DNA from: an uncultured Synergistales bacterium
GTDB taxonomy: Bacteria > Synergistota > Synergistia > Synergistales > Aminobacteriaceae
NCBI GenBank assembly: GCA_905233565.1
Contig: CAJOCL010000002.1
Coordinates: 79,988 to 143,987 of the forward strand
Direction of reading: 5' to 3'
Length of the DNA stretch: 64,000 nucleotides
The notes below the pieces were generated by a model. It was not told where the DNA came from. It searched no databases and was given only the letters and a program-made list of their open reading frames with translations. Below, piece by piece: positions 1 to 64,000 of the stretch (position 1 is its first letter; each line of letters opens with the position of its first letter). A program made the translations under genes and the position numbers.

Positions 1-323
1 TCTAAGCTGATTATTTTTACTCCTGAACGTCTCAGAACGTCATACACATTTGGGTTTATACGTTCAGCAAAAGTTCTCGTAACTACAATATCAGGCTTCA
101 ACGCTAAAATTCTTTCAGCACCTGAACGCAGTGAAATTCGGGGCAGTTCGGGCAATAAATCGGCATCATCATTTTCTGACAACGCGATCAACATTTCAGC
201 CCCTCCCATAGCGTAAATATTATCAGAATGTCCCGGATAAAGTGAAATAACTCTCAAACTTTCAGCATCAGCAGGACAGGCTATAATCATTAAAAATATT
301 ATTATCTTGGCAAAGCGCGCCAC
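1..323 (-). CDS. ABC transporter substrate-binding protein, BtuF/FepB-like, partial (runs off the window)
   Basis: Reverse strand reads VARFAKIIIFLMIIACPADAESLRVISLYPGHSDNIYAMGGAEMLIALSENDDADLLPELPRISLRSGAERILALKPDIVVTRTFAERINPNVYDVLRRSGVKIISL; signal peptide plus typical metal-chelate SBP motif; GTG start overlaps end of the ATPase gene. Confidence 0.8.
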   Translation of the reverse strand, partial: MARFAKIIIFLMIIACPADAESLRVISLYPGHSDNIYAMGGAEMLIALSENDDADLLPELPRISLRSGAERILALKPDIVVTRTFAERINPNVYDVLRRSGVKIISL

Positions 324-1063
324 ATTTCATCATTCCTTTCATTATTTCTGTATTTAATAAATTCAGTCCCGTATAAATCCCTCAGAATTTCAGCGTTAAT
401 TTTACGGCCATGTGATATTAATTTCCCTTCACGTAACGCAATGTAATAATCCGAGTATGAAAGCGATATATTAATATCATGAACGGCGGCAATTATAGTC
501 TTTCCGCTGACGGCAAGAGATTTCAGAAGTTCAAAAACTCTGGCGGATCTGTCGGGGTCAAGTGAACTTGTCGGCTCATCAAGCAGTATCACCCCCGTAT
601 CCTGAGCAAGCGAACAGGCAATGAAAACTAGCTGCCTCTCACCGTCTGAAAGCGTCATAATATCACGTTCAAGAAGATGAGAGATTCCCAGCATTTCTGA
701 TGAACGTGAAATTATTTCATTGTCGTTTTTTGTTAAACCTGAGAATAATCCCCTGTAAGGAAGTCTGCCCATTGCTATAATTTCGCGGACGCTGAAGGGA
801 TATGACGGCCTGAAATTCTTATCGCTCATGACAAAACTTGCCGAAAACGAAAACTTTTTGCGTGAAATATTCCTGACTTCATGGCCGTTAAGAATCACGC
901 TCCCTGAATAGCTTTTTAACCCGGCAAGAACTTTCAGGAACGTAGATTTCCCCGAACCGTTGGGGCCGATTAAAGACGTTAAGCCCAGTTTGATTTCCAG
1001 CGATAAATCCCTGAGAATTATATTTTTACCGTAACCCGTAACTAAATTTTTGACCGTGTACAA
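302..1063 (-). CDS. ABC transporter ATP-binding protein, FecE/BtuD-like (iron-siderophore/cobalamin family)
   Basis: Walker A GPNGSGKST, signature LSDGERQ, Walker B VILLDEPTSSLD; TTG start. Confidence 0.9.
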   Translation of the reverse strand: MYTVKNLVTGYGKNIILRDLSLEIKLGLTSLIGPNGSGKSTFLKVLAGLKSYSGSVILNGHEVRNISRKKFSFSASFVMSDKNFRPSYPFSVREIIAMGRLPYRGLFSGLTKNDNEIISRSSEMLGISHLLERDIMTLSDGERQLVFIACSLAQDTGVILLDEPTSSLDPDRSARVFELLKSLAVSGKTIIAAVHDINISLSYSDYYIALREGKLISHGRKINAEILRDLYGTEFIKYRNNERNDEMWRALPR

Positions 1064-1521
1064 TATTTTTTCAGCTCATTACACAAATATTCATAACGCT
1101 GTCTCTTCTCATCCCTCGAAAAATGAACTTCCCTTGACTGTTCGGGATTCCCTGAATAATTCAGATTTTCACCGCAAAACTGCTCACTTGTCAGGTCAAA
1201 ATCATAGCCGTTGACGATGTTGTAACAGTGATAATTTCCGCCGTTCATCAAAATTCCGTAAACCCTGCCTCCGAAAATATCCTGAGCAAGAAAAGCAGTT
1301 ATTGAACATTGGCCGAGAGTTATATTATCCTTTGACCACTGAGAACGCAATCTCGGAGTACACGTGTATTCACACCAGACGTTAAGCAAAGCATCGTAGA
1401 GATCGCACGGGGTAATTATTCCCCTGTAAGAATCGTTTAATGCCCTAATTTTGTCTGAATTTTTGAAACCGTAAAATTTATATGACAATCTTAAACCCCT
1501 CCTTAAACCTTGCAATATCAA
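1042..1521 (-). CDS. YunG-family protein
   Basis: WCEYTCTPRLRSQWSKDNITLGQCSITAFLAQDIFGG...HCYNIVNGYDFDLTSEQF pattern; overlaps downstream ATPase gene. Confidence 0.65.
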   Translation of the reverse strand: MILQGLRRGLRLSYKFYGFKNSDKIRALNDSYRGIITPCDLYDALLNVWCEYTCTPRLRSQWSKDNITLGQCSITAFLAQDIFGGRVYGILMNGGNYHCYNIVNGYDFDLTSEQFCGENLNYSGNPEQSREVHFSRDEKRQRYEYLCNELKKYCTRSKI

Positions 1522-1549
1522 TATTAAATGCGAATTATATCAAAAATTT

Positions 1550-2386
1550 TTGACAGAGCTTTATAAAGAGGAATTTTGCAGGAATAAGGCAGCAATATTT
1601 TTCACCGTATCAGCAGAAAAAAGCAGCCGTTCAAATCTGAACAGATTTTCAGAACAGATACTAAATTTTTTTAATGACAATAGCCATTCAACATTTCAGT
1701 TCTGGGACGATGCCTTAAAATATACTGTTAAATTAACGAGAGATATTAAAATAGTTGTCGTTATTGACGGTTTCGACATGCTCGCGGAACGTGATCCGGC
1801 TTTTATGAACATGTTCACGCGTTCGGTTGAAAAAGAAATGATTAACAGCAATATATTTTTTGCCATTACATGCAACAGGGATAATTTTATCCGTAAAGAC
1901 TGCGCTTTGTCAGGCTTCATACGAAATATTAAGCTGGATAAATTCCTAAATGAAGAAAACGCAAGGAAACTCGTAAAAGAAGCCCTGAAACATGAAAAAG
2001 GAATAAGCAGCCTTAAATTCATACGCAAAGAAGCTGACAGCATAATACTCAAAGAAGGCGAAAAAGACAGAAGCATATACAAAATAATTTCAGGCCGTGC
2101 AGTATGTTATTTGAATTACGGGACTGAAAACGAATATATATTAGGCAGCCTCAAAGAAAACAGGACATTCGGCGAATATTCAATGCTTACGGGAAAACCA
2201 GTAATATATACGGTTACAGCCTACACTGATATGCTCCTGTTAAAAATAGAACGCGAAGACTTTGAAAAATTCATAGAAATGAACTCTCAAAACTCAATAG
2301 AAATAATGAACAACATGGCCAATATGATGAATTTAATGACGTTCAATATAAACCAGTTAAACAAAGAACTAAATCTTCAGCCCTGA
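1550..2386 (+). CDS. N-terminally truncated AAA-like ATPase remnant fused to a C-terminal cyclic nucleotide-binding domain
   Basis: VVVIDGFDMLAERDPAF resembles Walker B region of archaeal-type/DUF234-associated ATPases, no P-loop; C-term IILKEGEKDRSIYKIISGRAVCYL...FGEYSMLTGKPVIYTVTAYTDMLLLKIEREDF is CNB-like; TTG start uncertain. Confidence 0.65.
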   Translation: MTELYKEEFCRNKAAIFFTVSAEKSSRSNLNRFSEQILNFFNDNSHSTFQFWDDALKYTVKLTRDIKIVVVIDGFDMLAERDPAFMNMFTRSVEKEMINSNIFFAITCNRDNFIRKDCALSGFIRNIKLDKFLNEENARKLVKEALKHEKGISSLKFIRKEADSIILKEGEKDRSIYKIISGRAVCYLNYGTENEYILGSLKENRTFGEYSMLTGKPVIYTVTAYTDMLLLKIEREDFEKFIEMNSQNSIEIMNNMANMMNLMTFNINQLNKELNLQP

Positions 2387-2760
2387 ACGTCAAAACCTGC
2401 TGCCTCATTGTCCGCGTTCCTGAGCTGTTCGGCCTCATGGTCAGCGGCTACTTTGCCAATCATCGAATCGTAGAGCATTTTCCATAATCCCGCACCGCCT
2501 GAACTGGTTACGAGGTCATCGCTTGCCATTTCAAGCGTCAGCTCTTCCATTTGCTGATACGGCCTTCCTTTGTCGTTGCCGCTGATTGACATTGCAGTTT
2601 TCCTCATGTCCTTCCAAAGTTTCGCCCATAATATGCTTTCAAATTGCTGACATGATTCCTTGAGTTTCAAAGCGTCCTGAGTTTTGTGTATTTCAGGGTC
2701 TATATTAGTGTTTATGATTTTTGATGACGGCAGACCGTTAGTTCTGAGCATTTTTATCAT
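2377..2760 (-). CDS. flgJ: Rod-binding protein (FlgJ N-terminal-type), no glucosaminidase domain
   Basis: CQQFESILWAKLWKDMRKTA...YQQMEELTLEMASDDLVTSSGGAGLWKMLYDSM; downstream of flgI. Confidence 0.8.
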   Translation of the reverse strand: MIKMLRTNGLPSSKIINTNIDPEIHKTQDALKLKESCQQFESILWAKLWKDMRKTAMSISGNDKGRPYQQMEELTLEMASDDLVTSSGGAGLWKMLYDSMIGKVAADHEAEQLRNADNEAAGFDVQG

Positions 2761-3848
2761 TCTCCTTTTAGTGCAAGTTCATAACATTCAAGTGTTTTGT
2801 TTGCTGACATATCCCAGTCAAAAAGTTTTAATCTCTCAGTGCCTTTAACAATTAAATCACGTCTTAAATCAGGATTTTCAATTAAATTAATAATTGCACC
2901 GCTCATATCTTCAATATCGGACGGATCGAAATACATTACAGAATCCCCCGAAACTTCAGGGAGTGAGCTGGAATTTGAACACGCAGCGGGACATCTGCAG
3001 GCAAATGCCTCAAGTACGGGTATCCCGAAGCCCTCATATTCTGACGGGAAGACAAAGCACAAAGCATTTTCATACGCCCCTGAAAGCTCGTTATCGCTTA
3101 AAGCAGCCTGATGAAAACGGGACGAAAAATTTCCAAAAGAATTAACCTCTTCTTTCGTGAAATTTCCGCCCCCTGCACAGAAAACATGTATATCATTATA
3201 CATGCTCATTATAATTTTCATGGCCTCAGAAAAACGCGAAAAATTTTTATACATTCCCCGATTACCGACAAACAAAACATAATCATATTTCAGGGGAGAA
3301 CTTGAATTTACTTCAGGTTTCATTGATGCACCGTGATAAATGACCGAAATTTTATCGGGCTTAATCTCAGGATAATAATTAATTATGTCGCGTTTAGTGT
3401 TTTCTGAAACGGCTATAATCCTGTCAGCTTTCGGAATAATATTTTTCTTTGCCTCAATAACCCTTTTATTGACGGGATAAATTCCTGAATATCTCTCGTG
3501 TGTCATGTCATGAACGGTAACGATTAATTTTCCGCGCTTAGGCTTTGAAGCGTAATAATATGTCGGGTGATAAATATCATAATGCCCGCTCATTAAATCA
3601 TATGAACGGGCAGTCTTATTAACATAATGAAAAATTCCAAGCTCAGAAAGCCTGAAAATTTCACTTTTTTTTGAGGTGTCATACATTCCCAGACTTTCAG
3701 AAAAATAATAATTATGATTATGAATGCACCTCATTTTTACGTCAGCACCCAGAGATTTAAGCCGCGAGGAAATTTCATATATGTATCTCGAAATCCCTCC
3801 GAATCTCTGGGCTAACATAATCTGATAATCATAATAAACTGAGATCAT
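2757..3848 (-). CDS. Glycosyltransferase family 4 protein
   Basis: GT-B fold motifs: VTVHDMTHERY, IIAVSENTKRDII, FVGNRGMYKNFSRFSEAM, VFPSEYEGFGIPVLEAFACRCPAACSNSSSLPEV. Confidence 0.9.
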   Translation of the reverse strand: MISVYYDYQIMLAQRFGGISRYIYEISSRLKSLGADVKMRCIHNHNYYFSESLGMYDTSKKSEIFRLSELGIFHYVNKTARSYDLMSGHYDIYHPTYYYASKPKRGKLIVTVHDMTHERYSGIYPVNKRVIEAKKNIIPKADRIIAVSENTKRDIINYYPEIKPDKISVIYHGASMKPEVNSSSPLKYDYVLFVGNRGMYKNFSRFSEAMKIIMSMYNDIHVFCAGGGNFTKEEVNSFGNFSSRFHQAALSDNELSGAYENALCFVFPSEYEGFGIPVLEAFACRCPAACSNSSSLPEVSGDSVMYFDPSDIEDMSGAIINLIENPDLRRDLIVKGTERLKLFDWDMSANKTLECYELALKGE

Positions 3849-4978
3849 TACATTGTTACCAGTTCGCCGTGAAGTGCGCCGGCCTTGCTTATTGCCTGAA
3901 GAATTTCAATAATATCTCTTGGTTTCGCCCCGAGCGAATTTAACACCCTGACCATGTCCCTTACAGTTGTTGTTGACGGCATGGCTATCATTGCCCCGCC
4001 TTCCTCGTCAGCTGTAATATCCGTTCTCGGCGTAACAACCGTAACTCCTCCGCTAAAACTCTCAGGCTGTACAACGGCAGCACTTTCACCGACAGTAACA
4101 ACAAGATTCCCATGTGCGACACCGACAGAAGATATTCTGACATTTCCGCCCATTACTACAGTGCCGGTTCTCTCATTGACTGCAACTTTTGCCGTAGTAT
4201 CCGGCTCAATCTCAAGCCCCCCCATGTTCGCAAGAAAGGCCGTCGGTGCCTGAACATACTGGCCGGGAAGATTAATCTCAACCCTTCCTGCGTCAACGGC
4301 ATAAGCAACAACACCATAAACCCTGTTAATCGCATCGGCAATCCTCTGTGATGTGTTGAAATCAGGCTCTCTGAGAAGCAATGCAACCTGACCGCCCACC
4401 GAAAAATCGTTCGGGACTTCACGTTCAACCATTGCTCCGCCCGGTATCCTTCCCGCCGTCGGAACGTTCTGGGTACGTGCAGCAGCCGCGCCCTGTGCCG
4501 ACATTCCGCCGACAATTACGGGCCCCTGCGCAACAGCGTAAACTTTGCCGTCAGCAGCCCTTAACGGCGATTGTATTAACACTCCTCCTTGAAGGTTCGA
4601 GGCATTTCCCATAGTGTTTACATTGACATCAATATTCTGTCCCGGCCTTGCATATGGGGGAAGCGTTGCAGTCAGCGCGACAACTGCAAGGTTACGGGTT
4701 CTCACTGATCTTGCGTCAAGGGTAACGCCGAAATTACGCATTACGTTCCGCATCATCTGCACGGCCATTTGTGAATTATCGCCCGTTCCGTTCAGACCCG
4801 TAACGAGACCTATTCCCGTAAGCTGATTGCCCCTTGCGCCTTCAACTTCGGTTATATCTTTTATTCTCACTCTTGGATTAATCCGCGTGAAATCCATATC
4901 CTGAAGGTTCACGGCACAGAAAGCAGAATCACATGTTAAAAGCGTAAATATAAAAACAAAAAGTATTATTCTCTTCAT
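3848..4978 (-). CDS. flgI: Flagellar basal body P-ring protein FlgI
   Basis: RIKDITEVEGARGNQLTGIGLVTGLNGTGD, signal peptide, GAKPRDIIEILQAISKAGALHGELVTM C-terminus. Confidence 0.96.
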   Translation of the reverse strand: MKRIILFVFIFTLLTCDSAFCAVNLQDMDFTRINPRVRIKDITEVEGARGNQLTGIGLVTGLNGTGDNSQMAVQMMRNVMRNFGVTLDARSVRTRNLAVVALTATLPPYARPGQNIDVNVNTMGNASNLQGGVLIQSPLRAADGKVYAVAQGPVIVGGMSAQGAAAARTQNVPTAGRIPGGAMVEREVPNDFSVGGQVALLLREPDFNTSQRIADAINRVYGVVAYAVDAGRVEINLPGQYVQAPTAFLANMGGLEIEPDTTAKVAVNERTGTVVMGGNVRISSVGVAHGNLVVTVGESAAVVQPESFSGGVTVVTPRTDITADEEGGAMIAMPSTTTVRDMVRVLNSLGAKPRDIIEILQAISKAGALHGELVTM

Positions 4979-4981
4979 GCC

Positions 4982-5572
4982 TTAAAACACCGTCTGTAAA
5001 ATCTGGGTGATTATGCCCGGTTTCTGAGTGCGGGAGATTACACCCCTGCCCTTGACTGAAATTTCAGCGTTTGCAATTAAACGGCTTGAAATCTGGTTAT
5101 CACTGTTCACATCCTGCGGCCTTATAACACCTGCAAGCTGTAACTGCAAAGTCTCATCGCTTGTCCTGACATCTCTTGTCCCTTCAATTACGAGATTACC
5201 GTTCGGCAAAACTTCAGTTACAAGACATGCTAGCGTTGTAGTTGCGCTGTGAGTGCGTTCAATACTTCCGTTTCCTCTTGCCTGATTCTCTGTACTCAGC
5301 ATCAAGCCGCGTACGAAACTTAACAGGCCTGTACCGCCCGCGCCGTTGTCGCCGACAGTGTTTGTTGAATTTTTCCGAAGTGTCATGTCTGATTCGTCGC
5401 TTGCGTCCGTCCTTTCGTCAACAAGAACGGTAACAATATCCCCGACCTTTCCCGGCCTTGCGTCAGCAAACCAGTTAGCGTTGTCGTCCCATAAAGAGCC
5501 GGCGTACGAAACTGCCGGGAAAACAAGAATTATTAACAGGCATAAAAATTTTCTTTTCATGATGTCAATCAC
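4982..5572 (-). CDS. flgH: Flagellar basal body L-ring protein FlgH
   Basis: ADARPGKVGDIVTVLVDERTDAS...GNLVIEGTRDVRTSDETLQLQLAGVIRPQDVNSDNQISSRLIANAEI; adjacent to flgI. Confidence 0.95.
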   Translation of the reverse strand: MIDIMKRKFLCLLIILVFPAVSYAGSLWDDNANWFADARPGKVGDIVTVLVDERTDASDESDMTLRKNSTNTVGDNGAGGTGLLSFVRGLMLSTENQARGNGSIERTHSATTTLACLVTEVLPNGNLVIEGTRDVRTSDETLQLQLAGVIRPQDVNSDNQISSRLIANAEISVKGRGVISRTQKPGIITQILQTVF

Positions 5573-5627
5573 CTCTCAAATTTATGTATAATAAATAATA
5601 ACATTATACATTGAAGGGTGATGACTT

Positions 5628-6791
5628 ATGCGCAGGATAACGGCATTAATATTTATTTCAATATTACTCAATTGCAGTGCTTCATTTTCCGAGACAAGAG
5701 CGAGATTTTTATTCATAGGCGACATTATGGTACATGATCAGCAGTTAGATGCCGCAAAAAAGAAAGACGGAAGTTATGACTTTTCGCCCCAGTTCAGACG
5801 TATAAAGCCGATTTTTGAAAATGAATTTTTAATCGGCAATCTTGAGACGGTTTTTGCAGGAACAGGGAAAAAATTAAAATATGCCGGCTTCCCGTTCTTT
5901 AACACTCCTGACGTATTCACCGAAAATCTGATTAACGATTTAGGGGTTGACCTTCTTACGCTCGCCAACAATCACATATTCGACAGGGGCAGCGCAGGCG
6001 CAAGGCGTACGGTTGAAGTTTTGAACAGCAATGACATTTCATGGACAGGCTTGGGGCTTGACGATATACCTTCAAATGACGCAATAATACTCGAAAATAA
6101 CGGGATAAAAGCAGCTTTCATAAATCACACTTACGGAAGCAACGAATGGCCGAAATCAAGAGATGTTCATTTGAATGTAATATCTGAAAGCGATATTGAA
6201 ATGAGCATGGAAAAAGCAAAATCGTTAAGCCCTGATGTAATAATAGCCCTGTTTCACTGGGGAAATGAATATCATCACCAGCCCAATATTCACCAGAAAA
6301 AAGCGGCTGAAACAGCTTTCAGGAACGGAGCAGATTTAATTGTCGGGACACACCCTCATGTCCTTCAGCCCGTAGAAATCATTATTTCAAGCGATGACAA
6401 CAAAGTTAAGGCAGTTGCGTGGTCGCTGGGTAATTTCGTCTCTTTTCAAAGAACACTGCCGAGAGAGAGAAGCATAATTCTTGCTGCCGATTTCGTAAAA
6501 GATGATGACGGAACGAGGCTAGTTGAAATTTCAGCGGTGCCGTTATATGTCGTTGCACCGGGCAGAAAAAGGACTGAAGTTACTTATGCAGGAAATAACA
6601 CGGAATTAATCGAACGGCTTAATTTTGACGGCCTCAGCAAATCTCAGTTAAACAATCTCCATAATATAGGCCGTGCAGTTCTTGATTTTATAGGGGCTGG
6701 AAAAACATATGACGAATACGGATTCAATATTCTGTGGAACGCTGAAAGCCCCGACATTATGCCGAAAAGCCGCAGAAAAGTACCGAGATAG
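5628..6791 (+). CDS. CapA family protein (PGA_cap metallophosphoesterase-like)
   Basis: FIGDIMVHDQQL, NLETVFAG, LLTLANNHIFDRG, GADLIVGTHPHVLQPVE; signal peptide. Confidence 0.88.
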   Translation: MRRITALIFISILLNCSASFSETRARFLFIGDIMVHDQQLDAAKKKDGSYDFSPQFRRIKPIFENEFLIGNLETVFAGTGKKLKYAGFPFFNTPDVFTENLINDLGVDLLTLANNHIFDRGSAGARRTVEVLNSNDISWTGLGLDDIPSNDAIILENNGIKAAFINHTYGSNEWPKSRDVHLNVISESDIEMSMEKAKSLSPDVIIALFHWGNEYHHQPNIHQKKAAETAFRNGADLIVGTHPHVLQPVEIIISSDDNKVKAVAWSLGNFVSFQRTLPRERSIILAADFVKDDDGTRLVEISAVPLYVVAPGRKRTEVTYAGNNTELIERLNFDGLSKSQLNNLHNIGRAVLDFIGAGKTYDEYGFNILWNAESPDIMPKSRRKVPR

Positions 6792-6810
6792 AAATTTGAT
6801 ATAAAAATAA

Positions 6811-6850
6811 AAAAATCCCGATCTTTTTCAGACCGGGAATATTTTTTTAT
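6811..6850. terminator. Bidirectional Rho-independent terminator between convergent CapA and ald genes
   Basis: A-tract, TCCCG...CGGGA stem, T-tract. Confidence 0.7.
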
Positions 6851-7962
6851 GCAATCATGGCTTTGAAATCCGTATATTCATAACCGAACGCATCGGATAC
6901 GCCCTTGAAAGTCAGCTTTCCTTTGTATGTGTTTACTGCCGAACATATGACATCATTCTTTCTGCAGGCTTCCTCAAGTCCGTTTGCTGCAATCTGAAGA
7001 CCGTATCTCAGTGTCGCGTTAGTCAGTGCAATTGTGCTGGTTCTCGGCACGGCACCCGGCATGTTCCCGACACAGTAATGAACAACGCCGTCAGTTATGT
7101 ATACAGGGTCATCATGAGTTGTCATGTGGGACGCTTCTCCGCAGCCCCCCTGATCTATCGCAACATCAACGAAAACTGCTCCCGTCTTCATTTCAGGCAG
7201 GTATTTAGCCTTAAACAGCTTGGGCGTTAATGCACCCGGTATAAGCGCGGAGCCTATAACTAAATCAGCCTCTTTTACTGAACGTTCGATATTTGCATCG
7301 GTTGATACCATAGTCTGAAGCCTCGCGCCGAAAATGTCATCAAGATATTCAAGACGTTTCAAATTAATGTCAAAGACCGTAACATCTGCTCCCATTCCTA
7401 CGGCGATTTTGCAGGCATTGGCACCGACAGTCCCTCCGCCGAGAACGACAACTTTTGCCTTCGGAACTCCCGGAACTCCGGCAAGCAGTACACCTTCACC
7501 GCCGAATTTCTTTTCGAGGTATTTCGCTCCTTCCTGAATTGAAAGTCTTCCCGCAATCTGGCTCATAGGCGCAAGAAGAGGCAATGACCTGTCACGTTCC
7601 TGTAACGTCTCATAGGCTACACCGCTGACTTTTGCTGAAAGCAAAGCATCAGTCTGTTCTTTGTCGGCGGCCAGGTGAAGATACGTATACAGTATCAAGC
7701 CCTCATGAAACAGGGGATATTCAGATTTAAGGGGTTCTTTGACTTTCACCATCATGTCTGAAACTTTCCAGACTTCAGCAGCCGTATCGGCAATTAAAGC
7801 TCCTGCAGCTTTGTATTCTTTGTCCGTGAAGCCTGAGCCTAAACCTGCGCCCTTTTCAATATAGACGCTGTGTCCTGCTGAAACATAGGCTTTTGCATTA
7901 TCGGGAGTAAGTCCAACGCGGAACTCATTATTCTTAATTTCTTTTGCACATCCGATTCTCAT
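6847..7962 (-). CDS. ald: Alanine dehydrogenase
   Basis: MRIGCAKEIKNNEFRVGLTPDNAKAYVSAGH...VVVLGGGTVGANACKIAVGMGADVTVFD; internal ATG preferred over the 396-aa ORF start at 8037. Confidence 0.95.
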   Translation of the reverse strand: MRIGCAKEIKNNEFRVGLTPDNAKAYVSAGHSVYIEKGAGLGSGFTDKEYKAAGALIADTAAEVWKVSDMMVKVKEPLKSEYPLFHEGLILYTYLHLAADKEQTDALLSAKVSGVAYETLQERDRSLPLLAPMSQIAGRLSIQEGAKYLEKKFGGEGVLLAGVPGVPKAKVVVLGGGTVGANACKIAVGMGADVTVFDINLKRLEYLDDIFGARLQTMVSTDANIERSVKEADLVIGSALIPGALTPKLFKAKYLPEMKTGAVFVDVAIDQGGCGEASHMTTHDDPVYITDGVVHYCVGNMPGAVPRTSTIALTNATLRYGLQIAANGLEEACRKNDVICSAVNTYKGKLTFKGVSDAFGYEYTDFKAMIA

Positions 7963-8096
7963 GATTTGAACACCGCCTTTGATATTATTTTTTGGGAATT
8001 GATTATATTTTACAGAAAAAAATTTCCCCCGCAACACTTAAATTACGGGAGAAAAATTCTATAACTTCATGTAAAATATTCTTTTGTGTACTGAAA

Positions 8097-10100
8097 TTAC
8101 ATCATCATCAAAGCAATCACGAATAACAATCCGAATGCGAATGTCATTAAACCGTAAGCAAGGCTTGAAGGTATCAGCGTGCTTATTGTTTCCTGTTTTT
8201 CCTCGTCCTGATAATAGCCGAAATCCGTATCTTCGGGCGGACGTATGAATTTTATACGCGAGGCATTGGACAACAATAACGTAACTGGGCCTGCGGTGAT
8301 CAGATCAACGGTCTTTGCGAAAAATGCTCCGATAAACGGCAGTATTAAGCCGATAACCGGCCTGAACAGCAAATTTTCTATATTCAGCCATGAAGGCCAT
8401 AAATCAATATATGTAACACCGCCTTTTGCTTCCTTGTTCTCACTGAGAAGCACTTTCCGTATAAACAGGAAGTACACGGCTATACCGATTGTTATTGATA
8501 TTATCGAACCTTCTAAATTTTCGCCCGAAAAATAATGAACGGCGTGATGATGTTCAGGGCCTTTCATAAAAGCAGAACCGAATATCCCGATTTTGTCGCC
8601 TATATCATTAGGAAGGAATCCGATTAAAGGCAGTATCAACGCTGAGAGAGCAAGCAATGCGGCATTTGAGCGGGAAATGTATATATCTTTCTGGTGCATA
8701 TCCGATGAAGGCTCCGCAATGAAAAGAGCGTAAAACAGTTTAATAACGTAAGCTGTCGTCAGCCCTCCAGAAATCAAAAACAGCCATTCACATATACTGA
8801 ACATTAAACTTTCATCAGATGCCGTCATAAATGCCAAAGTCCCTGAAGCTCCCCTGACAACATGGCCTAACTCGTGAATGTGTTCGACAATTGCCTCATG
8901 TATTAACGTCTTTCCTAAATAACCGTTCCACAGGGGCGCACCCATCAGCCCCAATCCTCCCATGACAAATGCAAACATGAAGACTTTTTTGCCCTTTCCG
9001 AAGCCCTTAATGTCATTGAGATTTAACTTGTGCGTATTCATATGTACAACTCCGGCACATAAGAACAATACAAGTTTTATTAATGAGTGTCCGACCATGT
9101 AAAGAATAGTTCCCCTTACTGCAAGATCGTTATTTTTCCCAAGAAAACACTGCATTGCTATTCCCGTTAATATAAACCCAAGCTGAGACATTGACGAACA
9201 TGCAAGAGTACGTTTAATGTTTACGGAGAATACTGCGAGAACGGCACCGAGTACCATAGTTATTACTGCAAGAATAAGAAGCATTAACCCCCAGTAAGGA
9301 TCGTGAAGGAACGTCCCCGAACTCAAAACGATAATTCCGAACAGTCCCGATTTTGTCAGCAGTCCTGAAAGAAGCGCGCTTGACGGCGCAGGTGCTGCAG
9401 TATGGGCAGTAGGCAGCCAGATATGCGAGGGGAAAATCGCGGCTTTTGCAGCAAATCCGACAAATACAAGAAATCCCGGAACATAAAGCGGTGATCTGTC
9501 ATGAAGCGAAATTTTCGACAATACATCAATATCAAGCGTTCCCGTGTAGTTATACATTAAGATTAACCCCGTAAGCGTAACAAGTCCGCCGATAATCGCA
9601 ATTGCCAAATACGTCTGGGCTGCCCTCTGAGCGTCGGGCGTTTCGTCCTGAACTACCATTACATACGAAAAAAGCGACATCATTTCAAAGAATATAAAAG
9701 TTGTGTAAAGGTCGCCTGATATGAACACTCCCATTATTGAGCCTAAAGTCATTAAGACGTATAAATAATAACGGTTACGGTTGCGGTGATGCCGTAAGTA
9801 TTCACGTGAAAATATAGTTGTTACAGCCCACATGAACGCGATTATTACGGCGTAAATAAACCTGAATCCGTCAAGCGAAAATTTCAATCCCAGTCCGCAT
9901 ACTCCGGGTATTACAAGCTCAGAGCCTACCGATCCCCATAATGACAAGACGGCAGCAAGCTCAATGACGCAGATGAAATCAGCAATGTAATCACGTACCA
10001 GTCTGCTTTTTTTCCCCGCGTAATACGAAATCCCCCCGCCTATCATCGGCCAGAGTACCAGAAATAATAACGCAATATTCCCCTTCATTTCTTTAATCAT
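8097..10100 (-). CDS. Complex I-like proton-conducting membrane transporter subunit (MrpD/HyfB/NuoM-like)
   Basis: FEMMSLFSYVMVVQDETPDAQRAAQTYLAIAIIGG, GFAAKAAIFPSHIWLPTAHTAAPAPSSALLSGLLTKSGLFGII; multi-TM. Confidence 0.85.
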   Translation of the reverse strand: MIKEMKGNIALLFLVLWPMIGGGISYYAGKKSRLVRDYIADFICVIELAAVLSLWGSVGSELVIPGVCGLGLKFSLDGFRFIYAVIIAFMWAVTTIFSREYLRHHRNRNRYYLYVLMTLGSIMGVFISGDLYTTFIFFEMMSLFSYVMVVQDETPDAQRAAQTYLAIAIIGGLVTLTGLILMYNYTGTLDIDVLSKISLHDRSPLYVPGFLVFVGFAAKAAIFPSHIWLPTAHTAAPAPSSALLSGLLTKSGLFGIIVLSSGTFLHDPYWGLMLLILAVITMVLGAVLAVFSVNIKRTLACSSMSQLGFILTGIAMQCFLGKNNDLAVRGTILYMVGHSLIKLVLFLCAGVVHMNTHKLNLNDIKGFGKGKKVFMFAFVMGGLGLMGAPLWNGYLGKTLIHEAIVEHIHELGHVVRGASGTLAFMTASDESLMFSICEWLFLISGGLTTAYVIKLFYALFIAEPSSDMHQKDIYISRSNAALLALSALILPLIGFLPNDIGDKIGIFGSAFMKGPEHHHAVHYFSGENLEGSIISITIGIAVYFLFIRKVLLSENKEAKGGVTYIDLWPSWLNIENLLFRPVIGLILPFIGAFFAKTVDLITAGPVTLLLSNASRIKFIRPPEDTDFGYYQDEEKQETISTLIPSSLAYGLMTFAFGLLFVIALMMM

Positions 10101-10148
10101 CTCCTGTGAAATATATTTTATTTTGGATTACGAATTATTATACATGAA

Positions 10149-10190
10149 AAAATCCTCCGGCCATGTTTCAGACCGAAGGATTAATTTTTA
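10149..10190 (-). terminator. Rho-independent terminator downstream of tctA
   Basis: AATCCTCCGG...CCGAAGGATT stem followed on the minus strand by T-tract. Confidence 0.65.
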
Positions 10191-10198
10191 ATCTTAAA

Positions 10199-11701
10199 TT
10201 ATTTTTCACCGCGACGCTTTGCCTGCCAGTGCTTGTAACTTTCAGTCTGAGTTACGAAAAGAACAACGAGAAGCACAAATAACGCGATTGAAATATAACT
10301 CGTGAAAATGCTCCCTAACATGCCCATTACTGAACCGCCCTGAAGCATTACGCCCCTCCTGTAATTTTCCTCACAAAGCCTCGTCAGTATAACTCCGAGA
10401 ACTATCGGGGCAATCGGATAATTAAAACGCTTCAGGAAATAGCCTATTATCCCGAATCCGAACATCCAGAGAATGTCATAGACGCTGTTACGGATTGCAT
10501 AAGCACCGATTACCGACAAGATTAAAATTGTCGGCATGAGAATACCTTTCGGGACTTCAACTATTTTTGTGAAAGCCTTAATCCCCGTAAGTCCGAAAAC
10601 TAACAGGAAAAATGACGCAACGAGCAAACTGGCAACGATGAGCCAGAACAAATCCGGTGTCTGTGAAATCAAATTCGGACCCGGCCTTAATCCCTGAATT
10701 GTCAGCGCGCTTATCAATACGGCCGTAACTGCATCTCCCGGTATTCCAAGCGTAAGCATGGGGATAAACGCTCCGCCTATTGCAGCGTTATTAGCACTCT
10801 CAGGGGCAATAATCCCTTCGACTGCTCCTTTTCCGAACGGCGCAGAAGGTTTCTTTACGCTTCTTTTTGCCTGATCGTAACTCAGGAGTGCCGCTATATC
10901 TCCTCCGGCTCCCGGCAATGCACCGACTAATACGCCGATTATTGATGATTTTATCGTCAGTCCCAGATACTTCAATGACTCTGCCCAAGACGGAAGTATT
11001 TTGTCAACTTTCTGCTTGACGGGAGTAGCTTTCATGTCCGTAATCTGGCTCAATGCCTCAGACGCTCCGAAAAGTCCTATCATTGCAACGACATAATCAA
11101 CGCCCGAATTTAGATAGACTATATTAAACGTGAAACGCTTTACAGCCGTCTGGCCGTCAACACCTACACAGCCCAAGAATATGCCGATACAGCCCGCTAT
11201 AAGTCCGAATCTTACCGAACGCCCCGAAAGTGAACCGACCATCATTAAGCCCATAAGCGACAGCATCAGATAATCTATTGAGTGAAAGTTACGTGCAATC
11301 CCTGCGACTAACGGGGCGCATGTTGCAAGCGCGAGAACTCCGAGCAATGTCCCGATTACTGATTGAGACGTTGCCAGCCCCATAGCTTCACCGGCCCGGC
11401 CCTGCTTTGCGAGTGCGTAACCGTCAAGGGCAGTTGCAACGGCAGCAGGAGCTCCGGGAATGTTAAGGAGAATTGCAGACCTTGAACCGCCGAAAACTGA
11501 GCCGACATATACGCCGACCATTACGGCTAACGCGCTGTGCTGTTCCCATCCGAATGTGAACGAGACTAAAAGCGAGACCGCCATAGTTCCCGAAAGTCCC
11601 GGAATTGCACCGACATATATACCCGCGCATGTTCCTGCAGCAACGAGCGCAATAAGCCACGGTTCACGCAGTATTACGGCCATGTGTGATAATGCTTCCA
11701 T
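10199..11701 (-). CDS. tctA: Tripartite tricarboxylate transporter permease TctA
   Basis: GAIPGLSGTMAVSLLVSFTFG, GVYVGSVFGGSRSAILLNIPGAPAAVATALDGYALAKQGRAGEA, GALPGAGGDIAALLSYDQAKR. Confidence 0.95.
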   Translation of the reverse strand: MEALSHMAVILREPWLIALVAAGTCAGIYVGAIPGLSGTMAVSLLVSFTFGWEQHSALAVMVGVYVGSVFGGSRSAILLNIPGAPAAVATALDGYALAKQGRAGEAMGLATSQSVIGTLLGVLALATCAPLVAGIARNFHSIDYLMLSLMGLMMVGSLSGRSVRFGLIAGCIGIFLGCVGVDGQTAVKRFTFNIVYLNSGVDYVVAMIGLFGASEALSQITDMKATPVKQKVDKILPSWAESLKYLGLTIKSSIIGVLVGALPGAGGDIAALLSYDQAKRSVKKPSAPFGKGAVEGIIAPESANNAAIGGAFIPMLTLGIPGDAVTAVLISALTIQGLRPGPNLISQTPDLFWLIVASLLVASFFLLVFGLTGIKAFTKIVEVPKGILMPTILILSVIGAYAIRNSVYDILWMFGFGIIGYFLKRFNYPIAPIVLGVILTRLCEENYRRGVMLQGGSVMGMLGSIFTSYISIALFVLLVVLFVTQTESYKHWQAKRRGEK

Positions 11702-11722
11702 GAAAAATCACCTTCCTTTGAA

Positions 11723-12328
11723 TTACGGGAATACAACGCTGAATAATACCCTGAAGACAAGCACTATAAAGGCCATTACTATACCTGTCCAAAGAATATT
11801 TTTAACGTAATCTTTGCGCGTTAAATAGCACATTGAGATATACAGGAATGCCGGTGTTGCGATATAGAAGCTGACACCTTCAACAAGGGCAACGCAGTAA
11901 GCTACGATTAAAGCGAGCATTATAAGCACGTTCAGAGGCAGCGCGTAAGCTAAAGCCCTCATTATCTTTTCGCCCATTCCCTGAATATGTGACAAAGGCG
12001 TGGTGAGCTTGAAATTTTCTATAACCGTCCACAGCGACATAATAACCCATAATGCCGAAACAAAAACAGGAACAGCCGCAGCCGATGCAATTCTCGGCCC
12101 TCTCCTCAAAGATATGCTGAACCATAAATCAACCGACAATTTAAGCGCGATTACTCCAACGATTAAAAGAATGAATGAGAATACTTTTTCGCCTGCTTCG
12201 AGTGAATGTTCTTTGACGACAACTAAATCATCGGTGTTGACTTCAAGATCAGGGTTAATATCCGGGTACTCTTCCTTTGTTCTTTTTTCTACATCTTCCA
12301 AATCTATATCAGCCATGAAATTTTTCAC
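11723..12328 (-). CDS. tctB: Tripartite tricarboxylate transporter small subunit TctB-like
   Basis: Four predicted TM helices, located between tctA and tctC. Confidence 0.8.
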   Translation of the reverse strand: MKNFMADIDLEDVEKRTKEEYPDINPDLEVNTDDLVVVKEHSLEAGEKVFSFILLIVGVIALKLSVDLWFSISLRRGPRIASAAAVPVFVSALWVIMSLWTVIENFKLTTPLSHIQGMGEKIMRALAYALPLNVLIMLALIVAYCVALVEGVSFYIATPAFLYISMCYLTRKDYVKNILWTGIVMAFIVLVFRVLFSVVFP

Positions 12329-12340
12329 CTCTTCAGAATA

Positions 12341-12376
12341 AAAAATTACCCCCCTGACAAGTAAAATCAGGGGAGT
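12341..12376 (-). terminator. Hairpin between tctC and tctB
   Basis: Minus strand CTCCCCTGATTTTACTTGTCAGGGGGGTAATTTTTT. Confidence 0.65.
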
Positions 12377-12388
12377 ATTGTTTGAGTA

Positions 12389-13348
12389 TTAGTCTAATGC
12401 GCCGCTCTTTTTCAGGGCATTAACCGTATTTTCGCGCCATGATGAAATATATTTGTCCGCTGCTTCGCCGGAATATCCCAAGAAGTTTATGTTGAAGTTT
12501 GAAAGTACTTTCTGGTAGCTCTCCTGAGGTCCTGCCTTTGTGAATGCCTCAGAGAGTTTTGCGATGACAGAGGGGTCTGTTCCTTTTTTCACAAATATTC
12601 CATAGAACGGCCCCCAAGGAAGATATTTTGCGAAGTCAGGATATTCAGCCGTAACCAGCGGAACATCGGGCATTACTTCAACGGTTTTTGTTGACAGCAT
12701 GCACAGAAATTTCAGGTCTCCTGCTTTCCAGTCTTCAATCCCTGACTGAACTTTGCAGACCGTGAAATCGCATTCGCCGTTCATGACGGCAGTTTTTGCG
12801 CTTGCATCGCTGTCATAAGGAATCTGGTTGAAAAATGCACCTGTTATGTCAGTTATAAACGCCCCGACCTCCCAAGGAAGGCCGCCCGTTCCAGTTGTTG
12901 AAATTTTGATCGTCCACGGGGCTTTCAATGCTGCGTCAATAATTTCCTTGAACGACTTGTATTTTGAGTTTTTCCCGACAACGATTCCTACAACCTCATC
13001 GCCGATGAGATAAACACAGTCAAAATTGCTGTAAGTAAGCTCGCTGATTTCGAGAATGTCATAGAGTGCAGGATTTTCCGCACCCATGAGAAGCGTATAG
13101 CCGTCAGCAGGAGCGTCAAAGACGTATTGGGTTGCTATTGAGCCCGTTGCGCCGGTCATGTTCTGGATTATGATGGATTTTCCCAGTATCTGCTCGGCGA
13201 TTGCTGAAAGGGGACGCATAAGCGAGTCAGTTCCTCCGCCTGCTCCCCACTGGACAACGCCCGTAATGTTCTGAGCCGGATAATCAGCCGCGAATACGGG
13301 TAACGCGAACGCTAAAACGAAAAGAAATGTTAAAACTTTCCTCGTCAT
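12389..13348 (-). CDS. tctC: Tripartite tricarboxylate transporter substrate-binding protein TctC (Bug family)
   Basis: Signal peptide; YPAQNITGVVQWGAGGGTDSLMRPLSAIAEQILGKSIIIQNMTGATGSIATQYV. Confidence 0.93.
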   Translation of the reverse strand: MTRKVLTFLFVLAFALPVFAADYPAQNITGVVQWGAGGGTDSLMRPLSAIAEQILGKSIIIQNMTGATGSIATQYVFDAPADGYTLLMGAENPALYDILEISELTYSNFDCVYLIGDEVVGIVVGKNSKYKSFKEIIDAALKAPWTIKISTTGTGGLPWEVGAFITDITGAFFNQIPYDSDASAKTAVMNGECDFTVCKVQSGIEDWKAGDLKFLCMLSTKTVEVMPDVPLVTAEYPDFAKYLPWGPFYGIFVKKGTDPSVIAKLSEAFTKAGPQESYQKVLSNFNINFLGYSGEAADKYISSWRENTVNALKKSGALD

Positions 13349-13517
13349 AATTAGAGAATACCTCCTATGTAAATATAATTTTGTAACAATGAAAATTAAG
13401 TGTATGAATTATAACATTCATGAAGTTTTCTACAGTTAGCATATTTTACGGAAAATTCACGTACTTAGTTTCACAGGTTATAATATTCCTGAAATTTTCA
13501 TGACGGAGGAACTAGCC

Positions 13518-14564
13518 TTGTCTCTGAGAAAAGGACTAATCATATTCATACTGTTAGCGTTCGGGGTTGGAGCATTAATAATTCTCCGAAGCGTTGACAA
13601 AGAAACCATACGCTCATTACTGGCCGCCGACAAATTAAAATTGCTGCTTGCACTCTTAATCGTATTTATTGCGTGGGTGTGCGATGCAGGAAGATTTTGC
13701 GCGTTATCATCATCAGCACATGAACACGTTTCATTTTCGCTGGGAATAGTTTTAACGTGGCTGAACTATTTCGGAAGTGCCGTTACTCCCATGCAGTCAG
13801 GCGGAGGGCCGTTTCAGGTTTATGCGCTGTACAAGCGCGGTATACCCGTAGGAAAAGGAATAGCCATAACTTTAATGCGAACGATGCTGACCGTGTTAAT
13901 CTTAACTCTTGCAGTCCCTACGGCTTTAATGCTTGATCCTGAAATACTCGCAGGCAGCCCGTTCCTTAAAGGACTGGTATTTTATGTCTTCATAGTAATT
14001 TTAGCGACATGGGCATTTATAGCCTTCACCATAATAAAGCCCGAACTGATAAAAAAATTAAGTCATATAATTGTCTTATGGCTCAGGCGTTTTCAATTCA
14101 TGAAATCAAACAGGACAGTTATAAAGATAGTGCGCTGGCTTGACCGTGAAATTGATAATTATATATTGAATTTCAGGCTTGTTTTTCGTTCCGGCAAATT
14201 GTGGCTGCTGCTTGCCGTAATTCTTTCAGTTTTTCATCTTTTGGCACTTTTCAGCGTTCTGCCCGTTCTCATGTCAGCGGTAGGATTGCCGTTCAGATAT
14301 GCACAGACTATAGCGGTTCAGGCTGTTTTCATGTTCATACTTTACTTTATACCGACACCGGGAGCTAGCGGAGTTGCTGAAGGCGGGGGAGCGTTGTTGT
14401 ATTCAATTTTAATGCCTGAGAACATGGCCGGGATAATGTCGATAATATGCAGATTTTTCACGGATTATATTTCAATATTCATGGGAGTTGTAGTTGTCGT
14501 CCGTATGCTTGGCTGGGGAGTCAGCGAAAATTTGCACAAGGGGGCTGCGGTTGAAGATGCCTGA
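13518..14564 (+). CDS. Lysylphosphatidylglycerol synthase-like / UPF0104 (flippase-like) membrane protein
   Basis: LNYFGSAVTPMQSGGGPFQVYALYKRGIPVGKGIAITLMRT, PTPGASGVAEGG; TTG at 13518 preceded by GGAGGA preferred to ORF start at 13500. Confidence 0.85.
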   Translation: MSLRKGLIIFILLAFGVGALIILRSVDKETIRSLLAADKLKLLLALLIVFIAWVCDAGRFCALSSSAHEHVSFSLGIVLTWLNYFGSAVTPMQSGGGPFQVYALYKRGIPVGKGIAITLMRTMLTVLILTLAVPTALMLDPEILAGSPFLKGLVFYVFIVILATWAFIAFTIIKPELIKKLSHIIVLWLRRFQFMKSNRTVIKIVRWLDREIDNYILNFRLVFRSGKLWLLLAVILSVFHLLALFSVLPVLMSAVGLPFRYAQTIAVQAVFMFILYFIPTPGASGVAEGGGALLYSILMPENMAGIMSIICRFFTDYISIFMGVVVVVRMLGWGVSENLHKGAAVEDA

Positions 14565-15126
14565 GAATGTTCGCCGTTTTATATTCAAGATGCGCGGGGG
14601 AATATGGACGCTTTTATTCATAGCGATATTATTCATGGTCAGGAAGTCAACGCCTGAAAGAATATTAATTTCAATCGCTGTAATAATTCTCGGCCAGTTG
14701 TGGCGCTGCTGGTCAGCCGCTTCAATCGGCCTTTACAGGGGCGAAAACGTAAAAGCCCTGAAACTCGCAGTAACCGGGCCTTATGCCATAATGCGGAATC
14801 CGTTATACTTCGGAAATTTCATTATAGGCTTGGGCTGGAGCATTATAGCCGGAAAATGGGCGGTGCTGATTTTTGCGGTTAGTTTCTATGTCCTTTATGT
14901 ACTTGCAATAATACCGCATGAGGAGAATTTTCTGCGTTCAAAATTCGGCCTTGAATACGAGGAATATTGCAAAAGGGTAAAAATGTTTTGGCCGTCAACA
15001 CTGAAATTTGAAGACGTTAAGGCTTCCGTTGACTGGGGAATTGTTAAACGCAGCGAAATTCACACGATAATTTCAACAATCATAGGAACGATAATAATAA
15101 TCGCCGTATCAATGTGTTATACTTAA
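14557..15126 (+). CDS. Isoprenylcysteine carboxyl methyltransferase (ICMT/PEMT) family protein
   Basis: TGPYAIMRNPLYFGNFIIGLGWSI, IPHEENFLRSKFGLEYEEYCKRVKMFWP. Confidence 0.88.
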   Translation: MPENVRRFIFKMRGGIWTLLFIAILFMVRKSTPERILISIAVIILGQLWRCWSAASIGLYRGENVKALKLAVTGPYAIMRNPLYFGNFIIGLGWSIIAGKWAVLIFAVSFYVLYVLAIIPHEENFLRSKFGLEYEEYCKRVKMFWPSTLKFEDVKASVDWGIVKRSEIHTIISTIIGTIIIIAVSMCYT

Positions 15127-15174
15127 TCGCCCGTGTAGAAAGCATAAAAGCACTTGAAGGAGGCTTGAGAGTCC

Positions 15175-15864
15175 ATGTGTGCAGAAAAAAACGAACCTGA
15201 AACAGACAGCAGGAATAATAATAATAAAGATAATAAAGAAAATGAAAATAATGAAGTAATGATCAGCGAATTATTATCGGCAATATCAGAAAATGAATAT
15301 CCCCAGTACGTTCTTGACGCAGTAAGCAGGGTTCAGGAATGGATGAAAGACATGACGGAAAAACCTGAAGGCTCTGACGAAAACGATATATTTACGGCGA
15401 TATTCGGAGACAATTTCAATTTTGATTTTGAAGATGATTCACGGGGAATTGAAGGACTGTTTGAACGTCTAGGCGATATAGAGGAATTTGCGGACGTTAT
15501 ACCAAATTCAAAAGCCCCTGAGGGTAAGCCAGATACAATAATAGTCAGCATAACGCCCCCTGATTATGAGAGCGGCTTACGTTCCGCGATAGATTACGCA
15601 GCCGTTTTCAACAGGCCGACCTGCCGAAGGGTCTGGATAATAAGCGACACTTTTATTTTTGATGATGTCATAAAATTTTCGCCTCATGTTGACGCATTGT
15701 CAGAACAGGGAATAACTCTTAGATTTATACTCGTAACGCCTTGGGGGTGGGTTGAGCTTCCTTTGAGCGGCACAACAGCGTCAAAACGTCAGTTCCTATG
15801 GCGCAATGAAGTGATTACGGAGGAAAAACCCGCAGAAAAAGCAAGACGAAGACGAAAAAGATAA
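15175..15864 (+). CDS. Hypothetical protein with Asn/Lys/Glu-rich N-terminus
   Basis: Long ORF with good context and terminator; no recognised domain. Confidence 0.7.
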   Translation: MCAEKNEPETDSRNNNNKDNKENENNEVMISELLSAISENEYPQYVLDAVSRVQEWMKDMTEKPEGSDENDIFTAIFGDNFNFDFEDDSRGIEGLFERLGDIEEFADVIPNSKAPEGKPDTIIVSITPPDYESGLRSAIDYAAVFNRPTCRRVWIISDTFIFDDVIKFSPHVDALSEQGITLRFILVTPWGWVELPLSGTTASKRQFLWRNEVITEEKPAEKARRRRKR

Positions 15865-15896
15865 ACAGGCCGAAATTATAACCGGTCTGTTTTTTT
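15865..15896 (+). terminator. Rho-independent terminator
   Basis: ACAGGCCG...CGGTCTGT followed by TTTTTT. Confidence 0.8.
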
Positions 15897-15957
15897 GAGA
15901 TATAATAATTTTATTCATTCTATATTACTTAACGAACAGGAGACGATATTTTTAACC

Positions 15958-17085
15958 ATGAAACTGCTTCTCGGTCTTATTAGTTTTTTGTCGGCAGTAG
16001 TGCTTTGCTTAGTCCTTCACATAACGAGCAACGTATTTATACCGTTAGTTATTGCATGGTTCATTTTGCAGATGCTCAGACCGGTTATATTAATCAGTAA
16101 AACTTTGAGATTTAATGCCTGGTTAAATGTAATTCTGGTTTTTTCAGTTTTAACTGTTGTCGGGCTTGTTGCATTCAAGTTCATTGCTACTCAGGTTGTT
16201 GAGTTCGCACACGTTTATAATGAGTATTCAGAAAAATTGATAGATTGGTTTGTTCATGTACTTCAAATTTTCAGCATTCCGCCCGAAGCCGTTAAAAATT
16301 TCGACTGGTTCGCGGTACTCCGTGCAAACGCGAGCAATATTTCATCATTAATAATCGCCCTGTCAAGTAAATTTGTTATGACATTCGTATTTTTAATGTT
16401 CATGCTTCTTGAAGCTCCGTATCTTGATGACAAAGTTAATAAGGCATTCGGGAAAAATTCAAAGCGCGTTCATATAATAGTATCAACAATATCACAGCAG
16501 GTAAGCAGTTATCTTGGGACATTAACAGTAATAAGTTTTGCCACTGGTGTATGTGCCTGGATAGTGCTGACCGTTTTCGATGTAAGGCTTGCTGCAGGCT
16601 GGGGGGTTTTAACGTTCCTTTTGAATTTCATTCCGACAGTGGGATCAATAATCGCAACAATTCCGCCGGTTGTAATGGCAATAATACAATTTTCGCCCGG
16701 ACTGTTCAAACCGTTTCTTGTATTAATATCTCTGGCAGCAATTCAGGTAACTATCGGCAACATAATAACTCCTAAAGTTGTCGGCGATAGGCTGGGAGTC
16801 AGTCCCGTAGTAATATTATTGTCTTTGTTGTTATGGGGAATGATCTGGGGGATACCTGGTGCATTGCTTTCAACGCCGATAATCTCAATCGTTAAGATAG
16901 TCTGCGAAAATATACCGATGATGCACTCAATAGCTGTCTTAATCGGAAGTGGGGAATCTGTCAGAAAACTGCCTGACAATGCTGAAACGGTGAAAACGCC
17001 TGAAGTTGTCGGGGAAGTTGTCGAGACGGTGAAAAAGAAATTAACCGAAACTGCAAAGAAAGTTAATATAAAGCTGAAAAAATAA
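15958..17085 (+). CDS. AI-2E family transporter
   Basis: LLNFIPTVGSIIATIPPVVMAI, TPKVVGDRLGVSPVVILLSLLLWGMIWGIPGALLSTPI; start at internal ATG uncertain. Confidence 0.9.
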   Translation: MKLLLGLISFLSAVVLCLVLHITSNVFIPLVIAWFILQMLRPVILISKTLRFNAWLNVILVFSVLTVVGLVAFKFIATQVVEFAHVYNEYSEKLIDWFVHVLQIFSIPPEAVKNFDWFAVLRANASNISSLIIALSSKFVMTFVFLMFMLLEAPYLDDKVNKAFGKNSKRVHIIVSTISQQVSSYLGTLTVISFATGVCAWIVLTVFDVRLAAGWGVLTFLLNFIPTVGSIIATIPPVVMAIIQFSPGLFKPFLVLISLAAIQVTIGNIITPKVVGDRLGVSPVVILLSLLLWGMIWGIPGALLSTPIISIVKIVCENIPMMHSIAVLIGSGESVRKLPDNAETVKTPEVVGEVVETVKKKLTETAKKVNIKLKK

Positions 17086-17088
17086 AAC

Positions 17089-17117
17089 TTGACGAATAAG
17101 CAAACAATCACTAAAAT
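17089..17117 (+). promoter_or_regulatory. Sigma70-like promoter for tRNA-Cys
   Basis: TTGACG - 17 nt - TAAAAT, directly upstream of tRNA. Confidence 0.65.
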
Positions 17118-17131
17118 ATCTGCTTGTTCAA

Positions 17132-17205
17132 GGCGGTATAGCCAAGTGGTAAGGCAGAGGACTGCAAATCCTTTACCCCCAGTTCGAATCTGGGTGCCGC
17201 CTCCA
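17132..17205 (+). tRNA. tRNA-Cys (anticodon GCA), CCA encoded
   Basis: GGCGGTA/TGCCGCC acceptor stem, anticodon loop CTGCAAA, TTCGAAT T-loop, 3' CCA. Confidence 0.95.
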
Positions 17206-17304
17206 TAAAATCCTATTCAATTTTATTAACATTTCCCACGAAATCAATATACACACAAAATTTTTTCACGTAAAATATAGCGTGAAAGGAGAGTAAATAT
17301 AAAA

Positions 17305-18501
17305 ATGGATAAAACATCAATAGTTGAAAATATGTATGCAAAATTCGGTGAAATATTCGGCTCAGACTGCGGCGCAGAGTTATTTTTTTCGCCCGGCCGC
17401 GTAAACTTAATCGGTGAACATACGGACCATGAGGGCGGTTATGTTTTTCCCTGCGCAATAGACTTCGGAATTTACGCACTTGCACAAAAAAATACGGGGA
17501 AATCACTTCGCCTTTACTCAATGAATTTTGACGGAGATTATCACAGCCCGTTTGAAATTTCATTTTCTGACATAAGCGCAAAATTAACGGGTTCGCGCTC
17601 ATGGGTGAATTATCCGATCGGTGTTGCTGATGTCCTGATGAAACACGGATATAAATTCACGTCAGGAATTGACATTTTATATTATGGGAACCTGCCGGAC
17701 GGTGCGGGGCTTTCATCATCGGCAGCCCTTGAAGTCCTGACGACAAAAATATTCAGCGAGCTTTCAGGATTTGGAATTGACGGAGTTAAAGCGGCGTTAT
17801 ACTCTCAGGAAGCGGAGAATAATTTTGTCGGTATGCACTGCGGAATAATGGATCAGTTCGCCGTAAGCATGGGCAGGAAAAATAACGCTGTCTTGCTGAA
17901 CTGTTCAACACTTGAATATTCATATGCACCGTTAGAGCTTGGAAATTATAAAATTGTCATAACAAATTCAAACGTCCCCCACTCTCTTGTCGGCAGTGAA
18001 TATAACCTGCGCCGTCAGCAGTGTGAGAATGCACTCTCAGACATTCAGAAAGTTAAAAAAATATCATGTCTCTGTGATTTATCGCTTGATGAACTTGATG
18101 AGTATTCATACAGCGTCAAAGACCCCGTGAATTTAAGACGTGCTTATCATGCTGTCAGCGAGAACGTAAGGGCTTTGAGGGCTTCTGACGCATTGAAGGC
18201 CGGAGATCTGGCCATGTTCGGGCGTTTAATGAACGCTTCACACGTTTCATTGAGGGATAATTATTCCGTAACCGTTCCTGAACTTGATACACTTGCATCT
18301 CTTGCGTGGGAATTTGAGGGCGTTATAGGTTCGAGAATGACGGGCGGAGGATTCGGGGGCTGTACGGTAAGCATTGTTGAAAGCGGAAGGGTTAAGGCAT
18401 TCATTGACGAAATCGGCGCGGAATATGAAAGACTGACGGGAAGAAAAGCAAGTTTCTATAAGACTGGAATAACGGACGGTGCAGGAAGGATAAAAACATA
18501 A
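17305..18501 (+). CDS. galK: Galactokinase
   Basis: FSPGRVNLIGEHTDHEGGYVFPCAID, GAGLSSSAALEV, MTGGGFGGCTV. Confidence 0.96.
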   Translation: MDKTSIVENMYAKFGEIFGSDCGAELFFSPGRVNLIGEHTDHEGGYVFPCAIDFGIYALAQKNTGKSLRLYSMNFDGDYHSPFEISFSDISAKLTGSRSWVNYPIGVADVLMKHGYKFTSGIDILYYGNLPDGAGLSSSAALEVLTTKIFSELSGFGIDGVKAALYSQEAENNFVGMHCGIMDQFAVSMGRKNNAVLLNCSTLEYSYAPLELGNYKIVITNSNVPHSLVGSEYNLRRQQCENALSDIQKVKKISCLCDLSLDELDEYSYSVKDPVNLRRAYHAVSENVRALRASDALKAGDLAMFGRLMNASHVSLRDNYSVTVPELDTLASLAWEFEGVIGSRMTGGGFGGCTVSIVESGRVKAFIDEIGAEYERLTGRKASFYKTGITDGAGRIKT

Positions 18502-18830
18502 TGGGACTGTTAAATAATATTGAGATCGTCTTTCACATTGTCGTACAATACGGCGTATTGTTAATGGAATGCGTGGGCGTTGTAATCTTAATGGTAACGA
18601 CGGCTAAAAGTATATGGGGCTGTATTCACAGAGACCCTCATGTGAGACTGACGCTGGCTCAGGGGATCGCCTTAGCTCTTGAATTTAAGCTCGGAGGCGA
18701 GGTTCTGCGTACCGTAATAGTCCGTGAAGAAAGCGAACTTGTCATACTCGGAGCAATAATATTATTGAGGGGGGCGCTCACTTTCCTGATTCACTGGGAA
18801 ATAAAGAACGAGAAAGCAAGCCTGGAGTGA
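18501..18830 (+). CDS. DUF1622 family membrane protein
   Basis: LAQGIALALEFKLGGEVLRTVIVREESELVILGAIILLRGALTFLIHWE. Confidence 0.85.
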   Translation: MGLLNNIEIVFHIVVQYGVLLMECVGVVILMVTTAKSIWGCIHRDPHVRLTLAQGIALALEFKLGGEVLRTVIVREESELVILGAIILLRGALTFLIHWEIKNEKASLE

Positions 18831-18836
18831 AGCAAA

Positions 18837-18878
18837 TTCCCCTTGCCGTGAACCGACACAAGGGGATTATTTTTTTTT
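18837..18878 (+). terminator. Rho-independent terminator after DUF1622 gene
   Basis: CCCCTTG...CAAGGGG + TTTTTTTTT. Confidence 0.85.
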
Positions 18879-18894
18879 GCTAATTATAATGAGA

Positions 18895-18990
18895 CAGTGC
18901 CGCAATCCGTCACAAGAGTTCATGACCTGCGCAGGGACACTCACGACACATGTAGCGGCAGAAACTTTAGTTGTGAGAAGAATTGCGCCA
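18895..18990 (+). other. Candidate structured element (IS left end or structured RNA)
   Basis: Complementary pairs TGCCGC 18898-18903/GCGGCA 18955-18960; CGCAAT 18901-18906/ATTGCG 18982-18987; CTCACGAC 18940-18947/GTTGTGAG 18970-18977; palindrome CCTGCGCAGG 18926-18935. Confidence 0.5.
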
Positions 18991-19062
18991 TATCCCTTTT
19001 TCTATATAATAGTTTTTTATGGAACATTGTATAATTTTTTACAGAAAGTGAGGTGAAAAAAC

Positions 19063-20340
19063 ATGTACTTAACTGTAAAAAATCAACTTAGGAATATTTC
19101 AGCCCGTGAATACAAAACTCTTAGAACTCTCTGTAGACTGTCAAAGAACCTATATAATGAGGCTCTCTACAGCGTAAGACAGTATTATTTTACTGAACAT
19201 AAATATTTACACTATGAGAGCAATTACCATGTCTGCAAGTCAAGCAAAAATTATCAGGCTTTAGGCTCTGACATAGCACAGCAGACGTTGAAAGCCGTTG
19301 ACCGTTGCTTTAAGTCCTTTTTTGCACTGATTAACAAAGCAAAATCAGGCTCTTATCAGTTCAATATGATAGAACTTCCTCACTACCTTAACAAAGAGGG
19401 CTGGTTTTGTCTAATAATTCCGCGCGTCAAAATTAAAGACGGTTATTTTACGCTTCCAATGTCAAGAAAGTTCAAGAAGGAACACGGTAAATTAAGATTT
19501 AACATTCCGCCTAACATTGAGGAAAAGGAAATTAAACAGGTACGTATTCACCCGCGAAATAATGCCCGTTTCTTTGAGATTGAATATATCTATGAACAGC
19601 CTAAAATTAAAGCAGACGTTGATCCTAAAAAATTTTTAGGTGTTGACTTAGGACTTGATAATCTTGCAGCCTGTGTAACAAACGAGGGGGCGTCTTTTAT
19701 TTTGGACGGTAAACAAATAAAATCTTACAATCGTTTGTATAATAAAGAAAATGCAAGGCTTCAAAGTATAAAAGACAGACAAAAAATCAAAGGATTTACG
19801 ACACAGCAATATCTCAATCTCAGGAAGCGTAATGCACGTATTAATTACGCAATAAGCGTAGCGGCCAGAAAAATTATTACCTACTGCATTAATAACCATA
19901 TAGGGAATATAGTAGTTGGTTATAATCCCGACTGGAAACGAGATATAAATATCGGTACACATAACAACCAGAATTTTGTACAAATTCCACACGGTCTGCT
20001 CCGTGAAAAATTAGCATATCTGTGTGAAATTTGCGGCATAAAGTATATTGAACAAGAAGAGAGTTACACATCAAAGGCATCTTTTTTTGATAATGACAAC
20101 TTGCCGACATATAACGCCGATAATCCGCAGAGCTATAAATTCAGCGGAACGAGAACAACACGCGGACAGTACAAGACATCAACAGGCTATATTTTCAATG
20201 CGGATATAAACGGAGCATTAAACATATTAAGGAAATGTAATCTGGTGAACCTTTGTGTTCTACAGGATAGAGGCTGTGTAAACCAGCCCCGTCGAATAAG
20301 GCTATACAAAGCAAACTTCAACGAAAGCTCACGACTTTAG
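19063..20340 (+). CDS. tnpB: TnpB family RNA-guided endonuclease/transposon protein (zinc-finger cysteines absent)
   Basis: KKFLGVDLGLDNLAACV (RuvC-I D), YIEQEESYTSKASF (E), NADINGALNILRK (D). Confidence 0.9.
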   Translation: MYLTVKNQLRNISAREYKTLRTLCRLSKNLYNEALYSVRQYYFTEHKYLHYESNYHVCKSSKNYQALGSDIAQQTLKAVDRCFKSFFALINKAKSGSYQFNMIELPHYLNKEGWFCLIIPRVKIKDGYFTLPMSRKFKKEHGKLRFNIPPNIEEKEIKQVRIHPRNNARFFEIEYIYEQPKIKADVDPKKFLGVDLGLDNLAACVTNEGASFILDGKQIKSYNRLYNKENARLQSIKDRQKIKGFTTQQYLNLRKRNARINYAISVAARKIITYCINNHIGNIVVGYNPDWKRDINIGTHNNQNFVQIPHGLLREKLAYLCEICGIKYIEQEESYTSKASFFDNDNLPTYNADNPQSYKFSGTRTTRGQYKTSTGYIFNADINGALNILRKCNLVNLCVLQDRGCVNQPRRIRLYKANFNESSRL

Positions 20341-20355
20341 TCGTGAGTTGTTTAC
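20328..20355 (+). ncRNA. Right-end hairpin and presumptive 3' end of omegaRNA scaffold
   Basis: Perfect 8-bp stem CTCACGAC/GTCGTGAG with TTTA loop, tnpB TAG stop lies in loop/stem; followed by TTGTTTAC. Confidence 0.45.
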
Positions 20356-20390
20356 AAGCGTATAATATATTCGTTTACTTTCAATGAAAA

Positions 20391-22754
20391 ATGAAGGGTA
20401 AGTTGTCAATGTCAAAACGTAAAATCTTTATTCTCTCAGCCATTTTTATAATTATCATGTTTTCGGCCTCTTATGCCGAAAACAGTACAGTTGACAAATT
20501 AATTCAGGCTTTCAACGGAAAACGGATTGCAGTTCCTGTCGGTTCAGCTCATGTTGACATCGTAAAGAGAACTCTGCCTGATTCACAAATTTTCTATGTC
20601 GATGTCCTCGCTAACATGATTCAAGACCTTAAATCAGGAAAAGTTGACGCTGTTACATTAGATGAGCCGGTAGCCCTTGAAGTTATTCATGAAAATCCTG
20701 AACTTGAAATCGCTGACGGCTATTTGGAAATGCTTCATGATGCTTTCATTTTCCCAAAGTCTTCTGGCAATGAAAAACTTTACACGGAGTTCAACGACTA
20801 TATAAAACGCATAAAATCAGACGGGACATCAACGAAGTTGCTAAACATATGGCAGGGCAGTGATGACAGCTTAAAGATTGTTGAAGACTACGAAAATCTA
20901 CCCGACACAAACGGCACTATAAGGCTTGCCGTAGATAATGAAGCCCCGCCGTTCGTCTATGTCAAAGACGGCAGATTAACAGGATTTGATATTGACGTAA
21001 CAACACGATTCTGTCGGGAAAAAGGTTACAGGCCGGTTTTTCAGGAAATGAATTTCAGCGGGATAATTCCTTCCGTTCAGAGCGGAAAAAGCGACATGAG
21101 CGCATATACTCTTACAATAACTCCTGAACGTTCAGAGAGTGTCAGATTCTCAGAGCCTATTTATTCTTTCGGCGTTTCTCTTGTAATCCTGAAATCTCAT
21201 GACAAACCGGAAAACTCAATCAGCAGCTCTTCAGATAAAAGCCCAAATCATTCAGGCCTGTCTGAGCTTGACGGGAAAAAAATCGGAGTTCAGACGGGAA
21301 CAACGGCAGCGGAACTTGTGCCGGAAAAAATACCGTCAGCAGAATTATCTTTTTATGAGTCTCTGACTGACGAACTTACAGCCTTACGAGCCGGGAAAAT
21401 TGACGCTCTTGCCTGTTCTCTTCCCGCTGCAATACACATGATGAATGAAGATTCAAATCTTGAAATGATCAGCCCCCCTTTGCGTGAAACATATCTTTAT
21501 GCAATGTTTCAGAATACGGAAAAAGGTAAAAAACTCTGCGATGAGTATTCAGCCTTCTTAAAAACTTTATGGGACAACGGAACTATTGACGCTCTTAATA
21601 AAAAATGGCTCGGCTCTGATGACAGCAAAAAAACTCTTGATGATTATTCAAACCTTCCTGCTGTAAACGGATCATTAAAATTTGCCGTTGACCCTTCACT
21701 GGTTCCGTTTTCTTACGTCAGGGATAACAGGCTCATCGGATATGATGTTGAAATTGCTGTCATGTTCTGCAAAGCTAAAGGCTATTCGCTTGAAATTCAG
21801 GCAATGTCGCTTTCAGCTCTTATAACGTCAGTTAAAACAGGAAAAAGCGACTTTTCATGCTCAATGAACATAACTGAAGAACGCTCAGAAAACACCATAT
21901 TTTCAACAACTCCTACGATAAAATCAGGAAATGTTCTCGTTGTCATGAAATCATCAAATTCAGCGTCCGTTCCTGTCTCTGATTCTGGTTCTGTTCAGTC
22001 AAAAAATATTCTTTCATTCTGGGATGATTTAGTGCTGAGTTTTCAGAAGACTTTCATACGCGAAAACAGATGGCTTCTTTTTGCTGAAGGTATTGCAAAC
22101 TCGATGACTATAACGGTTATGTCGATATTTTTCGGAATACTCTTGGGCTTCAGCGTCTTCATGGCCTGCAGGAACGGCGGAATCATAGCGAACATCGCGG
22201 CTAAATTCTCAGTATGGCTCATAAAAGGCACTCCGACCGTTGTTTTATTAATGATTTTGTACTATGTCATATTTGGCCGTGTAAGCATAAGCGGTATAGC
22301 GGTGTCAATAATGGCATTCACCCTGACTTTTGCGACATCAGTATATAGAATGCTTACGTTCGGAACGGGAGCAGTTGACAAAGGACAGACAGAAGCGGCA
22401 TATGCTCTCGGATTTACGGATATGCAGACGTTCTTTACTATTGTACTTCCTCAGGCAGCCCTGCACTTCATGCCGTCATTCAAAGAAGAAGTAACCATGC
22501 TTATAAAGTCAACATCAATCGTAGGATATATAGCGGTTCAAGACTTAACGAAGATGGGCGATATTGTTAGAAGCAGGACTTATGAAGCATTTTTCCCGTT
22601 AATCGCCGTAGCTGTTATATATTTTATTATGGCCGGAATGCTTAACTTCGTTTCGGAAATAATACACAGGCGAATAACTCCCTCAAGAAGGAAGCCTGAA
22701 GATATACTGCGCGGAATTAAGCCCGAAGAATGCCGCGCCGAAAATCCTGCATGA
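20391..22754 (+). CDS. Amino-acid-type ABC transporter fusion: multi-lobe SBP_bac_3 periplasmic region plus HisM-type permease
   Basis: Signal peptide; repeated TIRLAVDNEAPPFVYVKDGRLTGFDID and SLKFAVDPSLVPFSYVRDNRLIGYDVE; permease EEA-like loop AYALGFTDMQTFFTIVLPQAALHFMPSFKEEVTMLIKSTSIVGYIAVQDL. Confidence 0.92.
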   Translation: MKGKLSMSKRKIFILSAIFIIIMFSASYAENSTVDKLIQAFNGKRIAVPVGSAHVDIVKRTLPDSQIFYVDVLANMIQDLKSGKVDAVTLDEPVALEVIHENPELEIADGYLEMLHDAFIFPKSSGNEKLYTEFNDYIKRIKSDGTSTKLLNIWQGSDDSLKIVEDYENLPDTNGTIRLAVDNEAPPFVYVKDGRLTGFDIDVTTRFCREKGYRPVFQEMNFSGIIPSVQSGKSDMSAYTLTITPERSESVRFSEPIYSFGVSLVILKSHDKPENSISSSSDKSPNHSGLSELDGKKIGVQTGTTAAELVPEKIPSAELSFYESLTDELTALRAGKIDALACSLPAAIHMMNEDSNLEMISPPLRETYLYAMFQNTEKGKKLCDEYSAFLKTLWDNGTIDALNKKWLGSDDSKKTLDDYSNLPAVNGSLKFAVDPSLVPFSYVRDNRLIGYDVEIAVMFCKAKGYSLEIQAMSLSALITSVKTGKSDFSCSMNITEERSENTIFSTTPTIKSGNVLVVMKSSNSASVPVSDSGSVQSKNILSFWDDLVLSFQKTFIRENRWLLFAEGIANSMTITVMSIFFGILLGFSVFMACRNGGIIANIAAKFSVWLIKGTPTVVLLMILYYVIFGRVSISGIAVSIMAFTLTFATSVYRMLTFGTGAVDKGQTEAAYALGFTDMQTFFTIVLPQAALHFMPSFKEEVTMLIKSTSIVGYIAVQDLTKMGDIVRSRTYEAFFPLIAVAVIYFIMAGMLNFVSEIIHRRITPSRRKPEDILRGIKPEECRAENPA

Positions 22755-22797
22755 GTTTATAATTAACGATATATGACAAAGGAGCCGTAAAAGCCAG

Positions 22798-23427
22798 ATG
22801 ATATTCGAGCAGTTCCATAAAATGGGAGTAATCCCGATAGCAGTACTTGATGATGCAAAAAATGCCGTTCCGCTTGCCGAGACGCTATGCAGAAACGGCC
22901 TTCCGTGTGCTGAAATAATATTCAATTCCGCAGCCGAAGAGAGCATAAAAATAATATCCCGTGAATTTCCTGATATTCTTGTCGGTGCAGGCAGAATTAT
23001 GACCGCTGAACAGGCAGACAGGGCAATGAACGCAGGAGCAAAATTTATAACAAGTCAGGGAATTAACCCGGAAATCGTGCAGCATTGTATTGATTCGTTT
23101 ATCCCCGTAATTCCAGGAGCAATAACCCCCAGTGAGGTTGAACAGGCTATTAATCTCGGCCTCAATATCGTGAAATTCTTTCCTGCTGAACCTGCCGGCG
23201 GCCTCCCAATGATAAAGGCTCTTTCAGAGTCGTATAATAATTTAAGATTCATGCCTGCCGGAGGAATTACTAAGAAAAACATACGTGATTATCTTTCATG
23301 CGGCGTTATAACGGCGTGCGGAATAAACTGGATAACGGAAAGTGAATTGATTTCATCGGGCAGATGGGATAATGTAGAATTGTTAATTAAAGAGGCAGTA
23401 AAAATCGTAAAGGAAGTGAGAGGTTAA
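22798..23427 (+). CDS. eda: 2-dehydro-3-deoxyphosphogluconate (KDPG/KHG) aldolase
   Basis: CAEIIFNSAAEESI, VGAGRIMTAEQADRAMNAGAKFITSQGIN, PVIPGAITPSEVEQAINLGLNIVKFFPAEPAGG. Confidence 0.92.
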   Translation: MIFEQFHKMGVIPIAVLDDAKNAVPLAETLCRNGLPCAEIIFNSAAEESIKIISREFPDILVGAGRIMTAEQADRAMNAGAKFITSQGINPEIVQHCIDSFIPVIPGAITPSEVEQAINLGLNIVKFFPAEPAGGLPMIKALSESYNNLRFMPAGGITKKNIRDYLSCGVITACGINWITESELISSGRWDNVELLIKEAVKIVKEVRG

Positions 23428-23430
23428 AAC

Positions 23431-23745
23431 ATGTCAGAAAATATCATCGAAGACCTCAGAGCAGCATTAGAAGGTAAAAGCGGAGAGGATATTTTAACGC
23501 TTGACCTGAAGGACAAGGGCGGATTAGCTGACGCATTTGTTATCGTAACGGGAAATTCTGAAACGCATATGCGTACGCTTTCAGAGACGGCTGAAGAAGT
23601 TCTCGAACGTTCGGGCAGAAAATGCAGGGTTGAAGGCGAACACAGCCTTAACTGGAGGCTGCTTGACGGAGGGGATATCGTAGTCCACGTTTTCAGCCAC
23701 AAGGGAAGAGAATTTTACAGGCTTGAACGTCTCTGGGAAGAATAA
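23431..23745 (+). CDS. rsfS: Ribosome silencing factor RsfS
   Basis: ADAFVIVTGNSETHMRTLSETAEEVL...WRLLDGGDIVVHVFSHKGREFYRLERLW. Confidence 0.94.
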   Translation: MSENIIEDLRAALEGKSGEDILTLDLKDKGGLADAFVIVTGNSETHMRTLSETAEEVLERSGRKCRVEGEHSLNWRLLDGGDIVVHVFSHKGREFYRLERLWEE

Positions 23746-23767
23746 TTTTGCAATTTCTCAAATTTTC

Positions 23768-23808
23768 ATCCCCCTTCTTGATTAAATATTTCAGGAGGGG
23801 GATTTTTT
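23768..23808 (+). terminator. Rho-independent terminator
   Basis: CCCCCTTCTTGA...TCAGGAGGGGG + TTTTTT. Confidence 0.85.
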
Positions 23809-23871
23809 ATGACATCTTGCATATTGTGATAAACTCTATAACACATTCATTAAACAGGAGGCGTAAATATT

Positions 23872-24849
23872 ATGACAGACGGAAGCAGATATATTCCTTA
23901 CAATGAACGTTCAGGAAATGAATCAATCGTTTACTTCACTAGGGATTTATCATCAGACGGATTAAGGAAACTTTATTCACGAATAAATCAGAATATTACA
24001 GGCAAAGTTGCAGTAAAACTTCACACGGGCGAACCGAACGGCCCGAATATAATTCCCCGCGAATGGGTGAAATCTCTGATTGAGAATGACATTCCCGAAG
24101 GGCGCATAGTCGAGACAAATTCATATTATGAGGGAGACCGTTACACGACTGAGCAGCACAGGGAAACGCTTAAAGTAAACGGCTGGACGTTTTCAAACGT
24201 TGATATTCTTGACGAACTGGGAACTGCGTTGTTACCCGTAAAGGGCGGAAAATGGTTCACTAAAATGTCAGTAGGCGTTAATCTTCTGAATTATGACTCG
24301 CTGCTTGCATTAACGCATTTCAAAGGACACGTTCAGGGAGGCTTCGGAGGTTCTGACAAGAATATCGGAATCGGCTGCGCTGACGGCAGGATCGGCAAGG
24401 CCATGATCCACACTACGCCCGGACAGCCGGATCAATGGGACATTGCAAAAGAAGAATTTATGGAACGCATAACAGAATCAACAAAAGCAACTATAGACCA
24501 TTTCGGGAAACACGCTGCATATATAAACGTACTCCGCAACATGTCAGTATCATGCGACTGTGAAGGTGTAGCCGCTGAACCCGTAGTAACTCCGAATATA
24601 GGCATACTTGCATCGCTTGATATTCTTGCAATTGACTCGGCTTCTGTTGATTTAGTCTACGCACTTCCCGAACATTTCCATCATGATTTAGTCGAACGCA
24701 TGGAATCACGTCACGGCCACAGACAGTTAAGTTACATGAAAGAACTTTGCATGGGCAATGACAGATATGTAATGATTGACACTGATAACGGCGATTCAAG
24801 AATATACCCGTCTGACGCTGTTAAAGGCGTTAAACCTTTCGAGGGTTAA
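23872..24849 (+). CDS. DUF362 domain-containing protein
   Basis: VAVKLHTGEPNGPNIIPREWVKSLI, LTHFKGHVQGGFGGSDKNIGIGCADGRIGKAMIH. Confidence 0.88.
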   Translation: MTDGSRYIPYNERSGNESIVYFTRDLSSDGLRKLYSRINQNITGKVAVKLHTGEPNGPNIIPREWVKSLIENDIPEGRIVETNSYYEGDRYTTEQHRETLKVNGWTFSNVDILDELGTALLPVKGGKWFTKMSVGVNLLNYDSLLALTHFKGHVQGGFGGSDKNIGIGCADGRIGKAMIHTTPGQPDQWDIAKEEFMERITESTKATIDHFGKHAAYINVLRNMSVSCDCEGVAAEPVVTPNIGILASLDILAIDSASVDLVYALPEHFHHDLVERMESRHGHRQLSYMKELCMGNDRYVMIDTDNGDSRIYPSDAVKGVKPFEG

Positions 24850-24852
24850 AAA

Positions 24853-25659
24853 ATGCTTGGTGCTGTTGTCGGCGATATTATAGGAAGCCCGTACGAGCGC
24901 GACGGCATAAAAACGGTAGAATTTCCGTTATTCTCTGAAAAATCGCGTTTCACTGATGATACAGTAATGACGCTTGCAATAGCACGGGCATTAATGCAAT
25001 GTATGTTAAAACGCGGCGATCCAATAACAGAGGCAGAGTTCATAAAACAGATTAAATACTCAATGCGCAAGTTAGGGCGGAGATTTCCCCTTGCAGGTTA
25101 CGGGAGGTCTTTCAATCTATGGATTTACGCTAAATTCCCTCACCCTTACAAGAGCTGCGGAAACGGTTCGGCCATGCGCGTGTCGCCTGTGTCATGGGCT
25201 TTTGATGACTTGGAAACGGTCGAAAGATTCGCGGAACTCAGCGCGTCCGTAACACATAACCACCCTGAAGGCATAAAGGGCGCGTGTTCTGTTGCAGGCG
25301 CGGTCTTCCTTGCACGAACGGGACACGGAAAGGACGAAATCCGGGAATACGTAACGTCAAAATACGGCTATGATTTATCCCGTACAATTGACCAGATAAG
25401 GCCGGAATATGTTTTCAGTTCTTCCTGTCAAAATTCAGTCCCTGAAGCTATAACGGCCTTTCTTGAAGGTGAAAATTTCGAGGAAGTTATACGGCTTGCG
25501 GTCTCATTGGGCGGTGATTCTGATACTATCGCAGCGATTGCAGGATCAATAGCCGAGCCGTTTTTCGGGATACCGACACTGATGCAGGTTGAGGCATTCG
25601 AGAAGCTCAATCACTATCTGAAATATATCGTACAGAAATGGGAACAATGGAGGAATTGA
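24853..25659 (+). CDS. ADP-ribosylglycohydrolase family protein
   Basis: GAVVGDIIGSPYE, RFTDDTVMTLAIARAL, GNGSAMRVSPVSWAF, AVSLGGDSDTIAAIAGSIAEPFFGIP. Confidence 0.92.
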   Translation: MLGAVVGDIIGSPYERDGIKTVEFPLFSEKSRFTDDTVMTLAIARALMQCMLKRGDPITEAEFIKQIKYSMRKLGRRFPLAGYGRSFNLWIYAKFPHPYKSCGNGSAMRVSPVSWAFDDLETVERFAELSASVTHNHPEGIKGACSVAGAVFLARTGHGKDEIREYVTSKYGYDLSRTIDQIRPEYVFSSSCQNSVPEAITAFLEGENFEEVIRLAVSLGGDSDTIAAIAGSIAEPFFGIPTLMQVEAFEKLNHYLKYIVQKWEQWRN

Positions 25660-25664
25660 CAAAA

Positions 25665-25710
25665 ATAGGACAGCTCAACAAATTTCAAGCCGTCCTGAAT
25701 TTTTTTGTTT
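25665..25710. terminator. Bidirectional terminator between convergent genes
   Basis: AGGAC...GTCCT stem with A/T tracts on both sides. Confidence 0.6.
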
Positions 25711-26377
25711 AATTTGATTTTGCCATTTCAGCAAGACGCCTGCCGAGATCATAGGCTTTCTTTAAGTCTTCAGGAAAAACCTTTTCCCTGTATTCGGCCT
25801 TTACCGGCTCGCTGAACATGCTGCAGTCATAGCGCGAATAATCGCTGAACTGATAAGTGTTATAGGCGCATAAAGTCTCGCAATGTCCGAGAACAAGGGC
25901 TGAAGCGTCAGAGTTTGGCTTCATGTATTCAGGATAATGAATCTTTGATGCTAAATCTTCAGGGCAGTTCATCGTGTAAATTATGCCTGAATATATCGTT
26001 TTGTCTATCGCTCTCGGCCTTGTTCCGTCAGGGTTGACATTGTAGCTCATTATCGGGAATAAAAGACGCTCAAGGAATGATCTGAACATCCCTGTAGGAT
26101 AGCTGAAATATATCGGGCTTCCCATTACTATTACATCACTGTTTAATGCTTTTTCAAGAACCGGCCTTAAATCATCACGGTATGCACATAAGCCGTTAGT
26201 CTTGTTGTTCTTGACTTTACAGGCGAAACACGAGACGCAGCCTTTGAATTTATAATCGTAAAGGTGAATTAATTCACATTCTGCCCCTGTGTCAGATGCC
26301 CCCTGCATGGCCTGTTCAAGCATTTTATGAGTGTTCCAGTTTTTTCGCGGCGAACCGTTCACAAATAATGCCTTCAT
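25709..26377 (-). CDS. Flavodoxin/NADPH-dependent FMN reductase family protein
   Basis: MKALFVNGSPRKNWNTHKMLEQAMQGA, GCVSCFACKV, DVIVMGSPIYFSYPTGMFRSFLERL. Confidence 0.9.
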   Translation of the reverse strand: MKALFVNGSPRKNWNTHKMLEQAMQGASDTGAECELIHLYDYKFKGCVSCFACKVKNNKTNGLCAYRDDLRPVLEKALNSDVIVMGSPIYFSYPTGMFRSFLERLLFPIMSYNVNPDGTRPRAIDKTIYSGIIYTMNCPEDLASKIHYPEYMKPNSDASALVLGHCETLCAYNTYQFSDYSRYDCSMFSEPVKAEYREKVFPEDLKKAYDLGRRLAEMAKSN

Positions 26378-26474
26378 AAAAATTATTTCTCCCTCTTGGA
26401 ATTGATTTTTTACATTTGTATTATACTATTATGCTTATGTTTAATATTTTCCGTAAAGGAGAATGGTAATTGTT

Positions 26475-27671
26475 ATGACATCGAAGATTTTCAAGGCTGA
26501 CTCACAGTACAAAGCGTTTATAATCTCGCTTGTAACGTTCGGCCTTTCATATGGTCTTTACAAGGCCATAATAGATAATTATCTGGCTGAAATAGTAAAT
26601 ATGTCCCAGTTCGACAGGGGGGTATCGGAATTTTTCAGGGAACTTCCAGGATTCCTTTTAGTGTTCGTCCTTGCAGTCCTGTATGAGTTTTCAGCCGAAA
26701 AAATTTTCAAGGCCGGCGCACTCGTCATGCTTTCAGGAATGATATTACAGTCAGTTGTCCCGCCTGAAAGATTCTGGGTTACGCTTGCAGTATTCACATA
26801 TTCGCTCGGTGAACATATGCAGTTCGGAATGAGAAGCACCCTTGCACTTGAATATTCAAAAGAAGGGCACGGAGGTGCAGCGCTTGGAATGCAGAACGCA
26901 GCCTATCAGTTCGGAACGCTGGCAGGATATATAGTAATTGCTGCAGTGTTCTTTTTATGGGGCGGAAAAACGTATCTTTATCATCATATTTTCAAAATCT
27001 CCTCGCTCATAATAGCAATAGGATTCATAATCTCAATAAAAATGAGGGGTGAAAGCAGGCACGAACATACTACGGGCAGATTTTACTTCAGGAAAAAATA
27101 TCACAAGTTCTACATGCTTGAAATTTTTTACGGCGCAAGAAAACAGATATTTTTCACATTCGGCCCTTATCTTCTTGTACTTTTCTACGGCGCGGGAGCA
27201 ATGGCAATCAGTATATTATTTGCACTGTCAGCAATAGCAACCTTCATATTCTCGCCCGTCGTCGGAAAAATAATAGACCGTTTCGGCTATAAAATCGTAA
27301 TGGTCATGGACACTTTGATATTAGTTATCGTATGTTTCTTTTACGGTTTTGCACATCATCTTTTCAGTATGCAGACGGCGTTTATAGTCTGCTGTCTGAA
27401 TTACATTCTTGACGCAGTAATTTCACTGGCTTCAATGGCCTCAAATGTATATGTTCAGGATTTGTCAGACACGCCCGAAGAGGTAAAAGCTACAATTTCA
27501 ACAGGAGTATCAGTCAATCATTTAATCACGATATTAATCGCATTATTCGGCGGATGGATCTGGCAGGTTATGGGGATTGAAACGCTGTTCATGCTGTCGG
27601 CGGCTTTCGGATTATGCAATAGTGCTTACGCCGCATGTATAGACGCTGAAAAAGACAGGCTGCGTGTTTAA
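26475..27671 (+). CDS. MFS transporter
   Basis: 12-TM-like profile, FGLSYGLYKAIIDNYLAEIV, FSPVVGKIIDRFGYKIVMVMD. Confidence 0.85.
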   Translation: MTSKIFKADSQYKAFIISLVTFGLSYGLYKAIIDNYLAEIVNMSQFDRGVSEFFRELPGFLLVFVLAVLYEFSAEKIFKAGALVMLSGMILQSVVPPERFWVTLAVFTYSLGEHMQFGMRSTLALEYSKEGHGGAALGMQNAAYQFGTLAGYIVIAAVFFLWGGKTYLYHHIFKISSLIIAIGFIISIKMRGESRHEHTTGRFYFRKKYHKFYMLEIFYGARKQIFFTFGPYLLVLFYGAGAMAISILFALSAIATFIFSPVVGKIIDRFGYKIVMVMDTLILVIVCFFYGFAHHLFSMQTAFIVCCLNYILDAVISLASMASNVYVQDLSDTPEEVKATISTGVSVNHLITILIALFGGWIWQVMGIETLFMLSAAFGLCNSAYAACIDAEKDRLRV

Positions 27672-27674
27672 GCC

Positions 27675-27714
27675 ATAAAAAAACCCTCTGACTGAGAAGC
27701 CGGAGGGTTAATTA
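27675..27714. terminator. Bidirectional terminator
   Basis: A-tract CCCTCTG...CGGAGGG then AT-rich. Confidence 0.6.
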
Positions 27715-27719
27715 TTTTC

Positions 27720-28295
27720 TTACCTGCAAGGAGGTCTTCTCGGCGGCATGCTTCTTGGCGGAACACGGACGGGCTGAGGCGGCCTGCGATAACCGCCCGG
27801 ATAACGGTGAGGCGGAGGGGGGCAGGGTCTGTATGCCGGCGGTTCTCTGTGCCTGCTTCCGCCGACGTTGTTATGAATAATCATTCCTGCAATAAGCCCT
27901 ATTATTCCTACGGCTATAATCGTGCCTGTAGGGTCGCTCTCGTCCTTTTTTACAACAGGAGGATCATTTTTGACTGGTGCAGGGGTTCTTCTTGCTGTCG
28001 AAACACGCGCACCCTCTGAGGCTTCGTCTAATAATGCCTGTCTCTGTTCGGGCGTAACTGAATCTGGTTCCTCAACAACAAGGCGCATTGCCGCTCTTCT
28101 GCATTCCCTGTTCATAGTTCCGCCGTTTACAAGCCAGCTTACACATGCCTGACGCTCTTCGGCCGTAAGTTTTGTAAAGGCTTCTGTACCTGAATATGCG
28201 ATCATTGCATCTCTTGCTAAAGAATTAGCACTTGCTGTACACGCTCCTATAGTGAGGACGATAAATAATGCCTGTAAAATAGCAATTTTTTTCAT
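27720..28295 (-). CDS. Hypothetical secreted/membrane protein with single TM glycine-rich segment and Pro/Arg-rich C-terminus
   Basis: Signal peptide, GTIIAVGIIGLIAGMIIHNNVGG, PPPPHRYPGGYRRPPQPVRVPPRSMPPRRPPCR. Confidence 0.7.
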   Translation of the reverse strand: MKKIAILQALFIVLTIGACTASANSLARDAMIAYSGTEAFTKLTAEERQACVSWLVNGGTMNRECRRAAMRLVVEEPDSVTPEQRQALLDEASEGARVSTARRTPAPVKNDPPVVKKDESDPTGTIIAVGIIGLIAGMIIHNNVGGSRHREPPAYRPCPPPPHRYPGGYRRPPQPVRVPPRSMPPRRPPCR

Positions 28296-28433
28296 CTTTT
28301 ATCCCGCCTTTCGTAATTTTTATCATGTAATAAAAATATCACTGACATGTATAGAGATTGTGAATTTTCCATAATATAAATATAATAATTCTAATTCATA
28401 AAATCATTATATTTTCAAGGAGGCGTTTATATT

Positions 28434-29951
28434 ATGGGAATGAGGGGAATACATACATCAATCAATGACATACGCAGGGCAATATTCACGGAAGTTGCGA
28501 AACTGTCATATAACTACAAGCCCGGCGATTTGTCAGAAATGGAGCTTATACCGTACAGGGTAATACCCGGTGAAGTGTCGCATTACCGTGACAGCGTATT
28601 TCTTGAGCGCGCAATAGTCCGTGAAAGAATGAGGCTTGCTATGGGGCTTCCTTTGCGCAAAGCCTCAGAACATGCTCCTGTCTCAACAGGTGCTGAAGAA
28701 TGCGTCCACCCGGAAAAATACTATCAGCCCCCGTTAATCAACATAATAAAATTTGCATGTCATTCATGCCCTGATAATAAAGTCGTAATCACTGACCAGT
28801 GTCAGGGTTGTCTGGCACGGCCATGCTCTCAGGTCTGCCCGAAAGATGCAATATTTTTCGACAAAGGACAGGCGCATATTGACGAGACAAAATGCGTAAA
28901 GTGCGGAAAATGTATGGGAGTATGTCAGTACGGAGTAATTCTCAGAATGCAGAGGCCGTGCGCTCAGGCTTGCGGAATGAAGGCAATAATAACTGATGAG
29001 TTCGGACGCGCTGATATTGACCAGGAAAAATGCGTTTCCTGCGGAATGTGCCTGGCTAACTGCCCATTCGGTGCGATTGCCGATAAAGCTCAAATATTCC
29101 AGTGCATACAGGCAATAAAAAGTGAAACGCCCGTTTATGCTGCGATTGCCCCTGCGATTGCCGGACAGTTCGGGAAAACTTTGACGCCTGAAAAAATGCG
29201 GGCTGCTTTCAAGGCTTTAGGCTTTGAAGATGTCGTAGAAGTCGCTATCGGTGCTGACCTGTGTACGCTTCAGGAGGCCGAAGATTTTGTTAATGAAGTC
29301 CCCGAAAAACTGCCGTTCATGGGTACATCGTGCTGCCCTGCGTGGTCTGTAATGGCGAAGAAAGAATTCCCGCAGTTCGCAGAGTGCATAAGCATGGCTT
29401 TAACTCCTATGGTTCTGACAGGAAGGTTAATAAAGAAGGAACATCCTGACTGCAAAGTTGCATTTATCGGCCCTTGTGCAGCAAAGAAACTTGAGGCAAG
29501 CAGGAGGAGCGTAAGGAGCGATGTTGATTTTGTGCTTACGTTCGAGGAGGTCTTTGGAATGTTCGAGGCTAAAGAAGTAGATTTTGACTATCTTGAAAAA
29601 ATGCCCGTTCCTGACAATGCGAGTGCTGACGGACGGGGATTTGCCGTTTCGGGCGGGGTTGCTGAAGCTGTCGTGAACTGCATAAAGAAATTACATCCCG
29701 AAAGAGAAATCAACGTTGAACGCGCTGAGGGTCTGAATGACTGCCGTAAAATGCTCCTCATGGCAAGAGCCGGAAAACGCAACGGCTATCTTCTTGAGGG
29801 CATGGCATGTCCGGGAGGCTGCGTAGGGGGTGCCGGGACTGTTGAACTGATTAATCAGGCAGCAGGAGAAGTTGCAAAGATTAAACGGGTTTCAAAAAAG
29901 GCACATGCTTACGAGAGCGAATTCGAAAAGATACTGCCTGAACTTGATTAA
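28434..29951 (+). CDS. Monomeric [FeFe] hydrogenase (group B-like) with N-terminal 4Fe-4S ferredoxin domains
   Basis: H-cluster motifs TSCCPAW, GPCAAKKLEA, GMACPGGCVGGAG; CxxCxxCxxxC ferredoxin clusters. Confidence 0.9.
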   Translation: MGMRGIHTSINDIRRAIFTEVAKLSYNYKPGDLSEMELIPYRVIPGEVSHYRDSVFLERAIVRERMRLAMGLPLRKASEHAPVSTGAEECVHPEKYYQPPLINIIKFACHSCPDNKVVITDQCQGCLARPCSQVCPKDAIFFDKGQAHIDETKCVKCGKCMGVCQYGVILRMQRPCAQACGMKAIITDEFGRADIDQEKCVSCGMCLANCPFGAIADKAQIFQCIQAIKSETPVYAAIAPAIAGQFGKTLTPEKMRAAFKALGFEDVVEVAIGADLCTLQEAEDFVNEVPEKLPFMGTSCCPAWSVMAKKEFPQFAECISMALTPMVLTGRLIKKEHPDCKVAFIGPCAAKKLEASRRSVRSDVDFVLTFEEVFGMFEAKEVDFDYLEKMPVPDNASADGRGFAVSGGVAEAVVNCIKKLHPEREINVERAEGLNDCRKMLLMARAGKRNGYLLEGMACPGGCVGGAGTVELINQAAGEVAKIKRVSKKAHAYESEFEKILPELD

Positions 29952-30006
29952 TAGCATGATATAATTTTCAACAAATATAAATATCATAAAGGGGGATAAT
30001 TTCATA

Positions 30007-30546
30007 ATGGCAAACAAGTACGCGGGAACACAGACAGAAAAGAATCTGCAGGCGGCATTTGCAGGAGAGTCGCAGGCACGTAACAAGTACACATACTTTG
30101 CATCAACGGCAAAAAAAGAAGGATATGAGCAGATAGCGGCGATATTCCTTCACACGGCGGACAACGAAAAGGAACACGCGAAGATGTGGTTCAAGGAACT
30201 CGAAGGAATCGGCGACACGGCAGCTAACCTTAAGGCGGCGGCTGAGGGCGAGAACTACGAGTGGACAGACATGTACGAGGGCTTTGCCAAGACGGCAGAG
30301 GCTGAAGGGTTCAAGGCACTTGCGGCGAAATTCAGAATGGTAGCGGCAATTGAGAAGCACCACGAAGAGAGATACCGCGCATTGCTGAAGAACGTTGAGG
30401 CTCAGGAAGTTTTTGCTAAGAGCGAAGTTAAAGTCTGGGAGTGCAGGAACTGCGGACACATAATCGTAGGGACAAAGGCTCCGGAAATGTGCCCGGTATG
30501 CGCTCACCCGAAGGCTTATTTTGAAGTAAACGCTGAAAACTATTAG
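30007..30546 (+). CDS. Rubrerythrin
   Basis: Ex..ExxH diiron motifs ([33 protein letters not shown]) and rubredoxin CRNCGH...CPVCAHP. Confidence 0.96.
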
Positions 30547-30554
30547 CAGTGAAC

Positions 30555-30588
30555 ACACCCCCGCTTTAAGAAGTGGGGGCTTTTTATT
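30555..30588 (+). terminator. Rho-independent terminator after rubrerythrin
   Basis: CCCCCGCTT-TAAG-AAGTGGGGG + TTTTT. Confidence 0.9.
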
Positions 30589-30693
30589 CTGATGTCAATT
30601 ATTCCAAACCGTTTTTGTACCTTTTTTGTCAAGCTCCTTTCATTAAAGTTTATAAAAATTAAATCACTGATTATAGCTGTACCTCTAAGCTCT

Positions 30694-30780
30694 TTAGGAA
30701 TAAAGAGTCAACAATTCACCATAATAAAATCTCCTTGAAGTTTGCTAAAATAGGTTTTTATTATGGTGAATGATTCCTAA
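30694..30780. repeat. Long inverted repeat in convergent intergenic region
   Basis: ATTCACCATAATAAAA (30714-30729) / TTTTATTATGGTGAAT (30756-30771) perfect 16 bp; outer TTAGGAAT (30694-30701)/ATTCCTAA (30773-30780). Confidence 0.85.
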
Positions 30781-30796
30781 TTTCTTTATTATGTCC

Positions 30797-32092
30797 TTAC
30801 AATCTTGAGATAGTGAATGCTTTTATGCAGACATTACTTTTGATATTGAAGCCGTCAGTCCAGTTTTTCCCATCATTTGAAAAATAACTCTCATTCTTAT
30901 TGACAACTGCATTCTCCGAATAACCTTCGTATTTCGTCTCAACAGGCATATATCCGCCCGAAAGTTTCAGGACAACAGAAAAATATTCCCCTTCATTCAT
31001 GTTAATCTGTTCAGGAAGGTTCACAGTATGATAGCCCGTAAATTCAAAGCTGCCTTTAACGCTTGAAATCATTTTCCCTGATATTGGGCTTTTAGGGGCT
31101 TTATTGCCGTTAGAATATATATATATTTCATAGCTTTCATTGTTTGAAGTTGTATAGAATGAAACTTCTTTGAGTTTTTCCCTTTTCCCTGAAATCCTGA
31201 AGACGTTCGCGCCGTATGAATATCTTATTCCCGTACAGTAACCCAGAGAATCATAGCCGTAATGCTTCAAGCGTTTATTATTGCGTTCGACAATGAAAGC
31301 CGTACCGCCGTAAGTGTGCTGATCGTATGACATCCAGAAATAGCCACCGTTAGAGCCGCGCATAGTCCCCCATGAATTTTTTACGAGCCATGCCCCGTTA
31401 TGTTCCGGCTTAGGGTAAAAGTTATCGCGCGAAAAATCATCGTCCCAGCCTGCCAATAAAACTATGTGATTTGTATCCCTGCCGTGTGAATTGTCAAAGT
31501 ATGTGTAATATTTCCCCTTAGTGTGATAACTGTTTACATCGCTGTACATGCTGACGAGAATAGCCCCGTGTTTCATGATTAATGATTTCTTTGACGAGTT
31601 GCCGAGTATCCCCGTACCTGAAAGAAAATAAGCATCTCTCAATCTCATTGAACGTCTGTAACTTTCAGGAGTTTTTGCTGACAGTTCTTTTTTTTCAGAA
31701 TAACTTAGATTTGTTGAGTATTTCAAATTTTTTTCATCCGTAGGGCCTGACAGTCTCGACATTAAAGCTACAGGCATGAAAGCATTTCCCTCAAGTCCGA
31801 GAATGCCGGATTTTATTCGTGACGTGAAATTTCTTGAATTATCAGGATCCCTGTAACAGTAAAAAGCAATCTGCATTTCTGAAAGATCCGGGAGCTTTCC
31901 GAGTTTTTGAGTGAGCCAGTTTGATTCCATTGCCCCGATCGCCGCGAACGCCCAGCACGGACCAGGTATACCCTGATTTTTAACGCTCGTTATTCTCCCG
32001 TAATCCCTCAAATCATATCTTGAAGGCAGCGCAGAGACTTTACTTTCAGCACTTATTAAGAGAAGAGCAATAATCATAAAAATTTTTTTCAT
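30797..32092 (-). CDS. Secreted C1 (papain-like) family cysteine peptidase with C-terminal lectin-like domain
   Basis: QGIPGPCWAFAAIGAMES, NHIVLLAGWDDDF, GAWLVKNSWGTMRGSNGGYFWMSY; signal peptide. Confidence 0.9.
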   Translation of the reverse strand: MKKIFMIIALLLISAESKVSALPSRYDLRDYGRITSVKNQGIPGPCWAFAAIGAMESNWLTQKLGKLPDLSEMQIAFYCYRDPDNSRNFTSRIKSGILGLEGNAFMPVALMSRLSGPTDEKNLKYSTNLSYSEKKELSAKTPESYRRSMRLRDAYFLSGTGILGNSSKKSLIMKHGAILVSMYSDVNSYHTKGKYYTYFDNSHGRDTNHIVLLAGWDDDFSRDNFYPKPEHNGAWLVKNSWGTMRGSNGGYFWMSYDQHTYGGTAFIVERNNKRLKHYGYDSLGYCTGIRYSYGANVFRISGKREKLKEVSFYTTSNNESYEIYIYSNGNKAPKSPISGKMISSVKGSFEFTGYHTVNLPEQINMNEGEYFSVVLKLSGGYMPVETKYEGYSENAVVNKNESYFSNDGKNWTDGFNIKSNVCIKAFTISRL

Positions 32093-32137
32093 TATATAAT
32101 CACCCCGACAGAAATTATAACAAGGAGAGATTTATTT

Positions 32138-33448
32138 TTGAGAGCGTCATTATTTGCGAATAACGATGCCGAGCCTTTAGCAGCAAGAATGAGGCCGGAA
32201 ACACTCGAAGATTTCGCAGGTCAGGAACATTTAATCGCACCCGGAAAAATTCTGCGCCGTATCATCGACAGCGACAGAATACCGTCAATGATATTCTGGG
32301 GGCCTCCCGGTGTCGGCAAAACTACGCTGGCCGGAATAATAGCGCGTAAAACTCAGGCTGAGTTCATTAACTTTTCTGCCGTAGCAAGCGGAATAAAGGA
32401 AATCCGCGAAGTTATGAAACAGGCCGAATCCAATAGGAATTTCGGAACGCGTACAATTTTGTTTGTTGATGAGATTCACAGGTTCAACAAGGCTCAGCAG
32501 GACGCTTTTTTGCCGTTTGTCGAAAAAGGAAGCATTATATTAATCGGCGCAACTACTGAAAATCCATCGTTTGAAATTAACGGTGCTTTGTTGTCGCGCT
32601 GCAAAGTATTTGTCTTGAAAGCCCTGAACGCTGATGATATTGTCAAATTATTGAAACGGGGGTTAAACGTCCTCAACGCTTCCGCTGATGATGACATTCT
32701 CAGGGCAATCGCTAATTTTTCAAACGGCGATGCAAGGTCAGCACTTTCACTTCTTGAGATGACGGCGATAAATTCTGACGGAGGCAGTATAACCGCTGAA
32801 ATATTGGAGCAGTGTACGTCAAAAAAATCACTGCTTTATGATAAGAACGGCGAGGAACATTACAATTTGATTTCAGCACTTCACAAGTCTATGCGAAATT
32901 CCGATCCTGATGCGGCTGTCTACTGGCTTTCACGAATGCTTGAAGCTGGTGAAGACCCGTTATACATTGCGCGCCGTGTAGTGCGTTTTGCGAGTGAAGA
33001 TATAGGGCTGGCGGAACCGTCATCGCTCTCAATGGCCGTTGCCGCTTATCATGCCTGTCATTTTGTCGGAATGCCTGAATGTTCCGTTAATCTTGCTCAG
33101 GCCGTAATACACATGTCCATAGCCCCTAAGTCAAACGCAATAGACAAAGCCTACAGTTTAGCGCGTAATGATGCAGTCAAGGGCATGGCCGAACCTGTTC
33201 CGTTACATTTGAGGAACGCCCCGACAAAATTAATGAAAGAACTTGATTACGGGAAAGGTTACAAGTACGCTCATGATTTTGACGACAAAATTACTGACAT
33301 GGAATGTCTTCCCGAAAATCTGAAAGGCAGTGAATATTATTACCCTACTGAACAGGGAAGTGAAGTACATTACAAAAAACGTCTTGAAAGTATAAAGAAA
33401 TGGAAGGAAGAAGAAAGAAAAAAGAAAAGAAGAGAGGCTGAGAGCTAA
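32138..33448 (+). CDS. rarA: Replication-associated recombination protein A (RarA/MgsA) AAA+ ATPase
   Basis: RMRPETLEDFAGQEHLIAPGKILRRIIDSD, WGPPGVGKTTLAGIIA, LFVDEIHRFNKAQQDAFLPFVE; TTG start. Confidence 0.95.
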   Translation: MRASLFANNDAEPLAARMRPETLEDFAGQEHLIAPGKILRRIIDSDRIPSMIFWGPPGVGKTTLAGIIARKTQAEFINFSAVASGIKEIREVMKQAESNRNFGTRTILFVDEIHRFNKAQQDAFLPFVEKGSIILIGATTENPSFEINGALLSRCKVFVLKALNADDIVKLLKRGLNVLNASADDDILRAIANFSNGDARSALSLLEMTAINSDGGSITAEILEQCTSKKSLLYDKNGEEHYNLISALHKSMRNSDPDAAVYWLSRMLEAGEDPLYIARRVVRFASEDIGLAEPSSLSMAVAAYHACHFVGMPECSVNLAQAVIHMSIAPKSNAIDKAYSLARNDAVKGMAEPVPLHLRNAPTKLMKELDYGKGYKYAHDFDDKITDMECLPENLKGSEYYYPTEQGSEVHYKKRLESIKKWKEEERKKKRREAES

Positions 33449-33744
33449 GAATTTTTAATCCCCTTTCTTTTCAGCCATTCAGCCTCTGCAATATCTTTTT
33501 GTCTTTCACGTTGTTCTTGAACCTGACGTTCAGCGGCTCTCTTACGCTCGCTTATACGGCGAAGTTCCGCAGATTTTCGCATCATGTCGTTATGACCGTC
33601 CCACGCCTTCATAAGTGTGTTATGAGTACTGGCCTGAGCTGCCTCGAAAAAGTCCATTGCTTCTTCCTGAGTTTCGGGTATTTTCCGCTCCGTACCTGCC
33701 GGGAGTTCATCCCAAATACTGCCGTAACGTGAATCTATTTTCAT
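33445..33744 (-). CDS. Small hypothetical protein, C-terminal coiled-coil-like
   Basis: 99-aa ORF, Arg/Glu-rich helix; convergent with rarA. Confidence 0.5.
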   Translation of the reverse strand: MKIDSRYGSIWDELPAGTERKIPETQEEAMDFFEAAQASTHNTLMKAWDGHNDMMRKSAELRRISERKRAAERQVQEQRERQKDIAEAEWLKRKGIKNS

Positions 33745-33757
33745 AATTGATTATATT

Positions 33758-34033
33758 TTATGATGCTTTTCTGCTGACTGCCTGTTCGAGTGCCTGCTCA
33801 AGTGCTGTTGAGAGCTGGTCAGCGCATGAAGTTTTTCTGTGGCCGCACCTGTTGCCTTTTAATATTGATATTGTCTTCTCAGCGTCAGCACCTTCAAGAA
33901 GTTTTGAAATTGCTGAAAGATTTCCTTTACAGCCTCCAAGAAAATGTAAGTCATAAATTTTCCCGTTATCAATATCAAACTGTATTAACTTCGTGCATAC
34001 TCCCTCAGGCTGAAACTCAAAATGTAAACTCAT
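33758..34033 (-). CDS. TIGR03905-type TSCPD domain protein
   Basis: FEFQPEGVCTKLIQFDIDNGKIYDLHFLGGCKGNLSAISKLLEGADAEKTISILKGNRCGHRKTSCADQLSTAL. Confidence 0.9.
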   Translation of the reverse strand: MSLHFEFQPEGVCTKLIQFDIDNGKIYDLHFLGGCKGNLSAISKLLEGADAEKTISILKGNRCGHRKTSCADQLSTALEQALEQAVSRKAS

Positions 34034-34965
34034 AGTTTCCTAATGCTCCCTTCTCTCAGAATATTAATTATCTCCTCAAGAGTTTTCGACATCATTGCAA
34101 GCCTTCTTAAATCCGCCGATCCGTATTCAAATTTCAATATACTGCCTGCAAATCTTTTCATTAACACTAACGCTTTGTGTTCACCTGAAATTTCGTCAGC
34201 ATGGCGGGCAAAGTTTAACAGTTCGTTCAATTTTTCATTTCTTGTCCTGAATTTCCCGTTAAACTCCTCGAATATAAACGGGTCTGAAAATGCACCCCTC
34301 GCTACCATCACCGCAATACAGCCCATTGATAAATATTCGTTTATATCGCTCAATGTTTTTACATCTCCGCTCGCGCTGACATATCCGGGAAATCTTCCGG
34401 ACGAGAGAGATATTATACTCCTGTCCGCAATACCCTCGTATCTTTGTGAACATGTACGGCCATGAATACATACGTTGTCGGCACCTGCATTTATCAGCAT
34501 TTCAGTAAATTTCAGAGTATCGCTGTTATCTTCAAGCCGTCTCATTTTGACCCAGACGGGAAGGCCGAGAGATTTCAAGCCCTTAACCATTTTATATGCA
34601 GTATCGGGCTTTTTCAGCAGGGCAGCCCCCGAACCGTTGCGCGTAATTTTAGGCATCGGACAGGCCATGTTGATCCCGAACGCTGAAAATCTATCGCATT
34701 TTTTCATGGTTACTTCAGCACCCTTGACTAAAACGTTTTCATCATTTGCAAATAACTGCACTATCAGCGGGGCTTCAAGTTCTGAAGTCTTCAGCATGTC
34801 GAATGTCTTTTCATTGTCCCTGATTAATCCTGCACAGCTTATCATTTCAGTGTGTGTCAAAGATGCCCCGTGAGTACTGAAAAATTCGCGGACGGGAAGA
34901 GTTGTTATCCCTGCCAGAGGAGCAAGGCACAAGGGATTTGTTATTTCAATTCCTCCGGCTTTCAA
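34030..34965 (-). CDS. dus: tRNA-dihydrouridine synthase
   Basis: LAPLAGITTLPVREFFSTHGASLTHTEMI, INMACPMPKITRNGSGAALLKKPD, CIHGRTCSQRYEG. Confidence 0.93.
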   Translation of the reverse strand: MKAGGIEITNPLCLAPLAGITTLPVREFFSTHGASLTHTEMISCAGLIRDNEKTFDMLKTSELEAPLIVQLFANDENVLVKGAEVTMKKCDRFSAFGINMACPMPKITRNGSGAALLKKPDTAYKMVKGLKSLGLPVWVKMRRLEDNSDTLKFTEMLINAGADNVCIHGRTCSQRYEGIADRSIISLSSGRFPGYVSASGDVKTLSDINEYLSMGCIAVMVARGAFSDPFIFEEFNGKFRTRNEKLNELLNFARHADEISGEHKALVLMKRFAGSILKFEYGSADLRRLAMMSKTLEEIINILREGSIRKL

Positions 34966-35729
34966 CCGTTTAACCTCTCATATATCATCTTTAAGCCCTC
35001 AAGTGTCAGCCATTTATCAACAATATCAATTCTTTTTGATACTTTTGCCATTAAACCTGCATGTCCTCCCGTAGCAACAACTTTAGCGTCCTTCATTCCG
35101 TCTTCTGCGCGTATCATGTCGACAATCCTGTCAGTAAGCCCCGCGCTTCCGAATAATATTCCTGACTGTATGGCCTCTTCGGTGCTTCGTCCGATTACGC
35201 TTTCAGGGATATTCAGCGCAACCTGAGGGAGTTTAGCGGCCTTTGAGAACAGCGCGGATATTCCTGAATTTAAGCCCGGTGCTATAGCTCCTCCCATGTA
35301 TGAACCTTCCGGCGAAACAACATCAAAAGTTATAGCCGTACCGTAATCAGCAACGATTAAAGGCATTCCGTACTTTTCGCGCCCTGCAAAGGCGTTGACA
35401 ATTCTGTCCGCTCCGACTTCATGGGGATTTCTGCATAATATCTCCATTCCTATATTTACTGATGCTTTTGCCTGAATCGGAGTAACGCCGAAATAACGCT
35501 TTACGGCTTCAGTCATCGGGAAATCAAGAGACGGCACCACGCTCGCAAGTGCTGCCCCGTTAATCTCAGAAGGATCTATATTTTTTGTGCCTATAAGTTC
35601 AAGCAGATAAACACCTAATTCATCATAAGTTCTTAAAATTGATGACAGTCTCCAGTGCGCAATAAGTTCATCACCGTTATAAATTCCTGCGGCTGTCGTT
35701 GTGTTTCCCGTATCAATAACCAGCAACAT
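34962..35729 (-). CDS. coaX: Type III pantothenate kinase
   Basis: MLLVIDTGNTTTAAGIYNGDEL, NPHEVGADRIVNAFAG, ADYGTAITFDVVSPEGSYMGGAIAPG. Confidence 0.96.
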   Translation of the reverse strand: MLLVIDTGNTTTAAGIYNGDELIAHWRLSSILRTYDELGVYLLELIGTKNIDPSEINGAALASVVPSLDFPMTEAVKRYFGVTPIQAKASVNIGMEILCRNPHEVGADRIVNAFAGREKYGMPLIVADYGTAITFDVVSPEGSYMGGAIAPGLNSGISALFSKAAKLPQVALNIPESVIGRSTEEAIQSGILFGSAGLTDRIVDMIRAEDGMKDAKVVATGGHAGLMAKVSKRIDIVDKWLTLEGLKMIYERLNG

Positions 35730-35731
35730 TT

Positions 35732-36964
35732 TTATTCGTTCACGCTCCCTGCAATATATCCTGTAGACCAGCAGACCTGAAGGTTAAAGCCTCCTGAAGT
35801 CCCGTTAAGGTCTAAAATTTCACCAGCAAAGTATAGATTATCATAAAGTTTAGATTTCATTGTTGACGGTTCAACCTCATCTAGGCTGACGCCGCCCCTT
35901 GTTACCATTGCATTGTTATAACTCCAAAGGCCGTTTATGTTCATTCTTATGTCTTTGATGAGTTTTACAAATTCCGCAATTTCGTCGTCTGATATATATT
36001 CAACTGGTTTATCATGCGGAATGTCTGAAAGTTCAAGAATAAGGCTGACCATTTTTGACGGCACTAACGATCTTACAAGCCCCCTGAATCTTCCGTGTCC
36101 TGAATGTTGATTGATTTCACGTTTAACGCGCTGAATTAAAATTTCAGGCGTTAATGAAGGCTTCATGTCAAGCGAAAACTGCAGCTCACCTTCCCAGTCA
36201 GGTATAAGCGAACTTATTTCCATTACGATCGGCCCGCTTACTCCGAAATTTGTAAATTCCATTTCACCGAACCTGCTGTAAATTTCAACGCCGTCAAGAA
36301 TAACTTTTAATCTTATGTTCCGTAAATCACAGCCGCTTGCGAGTTTCGGCCATGTTTCACGGGTTCTTACGGGAACTAATGCAGGATAAAGCGGAGTTAT
36401 TGTGTGTCCTGCGCGCCGTGCAAATTCGTATCCGTCTCCCGTTGAGCCTGTTTTCGGGTAAGATTTTCCGCCCGTTGCAATAATATATTTGTCAGCCTTG
36501 TATTCGTTGTTCTCAGTTACAATGTAATCTACATGGCCGTTTTTAGTCCTCATTGCCGTTACGGGAGTATTCCGCATGATTTTAACGCCGTATTTTCTGC
36601 ACTGCATTAACAGAGCATCAAGAACCCTTTGGCTTCCTCCTTCAAGAGGGAAGATTCTTTTTCCCCGTTCCTCAACATATTCAACGCCTATAGACTTGAA
36701 ATATTCGCGTGTCCTGAACGGGCCGAATTTGCTGAAAGCTGAATAAAGAAATTTCCCCTTCTTTCCGTAATGTGCAAGGAATATATCTATATCATTCTCA
36801 GCGTTAGTGAAGTTGCACCGTCCGCGCCCTGAAATAAGCAGCTTTTCGCCGACTGAATGATTTTTTTCAGCTATTGCCGTTTTCTGGCCGAGCGATGATG
36901 CTCTTATTGCTGCCATTAATCCTGCAGGGCCTCCGCCGATTATCAGAGTGTCAAATTTTTCCAT
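35732..36964 (-). CDS. HI0933/BaiN-like FAD-dependent oxidoreductase
   Basis: DTLIIGGGPAGLMAAIRASSLG, KLLISGRGRCNFTNAE, GGVSLDEVEPSTMKSKLYDNLYFAGEILDLNGTSGGFNLQVCWSTGYIAG. Confidence 0.93.
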   Translation of the reverse strand: MEKFDTLIIGGGPAGLMAAIRASSLGQKTAIAEKNHSVGEKLLISGRGRCNFTNAENDIDIFLAHYGKKGKFLYSAFSKFGPFRTREYFKSIGVEYVEERGKRIFPLEGGSQRVLDALLMQCRKYGVKIMRNTPVTAMRTKNGHVDYIVTENNEYKADKYIIATGGKSYPKTGSTGDGYEFARRAGHTITPLYPALVPVRTRETWPKLASGCDLRNIRLKVILDGVEIYSRFGEMEFTNFGVSGPIVMEISSLIPDWEGELQFSLDMKPSLTPEILIQRVKREINQHSGHGRFRGLVRSLVPSKMVSLILELSDIPHDKPVEYISDDEIAEFVKLIKDIRMNINGLWSYNNAMVTRGGVSLDEVEPSTMKSKLYDNLYFAGEILDLNGTSGGFNLQVCWSTGYIAGSVNE

Positions 36965-37029
36965 ATTTCAATTTATCCCCTTAAATAATAATTAATTTAA
37001 TATTATATAATTGCTCAAAAATACCAGAG

Positions 37030-39402
37030 GTGATTTATATAAAAACTTTTCTGATTGTTGACGGCCACAGCTTAGCGCACAGAGGATTTTACGCCCTTAA
37101 TGTAAATCTTACGGCACCTGACGGAACACCTACAGCAATGATTGTGGGATTCATGAACATGTTATACAGGGTTCAGGATGAGTTACTGCCTGATTGTACG
37201 GTTATAGTTTTTGACGCAAAGGGAAAAACTTTCAGACATGAACTTCAGGAAGATTACAAGGCAGGAAGGCACCCGCTTTCTGACGAACTGAAAATACAAA
37301 TTCCAATACTTCAGGAATTATTGAGGCTCTGCGGATTTAAGACCGTAATACTTGAAGGAGTTGAAGCTGATGATTCGGCGGCCTCGATTGCAAGGCTCGC
37401 GCAAAGTCAGGGACATGAGGCTGTTATTCTTTCGTCAGACAAGGATTTATTTCAGATTTTAGGGGACAGAATAAAAATGATCCGTCCCATTAAAAACGGA
37501 GTATCAGGCGCAGAAATTTATGACGAAAACTTATTCATAAAGGAATACGGATTCAAGCCCTCGTCAATGGCTGATTACCTGGCAATGACAGGAGATAATG
37601 CGGACAATATAAAGGGCATTGCTGGAATCGGCGAAATAAGCGCAAAAAAAATTTTAGCTGAATATCCGACAATCGAAGCAATTTATGATTCACTTGATAA
37701 TTTCACGAAATCAACAAGAAAAAAATTTGAAGCTGCCGGACGTGACGAAGTAATCTGGAGAAGGGACAATATAATACGTCTCAGAGATAATATTTTTGAC
37801 GGCGATACTGATTTTCTTAATGAGTGCATTAACTTTGAGCCTGATTTGGATTCTGCCGAAGATTTAGCGTTGAAGCTCGGACTTTCAAGAGTCTTAAAAC
37901 GTATAGGCAGCACAAAATCACCGCTGCCGCGAGAATTTTTCAAGCACGAAAATTTCAGGATGCCCGAATGCGATGTTATCACCAGAGATTACAAGTCAGA
38001 ACTTCGGGAATCTCCGTTAATGTTCACGGGCGGAGGGAAAATCTGGGATTTGAAGACGGCTTATTATCTCCTTCACCCCGACAAAACGGGCTGGGATTTC
38101 CCGGAAGTCTTAAGCGCAATAAAGCGCAGTCAAGACCCAGTCAAAGCACTCAATGACCTTGCAGGCAATATAGAGGCTGAAATATGGGAATATGAGGGAC
38201 TTCATAACGTTATGACGGATTTAGACATTCCGTTAATTCCCGTCCTGAACAAAATGGAAGATCACGGAGTAAGGCTTGATGCTGAAAAATTCATGTTAAT
38301 TCAAAACGAACTTGAAGAAAGCATAAATAATCTTGAACGTGAAATCATAGACATTACGGGAGTAAGAATAAATCTCAACTCATCGGCTCAAATTTCATGG
38401 CTCTTGTTTGATAATCTGAAGTTTGAACCGACAGGCAGGACAAAAGGCAAAAAATCATATTCAACAGATGCCTCAGTCCTTGAAAAATTAGCAAAACTCC
38501 CCAACGGCAAAGTACCGTCTTTAATTCTTGAGTACAGGGAACTTTCAAAAATGCTGACGGGCTTTGTAATTCCCCTTCAGAAAGCTGCAGACAATGACGG
38601 AATAATACACACGACATTTGAACCTGCATTCACCGGGACAGGGCGTTTAAGTTCCCGTGAACCCAACCTGCAGAATATCCCCGTATTCGGTTATTGGGCT
38701 GAAAAAATAAAATCCGGCTTAGTTCCCGTAAATCCTGAAAATGTATTTGTTGCTGCTGATTATTCACAGATTGAACTTCGTATCCTGGCTTATTTGTCGA
38801 AAGAAGAGAAGCTGATTAACGCTTTTTCCGAAAAACGCGATATACATTCCGAGACTGCATCATGGGTCTTCGGCGTTATTCCTGAATTTGTTACGCCTGA
38901 AATGAGGCGCATTGCAAAAATGGTGAATTTCGGGCTGCTTTACGGCATGGGTTCTTTCGGCCTTTCTGAAAGGCTGGGAATAAGCCGTCATGAAGCAGGA
39001 AACATAATAGACAGGTATTTTTCGGCACTTCCGGGCATTCAGCCCTATATTGAAGGAATGGTTAAAGAGGCAAAGGAAAGGGGATACACCCGGACACTGG
39101 CAGGGAGGATAAGGCCGGTTAAAGAAATACGCGCAAAGAATGCAGGACTTGACAGGGCTTTGATAAACACCCCCGTTCAGGGTACGGCGGCGGATATTTC
39201 ACGGCGGGCAATGATTGATTTTCACGTATCGGGAACGGCTGAATTATTCCTTCAGGTTCATGACTCCCTTGTCTGCGAATGCCCAGAAAATAAAGCTGAT
39301 GAAGTATCACAAATTCTCCGTAATATTATGATTAAATCCGGCGGTGAAATTTCACACCTTGAAGTTGAGGTTAAAAGAGGAAAAACCCTAGCAGGTGTGT
39401 AA
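37030..39402 (+). CDS. polA: DNA polymerase I (5'-3' exonuclease and family A polymerase; reduced middle domain)
   Basis: FLIVDGHSLAHRGFYAL; DYSQIELRILAY, RRIAKMVNFGLLYGMGSFGLSERL, QVHDSLVCE; GTG start. Confidence 0.95.
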   Translation: MIYIKTFLIVDGHSLAHRGFYALNVNLTAPDGTPTAMIVGFMNMLYRVQDELLPDCTVIVFDAKGKTFRHELQEDYKAGRHPLSDELKIQIPILQELLRLCGFKTVILEGVEADDSAASIARLAQSQGHEAVILSSDKDLFQILGDRIKMIRPIKNGVSGAEIYDENLFIKEYGFKPSSMADYLAMTGDNADNIKGIAGIGEISAKKILAEYPTIEAIYDSLDNFTKSTRKKFEAAGRDEVIWRRDNIIRLRDNIFDGDTDFLNECINFEPDLDSAEDLALKLGLSRVLKRIGSTKSPLPREFFKHENFRMPECDVITRDYKSELRESPLMFTGGGKIWDLKTAYYLLHPDKTGWDFPEVLSAIKRSQDPVKALNDLAGNIEAEIWEYEGLHNVMTDLDIPLIPVLNKMEDHGVRLDAEKFMLIQNELEESINNLEREIIDITGVRINLNSSAQISWLLFDNLKFEPTGRTKGKKSYSTDASVLEKLAKLPNGKVPSLILEYRELSKMLTGFVIPLQKAADNDGIIHTTFEPAFTGTGRLSSREPNLQNIPVFGYWAEKIKSGLVPVNPENVFVAADYSQIELRILAYLSKEEKLINAFSEKRDIHSETASWVFGVIPEFVTPEMRRIAKMVNFGLLYGMGSFGLSERLGISRHEAGNIIDRYFSALPGIQPYIEGMVKEAKERGYTRTLAGRIRPVKEIRAKNAGLDRALINTPVQGTAADISRRAMIDFHVSGTAELFLQVHDSLVCECPENKADEVSQILRNIMIKSGGEISHLEVEVKRGKTLAGV

Positions 39403-39484
39403 AATTGCTTAGTATGTGCTAAAATTTGAAATCATAAAAACTACGTAGCACAAAAATTTTTTGAGAGAAGGTTTTTATTCAATT

Positions 39485-41005
39485 ATGATGAAATTTCTGC
39501 GTACACAAATGAAATGGATTATGGCTGTAATTGTCATTGCCTTTCTGCTTTCAACATTCCTCATGTATGAAGGCAGAAGCACAAGAAGGACTCCGGGCCG
39601 CAACCCTGACGGTTCTATGAGCGATTATGAGGTTGCACAGATCAACGGACGTTCTTTAATGCGTTCGGAACTTGAGCAGAGGCTCCGCAATTATCTCAAC
39701 ACTTACAGCACAAGAAGCATGACATCACTTGACATTCCCGCGCTTTACAGGACAGTTCTGAATCAGGCAATACTTGAATCACAGCTGCTTAAAGAAGTTG
39801 AGGACAGCGGCATACGCGTAACCGATGCTGAAGCTGATGCGGCCATGAAAAATTATGCTGATACTTATTTCCCGACACGCGAGGCATTTTATCAGATTCT
39901 CGCACAGTCAGGAATTAAGCCCGATGATTACAAGAAGACTCTTGCGCGCCAAATGGCTGCTGACAGGCTTGTAAGAAACGCAATCGGTGATGTTACGGTC
40001 AGCGAAGACAGAGCCGTTGAGTTCTATGACACAATGAAAAATTTATATTACAGCAGGCCTGAAGGATTCATGATACACATGGCCGATTTCAATACGAGTT
40101 CGGATGCTGAGGATTTCCGCGCAATGATAATCGCCGGTGAAAGCTGGGACGTTATAGCGTCAGGCGATGCGCTTGCTTCAATGGACGTAATAAACATAAC
40201 AAAAACTCCCGTCTTCCTTCCGACAACAATGTTCAAGCTCGGCAGCCTCAGCGCAGTTGATTCGCTTGATGTCGGACAGGTCAGCCACGTATTTGAAATT
40301 TCAAGCTCAGATTTCGCCGTTGCAATGAAGACATCACATGTTGACGAGAGCGTTACGCCTTATGACGAAGTAAGCGGAGATATTAAAACGCTCCTCACTC
40401 AGCAGGAGGAAACAAACAGGCGTTCAGCTTATGAGGCATTGTTAAGGCAGAAGGCTGTTGTCGTCATTAACGATGAGGAATTATTCGCAAGCCCCGCAGT
40501 TTCTGATGATGTTACACAGTCCGACGATGTCCCGGCATTCACAATCGAAGACGTAACGGAATCTGAAGACGTAACGGAAGCCGAGCCTGTTTCCGAAGAC
40601 GAGGCAGAATCAAATGATACGTTGCAGGTTGTTACCAGTGATGAGCCTGAACTTGATACGCCTGAAGTAATATCAATTGTTGAAACAGTCAGCAGTGAGG
40701 CAAAAGCGACATCAGGAGAGCCGATAAAAGCAGAAATTATTGAAGCTGTTGAAGTTGAAACTGTAACGGTAAGCGATGAGATTCCTTCAGAAGCGGAACC
40801 CGTTAAATCCGAAGATGTTCAGACTGTTGTTGAAGTTGTTGAAAACGTTATTGAAACAGAAAGCAGGGACGAAGTAACGGAACCTGAAAAGCCGGAAACT
40901 GCGCCGACAGTTCAGGAAATTTCGGACGATGTAACAGAATTAACTGAAAGCAGCGATAAACAAGATAAAACTGAAACGATTTCAGAAGACAAAGCAGCTC
41001 GGTAA
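39485..41005 (+). CDS. SurA/PpiD-like N-terminal membrane-anchored chaperone with long acidic C-terminal tail
   Basis: N-terminal TM, INGRSLMRSELEQRLRNYL, ESQLLKEVEDSGIRVTDAEAD; C-terminal Glu/Val/Thr/Ser low complexity. Confidence 0.8.
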   Translation: MMKFLRTQMKWIMAVIVIAFLLSTFLMYEGRSTRRTPGRNPDGSMSDYEVAQINGRSLMRSELEQRLRNYLNTYSTRSMTSLDIPALYRTVLNQAILESQLLKEVEDSGIRVTDAEADAAMKNYADTYFPTREAFYQILAQSGIKPDDYKKTLARQMAADRLVRNAIGDVTVSEDRAVEFYDTMKNLYYSRPEGFMIHMADFNTSSDAEDFRAMIIAGESWDVIASGDALASMDVINITKTPVFLPTTMFKLGSLSAVDSLDVGQVSHVFEISSSDFAVAMKTSHVDESVTPYDEVSGDIKTLLTQQEETNRRSAYEALLRQKAVVVINDEELFASPAVSDDVTQSDDVPAFTIEDVTESEDVTEAEPVSEDEAESNDTLQVVTSDEPELDTPEVISIVETVSSEAKATSGEPIKAEIIEAVEVETVTVSDEIPSEAEPVKSEDVQTVVEVVENVIETESRDEVTEPEKPETAPTVQEISDDVTELTESSDKQDKTETISEDKAAR

Positions 41006-41032
41006 CACAGTAACACAGGAAGTGATTTTTAT

Positions 41033-44000
41033 ATGGCAGCAAACGCACCGCAGCGCAGTGACATACACAAAATATTAATCATCGGATCAGGCCCGATAGT
41101 AATCGGTCAGGCCTGCGAATTTGATTATTCAGGTACACAGGCTTGCAAGGCTCTTCGTTCATTAGGCTATGAAGTTGTATTAGTGAACTCTAACCCTGCA
41201 ACAATAATGACTGATCCTGAAATGGCAGACATAACGTACATTGAGCCTCTTAACCCCGAACGTCTTGAGGCAATAATAGCCCGTGAAAGGCCTGATGCGC
41301 TGCTCCCTAATTTAGGGGGGCAGTCAGGGCTTAATTTATGCGCCGAACTCAGCAAAGCAGGCATTCTTGAAAAATATAACGTCCAAGTAATCGGCGTTCA
41401 GGCTGATGCAATCGAACGGGGAGAAGACCGCGTGGAGTTCAAAAAAACAATGAACGCGCTGAATATAGACATGGCCCGCTCGCACGTTGCATATTCGGTT
41501 GAAGAGGCTCTCGGAATTGCCGAAGAACTCGGATACCCTGTAGTCCTCAGGCCGGCTTACACGATGGGCGGTGCAGGGGGCGGATTAGTCTATAACAGGG
41601 AAGAACTTAGAACTGTTTGTGAACGCGGATTACAGGCGAGTATCGTACATCAGGTTTTAGTTGAAGAGTCAGTTTTAGGCTGGGAAGAACTTGAACTCGA
41701 AGTCGTCAGGGATAAAGACAACAACATGATAACTGTATGTTTCATTGAAAACGTTGACCCTATGGGAGTACACACGGGCGATTCTTTCTGCGTTGCTCCA
41801 ATGCTGACAATTTCAAAAGAGCTTCAGGAACGACTTCAGGAAATGGCCTATAAAATCGTTGAGCATATAGGCGTAATCGGCGGAACTAACGTACAGTTTG
41901 CACATGATCCGAAGACTGACAGGGTTATAGTGATTGAGATTAACCCGAGAACATCGAGGTCTTCTGCTTTAGCGTCAAAAGCTACGGGATTCCCGATTGC
42001 CCTCGTCTCTGCAAAACTTGCTGCAGGTCTCTCACTGAGCGATATAGAATGCGGAAAGTACGGGACACTCGAAAAATACAAGCCTGACGGTGATTATGTT
42101 GTAGTCAAATTTGCGCGCTGGGCGTTTGAAAAATTCAAAGGGGTTCAGGATAAATTAGGCACTCAGATGAGGGCAGTTGGGGAAGTTATGAGTATCGGGA
42201 AAAATTTCCGCGAGGCTTTTCAAAAGGCTGTACGTTCCCTTGAAAAGGACAGGTACGGCTTGGGTTTCGTGAAAAATTTTAACACTCTCTCAAAATCTGA
42301 ACTTCTCGATATGCTCGCTTATCCCACAAGCGAAAGATATTTTGTCATATATGAGGCACTGCGAAAGGGTGCAGGCGTTGATGAGATTCACAATCTCACT
42401 CATATTAAATCATATTTCCTTGAAGAAATGAGGGAGCTTGTCTCTGAGGAACAACGCATAACCGCCTTCAAAGGCAAAAACCTGCCTGTTGAAGTCTTAG
42501 CTCAGGCAAAGAAAGACGGATTTTCTGACAGATATTTGGCAATGATTCTGGGCGTTTCCGAGCAGTCAATACGCGAACAGAGGAAAAAATCAGGCATTGT
42601 TGAGGCTTGGGAGGGCGTTCACGTCAGCGGTACTAAGGACGGAGCATATTACTATTCAAGCTATAACAGGCTTGACGGAAAAAATATAGTTTCAGAAAGA
42701 AAGAAAGTAATGATACTCGGCGGAGGCCCGAACAGAATCGGTCAGGGCATTGAGTTTGATTACTGCTGCGTACATGCTGCCCAGTCCCTAAAGAAATTAG
42801 GCTTTGAGACTATAATCGTCAACTGCAACCCTGAAACTGTCAGCACTGATTATGACACTTCAGACAAATTATATTTTGAACCCCTGACGCTTGAAGACGT
42901 TCTCAGCATTTATAGGGAAGAAAAGCCCGTTGGAGTAATTGCACAGTTCGGAGGGCAGACGCCGTTAAATCTTGCTTCAGAACTTGAGCGCAACGGCGTT
43001 AAAATTCTCGGGACATCTCCTGAAATTATTGACCTTGCAGAAGACAGGGGACGCTTCAAATCAGTAATGGACAGCCTGAATATACCCATGCCGGAATCAG
43101 GAATGGCGGCAACCCTCAAAGAAGCACACGAAGTCGCAGGGCGTATCGGTTACCCCGTAATGGTCAGGCCGTCCTATGTTCTCGGAGGCAGGGGAATGGA
43201 AATCGTTTACGATGAAGCAAGCCTTGAAAATTATGTCAAAGCTGCCGTCGGTGTTACTCCTGACCGTCCCATATTGATTGACAGATTTTTGAATCATGCT
43301 TTGGAGTGTGAGGCTGACGCTATTTGTGACGGAACACACGCTTACGTTCCTGCCGTCATGGAACATATAGAGCTCGCAGGCATTCATTCGGGCGACTCGG
43401 CCTGTATACTTCCCTCAAGGCATATATCACCTGAAGCGTTGAAAACGATAAAAGAATATACGCGAAAAATCGCTGAGGCCATGCACGTAGTCGGCCTGAT
43501 GAATATTCAGTATGCAATAGAAAACGGAAAAGTATTCGTTCTTGAGGCAAATCCAAGAGCGTCGAGAACAGTTCCGCTTGTCTCAAAAGTCTGCGGTATT
43601 AGTATGGTTCCGCTTGCAGTTGAGGCAATAACGCGTGAACTTACGGGCAGAAATTCACCGCTTGAAACTTTAGGCGAGAGGGTGATACCGTATTACGGCG
43701 TTAAAGAAGCCGTCTTCCCGTTTAACATGTTTCAGGAAGTTGATCCTTTGCTCGGGCCTGAAATGCGTTCAACGGGCGAGGTCTTGGGACTTGCTCTTGA
43801 GGCAGGCGAGGCGTTTTTCAAGGCTGAGGAGGCCGCTAATGCAAAACTTCCGCTCGAAGGCACTGTGCTTATTGCAGTAAGCGACACCGACAAGAAAAAT
43901 ATTGCCGTAATTGCCAAAAAGTATATTGATGCAGGGTTCAAAATCCTAGCAACTGAAGGAACGTATGACACTCTGAAAAATTCAGGCCTTGAGTGTTCAA

Positions 44001-44260
44001 AAATCGGCTCAAACCGTCCCGATGTTTTAGACTATGTAATAAACGGTCAGGTACAGTTAATCATCAATACGCCGCGTGAAAAAGCGTTCACGAAAACCGG
44101 GAACGCACTGCGCAGGGGGGCCGTGAAGGCCGGTATACCGTACATTACGACATTGGCCGGAGCTGATGCCGCTGCTGAGGGGATTATAACCGTAAAAGGC
44201 AGGGGCAGTAATTCGCAGTCATTAAAGAGCATAAAGGAATGGCATAATCTCATTCATTAG
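41033..44260 (+). CDS. carB: Carbamoyl-phosphate synthase large subunit
   Basis: Duplicated ATP-grasp halves: IIGSGPIVIGQACEFDYSGTQACKAL and ILGGGPNRIGQGIEFDYCCVHAAQSL. Confidence 0.97.
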   Translation: MAANAPQRSDIHKILIIGSGPIVIGQACEFDYSGTQACKALRSLGYEVVLVNSNPATIMTDPEMADITYIEPLNPERLEAIIARERPDALLPNLGGQSGLNLCAELSKAGILEKYNVQVIGVQADAIERGEDRVEFKKTMNALNIDMARSHVAYSVEEALGIAEELGYPVVLRPAYTMGGAGGGLVYNREELRTVCERGLQASIVHQVLVEESVLGWEELELEVVRDKDNNMITVCFIENVDPMGVHTGDSFCVAPMLTISKELQERLQEMAYKIVEHIGVIGGTNVQFAHDPKTDRVIVIEINPRTSRSSALASKATGFPIALVSAKLAAGLSLSDIECGKYGTLEKYKPDGDYVVVKFARWAFEKFKGVQDKLGTQMRAVGEVMSIGKNFREAFQKAVRSLEKDRYGLGFVKNFNTLSKSELLDMLAYPTSERYFVIYEALRKGAGVDEIHNLTHIKSYFLEEMRELVSEEQRITAFKGKNLPVEVLAQAKKDGFSDRYLAMILGVSEQSIREQRKKSGIVEAWEGVHVSGTKDGAYYYSSYNRLDGKNIVSERKKVMILGGGPNRIGQGIEFDYCCVHAAQSLKKLGFETIIVNCNPETVSTDYDTSDKLYFEPLTLEDVLSIYREEKPVGVIAQFGGQTPLNLASELERNGVKILGTSPEIIDLAEDRGRFKSVMDSLNIPMPESGMAATLKEAHEVAGRIGYPVMVRPSYVLGGRGMEIVYDEASLENYVKAAVGVTPDRPILIDRFLNHALECEADAICDGTHAYVPAVMEHIELAGIHSGDSACILPSRHISPEALKTIKEYTRKIAEAMHVVGLMNIQYAIENGKVFVLEANPRASRTVPLVSKVCGISMVPLAVEAITRELTGRNSPLETLGERVIPYYGVKEAVFPFNMFQEVDPLLGPEMRSTGEVLGLALEAGEAFFKAEEAANAKLPLEGTVLIAVSDTDKKNIAVIAKKYIDAGFKILATEGTYDTLKNSGLECSKIGSNRPDVLDYVINGQVQLIINTPREKAFTKTGNALRRGAVKAGIPYITTLAGADAAAEGIITVKGRGSNSQSLKSIKEWHNLIH

Positions 44261-44267
44261 CATTATA

Positions 44268-44311
44268 AAAAAACACCTCCCGTAAAATTCAGGGGGTGTT
44301 ATTTTTTTTTT
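44268..44311. terminator. Terminator between convergent carB and rlmB
   Basis: AACACCTCCC...GGGGGTGTT + T tract, A-tract on other side. Confidence 0.8.
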
Positions 44312-45068
44312 ATGACAATATAAAATTCCTTGACCATTCAAAAATTCCTATTGCAGCTGCGACACTTGCATTGAGTGAGCTTACACCTTCCTGCTTAATC
44401 GGTATGCGTTTGAGGATGTCGCAGTTCTCGCTGACTAGGCGTGATAACCCTTCACCTTCAGCACCTATGACTAATGCGCAGCGTTCGGGGAGTTTTTCAG
44501 CCCATATTGAAGACTCAGATTTTCCGTCAAGGCCGACTATCCAGAAATCAGCAGCCTTTAATCTCTCTATAGTGCGTGTTATATTCGCAACGGGAATAAG
44601 CGGAAGCCTCAGCGATGCACCCGCGCTTGTCTTTATAACAGTATCATTGGGAATCGCTGCTCTTCTCTTAGCGTAAATGACACAAGATGCTCCGCCTGCT
44701 TCTGCCGAACGTATAACGGCACCGAGATTTTGCGGATCTTCTATGTGATCAAGAACTACAATTAAAGCGTTATTCAGACCCTCAAGAGTTTTAATGAAAT
44801 CATCAAGCTCTATAATTTTTGACTGTGTAAGACGGCATATTACACCCTGATGTTTTTCACCGCCTGAAAGTTTATCGAGTGCTTCAGGCTTTGCAATCTG
44901 CCACGTTACATTTTTGCTCCGCGCAAGGTCTAAAAGCTCATCAAGGAACGGCGGACGTACATTATCGGCTATTATCAGCTTTGAACACCGTGATGGCGAT
45001 TTAGCAAGCAGATCTATAACCGGCTTACGTCCCCTGCATATATCGCCGTTCTGTTTTAAGTCGTTCAT
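44310..45068 (-). CDS. rlmB: TrmH family 23S rRNA 2'-O-methyltransferase (RlmB-like)
   Basis: ICRGRKPVIDLL, VLDHIEDPQNLGAVIRSAEAGGASCVIY, LVIGAEGEGLSRLV, IPIKQEGVSSLNASVAAAI. Confidence 0.92.
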   Translation of the reverse strand: MNDLKQNGDICRGRKPVIDLLAKSPSRCSKLIIADNVRPPFLDELLDLARSKNVTWQIAKPEALDKLSGGEKHQGVICRLTQSKIIELDDFIKTLEGLNNALIVVLDHIEDPQNLGAVIRSAEAGGASCVIYAKRRAAIPNDTVIKTSAGASLRLPLIPVANITRTIERLKAADFWIVGLDGKSESSIWAEKLPERCALVIGAEGEGLSRLVSENCDILKRIPIKQEGVSSLNASVAAAIGIFEWSRNFILS

Positions 45069-45193
45069 GTTTTATCAAAACTCCTTGTCTTAAAGATATT
45101 AAATAAATATACAGCAAAAATGTTACAGTGAATATACTCTCTCTTAATTTTTGTATAATAGAATAGATTTTAATGAAAGGATTTTTACGTGTA

Positions 45194-46279
45194 ATGAGCA
45201 GATTCCTTCACAAAAAATATAACCCGCTCATGCCGTATGACACAAGCGGCGAAGTTGAGAGCATGAAGGGTTATATACGCCTTAACACAAATGAGTCTCC
45301 TTTTCCGCCCTCGCCGAAAGCAATAGCATATTCACATGAAGCATCACTGGGCCTGAATTACTATTCTGATCCTGAATGCAGGCTGCTTGCCGAAAAAATT
45401 TCAGAACTTAATAATGTTAAACCTTCTGAAATAGTTTTCGGGAACGGTTCAGATGAGATTCTGAATTTCATATTCACCGCTTTCTGTGAAAAAGGAGCGG
45501 CATTCCCTAACATAACATATTCATTTTACAAGATACTCGCAAAATTTCATGAAGTCAGTTACATTACTGTGCCGTTAAAGAATTTCATGATTTCGCCGTC
45601 ATATTACAGGAACGTAAAAGGCAGGACGTTATTAATCGCAAACCCTAACGCGCCTACAGGGATTGCGTTAACGTTAAGCGAGCTTGAGGAAATAATAACT
45701 TCAAACCCTGAAAGTTTAATCGTAATTGACGAAGCATATGTTGATTTTGGTGCAGAAAGCGCGGTCAAATTCATTCACGAATATGATAACGTCATAATAA
45801 CTCGGACATTCTCAAAATCACGCTCAATGGCAGGGGCACGGCTGGGCTGGTGCATGACAAATGAAGAGATAGCTAATGACATCAAAAAAATCAAAAATAC
45901 GGTAACGCCCTACAACATAAACGCAATGACTCAGGCCGCAGGATTAGGAGCGCTCGAAGACGAGGAATATACACGCAGGAATATTGACATTATATGCAGG
46001 GTCAGGGATAACGTGAAAAACAGGTTAATTGAAATGGGGTTCAGCGTTCTTAACTCGTCTGCAAATTTCCTTTTCGTCAAACATGAAGCCATAAGCGGCG
46101 AAAAGATATTCAATTCTCTCAGGAAAAACAGAATAATGATACGGCATTTCAGCAGCCCGGTTTCAATATCTGATTACAATAGAATAACAATCGGAACTCC
46201 TGAGCAGATGCAGGTTCTTCTTGAGGTAATGAAAGGAATAATTGAAAATGAGAGAGAGCAGCATAACGCGAAAGACTAA
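45194..46279 (+). CDS. hisC: Histidinol-phosphate aminotransferase
   Basis: RLNTNESPFPPSPKA, NPNAPTGIALTLSELEEI, IVIDEAYVDFG, RTFSKSRSMAGARLGW; ORF may start at 45173. Confidence 0.93.
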   Translation: MSRFLHKKYNPLMPYDTSGEVESMKGYIRLNTNESPFPPSPKAIAYSHEASLGLNYYSDPECRLLAEKISELNNVKPSEIVFGNGSDEILNFIFTAFCEKGAAFPNITYSFYKILAKFHEVSYITVPLKNFMISPSYYRNVKGRTLLIANPNAPTGIALTLSELEEIITSNPESLIVIDEAYVDFGAESAVKFIHEYDNVIITRTFSKSRSMAGARLGWCMTNEEIANDIKKIKNTVTPYNINAMTQAAGLGALEDEEYTRRNIDIICRVRDNVKNRLIEMGFSVLNSSANFLFVKHEAISGEKIFNSLRKNRIMIRHFSSPVSISDYNRITIGTPEQMQVLLEVMKGIIENEREQHNAKD

Positions 46280-46835
46280 AGAGACTGACATAAATTTATC
46301 GCTTAATCTTGACGGTACGGGGAAAAATGAAATTTCTACAGGCTGCGGATTTCTGGATCATATGCTGATTTTATTTGCCTCACATGGCCGCTTTGATCTT
46401 AAAGTTAAATGCAGGGGAGATTATGATGTTGATTTTCATCACACTGTCGAAGATGTAGGGATTTGCTTGGGTCAGGCATTTTTTGAGGCATTGGGCGAAA
46501 AGAAAGGTATTAACCGTTACGGGGATATTATTTTGCCTATGGACGAGGCTTTAATAATGACGGCCGTAGATTTTTCGGGAAGGGCGTATCTTTGCTGGAA
46601 CGTTAATATTGAGGCTCAGAAAGTCGGGGATTTTGATACGGAACTTGCTGAAGAGTTCTGGCTCGGTTTTGTAAGAAATTCGCTTTGTACTCTGCATTTC
46701 AGGCAGCTTTCAGGGAAAAACGCTCATCACATTATAGAATGTTCATTCAAATCAGCAGCCCGAAGCATATCTCAGGCAGTGAAAATTAACCCTGAATACG
46801 CCGATGAAATTCCGTCAACAAAAGGATTAATATAA
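46248..46835 (+). CDS. hisB: Imidazoleglycerol-phosphate dehydratase
   Basis: TGCGFLDHMLILFASHGRFDL, DFHHTVEDVGICLGQAF, NAHHIIECSFKSAARSISQAV; overlaps hisC. Confidence 0.95.
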   Translation: MRESSITRKTKETDINLSLNLDGTGKNEISTGCGFLDHMLILFASHGRFDLKVKCRGDYDVDFHHTVEDVGICLGQAFFEALGEKKGINRYGDIILPMDEALIMTAVDFSGRAYLCWNVNIEAQKVGDFDTELAEEFWLGFVRNSLCTLHFRQLSGKNAHHIIECSFKSAARSISQAVKINPEYADEIPSTKGLI

Positions 46836-46888
46836 AAATTACCGGGTCAGAGAGTTTTTATTTTCTCCGCCCGGTCTTGGATTTACCG

Positions 46889-47377
46889 CTATGCTGCCGG
46901 CACTGAAAGTTTTCCGTCATCAATGAGCGCGTTTGCTACCCATTCGGCAACAACGCCCGTAATCTCGATGCAGTGTGCTTTTCTTTCCGGAGACATGAAG
47001 TTATCTCCTGCCCACTGGCGGGTCATTACCCTGCAGCACGTTGCGCCGTATTTTTCCTTCACGAAATCATGAAGCCCCTTTGCAACCTCGAACATTTTCG
47101 GATTCATGGGCTGGCCTTTTGTACGTCCGTAGACTATGCCCAACGCCATTTCACCGCCTGAAACTGCGCCGCATAAGCACTGGGCTTTACCCAGACCGAT
47201 CGGGAAACTTGAGGCCATTTTCACGATGTTGTCATCAAACGGCTTGCCTAAAGCGTCGTTGATTGTCTGCAGGACGGCTTCAGAACAAAAGAAAGTTCCG
47301 CTTCTGAAATATTCCTCTGCAGTATTGCGGATTGATTTTACATACTCTTCACGTGTCATAATAATTTTACCCTCCAA
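46889..47377 (-). CDS. C-GCAxxG-C-C family redox protein
   Basis: FFCSEAVLQTI, GLGKAQCLCGAVSGGEMALGIVYGR, YGATCCRVMTRQW. Confidence 0.85.
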   Translation of the reverse strand: MEGKIIMTREEYVKSIRNTAEEYFRSGTFFCSEAVLQTINDALGKPFDDNIVKMASSFPIGLGKAQCLCGAVSGGEMALGIVYGRTKGQPMNPKMFEVAKGLHDFVKEKYGATCCRVMTRQWAGDNFMSPERKAHCIEITGVVAEWVANALIDDGKLSVPAA

Positions 47378-47385
47378 AATTTATA

Positions 47386-48291
47386 TTACTTCGCGCTGCT
47401 GAATATAAATATCACGTAGCGCACAAGTACCCATAAGACTATTACCGCTGCTATGACGGTCTGGACATCGCATAAAGTCCCCTGCCATGAAAAGCCGGTG
47501 AAAGCCGCCGACATTTTTACGGCTATTGCGCTTATAACCAGAGGGAATGTAAAAGCTGAATGGCTCGGCATGAATGCACCTCTGAAAGTAAGCAGGAAAT
47601 ATATAATCCCTGCAGCCCAGAAAAATATTGAGAACACAAGCAGCGCATGAACTATATACGCGTTTTTTTCAGGAAATGAAACCATGTATCCGGCCAGCAA
47701 TAATGATGCAGGAGCAGCAAATATTACCGTTGTTGGCATTGCAGGAGCAGGAATTTCGCCGACAATCCAGACCCTGTAGCAGACGATTAAAAGAAGCAGT
47801 ATATATGTTACGAGTCCGAACCAGAAAGCATAACGGCCGATTTCAAGCCTTCCCGTTACGGGAGCCGAAACGCTCGCAACCGCAATCCCCACATAGACTA
47901 TGAACCATGACGGAAATACTTTCTTCACGGCAAAGCCCTTAACCGCAAAATTCATGGTGAACCATATTATCAACAGTACATGACATATAACGCCGATATA
48001 CCAGATTATGCCCGCACAGTCTGAACAGTAAGGCTTTACATAACCGGCCAGAAGCATGGTAGCCATTGTTATTGTCGGGAAGACGCTGGCCGCTACGGGA
48101 TTGCTCAGAGGCTCAGAAAGTTTTTTGTTCAGTATTAAGACTTTCAGGACATACGGAACATAAAGAACGAACGCAATAACGCCGAGTGCTAATCTTGCCT
48201 CATTGCTGTATGACTGTACAAGATTGCCGAGTGCAAAAAGACCGAGAATAAGCCCGGCGATAGGAATAGGATAACGCTTCAGGAAATCCAT
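47386..48291 (-). CDS. TDT (TehA/SLAC1) family transporter
   Basis: PIPIAGLILGLFALGNL, PVAASVFPTITMATMLLAGY, multi-TM. Confidence 0.82.
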   Translation of the reverse strand: MDFLKRYPIPIAGLILGLFALGNLVQSYSNEARLALGVIAFVLYVPYVLKVLILNKKLSEPLSNPVAASVFPTITMATMLLAGYVKPYCSDCAGIIWYIGVICHVLLIIWFTMNFAVKGFAVKKVFPSWFIVYVGIAVASVSAPVTGRLEIGRYAFWFGLVTYILLLLIVCYRVWIVGEIPAPAMPTTVIFAAPASLLLAGYMVSFPEKNAYIVHALLVFSIFFWAAGIIYFLLTFRGAFMPSHSAFTFPLVISAIAVKMSAAFTGFSWQGTLCDVQTVIAAVIVLWVLVRYVIFIFSSAK

Positions 48292-48563
48292 GACAAATTA
48301 ATACCTCCTCAAAAATTTTTAAGGCTGTCTCAGAATTTACGCGTGAAAAACGGGAAAGTTCAGAGAGAAGCCGAAACGAGAATATTTATTACTGCCTGCA
48401 GCACGTGCATTACAGTTTACGCATCACATAAATTTTGTCTTATTCATGTTTATCCCCGTTCAGCTCCCTTCATTTTAATTTTAATTTAAGGTAAGTTAAT
48501 ACTTTTGACTGAAAATTATAATATCAGCATTTATTATTAATTTCTATAACGATTTTTCATTAC

Positions 48564-49928
48564 TCAGACCATATTTTCAGGGACAATATATTTTTCGTAC
48601 TCTTCAGCCGTCAAAAAACCTAATGAAACGGCGGCTTCTTTCAGCGTTATATTATTTCTGTGTGCATGTTTTGCGATTTTAGCGGCGTTGTCATAACCTG
48701 TATGAGGGTTTAACGCCGTAACAAGCATCAATGATTTCGATAAATTCTCCCGCATTTTTTCAATGTTCGGACGTATACCGGCAAGGCACTTTTGTGTAAA
48801 GAACCTGAATGTACCGGCTAAAATATTTACAGACTGAAGGAAGTTATAGGCAATTAAGGGCAGAAATACATTCAGCTGAAAATTTCCCTGACTTGCCGCA
48901 AATCCTATAGCCGAATCATTCCCCATTACCTGAACGGCTGCCATTGTCATTGCCTCGCACTGTGTAGGATTGACTTTTCCCGGCATTATCGAACTTCCCG
49001 GCTCATTCTCAGGAATTGAAATCTCGCCTAATCCGCATCTCGGCCCCGATGAAAGCCAGCGTATATCATTGGCAATTTTCATAATGTCAGCTGCTAAAGC
49101 CTTCAATGCCCCGTGAACGTATGCCGTTGAACTTTGTGACGTCAAAGAATAGAACTTGTTGGAACTTGTAGTGAAGGGCTGCCCCGTCAATTCAGAAATT
49201 TCATGTGCTGACTGTTCCGCAAAACCCTTCGGAGCGTTAAGCCCCGTACCTACCGCTGTACCGCCGAGAGCAAGAGGATATAATTTTTTCATGGCCTCTG
49301 AAATTGAGTTTTTCCCCCTCGATAACATTTCCTGCCACGCTGAAATCTCCTGCCCGAAAGTTATCGGCACTGCGTCCTGTAAATGCGTCCTGCCTGTTTT
49401 GATTACGTTCATGTTCTCATTTTTCAGGCGTTCAAGAACTTTTATACCCTCATCAAGAGACGGAAAAAGTTTCTGCGTAATTTCAATAACTGCCGCTATG
49501 TTTATTGCTGTCGGGAAAGTGTCATTTGAACTTTGCGACATGTTGACATGATCGTTGGGGTGCAGGAGTTTTTCGCCTGCTAATTCGTTTCCCCTGCCTG
49601 CTATAACCTCGTTGACGTTCATATTTGTCTGAGTTCCCGAACCTGTCTGAAAGACAACAAGCGGAAAATGAGCATCAAGTTTTCCTGCTGAAATCTCATC
49701 GCATACTGAAGTTATTAAATTCATCCGCTTTTCGTCCAATCGTCCTGCCTTGAAATTTGCGATCGCTGAGGCTTTCTTGATTACTGAAAGCGCATAAATT
49801 ATCGGCATGGGCATACGCTCAGTATTCTGCGGAAAATTCTCAATGCTTCTCTGTGTCTGAGCCCCCCAGTATGACCATGAAGGGACTTTTATTTCACCCA
49901 TTGAGTCGCGTTCAGTTCTGTATTCCAT
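48564..49928 (-). CDS. fumC: Fumarate hydratase class II
   Basis: ERDSMGEIKVPSWSYWGAQTQRSIENF, TGSGTQTNMNVNEVIAGR, GSSIMPGKVNPTQCEAM. Confidence 0.97.
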   Translation of the reverse strand: MEYRTERDSMGEIKVPSWSYWGAQTQRSIENFPQNTERMPMPIIYALSVIKKASAIANFKAGRLDEKRMNLITSVCDEISAGKLDAHFPLVVFQTGSGTQTNMNVNEVIAGRGNELAGEKLLHPNDHVNMSQSSNDTFPTAINIAAVIEITQKLFPSLDEGIKVLERLKNENMNVIKTGRTHLQDAVPITFGQEISAWQEMLSRGKNSISEAMKKLYPLALGGTAVGTGLNAPKGFAEQSAHEISELTGQPFTTSSNKFYSLTSQSSTAYVHGALKALAADIMKIANDIRWLSSGPRCGLGEISIPENEPGSSIMPGKVNPTQCEAMTMAAVQVMGNDSAIGFAASQGNFQLNVFLPLIAYNFLQSVNILAGTFRFFTQKCLAGIRPNIEKMRENLSKSLMLVTALNPHTGYDNAAKIAKHAHRNNITLKEAAVSLGFLTAEEYEKYIVPENMV

Positions 49929-50027
49929 ATTAATATTAAAATCTCCTTGTCATTTTTCAGGAATTATAGCGCAAAAAAATTATCCCCTCTGCCTTAAAAT
50001 AGCAGGGGGGGTTTTAATCTTTAATCT

Positions 50028-50279
50028 TTAACAAAATTTCATGCGTTCCGGCTTTCCTTCCTCGCCGTCAAAGAATTTCAGGATATTAACTTCATTTTCA
50101 GAAATAATATCAGTGATTTTCTTTCTGTCGCTCTCATCGTGAAACATCACGCAGACACCGCAGCACTTGTCCGCTTCTCTGGGTGTCGGCGAAAATGTAC
50201 ACTTCACGCCCTCAGCCTTGAGAATGTCATAGAGTTTCTGAGCGTTTTTTACGTCAGGGAAAAGGACATAATGCCTCAA
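50028..50279 (-). CDS. DUF3343 (putative Se/S carrier-like) protein
   Basis: FPDVKNAQKLYDILKAEGVKCTFSPTPREADKCCGVCVMF. Confidence 0.88.
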   Translation of the reverse strand: MRHYVLFPDVKNAQKLYDILKAEGVKCTFSPTPREADKCCGVCVMFHDESDRKKITDIISENEVNILKFFDGEEGKPERMKFC

Positions 50280-51553
50280 TTTCCGAGCATCTCCAAGAAT
50301 GCGCCGATTCTCGTTTTCAGCTGTTCCGCGTCCTGATCCGTGTAATCTGTCTCAATTCCGAGAACGGGAATACCGGCCTTTTTCAGTTCGCGTTCGACAA
50401 AATGACCCTCAATGTCATATATATTGCAGAATTTCAGGTTCATATCGATAACGCCGTCAGCCTTGTACTCTTCCGCGAGGCGTTTAATGTCGTCAATCCT
50501 CTCAAAGTTAGGCGTGAAACATGCACAGTGTATGGCTCCCATGTATCTTTCAGTGAGGTGTTTTATCATTTCGTCAACCGTTGAGCCTGACTCATCAACG
50601 CATTTTTCATAGTAACGTATGCCGGTACACATTTCCTCACAGACTACGGCACCGCCGAGAGTTTCAATTATGTGATGTACTTTCCAGTTGGGAATTGAGA
50701 GCGGAGTACCCGTCAGCAATATTCTTTTTGCGCCCTTTTTGAAAACTGAAACTCCGTTCTTTGCGCGTGTTTCAAGCTCATCACATAATTTGTTTATCTG
50801 AGCCGTAATTCTCGCAGGGTCATCGTAGAATGCAATCTGCGTGATTAACAGGACATCTTTGCCGCTTATCGGGATATTTTCAAGTTTCCTGAAATCTGAA
50901 AGCCTTTGAAGTGCCTTTCTTTTCTTGTTTAACAGGACTATTGCAGAACGCAGATTCTCAGGAGTAACTTTGTTGCCTGTCAGTTCCTCGCATTTTTTCA
51001 GGTAGCCTTTAATTTCGTCTGCCCAGTGTTCGTAATCCTTCGGCCTCTTCATCTGCGGAATGTCCATTACATACACCGGTGCATCTTCCGCTAAAATCTC
51101 CCATGCTTTTTTCTTTCCGTCGCATGTATTTTCGCCCACGAACATATCGGCAAGCCTGAAAAACGGGCATGTCCTGTCAAATCTCGCGCCTAAACTTGCC
51201 TTTATTAACGGGCATGTAGCCGCCGGGAGTTTCTTTTCGCCGCCGGGAACCCAGAACTGTGAACCAGAACAAAGACCCGTTGAAATTGCTCCTGCTGCTA
51301 CGGGTATTTCGTCAGGAACGTGAATGCAGAAAGTGCCGACAACTTTTCCGCCGTTCTTTTTGTGTTCGACAAGCTCGGCCGGCCTTATGCCGTGAATTTC
51401 AGCTACTACCATGTTGAAGTAGTCCATTCCTTCGGGCCTGTTCTCCTGTGAAAGATAGACATCTCCGAACGCTCCCGGAAGAGCCTCGCATAACAGGTCA
51501 TGCGTTTTTACGTCCATTCCGAGTTTTTCCCACATCTCGTGATAATCTGCCAT
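50276..51553 (-). CDS. 2-hydroxyacyl-CoA dehydratase-like double-cubane cluster protein (HgdB/YjiM-like)
   Basis: GLCSGSQFWVPGGEKKLPAATCPLIKASLGARFDRTCPFFRLADMFVGENTCDGKKKAWEIL. Confidence 0.88.
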   Translation of the reverse strand: MADYHEMWEKLGMDVKTHDLLCEALPGAFGDVYLSQENRPEGMDYFNMVVAEIHGIRPAELVEHKKNGGKVVGTFCIHVPDEIPVAAGAISTGLCSGSQFWVPGGEKKLPAATCPLIKASLGARFDRTCPFFRLADMFVGENTCDGKKKAWEILAEDAPVYVMDIPQMKRPKDYEHWADEIKGYLKKCEELTGNKVTPENLRSAIVLLNKKRKALQRLSDFRKLENIPISGKDVLLITQIAFYDDPARITAQINKLCDELETRAKNGVSVFKKGAKRILLTGTPLSIPNWKVHHIIETLGGAVVCEEMCTGIRYYEKCVDESGSTVDEMIKHLTERYMGAIHCACFTPNFERIDDIKRLAEEYKADGVIDMNLKFCNIYDIEGHFVERELKKAGIPVLGIETDYTDQDAEQLKTRIGAFLEMLGN

Positions 51554-51560
51554 TTTAATA

Positions 51561-52349
51561 TTAATCCTCCCTCATGTAATTTATCCTTTTACCCTCACAG
51601 TAAGGGCAGTTCTCATAAACAAAGTCATAATTCCCGTTTATGTCGCAGAAATTTTCAAGTATCCTGTATTTTCTGCCTGAATAGATTTCGTCTATCTGCC
51701 TGTAAATTCCTGCACCGTCCTGCACACGGACAGGGATAAATTTTTCAGGCTCATCAGAAAATTTAATTTCCCGCGATATTTCGGAAATTAATTCCACGCG
51801 TTCACCGGGATCAAGAAATTTCGTGTAATATTCGAGTATATAAACCTGCATTCCCGTTAATTCCGTCCTGAATTTCAAGCCCTCAATAAGCGTATTAAGT
51901 TTGTTTAACAGCATTGAATGCGTTAAACATTTTTCCATGCTTAAACGCTTATTGCCGTATACCCTGAAAATCTCATTGAATAGAGCATTTTCCGAGCCTT
52001 TTCTGTAAACAAATATATTTTTGTCTTTCAGCTTTGACATTTCACGGGTCATAACAGGGCAGAAGTCATCAACAACGATTATTTTGCTGCTGTGAATTAA
52101 CGGACACTTGTCGGTCTTTGCGTAAGTTACCGTAGCATCAACAAGCGGACATAATCCTTCTTCCACCGAAAATTTAAGAATACTGCCGTCCATTCCGTGA
52201 ACGGGAATAGCCCAAAGCCCCAGTGAATTTAGAGCGTCAAAAGGGGCATGTGAGCCGATACAGCCTATAACGTCATCACGCATTACGGCCTTTACGTAGG
52301 CTTCACGCCTCAGACCTTCAACACGTCCGATAACATCATCAATATTCAT
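51561..52349 (-). CDS. Second 2-hydroxyacyl-CoA dehydratase-like (HgdB-family) protein, short
   Basis: EEGLCPLVDATVTYAKTDKCPLIHSSKIIVVDDFCPVMTREM; C-terminal NCPYC; position in cluster. Confidence 0.65.
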   Translation of the reverse strand: MNIDDVIGRVEGLRREAYVKAVMRDDVIGCIGSHAPFDALNSLGLWAIPVHGMDGSILKFSVEEGLCPLVDATVTYAKTDKCPLIHSSKIIVVDDFCPVMTREMSKLKDKNIFVYRKGSENALFNEIFRVYGNKRLSMEKCLTHSMLLNKLNTLIEGLKFRTELTGMQVYILEYYTKFLDPGERVELISEISREIKFSDEPEKFIPVRVQDGAGIYRQIDEIYSGRKYRILENFCDINGNYDFVYENCPYCEGKRINYMRED

Positions 52350-52366
52350 GACTAAATTTTACTTTT

Positions 52367-53122
52367 TCACTTCCCGAGCAGTGCCGCGCCGATTGCGCCG
52401 GCAAATCTGGCATCGCTGCACGTTCTTACTTCACTGCCGAGAGTTCCGCCGAGTTTTTCAACGAGTAACGGACATTCGCAGAAACCGCCCGTAAGATAAT
52501 AACCGCCTGAGACGCTTTTACGGCTTACGAGTGTTGAAACTTTCGAGACAACTGAGCCGACAGCACCGCAGGCAATATCTTCGCGGGGAGTACCTAGACC
52601 CATCAGGCTTACGATTTCGCTTTCAGCAAATACGGTACACATTGACGAGATTTTTATCTCGTGTCCTTTTTCAGCCATTGAAAAAAATTCCTGAAGAGTT
52701 ACGCCCATTCTGTTGGCCATGACTTCCAAGAATTTCCCTGTTCCTGCCGAACATTTATCATTCATGACGAAATCGACAACTTTACCCCTGCTTAGAACAA
52801 TAACTTTTGTATCCTGACCGCCGATGTCTATAACCGTTAAATTTTCACCGCCCAAGAAAGCTGCACCCTTACCGTGACATGTAATTTCAGTCAAAGTGCT
52901 GTCAGCGTAAGGCACTGAAACACGGCCGTAACCCGTTGCAGTAATTTTAAGTTCTTCCCTTGAATATCCGTGAGATAAGAGCCAGGTTAATAAATCGTCA
53001 GCCGTCTGCCTGCTGTTCCAGCCTGAAGGCATTAACTTACGGTCAATAATCCGCGACTTGTCATCACTTAGAATTACGGCCTTTGCAGCCGTTGAGCCTA
53101 TATCTATTCCAACGTATAACAT
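52367..53122 (-). CDS. Acyl-CoA dehydratase activase / ASKHA ATPase (HgdC/YjiL-like)
   Basis: MLYVGIDIGSTAAKAVIL, VIDIGGQDTKVIVL, DKCSAGTGKFLEVMANRMG, SMCTVFAESEIVSL. Confidence 0.95.
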   Translation of the reverse strand: MLYVGIDIGSTAAKAVILSDDKSRIIDRKLMPSGWNSRQTADDLLTWLLSHGYSREELKITATGYGRVSVPYADSTLTEITCHGKGAAFLGGENLTVIDIGGQDTKVIVLSRGKVVDFVMNDKCSAGTGKFLEVMANRMGVTLQEFFSMAEKGHEIKISSMCTVFAESEIVSLMGLGTPREDIACGAVGSVVSKVSTLVSRKSVSGGYYLTGGFCECPLLVEKLGGTLGSEVRTCSDARFAGAIGAALLGK

Positions 53123-53706
53123 CAGAATATCAGGGTGTTATCTGCTCCCGTGATCATTTCCATAATCTCAAACATATTTGAGATTGTTCCGACCGCAACT
53201 TTATCGGTGATATTAAAGTGAGTTGTGCATGTTCCGCAGACAAGTATTTTAGTTCCGGCCTTCTCAAGTTCCCTGATGTACTCACAGGCTGAAGACTCAG
53301 GGAGAACGAGTTTAACGCCCTCATTCATGAAAGCCATGACGGCAGGACGGCGCGAAAGTTTTGAAATACAGCCGAGAAAAGCCTTCATCAGGACTTCGCC
53401 GAGTTCCTTGTCATTTCCGCCTAAAACATCGTGGGCTATGAGGATTGCTAAAAGCTCATCACGCGGCTTTGACGGGGTTACTTCCCCTGATGCTGATTTC
53501 TTGGCGGTTAACCTGCGTTCCTGAGTGCCGGAAATGCGTTCAAGTTCGACCGTGTAGCCCTTTCCCTGAAGCAGGCGCGTAACGTTTGAAACGGCGATGT
53601 CGTTGTCGACAGAAACTTCGATCTCAGCTGCGCCCTTTTCGATTTCAGCTTTCGTCATTATGACGGGTTCGGGGCATAATTTGCCCATAGCATTAACTTT
53701 TACCAT
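53122..53706 (-). CDS. yedF: Sulfurtransferase-like selenium metabolism protein YedF
   Basis: VNAMGKLCPEPVIMTKAEIEKG (TusA-like) + C-terminal DsrE-like LILAHDVLGGNDKELGEVLMKAFLGC/VCGTCTTHFNI. Confidence 0.92.
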   Translation of the reverse strand: MVKVNAMGKLCPEPVIMTKAEIEKGAAEIEVSVDNDIAVSNVTRLLQGKGYTVELERISGTQERRLTAKKSASGEVTPSKPRDELLAILIAHDVLGGNDKELGEVLMKAFLGCISKLSRRPAVMAFMNEGVKLVLPESSACEYIRELEKAGTKILVCGTCTTHFNITDKVAVGTISNMFEIMEMITGADNTLIF

Positions 53707-53984
53707 TTGAAAGAAAACCTCCTGTGTTAATCCGGGAGTTTTTTAATTTATGCAGATGCAAAGGAAATGTATATCAGTGTCAGTAAATGAGTACGTCAAT
53801 ATGCAGTCCCGTGCATTTTTTAATTTTTCAGGTGAAATATAGAAACTGCATAAACTTTTGAGTACTCCTCTTGGAAAAATTTTATTATGTTTGAGATTTT
53901 AGCATTAAAATGAAGTTTTTTGATATAACGCAAAAAATTATCCCCCTCCGTTATTATTTCGGAAAGGGATATTTTTATTCTACA

Positions 53985-54275
53985 TTAATTCAGCATCAGC
54001 AAGGCGGCAGAATAGCACACGGAACCGTCCATTATGATTACGCCGTAATAGTCCTTTCCAGTCTCGTCATCATGGACTGAATCGCAGTAGCCCTGAACTT
54101 TTATGATTTTCCCCTCATATTCCGGTGGATTGCACATAACGTTAAACAGTCCTGAATATGCCATCACGCCGCTTAATTTCGTCAGGTCAATATCCGGCTT
54201 CATTCCTGCACCGTATGACGCTGAGAACATGAACATAATAACAATTAAAAGTGAACATAAAAATTTTTTTGTCAT
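53985..54275 (-). CDS. Small secreted hypothetical protein at end of zinc-transport operon
   Basis: Signal peptide, MAYSGLFNVMCNPPEYEGKIIKVQGYCDSVHDDETGKDYYGVIIMDGSVCYSA. Confidence 0.65.
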   Translation of the reverse strand: MTKKFLCSLLIVIMFMFSASYGAGMKPDIDLTKLSGVMAYSGLFNVMCNPPEYEGKIIKVQGYCDSVHDDETGKDYYGVIIMDGSVCYSAALLMLN

Positions 54276-54280
54276 GACAA

Positions 54281-54738
54281 TTATTGCCTCCTCAAAATTT
54301 TACCTGCAAGAAAAAATATCCCGAACATAAGCATATCGGCAGCTACTATCGTTGAACCTACAGGAGTACCGGAAAGTATTGACACTATCATTCCGAAGAG
54401 CGAACAAAAAACTGAAAGTATTGCGGAACTTAGAGTTACGGCCAGAAAGCTCCTGAATACGCGCATTGATGAGAGCGCAGGAAATATAACTAACGCCGAA
54501 ATCAGCAGCGACCCCGCAAGTTTCATTGAAAGAACGATAACTACTGCTATTGTTACGGCTATGATTAAGCTGCATATTTTAGCGTTGATTCCGCAGACAC
54601 CGGCGAAATCCTCATCAAACGTTACGGCGAATATCCTGTTATAGAAAAACACGAACATTCTTACGGTTATGACTGAAAGAATGATATTGCATTTCTTACG
54701 AACGGAAATTGAAAATACATGATCAAAGTTTCAAGCAT
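54281..54738 (-). pseudogene. znuB-like zinc ABC permease with internal deletion/frameshift
   Basis: Intact-looking start MLETLIMYFQFPFVRNA (ATG at 54738) then stop; out-of-frame C-terminal half NIILSVITVRMFVFFYNRIFAVTFDEDFAGVCGINAK... ; roughly 140 codons of the usual family length absent. Confidence 0.8.
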
Positions 54739-55180
54739 TTTTATTACCCTTTCCAAGTTCAAGAACACGGCTTGAATATTTCAGTGCCTCGCCGGTATCA
54801 TGAGAAATCATTATCACCGTTACGCCCGAATCATTCAGCTCTTTTATAACCCCGTAAAATTCCGAGCTTGAATCAGGATCAAGACCGGCAACAGGCTCAT
54901 CAAGGAATAAAATTTTTCCCGCCGCACATAATGAACGCGCTAACAAAACTCTTTGACGCTGTCCGCCCGATAATTCCCTGTAACACATGGAGGCTAAATC
55001 AGAAATATTCATTTTTTTCATGGCCTCAAGTGCTTTATTCTTTTCGTTCTTTCCGTAGAACGGACGGAAGCCGCATTTCCCAAGACAGCCTGAAATCACC
55101 ACTTCCATTACTGACGCAGGGAAATCCTTCTGAAGTTCATTCTGTTGAGGAACGTAACCTATCCTGAAAGAGGGGGGCAA
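54731..55180 (-). pseudogene. znuC-like ABC ATPase lacking N-terminus (no Walker A)
   Basis: Begins at FRIGYVPQQNELQKDFPASV, has ELSGGQRQRVLLARSL and ILFLDEPVAGLD but no GxxGxGKS; fused out of frame to truncated znuA. Confidence 0.82.
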
Positions 55181-56055
55181 ATGTCCTTCATTGCCGATGA
55201 CTGCATGGAGTCAAGAACAAGAATACGCTGATTTTTAGCCTTTGTTGAAGATATTACGGTCTGGGCGATTTTGTGTCTTGTCCCGTCAATCGTCAGAACA
55301 CAGGGAAGTGAAAGCTCATCGGCTTTCTTTGCCAGGAATATTACAGTTTCAAAACTTGCCTCGCTCTCTGCCGAACAGCCCGAAAATGCAGCGTAATATT
55401 TCAGCCCGTAATCGTCAGTTAAATATCTGAATGGGAATCTGTCGCCGAAAAGTATAACTTTCCTTTTTGAATTTTCGATGGTTTCAGCGTAAGACTTGTC
55501 GAGATTTGAAAGTTCACGAATGTAATTCTCAAGGTTTGCCGTGAATATATTTTTGTTTTTCGGATCAAGTCCGCAGAGAACTTCAGAAATTTTACGGCAG
55601 GTGATGACGGCATTTTTCAGCGATAACCATACATGTTCATCAGGCTCTTCGTGTTCATGCTCTTCATGTTCATGTCCGTGTTCGTGTTCCATACCCTCGA
55701 CGATCTCTTCAGGTTTCACGGAATCGCCGAGAACGTCAAGAAGATTGATGACTTTCGGCCCGTTCGGAGCTATATTTTTCAGGACATCGTCGGCCCATTC
55801 GTCAGACTCTCCGCCGACATAGATAAATAAATCGCATGATGAAATTTTCACAATATCCTGAGCTGAAGGCTGGAAGCTGTGAAGGTCGACGCCGCTGTCA
55901 AGCAGAAGAGTTATTGATGTTCCCGTACCTGCTGAAATTTCGCGCACCCAGTCATAAACCGGGAATATAGTAGCGACAACGGAAGCTGCAGAGCATTGAC
56001 CGGCAAAAAGCCACACCGAAATCAACAGAGCAGTCAATAACTGATATATTTTCCT
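55159..56055 (-). pseudogene. znuA-like zinc ABC substrate-binding protein, C-terminally truncated at deletion junction
   Basis: His-rich MEHEHGHEHEEHEHEEPDEHVWLSLKNA, ...TKAKNQRILVLDSMQSSAMKDI then ICPPLSG*; start ATG (MRKIYQ) inside ORF. Confidence 0.75.
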
Positions 56056-56136
56056 CATAATAATAATCAAACCCCTTTAATTTATAGATATAGATTGAAT
56101 TTTTTTTGCTGAATGCTTATGAGTTATTAATTAAAT

Positions 56137-56454
56137 TTAATCTGAGAGTTTGACTTTGAGGGTTATTAACGTGCTGTGAGCCGTGAAGCAGATAACCTGA
56201 ACGATAATTAATGCTGCAATGAATGACGCATTAGAGGCGGATTTCAGATTTTCGGGCGGAAATGAAAACTGCCTGAATATACTGCCGCAGAGCGCAATAC
56301 ATGAACACACGGGGCAGTCATCACCGATACAGTCGTGTTCTGTCTCAAGAATGATGAATGCTGCTGAAAATATCAGCGATGAAAATAATATTGCTGCCGT
56401 AAGTAATGCTAATATCCGCTTTAACATGGCCGTAATTATATCGCAAAAAATCAC
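56137..56454 (-). CDS. Small membrane protein with Cys-rich CIGDDCPVCSCIALC segment, upstream of zinc operon
   Basis: Two TM segments flanking HDCIGDDCPVCSCIALC. Confidence 0.65.
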   Translation of the reverse strand: MIFCDIITAMLKRILALLTAAILFSSLIFSAAFIILETEHDCIGDDCPVCSCIALCGSIFRQFSFPPENLKSASNASFIAALIIVQVICFTAHSTLITLKVKLSD

Positions 56455-56571
56455 TTTTTATGAGATAATGCACGTCATAAATTAAGATCCATTCATTTAG
56501 ATAGAAATTCTTGCAGGTGGTCAGTTTCGCCCGTCTGCTTATAAAACCGGAAAGGAGTTCAGATTATCATC

Positions 56572-58332
56572 ATGATTCAAAGACTACACAGAAGCGACTT
56601 AGGCAACTCACTTAGGACGCTGATGGAAAACGATCCAGCTTTCCGCCCCGTAGCCTATTTTTCAATGGAAGTCGGGCTTAAAGAGTCAATCCCCACTTAT
56701 TCAGGCGGTCTGGGTGTTCTGGCTGGCGATATTCTCAAAAGTGCGGCCGATTTAGGGGTTCCTATGGCAGGTGTTACGCTCTTGTACCGAAAGGGATATT
56801 TTGTTCAGGAGTTCAACGACAACGATTGGCAGATGGAAAAACCGGTCGTATGGGATCCTTCAAAGGAATTAACGCTGCTTCCGAACAGAATATCAATAAC
56901 GATTCAGGGTCGTGAAATTCAAGTCGGCGCATGGGTATATGAGTGCATCGGCGCAACGGGCTATCCGCTGCCGATATATTTCCTTGATACTGATTTTGAG
57001 CCTAATCATCCTGATGACAGGAAATTATGCTGGTATCTTTACGGCGGCGACAACCGTTACAGGCTTTGTCAGGAGTTTATACTCGGTGTCGGCGGCCTTA
57101 GGATGCTGCGTGATTTAGGTTACATGAATATTGACACGTTCCACTTAAATGAAGGACATGCAGGTTTCCTTACTCTCGAGCTTATGCGCGAACTGGGATA
57201 TTATGATCCTGACAAAATACGCGAACAGGTAGTTTTCACGACACATACACCGGTCCCGGCCGGACATGATTATTTTGAATTTGGAATGATCGATCAGGTT
57301 TTCCCTGATGACGCAAGGCACACTATTCACAGAATGATGCCCGATGTTCCCGGCGTTTCAATGACAGATTTAGGCCTGCGCTACAGCCGTTACGTGAACG
57401 GAGTTGCAAAGAAACACGCCGAAGTCAGCAACGCAATGTTCAAAATGGAGACTGTTGACTGGATAACTAACGGCATTCACCCGACAACCTGGATAAGTTC
57501 AGGAATGCGGAAGCTGTATAACAAGCATATTCCGGGCTGGGAATTGGATCCTGGCCGTCTCGTTCAGGCTCTGACAATTCCAAAAGAAGAAGTATGGTCA
57601 GCACATCAGGCATCAAAACTCAGGCTGTTTGCGCGTGTCCTTGAGACTAACGGGATAATGCTCGATCCGAATGTATTAACGCTCGGATTCGCAAGACGCG
57701 CTGCAACGTATAAGAGGGCTGATTTGCTGCTCACTGACATTGACAGGCTCAAGAAAATTGTCGCAAAGAATAAAGTTCAGTTCATATTTGCGGGAAAATC
57801 ACACCCTGCAGACAACGGCGGAAAAGCACTTCTCCAGAAAATCCGGAAGGCATCACGCGAATTAAAAGGCAACGTTACGATCGTTTTCATTGACAATTAC
57901 AACATGGAAATAGCATCGCTCCTTACACAGGGCGTTGATGTCTGGCTCAATAATCCCATAAGACCCAGAGAGGCAAGCGGAACTTCAGGAATGAAGTGCG
58001 CAATGAACGGAATAATGAACTTCAGCGTTCTTGACGGCTGGTGGATTGAAGGCTGGGTCGAAGATGTTACGGGCTGGTCAATAGGCCCCGAACCTTCAGA
58101 GGCTGAGGCAAAAGATGCAAATTCAAACTCTCACTATGATGAAAATCTCGATGCCGTTGACCTGTACGACAAACTCGAAAATAAAGTAATACCCACGTAT
58201 TATGATAATCATGAAAAGTGGGTCGACATGATGAGACATACGATAGCCCTTGATGCAAGTTTCTTCAACACTCACAGGGTAGTACACGAATATGCCTCAA
58301 AAGCATACTCGATTGACTTCAGGGGAATGTAG
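56572..58332 (+). CDS. glgP: Alpha-glucan (glycogen) phosphorylase, short form
   Basis: PVAYFSMEVGLKESIPTYSGGLGVLAGDILKSAADLGVPM, HLNEGHAGF, PREASGTSGMKCAMNG. Confidence 0.93.
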   Translation: MIQRLHRSDLGNSLRTLMENDPAFRPVAYFSMEVGLKESIPTYSGGLGVLAGDILKSAADLGVPMAGVTLLYRKGYFVQEFNDNDWQMEKPVVWDPSKELTLLPNRISITIQGREIQVGAWVYECIGATGYPLPIYFLDTDFEPNHPDDRKLCWYLYGGDNRYRLCQEFILGVGGLRMLRDLGYMNIDTFHLNEGHAGFLTLELMRELGYYDPDKIREQVVFTTHTPVPAGHDYFEFGMIDQVFPDDARHTIHRMMPDVPGVSMTDLGLRYSRYVNGVAKKHAEVSNAMFKMETVDWITNGIHPTTWISSGMRKLYNKHIPGWELDPGRLVQALTIPKEEVWSAHQASKLRLFARVLETNGIMLDPNVLTLGFARRAATYKRADLLLTDIDRLKKIVAKNKVQFIFAGKSHPADNGGKALLQKIRKASRELKGNVTIVFIDNYNMEIASLLTQGVDVWLNNPIRPREASGTSGMKCAMNGIMNFSVLDGWWIEGWVEDVTGWSIGPEPSEAEAKDANSNSHYDENLDAVDLYDKLENKVIPTYYDNHEKWVDMMRHTIALDASFFNTHRVVHEYASKAYSIDFRGM

Positions 58333-58385
58333 TATATTAATAATATTTTTAATCTAAGTAGTGAAAGGAATGTAGTTTATCAGCA

Positions 58386-59846
58386 ATGACGAAAAGCGGT
58401 AGTGCTGTAAAAGTATTGTTCGTAACAACGGAACTTGCCCCTTTCTCAAAAGTAGGCGGGCTTGGTGACGTTGCAGGTTCACTGCCCAAAGCACTGCGTC
58501 AGGCAGGGGTAGATGTCCGCGTTGTAACTCCTGCATGGCCGGGCGTTCTTGAAAGGGCAGCGGCTTCAGGCCTCAAAACTACGACACTGAAGACAAAAGT
58601 ATATGCTGCGTATGACTGGCGTATACATTCGGCAAATGTCATAAAAGCTGAAGTTAAGGGCGTACCTACGTATTTCCTTAAGGCTGAAGATTATACGGGT
58701 GATATGTATCCTTCACAGCTCAATTTCTGGACAGCTTCACCGTTTGCCGTTTTCTGTATGCAGGCACTTGAGCTTAAAGACGCTATCGAATGGGAACCGG
58801 ATATATACCACTGCCATGACTGGACATCGGCGTTTCTTCCCTGTGCGCTTGCGTGGCACAGGCACTACAGGCAGTCAGGCGGAAAGAGCATAATGACTCT
58901 TCACAACGTAGCGTATCAGGGCATATTCGAGCCTTCACCGTTCCTTGAGGCTTCAGGTTTGGAACCTTGGAGCTTCAGTTCATCGACAATGGAATTTTAC
59001 GGACAGGTGAATTTGTTAAAAGGCGGAATAGTCGCAGCATCAGCCGTCAGCACGGTATCACCGACGTATGCGAACGAGATTCAGACTTATGAATCTACCC
59101 GTGAATTATCCGGGATACTTTACCAGCAAAGAAGCAAGCTCAGGGGAATACTGAACGGCCTTGATACGAAATTCTGGGATCCTTCGGGAGACAAGGAAAT
59201 TCCGGCAAAGTTCAGCATTAAAGATCTCAAAGGAAAAGCAGCCTGCAAAAGAGAACTTTTGTCGCGTGCAGGGTTCGACACGGAAACAGATGCGCCGGTT
59301 ATAGTATGTGTCAGCCGTCTTGTCGAACAGAAGGGCTTTGATATGGTCTTCAGCGCGGCGAATCAGATTGCGGAAACAGGGGCGAAACTGTTAATACTGG
59401 GTTCAGGAAATGACTGGATCGAGAACGGAATTATTCAGGCTGCAGAAGCAAACCCGCAGAGCATAAAATTATTCAGGGGATATGACGAGCCTTTATCGCA
59501 CCTGATGTATGCCGGCGGTGATATATTCCTTATGCCGTCAGTATTCGAGCCGTGCGGATTATCTCAGATGATTTCAATGAGATACGGAACTGTGCCGGTT
59601 GTCCGTGAAGTCGGCGGATTAAGGGATACTGTATTTGATGTCGACAGGCCGGAAGGCGGAAACGGATTCACTTTCCTTACGTGCGATGCTGAAGGTATGA
59701 TGTGGGCGCTGCGAAGGGCTGTTGACCGTTACAACAATGACAAAACGGCATGGAAAAAGATAATGCTTGAGGGAATGCGTGAAGATTTCACGTGGGATAA
59801 ATCGGCAGGTCTCTATAAGGACATGTACGAAGATTTAATGCAGTAA
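58386..59846 (+). CDS. glgA: Glycogen synthase
   Basis: VLFVTTELAPFSKVGGLGDVAGSLPKAL, VFEPCGLSQMISMRYGTVPVVREVGGLRDTV. Confidence 0.96.
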   Translation: MTKSGSAVKVLFVTTELAPFSKVGGLGDVAGSLPKALRQAGVDVRVVTPAWPGVLERAAASGLKTTTLKTKVYAAYDWRIHSANVIKAEVKGVPTYFLKAEDYTGDMYPSQLNFWTASPFAVFCMQALELKDAIEWEPDIYHCHDWTSAFLPCALAWHRHYRQSGGKSIMTLHNVAYQGIFEPSPFLEASGLEPWSFSSSTMEFYGQVNLLKGGIVAASAVSTVSPTYANEIQTYESTRELSGILYQQRSKLRGILNGLDTKFWDPSGDKEIPAKFSIKDLKGKAACKRELLSRAGFDTETDAPVIVCVSRLVEQKGFDMVFSAANQIAETGAKLLILGSGNDWIENGIIQAAEANPQSIKLFRGYDEPLSHLMYAGGDIFLMPSVFEPCGLSQMISMRYGTVPVVREVGGLRDTVFDVDRPEGGNGFTFLTCDAEGMMWALRRAVDRYNNDKTAWKKIMLEGMREDFTWDKSAGLYKDMYEDLMQ

Positions 59847-59926
59847 AAGTGTGAATCATACCCCTTGTTATTATTTAATTATTTCAAGGGGTGTTGTTAC
59901 ATATAAAAGGAGGTTAAGTTTTTATT

Positions 59927-61255
59927 ATGTATACAGGCAAACACGGAAGAGTGTTAGGCATCGTTCTCGCGGGAGGCAAGGGCGAGAGGTTAATGCCGCT
60001 CACACGTTACCGCGCAAAACCTGCAGTTTACTTCGCCGCAAAGTACAGGATAATTGATTTTGCCCTCTCAAACCTCATTAACAGCGGAATTTACTCCGTT
60101 TACGTTCTCGTTCAGTTCAAGAGCCAGTCTCTGAATGAACACATTGAACGCGGCTGGCAGTTCGGGGGCGCAATGAGGGGCCGTGACTTCTTCGTAACTA
60201 CAATTCCGGCTCAGATGTGGAGCGGTGAACACTGGTTCCAGGGGACAGCGGACGCAGTATATCAGGCAAAGCACATGATAACGCGTTACAGGGCTGATAA
60301 AGTCTGTATCTTCGCAGCAGATCACATCTACAAAATGGACGTTGAGCAGATGCTCGCGTATCATGACGCTCAGCACGCCGATGTTACGATCGCCGCGAAC
60401 GTCGTACCTGTTTCGGACGCTACTGAGTTCGGCTGCATAAAGACCGACAAGAACGGCCGTATTGTTGAGTTCATGGAGAAGCCGAAGAATCCGCCTGAAA
60501 TTCCCGGAAAGCCCGGATTCAGCTATGTCTCAATGGGAAATTACGTTTTTAACCGCAAAGTCCTTGAAGAGGCACTCGATGACGACGCAATGAAGGAAGA
60601 GACAAGCCACGATTTCGGCAAGGACATAATCCCGGATCTTGTTGAACACGGAATGAAAGTCTGCGCTTATGACTTCTCGACAAACATACTTCCCCACCCG
60701 TCAGCAGAGACTGAACTTGTCCACCAGTGGAGAACTGATAAACCGTACTGGCGCGATGTAGGTACGCTGAAGGCTTACTGGCAGGCACATATGGAGCTTA
60801 TCGGCCATGAATCCGAAATGACGCTCTATAACCCCATGTGGCCGATCAGGACGGTATCTTACGGAGATCCCCCCTCATACTGCTACCCCGATAGCGGACA
60901 CCCCTGCAATATTAACAGGGTCATGCTCTCGGAAGGAAGCAGGATTTTCGGCGCGGACGTATCAAATTCAGTTTTGGCGCGCAACTGCCTTATTCAGGCC
61001 GGCAGCGTCGTCGAAGAAAGTATCATCGGCCATGATGTAGTAATCGGGCGTAACTGCCGCATAAAGCGCGCAATTATTGACGGCCATAACATCATCCCTG
61101 ACGGTACAGTAATCGGTGAAGACCCTGACGTTGACGCAAAGAATTACTACGTTGACCCGAAATCGGGGATCGTAGTTGCAGGAGTTCCAAAAGAACTTTA
61201 TCTGACCGGAAGCGACCAGATCGAAGAAGGCCAGAGCTGGGACACAATGGGCTAA
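59927..61255 (+). CDS. glgC: Glucose-1-phosphate adenylyltransferase
   Basis: VLGIVLAGGKGERLMPLTRYRAKPAVYFAAKYRIIDFALSNLINSGI, YWRDVGTLKAYWQAHMEL. Confidence 0.97.
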   Translation: MYTGKHGRVLGIVLAGGKGERLMPLTRYRAKPAVYFAAKYRIIDFALSNLINSGIYSVYVLVQFKSQSLNEHIERGWQFGGAMRGRDFFVTTIPAQMWSGEHWFQGTADAVYQAKHMITRYRADKVCIFAADHIYKMDVEQMLAYHDAQHADVTIAANVVPVSDATEFGCIKTDKNGRIVEFMEKPKNPPEIPGKPGFSYVSMGNYVFNRKVLEEALDDDAMKEETSHDFGKDIIPDLVEHGMKVCAYDFSTNILPHPSAETELVHQWRTDKPYWRDVGTLKAYWQAHMELIGHESEMTLYNPMWPIRTVSYGDPPSYCYPDSGHPCNINRVMLSEGSRIFGADVSNSVLARNCLIQAGSVVEESIIGHDVVIGRNCRIKRAIIDGHNIIPDGTVIGEDPDVDAKNYYVDPKSGIVVAGVPKELYLTGSDQIEEGQSWDTMG

Positions 61256-61286
61256 ATTAAAAAAGTTAAAGCTGTTACATAAACAA

Positions 61287-61325
61287 AGCACCTCCCTGAA
61301 TATTTTGGGGGGTGCTGTTTTTTTG
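61287..61325 (+). terminator. Rho-independent terminator after glgC
   Basis: AGCACCTCCC...GGGGGGTGCT + T tract. Confidence 0.85.
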
Positions 61326-61332
61326 CTGAATT

Positions 61333-62946
61333 TTATTTTATGATTGTAATTCGTCCCTGAGGCTCCCTGTATTTTTCGGGCAGGAAATCAAAATTACGCA
61401 GATAACGGGATAATGCGCTGTCGGCGGTTATGTAATCCGGTTCAACAACTTTCGTTCCCTTGAATACATGGCCGTCACCTTTCATGTAAAGAAGGAAACT
61501 TATTGATACAACCTTGTATTTTTTATCCGGGTCAATAGGTTCGCCGTTGACTTTAACATCACTGACTCTGCGGTCTCCCGAGATTTCTTTCAGCATTTGA
61601 TTTTCATCGAGAATGACGGGTGAAGGTATCCTTGTGTCAACCGTATATGTCAGCCCTGACACGTGAATAAATCCGCCGCTTCTGTCGGGCATTAAACGGA
61701 CTCCGAGTTCAAGTTCATCAATTATACTCTGTCCGGGAATCTCGCAGATACACACAGTGTTTCCGAACGGGAGGACATCAAGAGCGTTTTTGATCGTAAT
61801 TTCACCGGCCGCGATGTTGTTGCGCATTCCTCCGCCGTTTACCAGAGCGATGTCAGCCGTTTTCGTTTTTGTATCACGCGCTGAAGCCAGAAAAGCATCC
61901 GTTACGAGGTCGCTTAAATTCGTTTCCCTTGTGCGGACAAGCCAGTCCTTACTTGCGTCCATTGCGACGAGGTCAAAACTTGTATAAGTCAGATGAGTTT
62001 TCAGTGTATCCTCGTATTTAGCCTTGATTTCCGCGACAAATTTCGCCGTCTTTTCGTCCCTGCCGTCAAAGCCGCTTAAAAGTTCCGTTTTTACTTCACC
62101 TTTTGTATTTATCGTGAGCTTTCCGACATGTGTCAGCTTTGTGCCGGTCTGGGTAATTATTACGTCCTTGCCGTCGGCGTTCTTGAAGACAAGACACGGC
62201 GTTACTTCGTGTGAGTGTCCGTCAATGAATACGTCAATTCCGCTTGTTCTGGGCGCAATGTAAGGAGTAGCCCATTCCTGCACTACTATATCTTCGTATT
62301 CGCCTAGATGGCCGACAACTATAACATAATCAGCTCCCTCAGCCCTTGCGTCATCAACTGCTTTCTGAATTGAAGCAATAAGTTTTTTGCCTGCATCCTC
62401 CCCGTCAAAGCCGTAAATAAATTCACCTTTATCATTCTGGAAATTTGAAGGAGCTGACTTAATGATTGACTCGGGAGTTGTTACGCCGACAAAAGCGACT
62501 TTTACATCACCGTATTCGAGAATTTTATACGGTTTGAAGATAAGCCTGCCCGTTCTCAAATCCCTTATGTTGCAGGATATAAAACCGCATTTAAGATTTT
62601 TTGCGAAGTTCTCGAACTGGCTCCAGCCGTAGTCAAATTCGTGATTTCCGGGAATTGCAATATCATAACCGACCTCGTTCATTATTTCGAGAAGATAGCG
62701 GCCATGAGAGATTGCCCCGATAGTTCCGCCCTGCGCCCAGTCGCCCGCGTCAACAAGAGTAACATACGGCGTATTCTTGCGGGCTTCATCACGGCAGTAG
62801 GCGAAACCTGCATATCCGAGATTTTCATCAACGCCGCAGTGTACGTCATTCGTATAAAGGATAATAATATCCTTGTCCGGAAGTGCAGCCCATGAAGGAA
62901 CGCACATTAACATTAATAATAAAATTAAAGCTGAAATTTTTTTCAT
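61333..62946 (-). CDS. 5'-nucleotidase / metallophosphatase (UshA family)
   Basis: IIILYTNDVHCGVDENLGYAG, PGNHEFDYGW, VVGHLGEYEDI, LVNGGGMRNNIAAGEIT; signal peptide. Confidence 0.92.
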   Translation of the reverse strand: MKKISALILLLMLMCVPSWAALPDKDIIILYTNDVHCGVDENLGYAGFAYCRDEARKNTPYVTLVDAGDWAQGGTIGAISHGRYLLEIMNEVGYDIAIPGNHEFDYGWSQFENFAKNLKCGFISCNIRDLRTGRLIFKPYKILEYGDVKVAFVGVTTPESIIKSAPSNFQNDKGEFIYGFDGEDAGKKLIASIQKAVDDARAEGADYVIVVGHLGEYEDIVVQEWATPYIAPRTSGIDVFIDGHSHEVTPCLVFKNADGKDVIITQTGTKLTHVGKLTINTKGEVKTELLSGFDGRDEKTAKFVAEIKAKYEDTLKTHLTYTSFDLVAMDASKDWLVRTRETNLSDLVTDAFLASARDTKTKTADIALVNGGGMRNNIAAGEITIKNALDVLPFGNTVCICEIPGQSIIDELELGVRLMPDRSGGFIHVSGLTYTVDTRIPSPVILDENQMLKEISGDRRVSDVKVNGEPIDPDKKYKVVSISFLLYMKGDGHVFKGTKVVEPDYITADSALSRYLRNFDFLPEKYREPQGRITIIK

Positions 62947-63033
62947 GATTATATAAATCACCTCGACAAATATTATAGTGCAAAAAAAATTACCCTGCCA
63001 GAAAAAACTGGAAGGGTAAAAGAATAATATTTT

Positions 63034-63474
63034 TTATCTCATCCCTGTACTTCCGAAGCCTCCTGAGCCTCTCTTTGTCGAATCAAGCGACTTGACATCT
63101 TCAAACTTTGCGCGGACAACGGGAACAAATACCATCTGTGCTATCCTGTCGCCGAATGTCAGAGTAAAAGGATCATCACCCATATTCATTAGCAGGACTT
63201 TTATTTCACCCCTGTAATCTGAGTCAATAGTTCCCGGACTGTTAGGGATTATTATTTTTTTGTCGAGAGCAAGACCGCTTCTCGGCCTGATCTGAGCCTC
63301 ATAGCCCTCAGGGATTGCGAGCCTTATTCCCGTAGGTATCAGAGCCATTTCGCCGGGCTTTATCATGCAGTACATTGTCGAACATAAATCGACGCCTGCA
63401 GAGCCGGGCGTGGCATATTCTGGGATTGCTATAGTGTTTGCATCTCGCAGAATTTTAACGGTTATTTCTTCCAC
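63034..63474 (-). CDS. dut: dUTP diphosphatase
   Basis: PEYATPGSAGVDLCS, PRSGLALDKKIIIPNSPGTIDSDYRGEIKVLLMN, DRIAQMVFVPV, GSGGFGSTG; GTG start just downstream of pnp stop, longer ORF overlaps pnp. Confidence 0.92.
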   Translation of the reverse strand: MEEITVKILRDANTIAIPEYATPGSAGVDLCSTMYCMIKPGEMALIPTGIRLAIPEGYEAQIRPRSGLALDKKIIIPNSPGTIDSDYRGEIKVLLMNMGDDPFTLTFGDRIAQMVFVPVVRAKFEDVKSLDSTKRGSGGFGSTGMR

Positions 63475-63475
63475 G

Positions 63476-64000
63476 TTAATAATCTCTCCTTCTGTCTCCT
63501 CCGCGTCTTCCGCGCCCTTCGCGTCCGTAATCGAAATCGTTTCTTGTCGCACGATTTGATGAATAGCCGCGTTCAAGATATTTTGCAGTTGCTGAAGCAG
63601 TGCCGAGCCTGTCGCGCATTGAGAAATTTGAATAGCCTCTTTCACGTGATGAGAGAGTTGCTATTAAATTATCGCGTTCGCGTTCGTCAGGGAGTGCGTA
63701 TGCCAAGCCTGCGGAGCGTATCTTGTCTTCATTTGCCATTATCCTGCGCCTTGTCAGATTAGCGCGTCCCTGTTCGTCAATTTCTTTGACCATTACCAGT
63801 ACCCTGTCGCCGACTTTGAAGACATCTTCAACTCTGGGTACTCTGGCCGTACTTACCTCGCTGATGTGCAGCAGGCCTTCTTTGCCGGGAAGACATTCAA
63901 CGAAAACGCCGAAATTAAGCAGCCTTGTTACAGTTCCGTAATATACTTCACCGGCCGTAAGTTCACGTGTCAATGACATGACTATGGCTCTTGCGTCCTC
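63476..64000 (-). CDS. pnp: Polyribonucleotide nucleotidyltransferase, C-terminal S1 domain (partial at window end)
   Basis: EDARAIVMSLTRELTAGEVYYGTVTRLLNFGVFVECLPGKEGLLHISEVSTARVPRVEDVFKVGDRVLVMVKEID. Confidence 0.93.
   Translation of the reverse strand, partial: EDARAIVMSLTRELTAGEVYYGTVTRLLNFGVFVECLPGKEGLLHISEVSTARVPRVEDVFKVGDRVLVMVKEIDEQGRANLTRRRIMANEDKIRSAGLAYALPDERERDNLIATLSSRERGYSNFSMRDRLGTASATAKYLERGYSSNRATRNDFDYGREGRGRRGGDRRRDY

Follow-up and report, generated by a model that had tools for sequence, protein, structure and literature searches.

Evidence for tandem circularly permuted substrate-binding domains fused to an ABC importer permease in an uncultured Synergistales bacterium

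Introduction

The closest described counterpart of the locus reported here is GlnPQ of Lactococcus lactis, in which two largely independent substrate-binding domains, SBD1 and SBD2, stand in tandem N-terminal to the permease and are connected by linkers of 14 and 19 aa (PMC8025302). Circular permutation is known from another importer receptor: the type I glucose-binding protein TpMglB-2 (Tp0684) of Treponema pallidum is permuted by nature and has been labeled “type Ic” by its authors (PMC4990184). Natural permutation is rare in binding proteins, and this type I sugar binder was the sole case in the papers that we searched. Transporters with one, two or four binding sites have reportedly been described by van der Heide and Poolman. 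Neither a type II binding protein with natural permutation nor an array of more than two substrate-binding domains was found in the open-access papers searched (the subscription literature lay outside the scope).

Here, we describe a gene from a 64,000-nucleotide stretch of DNA (the window) of an uncultured Synergistales bacterium. Its product very probably carries two self-contained SBP_bac_3 domains in tandem, each circularly permuted, fused to a permease. Permutation (TpMglB-2) and tandem domains (GlnPQ) are each already known; it is their combination, in an amino-acid-type family with arrays of up to 12 domains, that appears to be new. An initial annotation of the window had pointed out the half-domain order but read it out of phase. 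The architecture is genuine and unusual, resembling a fused importer of the GlnP kind made from hinge-permuted SBPs, and we met no report of it in the open-access papers.

Results and Discussion

Architecture of the window gene

The gene is an intact open reading frame of 787 aa at window positions 20391-22754 (+), with its ATG at 20391, a second in-frame ATG at 20409, and a stop codon that ends at 22754. The chain runs from a signal peptide through a lobe2-like half, lobe 1, a linker, lobe 2 and lobe 1 to a HisM/GlnP-type permease. Pfam detected three SBP_bac_3 stretches (193 bits in total, E 1.8e-57) and one BPD_transp_1 domain (aa 586-767, E 3e-14), and the permease matches solved polar-amino-acid permeases (4yms). 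Together with lobe profiles and phmmer searches against the PDB, these results agree with the half-domain order of the initial annotation, which had listed lobe2 / complete SBP / lobe1 / permease and had assigned the C terminus to a HisM-type permease. Our segmentation placed lobe 2 with the lobe 1 C-part at aa 42-157 and 294-409, the lobe 1 N-part at aa 174-269 and 427-521, and the permease at aa 555-763. The parts are as follows:

20391..20480 (+), signal peptide (MKGKLSMSKRKIFILSAIFIIIMFSASYA) without lipobox, from sequence; the model gives a helix at 9-25, then disorder
20511..20861 (+), unit 1, first part: lobe 2 and the lobe 1 C-terminal segment, aa 41-157
20862..20909 (+), unit 1 permutation connector, aa 158-173, joining the lobe 1 C-part to the lobe 1 N-part; pLDDT 90-96
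20910..21197 (+), unit 1, second part: lobe 1 N-terminal part, aa 174-269
21198..21260 (+), between-unit linker, aa 270-290, Ser-rich, largely disordered in the model
21261..21617 (+), unit 2, first part: lobe 2 and the lobe 1 C-part, aa 291-409
21618..21668 (+), unit 2 permutation connector, aa 410-426, including DDYSNLP
21669..21953 (+), unit 2, second part: lobe 1 N-part, aa 427-521
21954..22052 (+), flexible linker toward the membrane domain, aa 522-554
22053..22751 (+), HisM/GlnP-type permease domain (BPD_transp_1), aa 555-787

With two tandem SBP_bac_3-type domains, flexible linkers and a HisM/GlnP-type permease on one exported chain, the protein resembles GlnPQ. It differs in that the GlnPQ domains are canonical in lobe order, whereas each domain of the window protein is permuted. 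Tandem sensor domains of the substrate-binding protein (SBP) type also occur in BvgS and EvgS, but these are sensor kinases with domains in canonical order and no permease.

Permuted order of the lobes

Homology to SBP_bac_3, the type II amino-acid-type family of GlnH, ArtI and ArgBP (PF00497), is present in both lobes, and the difference from these proteins lies in the order of the lobes along the chain: the canonical lobe1N-lobe2-lobe1C is absent, and the order is lobe2-lobe1C-lobe1N. In phmmer searches against the PDB, aa 36-156 matched residues 110-232 and aa 174-272 matched residues 9-108 of AncQR (4zv1), an ancestral arginine/glutamine binding protein. Because both halves are placed on one single solved protein, the matches reflect genuine homology rather than chance, and aa 36-272 span one complete SBP end to end with its halves exchanged; the word “permuted” in the initial annotation is correct. 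The cut falls near position 109 of 4zv1, at the passage from lobe 1 to lobe 2. Unit 2 (aa 291-521) is built in the same way, with lobe 2, the lobe 1 C-part, a connector and the lobe 1 N-part, and the same swap was seen in standalone homologues when they were matched with NCBIfam models of canonical SBPs.

Like TpMglB-2, the window protein combines natural circular permutation with the binding protein of an ABC importer, a bilobed closing fold and a receptor tethered to the membrane, the last two as predicted on the window side. TpMglB-2 is of the type I (cluster B) sugar-binding fold, whereas the window protein is type II SBP_bac_3; the former is permuted inside the N-lobe and has an extra fourth crossing, whereas the window units are cut at the first lobe crossing and, unlike TpMglB-2, are tandem and fused to a permease.

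The segments between the lobes fall into two kinds. Within units, the connector is 15 to 19 aa long (SD 0.8; 109 cases), carries a DYxxLP-like motif in 90 and has a pairwise identity of 0.40. Between units, the linker varies from 0 to 50 aa (SD 6.4; 86 cases), is rich in Ser, Thr and Pro, never carries the motif (0 cases) and has an identity of 0.15. In the window protein, it is this between-unit linker that occupies the site of the passage from lobe 1 to lobe 2 in a canonical SBP.

Covariation between lobes was compared for the two possible pairings in 105 lobe2-lobe1-lobe2 triplets, with a modest effective number of sequences of 63. Mean mutual information (MI) was 0.129 for lobe 1 and lobe 2 of the same unit vs 0.086 for lobe 1 and lobe 2 of the following unit, and when the proteins were resampled 60 times, the difference stayed positive every time. 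Among the 30 strongest covarying pairs, the lobe 1 C-part was mildly enriched under the permuted pairing (14 pairs vs 8.8 expected); under the alternative pairing it was involved in 6 of 30. Duplication of whole lobe2-lobe1 modules could contribute to the covariation excess. In trees of lobe-concatenated sequences, built to see whether the permutation had a single origin, the canonical group lay on one side of a branch once long branches had been dropped, but with a support of 45.

Structure prediction

Modeled alone (aa 34-275, from 114 aligned units), unit 1 was predicted by AlphaFold as one compact body, with a pLDDT of 95.7 and a pTM of 0.90. Foldseek matched this model over its full length to the bilobed SBP/HisG/LysR-type fold with TM scores of only about 0.4-0.5; such scores would be expected for a permuted chain, which Foldseek cannot align as such and can match only in part or lobe-shifted. 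Homology to a canonical SBP also extends over aa 174-412, and a model of this segment alone might likewise come out folded.

In the full-length model, built from an alignment of 49 rows that were all tandem pairs, aa 41-270 and 290-522 and both permutation connectors were confident, whereas aa 271-285 and 523-540 were disordered. Lobe contacts were deduced from pTM, pLDDT and Foldseek scores and are to be read as predictions. Canonical SBPs aligned to the full-length model over approximately 174-208 columns with a TMt of 0.3-0.4 and an rmsd of 13-17 Å, and its top matches were the tandem periplasmic sensor domains of BvgS and EvgS. Judging from these whole-model scores, the middle lobes are probably not placed as in a canonical SBP. 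A model had been proposed at the outset as a check on whether the outer halves pack together; its disordered residues 271-285 and ordered connector speak against such nesting, and the prediction for unit 1 speaks for the permuted unit.

Relatives, standalone forms and arrays

Strong matches to the periplasmic part were found in 32 of the 188 Synergistota genomes searched, 29 of them in the genus of the window genome. In the relatives, the signal peptide is followed by (lobe2-lobe1)n and then by the permease; n ranges from 1 to 12. Four fusions to the permease have a single unit (L098, L099, L143, L155); in these there is therefore no inner domain to wrap and no other pairing within the chain. 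Standalone lobe2-lobe1 proteins of approximately 265-290 aa also occur, mostly 78-89% identical over residues 1-266 across the genomes sampled from the window's genus, and present as well in four genera of the same family (g19, g21, g26, g27). The single-unit fusions and the standalone proteins together identify lobe2-lobe1 as the basic unit.

The longest array (L086:1349-11104, 3,252 codons, on an 84-kb contig) comprises 12 units, in comparison with two domains per chain in GlnP, and other relatives have 8, 7, 6, 5, 4 or 3. Contig-end fragments aside, only one array (L072) is irregular, with one lobe 2 missing or undetected. In the three long arrays measured, identity between units lay mostly near 36-40% and did not exceed 65%; faulty assembly therefore does not account for the repeats. 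A convincing lipobox was found only in the 12-unit array (VAAC, at the end of the signal peptide), so that its chain may be held by a lipid anchor at one end and embedded in the membrane at the other. Of the other arrays, most begin with an ordinary signal peptide. Sequence and prediction together show the order of parts, the permuted unit, its conservation and the arrays of the relatives.

In most other genera, the best matches span the lobe 1 half only, and the examples fetched were canonical proteins. All of the named loci retrieved with the protein (14/14) come from Synergistaceae, Synergistales or Fretibacterium metagenome-assembled genomes, mostly from goat or deer digestive tracts, which places the window genome among gut Synergistaceae. 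Permuted homologues were also sought beyond the phylum in 72,556 plasmid records, where the near-full-query matches listed came in two pieces, as in the canonical order.

One of the single-unit chains (L099:2489-5191, 901 codons), from another family of the order, carries one permuted SBP, the permease and an ATPase; a 996-codon frame overlaps the 3′ end of this fusion gene.

Alternative readings

Three other explanations deserve consideration. The lobes might pair in trans, between neighboring units or between the chains of a permease dimer, with the units still permuted. Long linkers would permit such an exchange, and domain swapping is seen in the dimer of the homologous Thermotoga maritima arginine-binding protein. 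We nonetheless regard this as very unlikely, given that unit 1 alone is predicted to be compact (pTM 0.90) and that a conserved connector of fixed length suits closure within one molecule.

Somewhat less probable still is the nested arrangement proposed in the initial annotation, with a complete canonical SBP in the middle (aa 174-410) and the outer halves assembled into a second binding domain around it. Canonical profiles do align continuously over aa 174-410, but they do so because a tandem of permuted units read out of phase resembles a normal SBP; the “complete SBP” is thus only apparent. Neither the single-unit relatives nor the standalone permuted proteins contain an inner SBP, and the crossing between lobes of the supposed inner domain would hold a variable Ser-rich linker that is disordered in the model (aa 271-285). 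Unit 1 is predicted to fold alone, canonical SBPs fit the full-length model poorly (TMt 0.3-0.4), and covariation is weaker for the nested pairing of lobes. A second domain wrapped around the first is therefore very unlikely.

Least credible of all is a decayed gene, in which gene damage left functionless truncated binding-domain remnants before the permease. In its favor, the window copy has no ATPase gene beside it, and a TnpB-type transposon gene ends 50 bp ahead of it; against it, the 787-codon frame is open, the domains are ordered, both units are complete in the permuted sense, and homologues are conserved in dozens of species.

Ligand positions, ATPase and proposed mechanism

In amino-acid SBPs, we take an Arg in lobe 1 to bind the α-carboxylate of the ligand and an Asp in lobe 2 to bind its α-amino group. 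Unit 1 shares both with GlnH, ArtI and ArgBP, having Arg247 at the carboxylate-binding and Asp91 at the amino-binding position, which suggests from sequence that its ligands are amino-acid-like. Unit 2 keeps the Arg and has Ser at the Asp position. Both residues are present in 38 of the 114 aligned units, and the positions vary by unit type (for example, His with Asp in 17), suggesting that different units take different ligands.

The initial annotation had noted that no ATPase gene adjoins the window gene; indeed, the next genes encode a KDPG/KHG aldolase and RsfS. In nearly all relatives with room downstream, the array gene is overlapped or immediately followed by a gene for an ABC ATPase of approximately 360 aa. 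The window genome (2.02 Mb, 34 contigs) encodes one other permease fusion, a three-unit paralogue on contig C23 (L031:3826-6990), whose permease shares 78% identity with the window permease and which has its own overlapping ATPase gene (L031:6983-8068, ABC_tran). The search for a partner thus yielded a candidate, and GlnPQ, too, has a separate ATPase subunit, although the candidate gene here lies behind the paralogue rather than adjacent. The simplest account is that the window copy probably shares the ATPase encoded beside the C23 paralogue.

On the reading with two tandem permuted domains, which we hold to be very probable, the window protein unites receptor and channel in one subunit of a type I ABC importer that belongs to the polar-amino-acid family. 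Each SBP_bac_3 domain is permuted at the first crossing from lobe 1 to lobe 2, so that the chain passes through lobe 2 and the lobe 1 C-part, crosses the conserved connector of 15-19 aa and ends with the lobe 1 N-part. The two domains sit head to tail on a flexible linker, and a second linker tethers them to the membrane domain. If the system works as GlnPQ does, each domain would close around a ligand of its own and hand it to a permease dimer, with the ATPase supplied in trans, probably from the gene beside the C23 paralogue. We infer the homodimer, the amino-acid-type ligands, the sharing of an ATPase and transport itself as steps of this mechanism.

Permuted proteins in the window genome

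Thirty SBP_bac_3 stretches were found in the window genome. Among its standalone SBPs, classified by the pair of lobe profiles, 11 have the permuted order (two of them on contig C14) vs five with the canonical order. With the two permease fusions added to the 11, the permuted form is the commoner one in this genome.

On balance, we lean toward a history in which the chain ends of an amino-acid-type SBP moved from lobe 1 to the hinge in a lineage of Synergistaceae, the permuted form became the dominant SBP, and arrays of up to twelve nonidentical permuted domains per permease then arose, so that a homodimeric importer would bear as many as 24 receptors differing in specificity. The amino-acid-type fold, permuted at the hinge, makes up a dominant family of paralogues here, giant receptor arrays among them. 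Because standard domain annotation is out of phase with such arrays, it returns half domains together with a spurious domain in the middle. This family provides a test case for the relation of hinge topology to SBP closing and for several receptors sharing one permease, as well as a natural template for hinge-permuted biosensors.

Two clusters on contig C16 (L036, 4033-6730 and 12949-16416) encode six standalone permuted SBPs in total (VAVTGD type), with no permease or ATPase nearby within the stretch. Their neighbors encode a SpoIIE/dCache/HAMP sensor phosphatase, an LPG-synthase-like protein, an EamA protein and a D-Ala-D-Ala dipeptidase, and these SBPs are possibly sensory rather than transport proteins. 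Two adjacent canonical-order paralogues (283 and 282 aa; L034:1465-3186) lie behind a 410-aa open reading frame on a 3.3-kb contig that carries no permease.

The gene upstream of the window array gene (19063-20340, +) encodes a 425-aa TnpB/OrfB_IS605-type protein with a Cas12f1-like TNB domain. It ends 50 bp 5′ of the array gene and has a hairpin at its 3′ end (20328-20347). On contig C23, a second TnpB gene (L031:690-1883) precedes the paralogous array by two genes.
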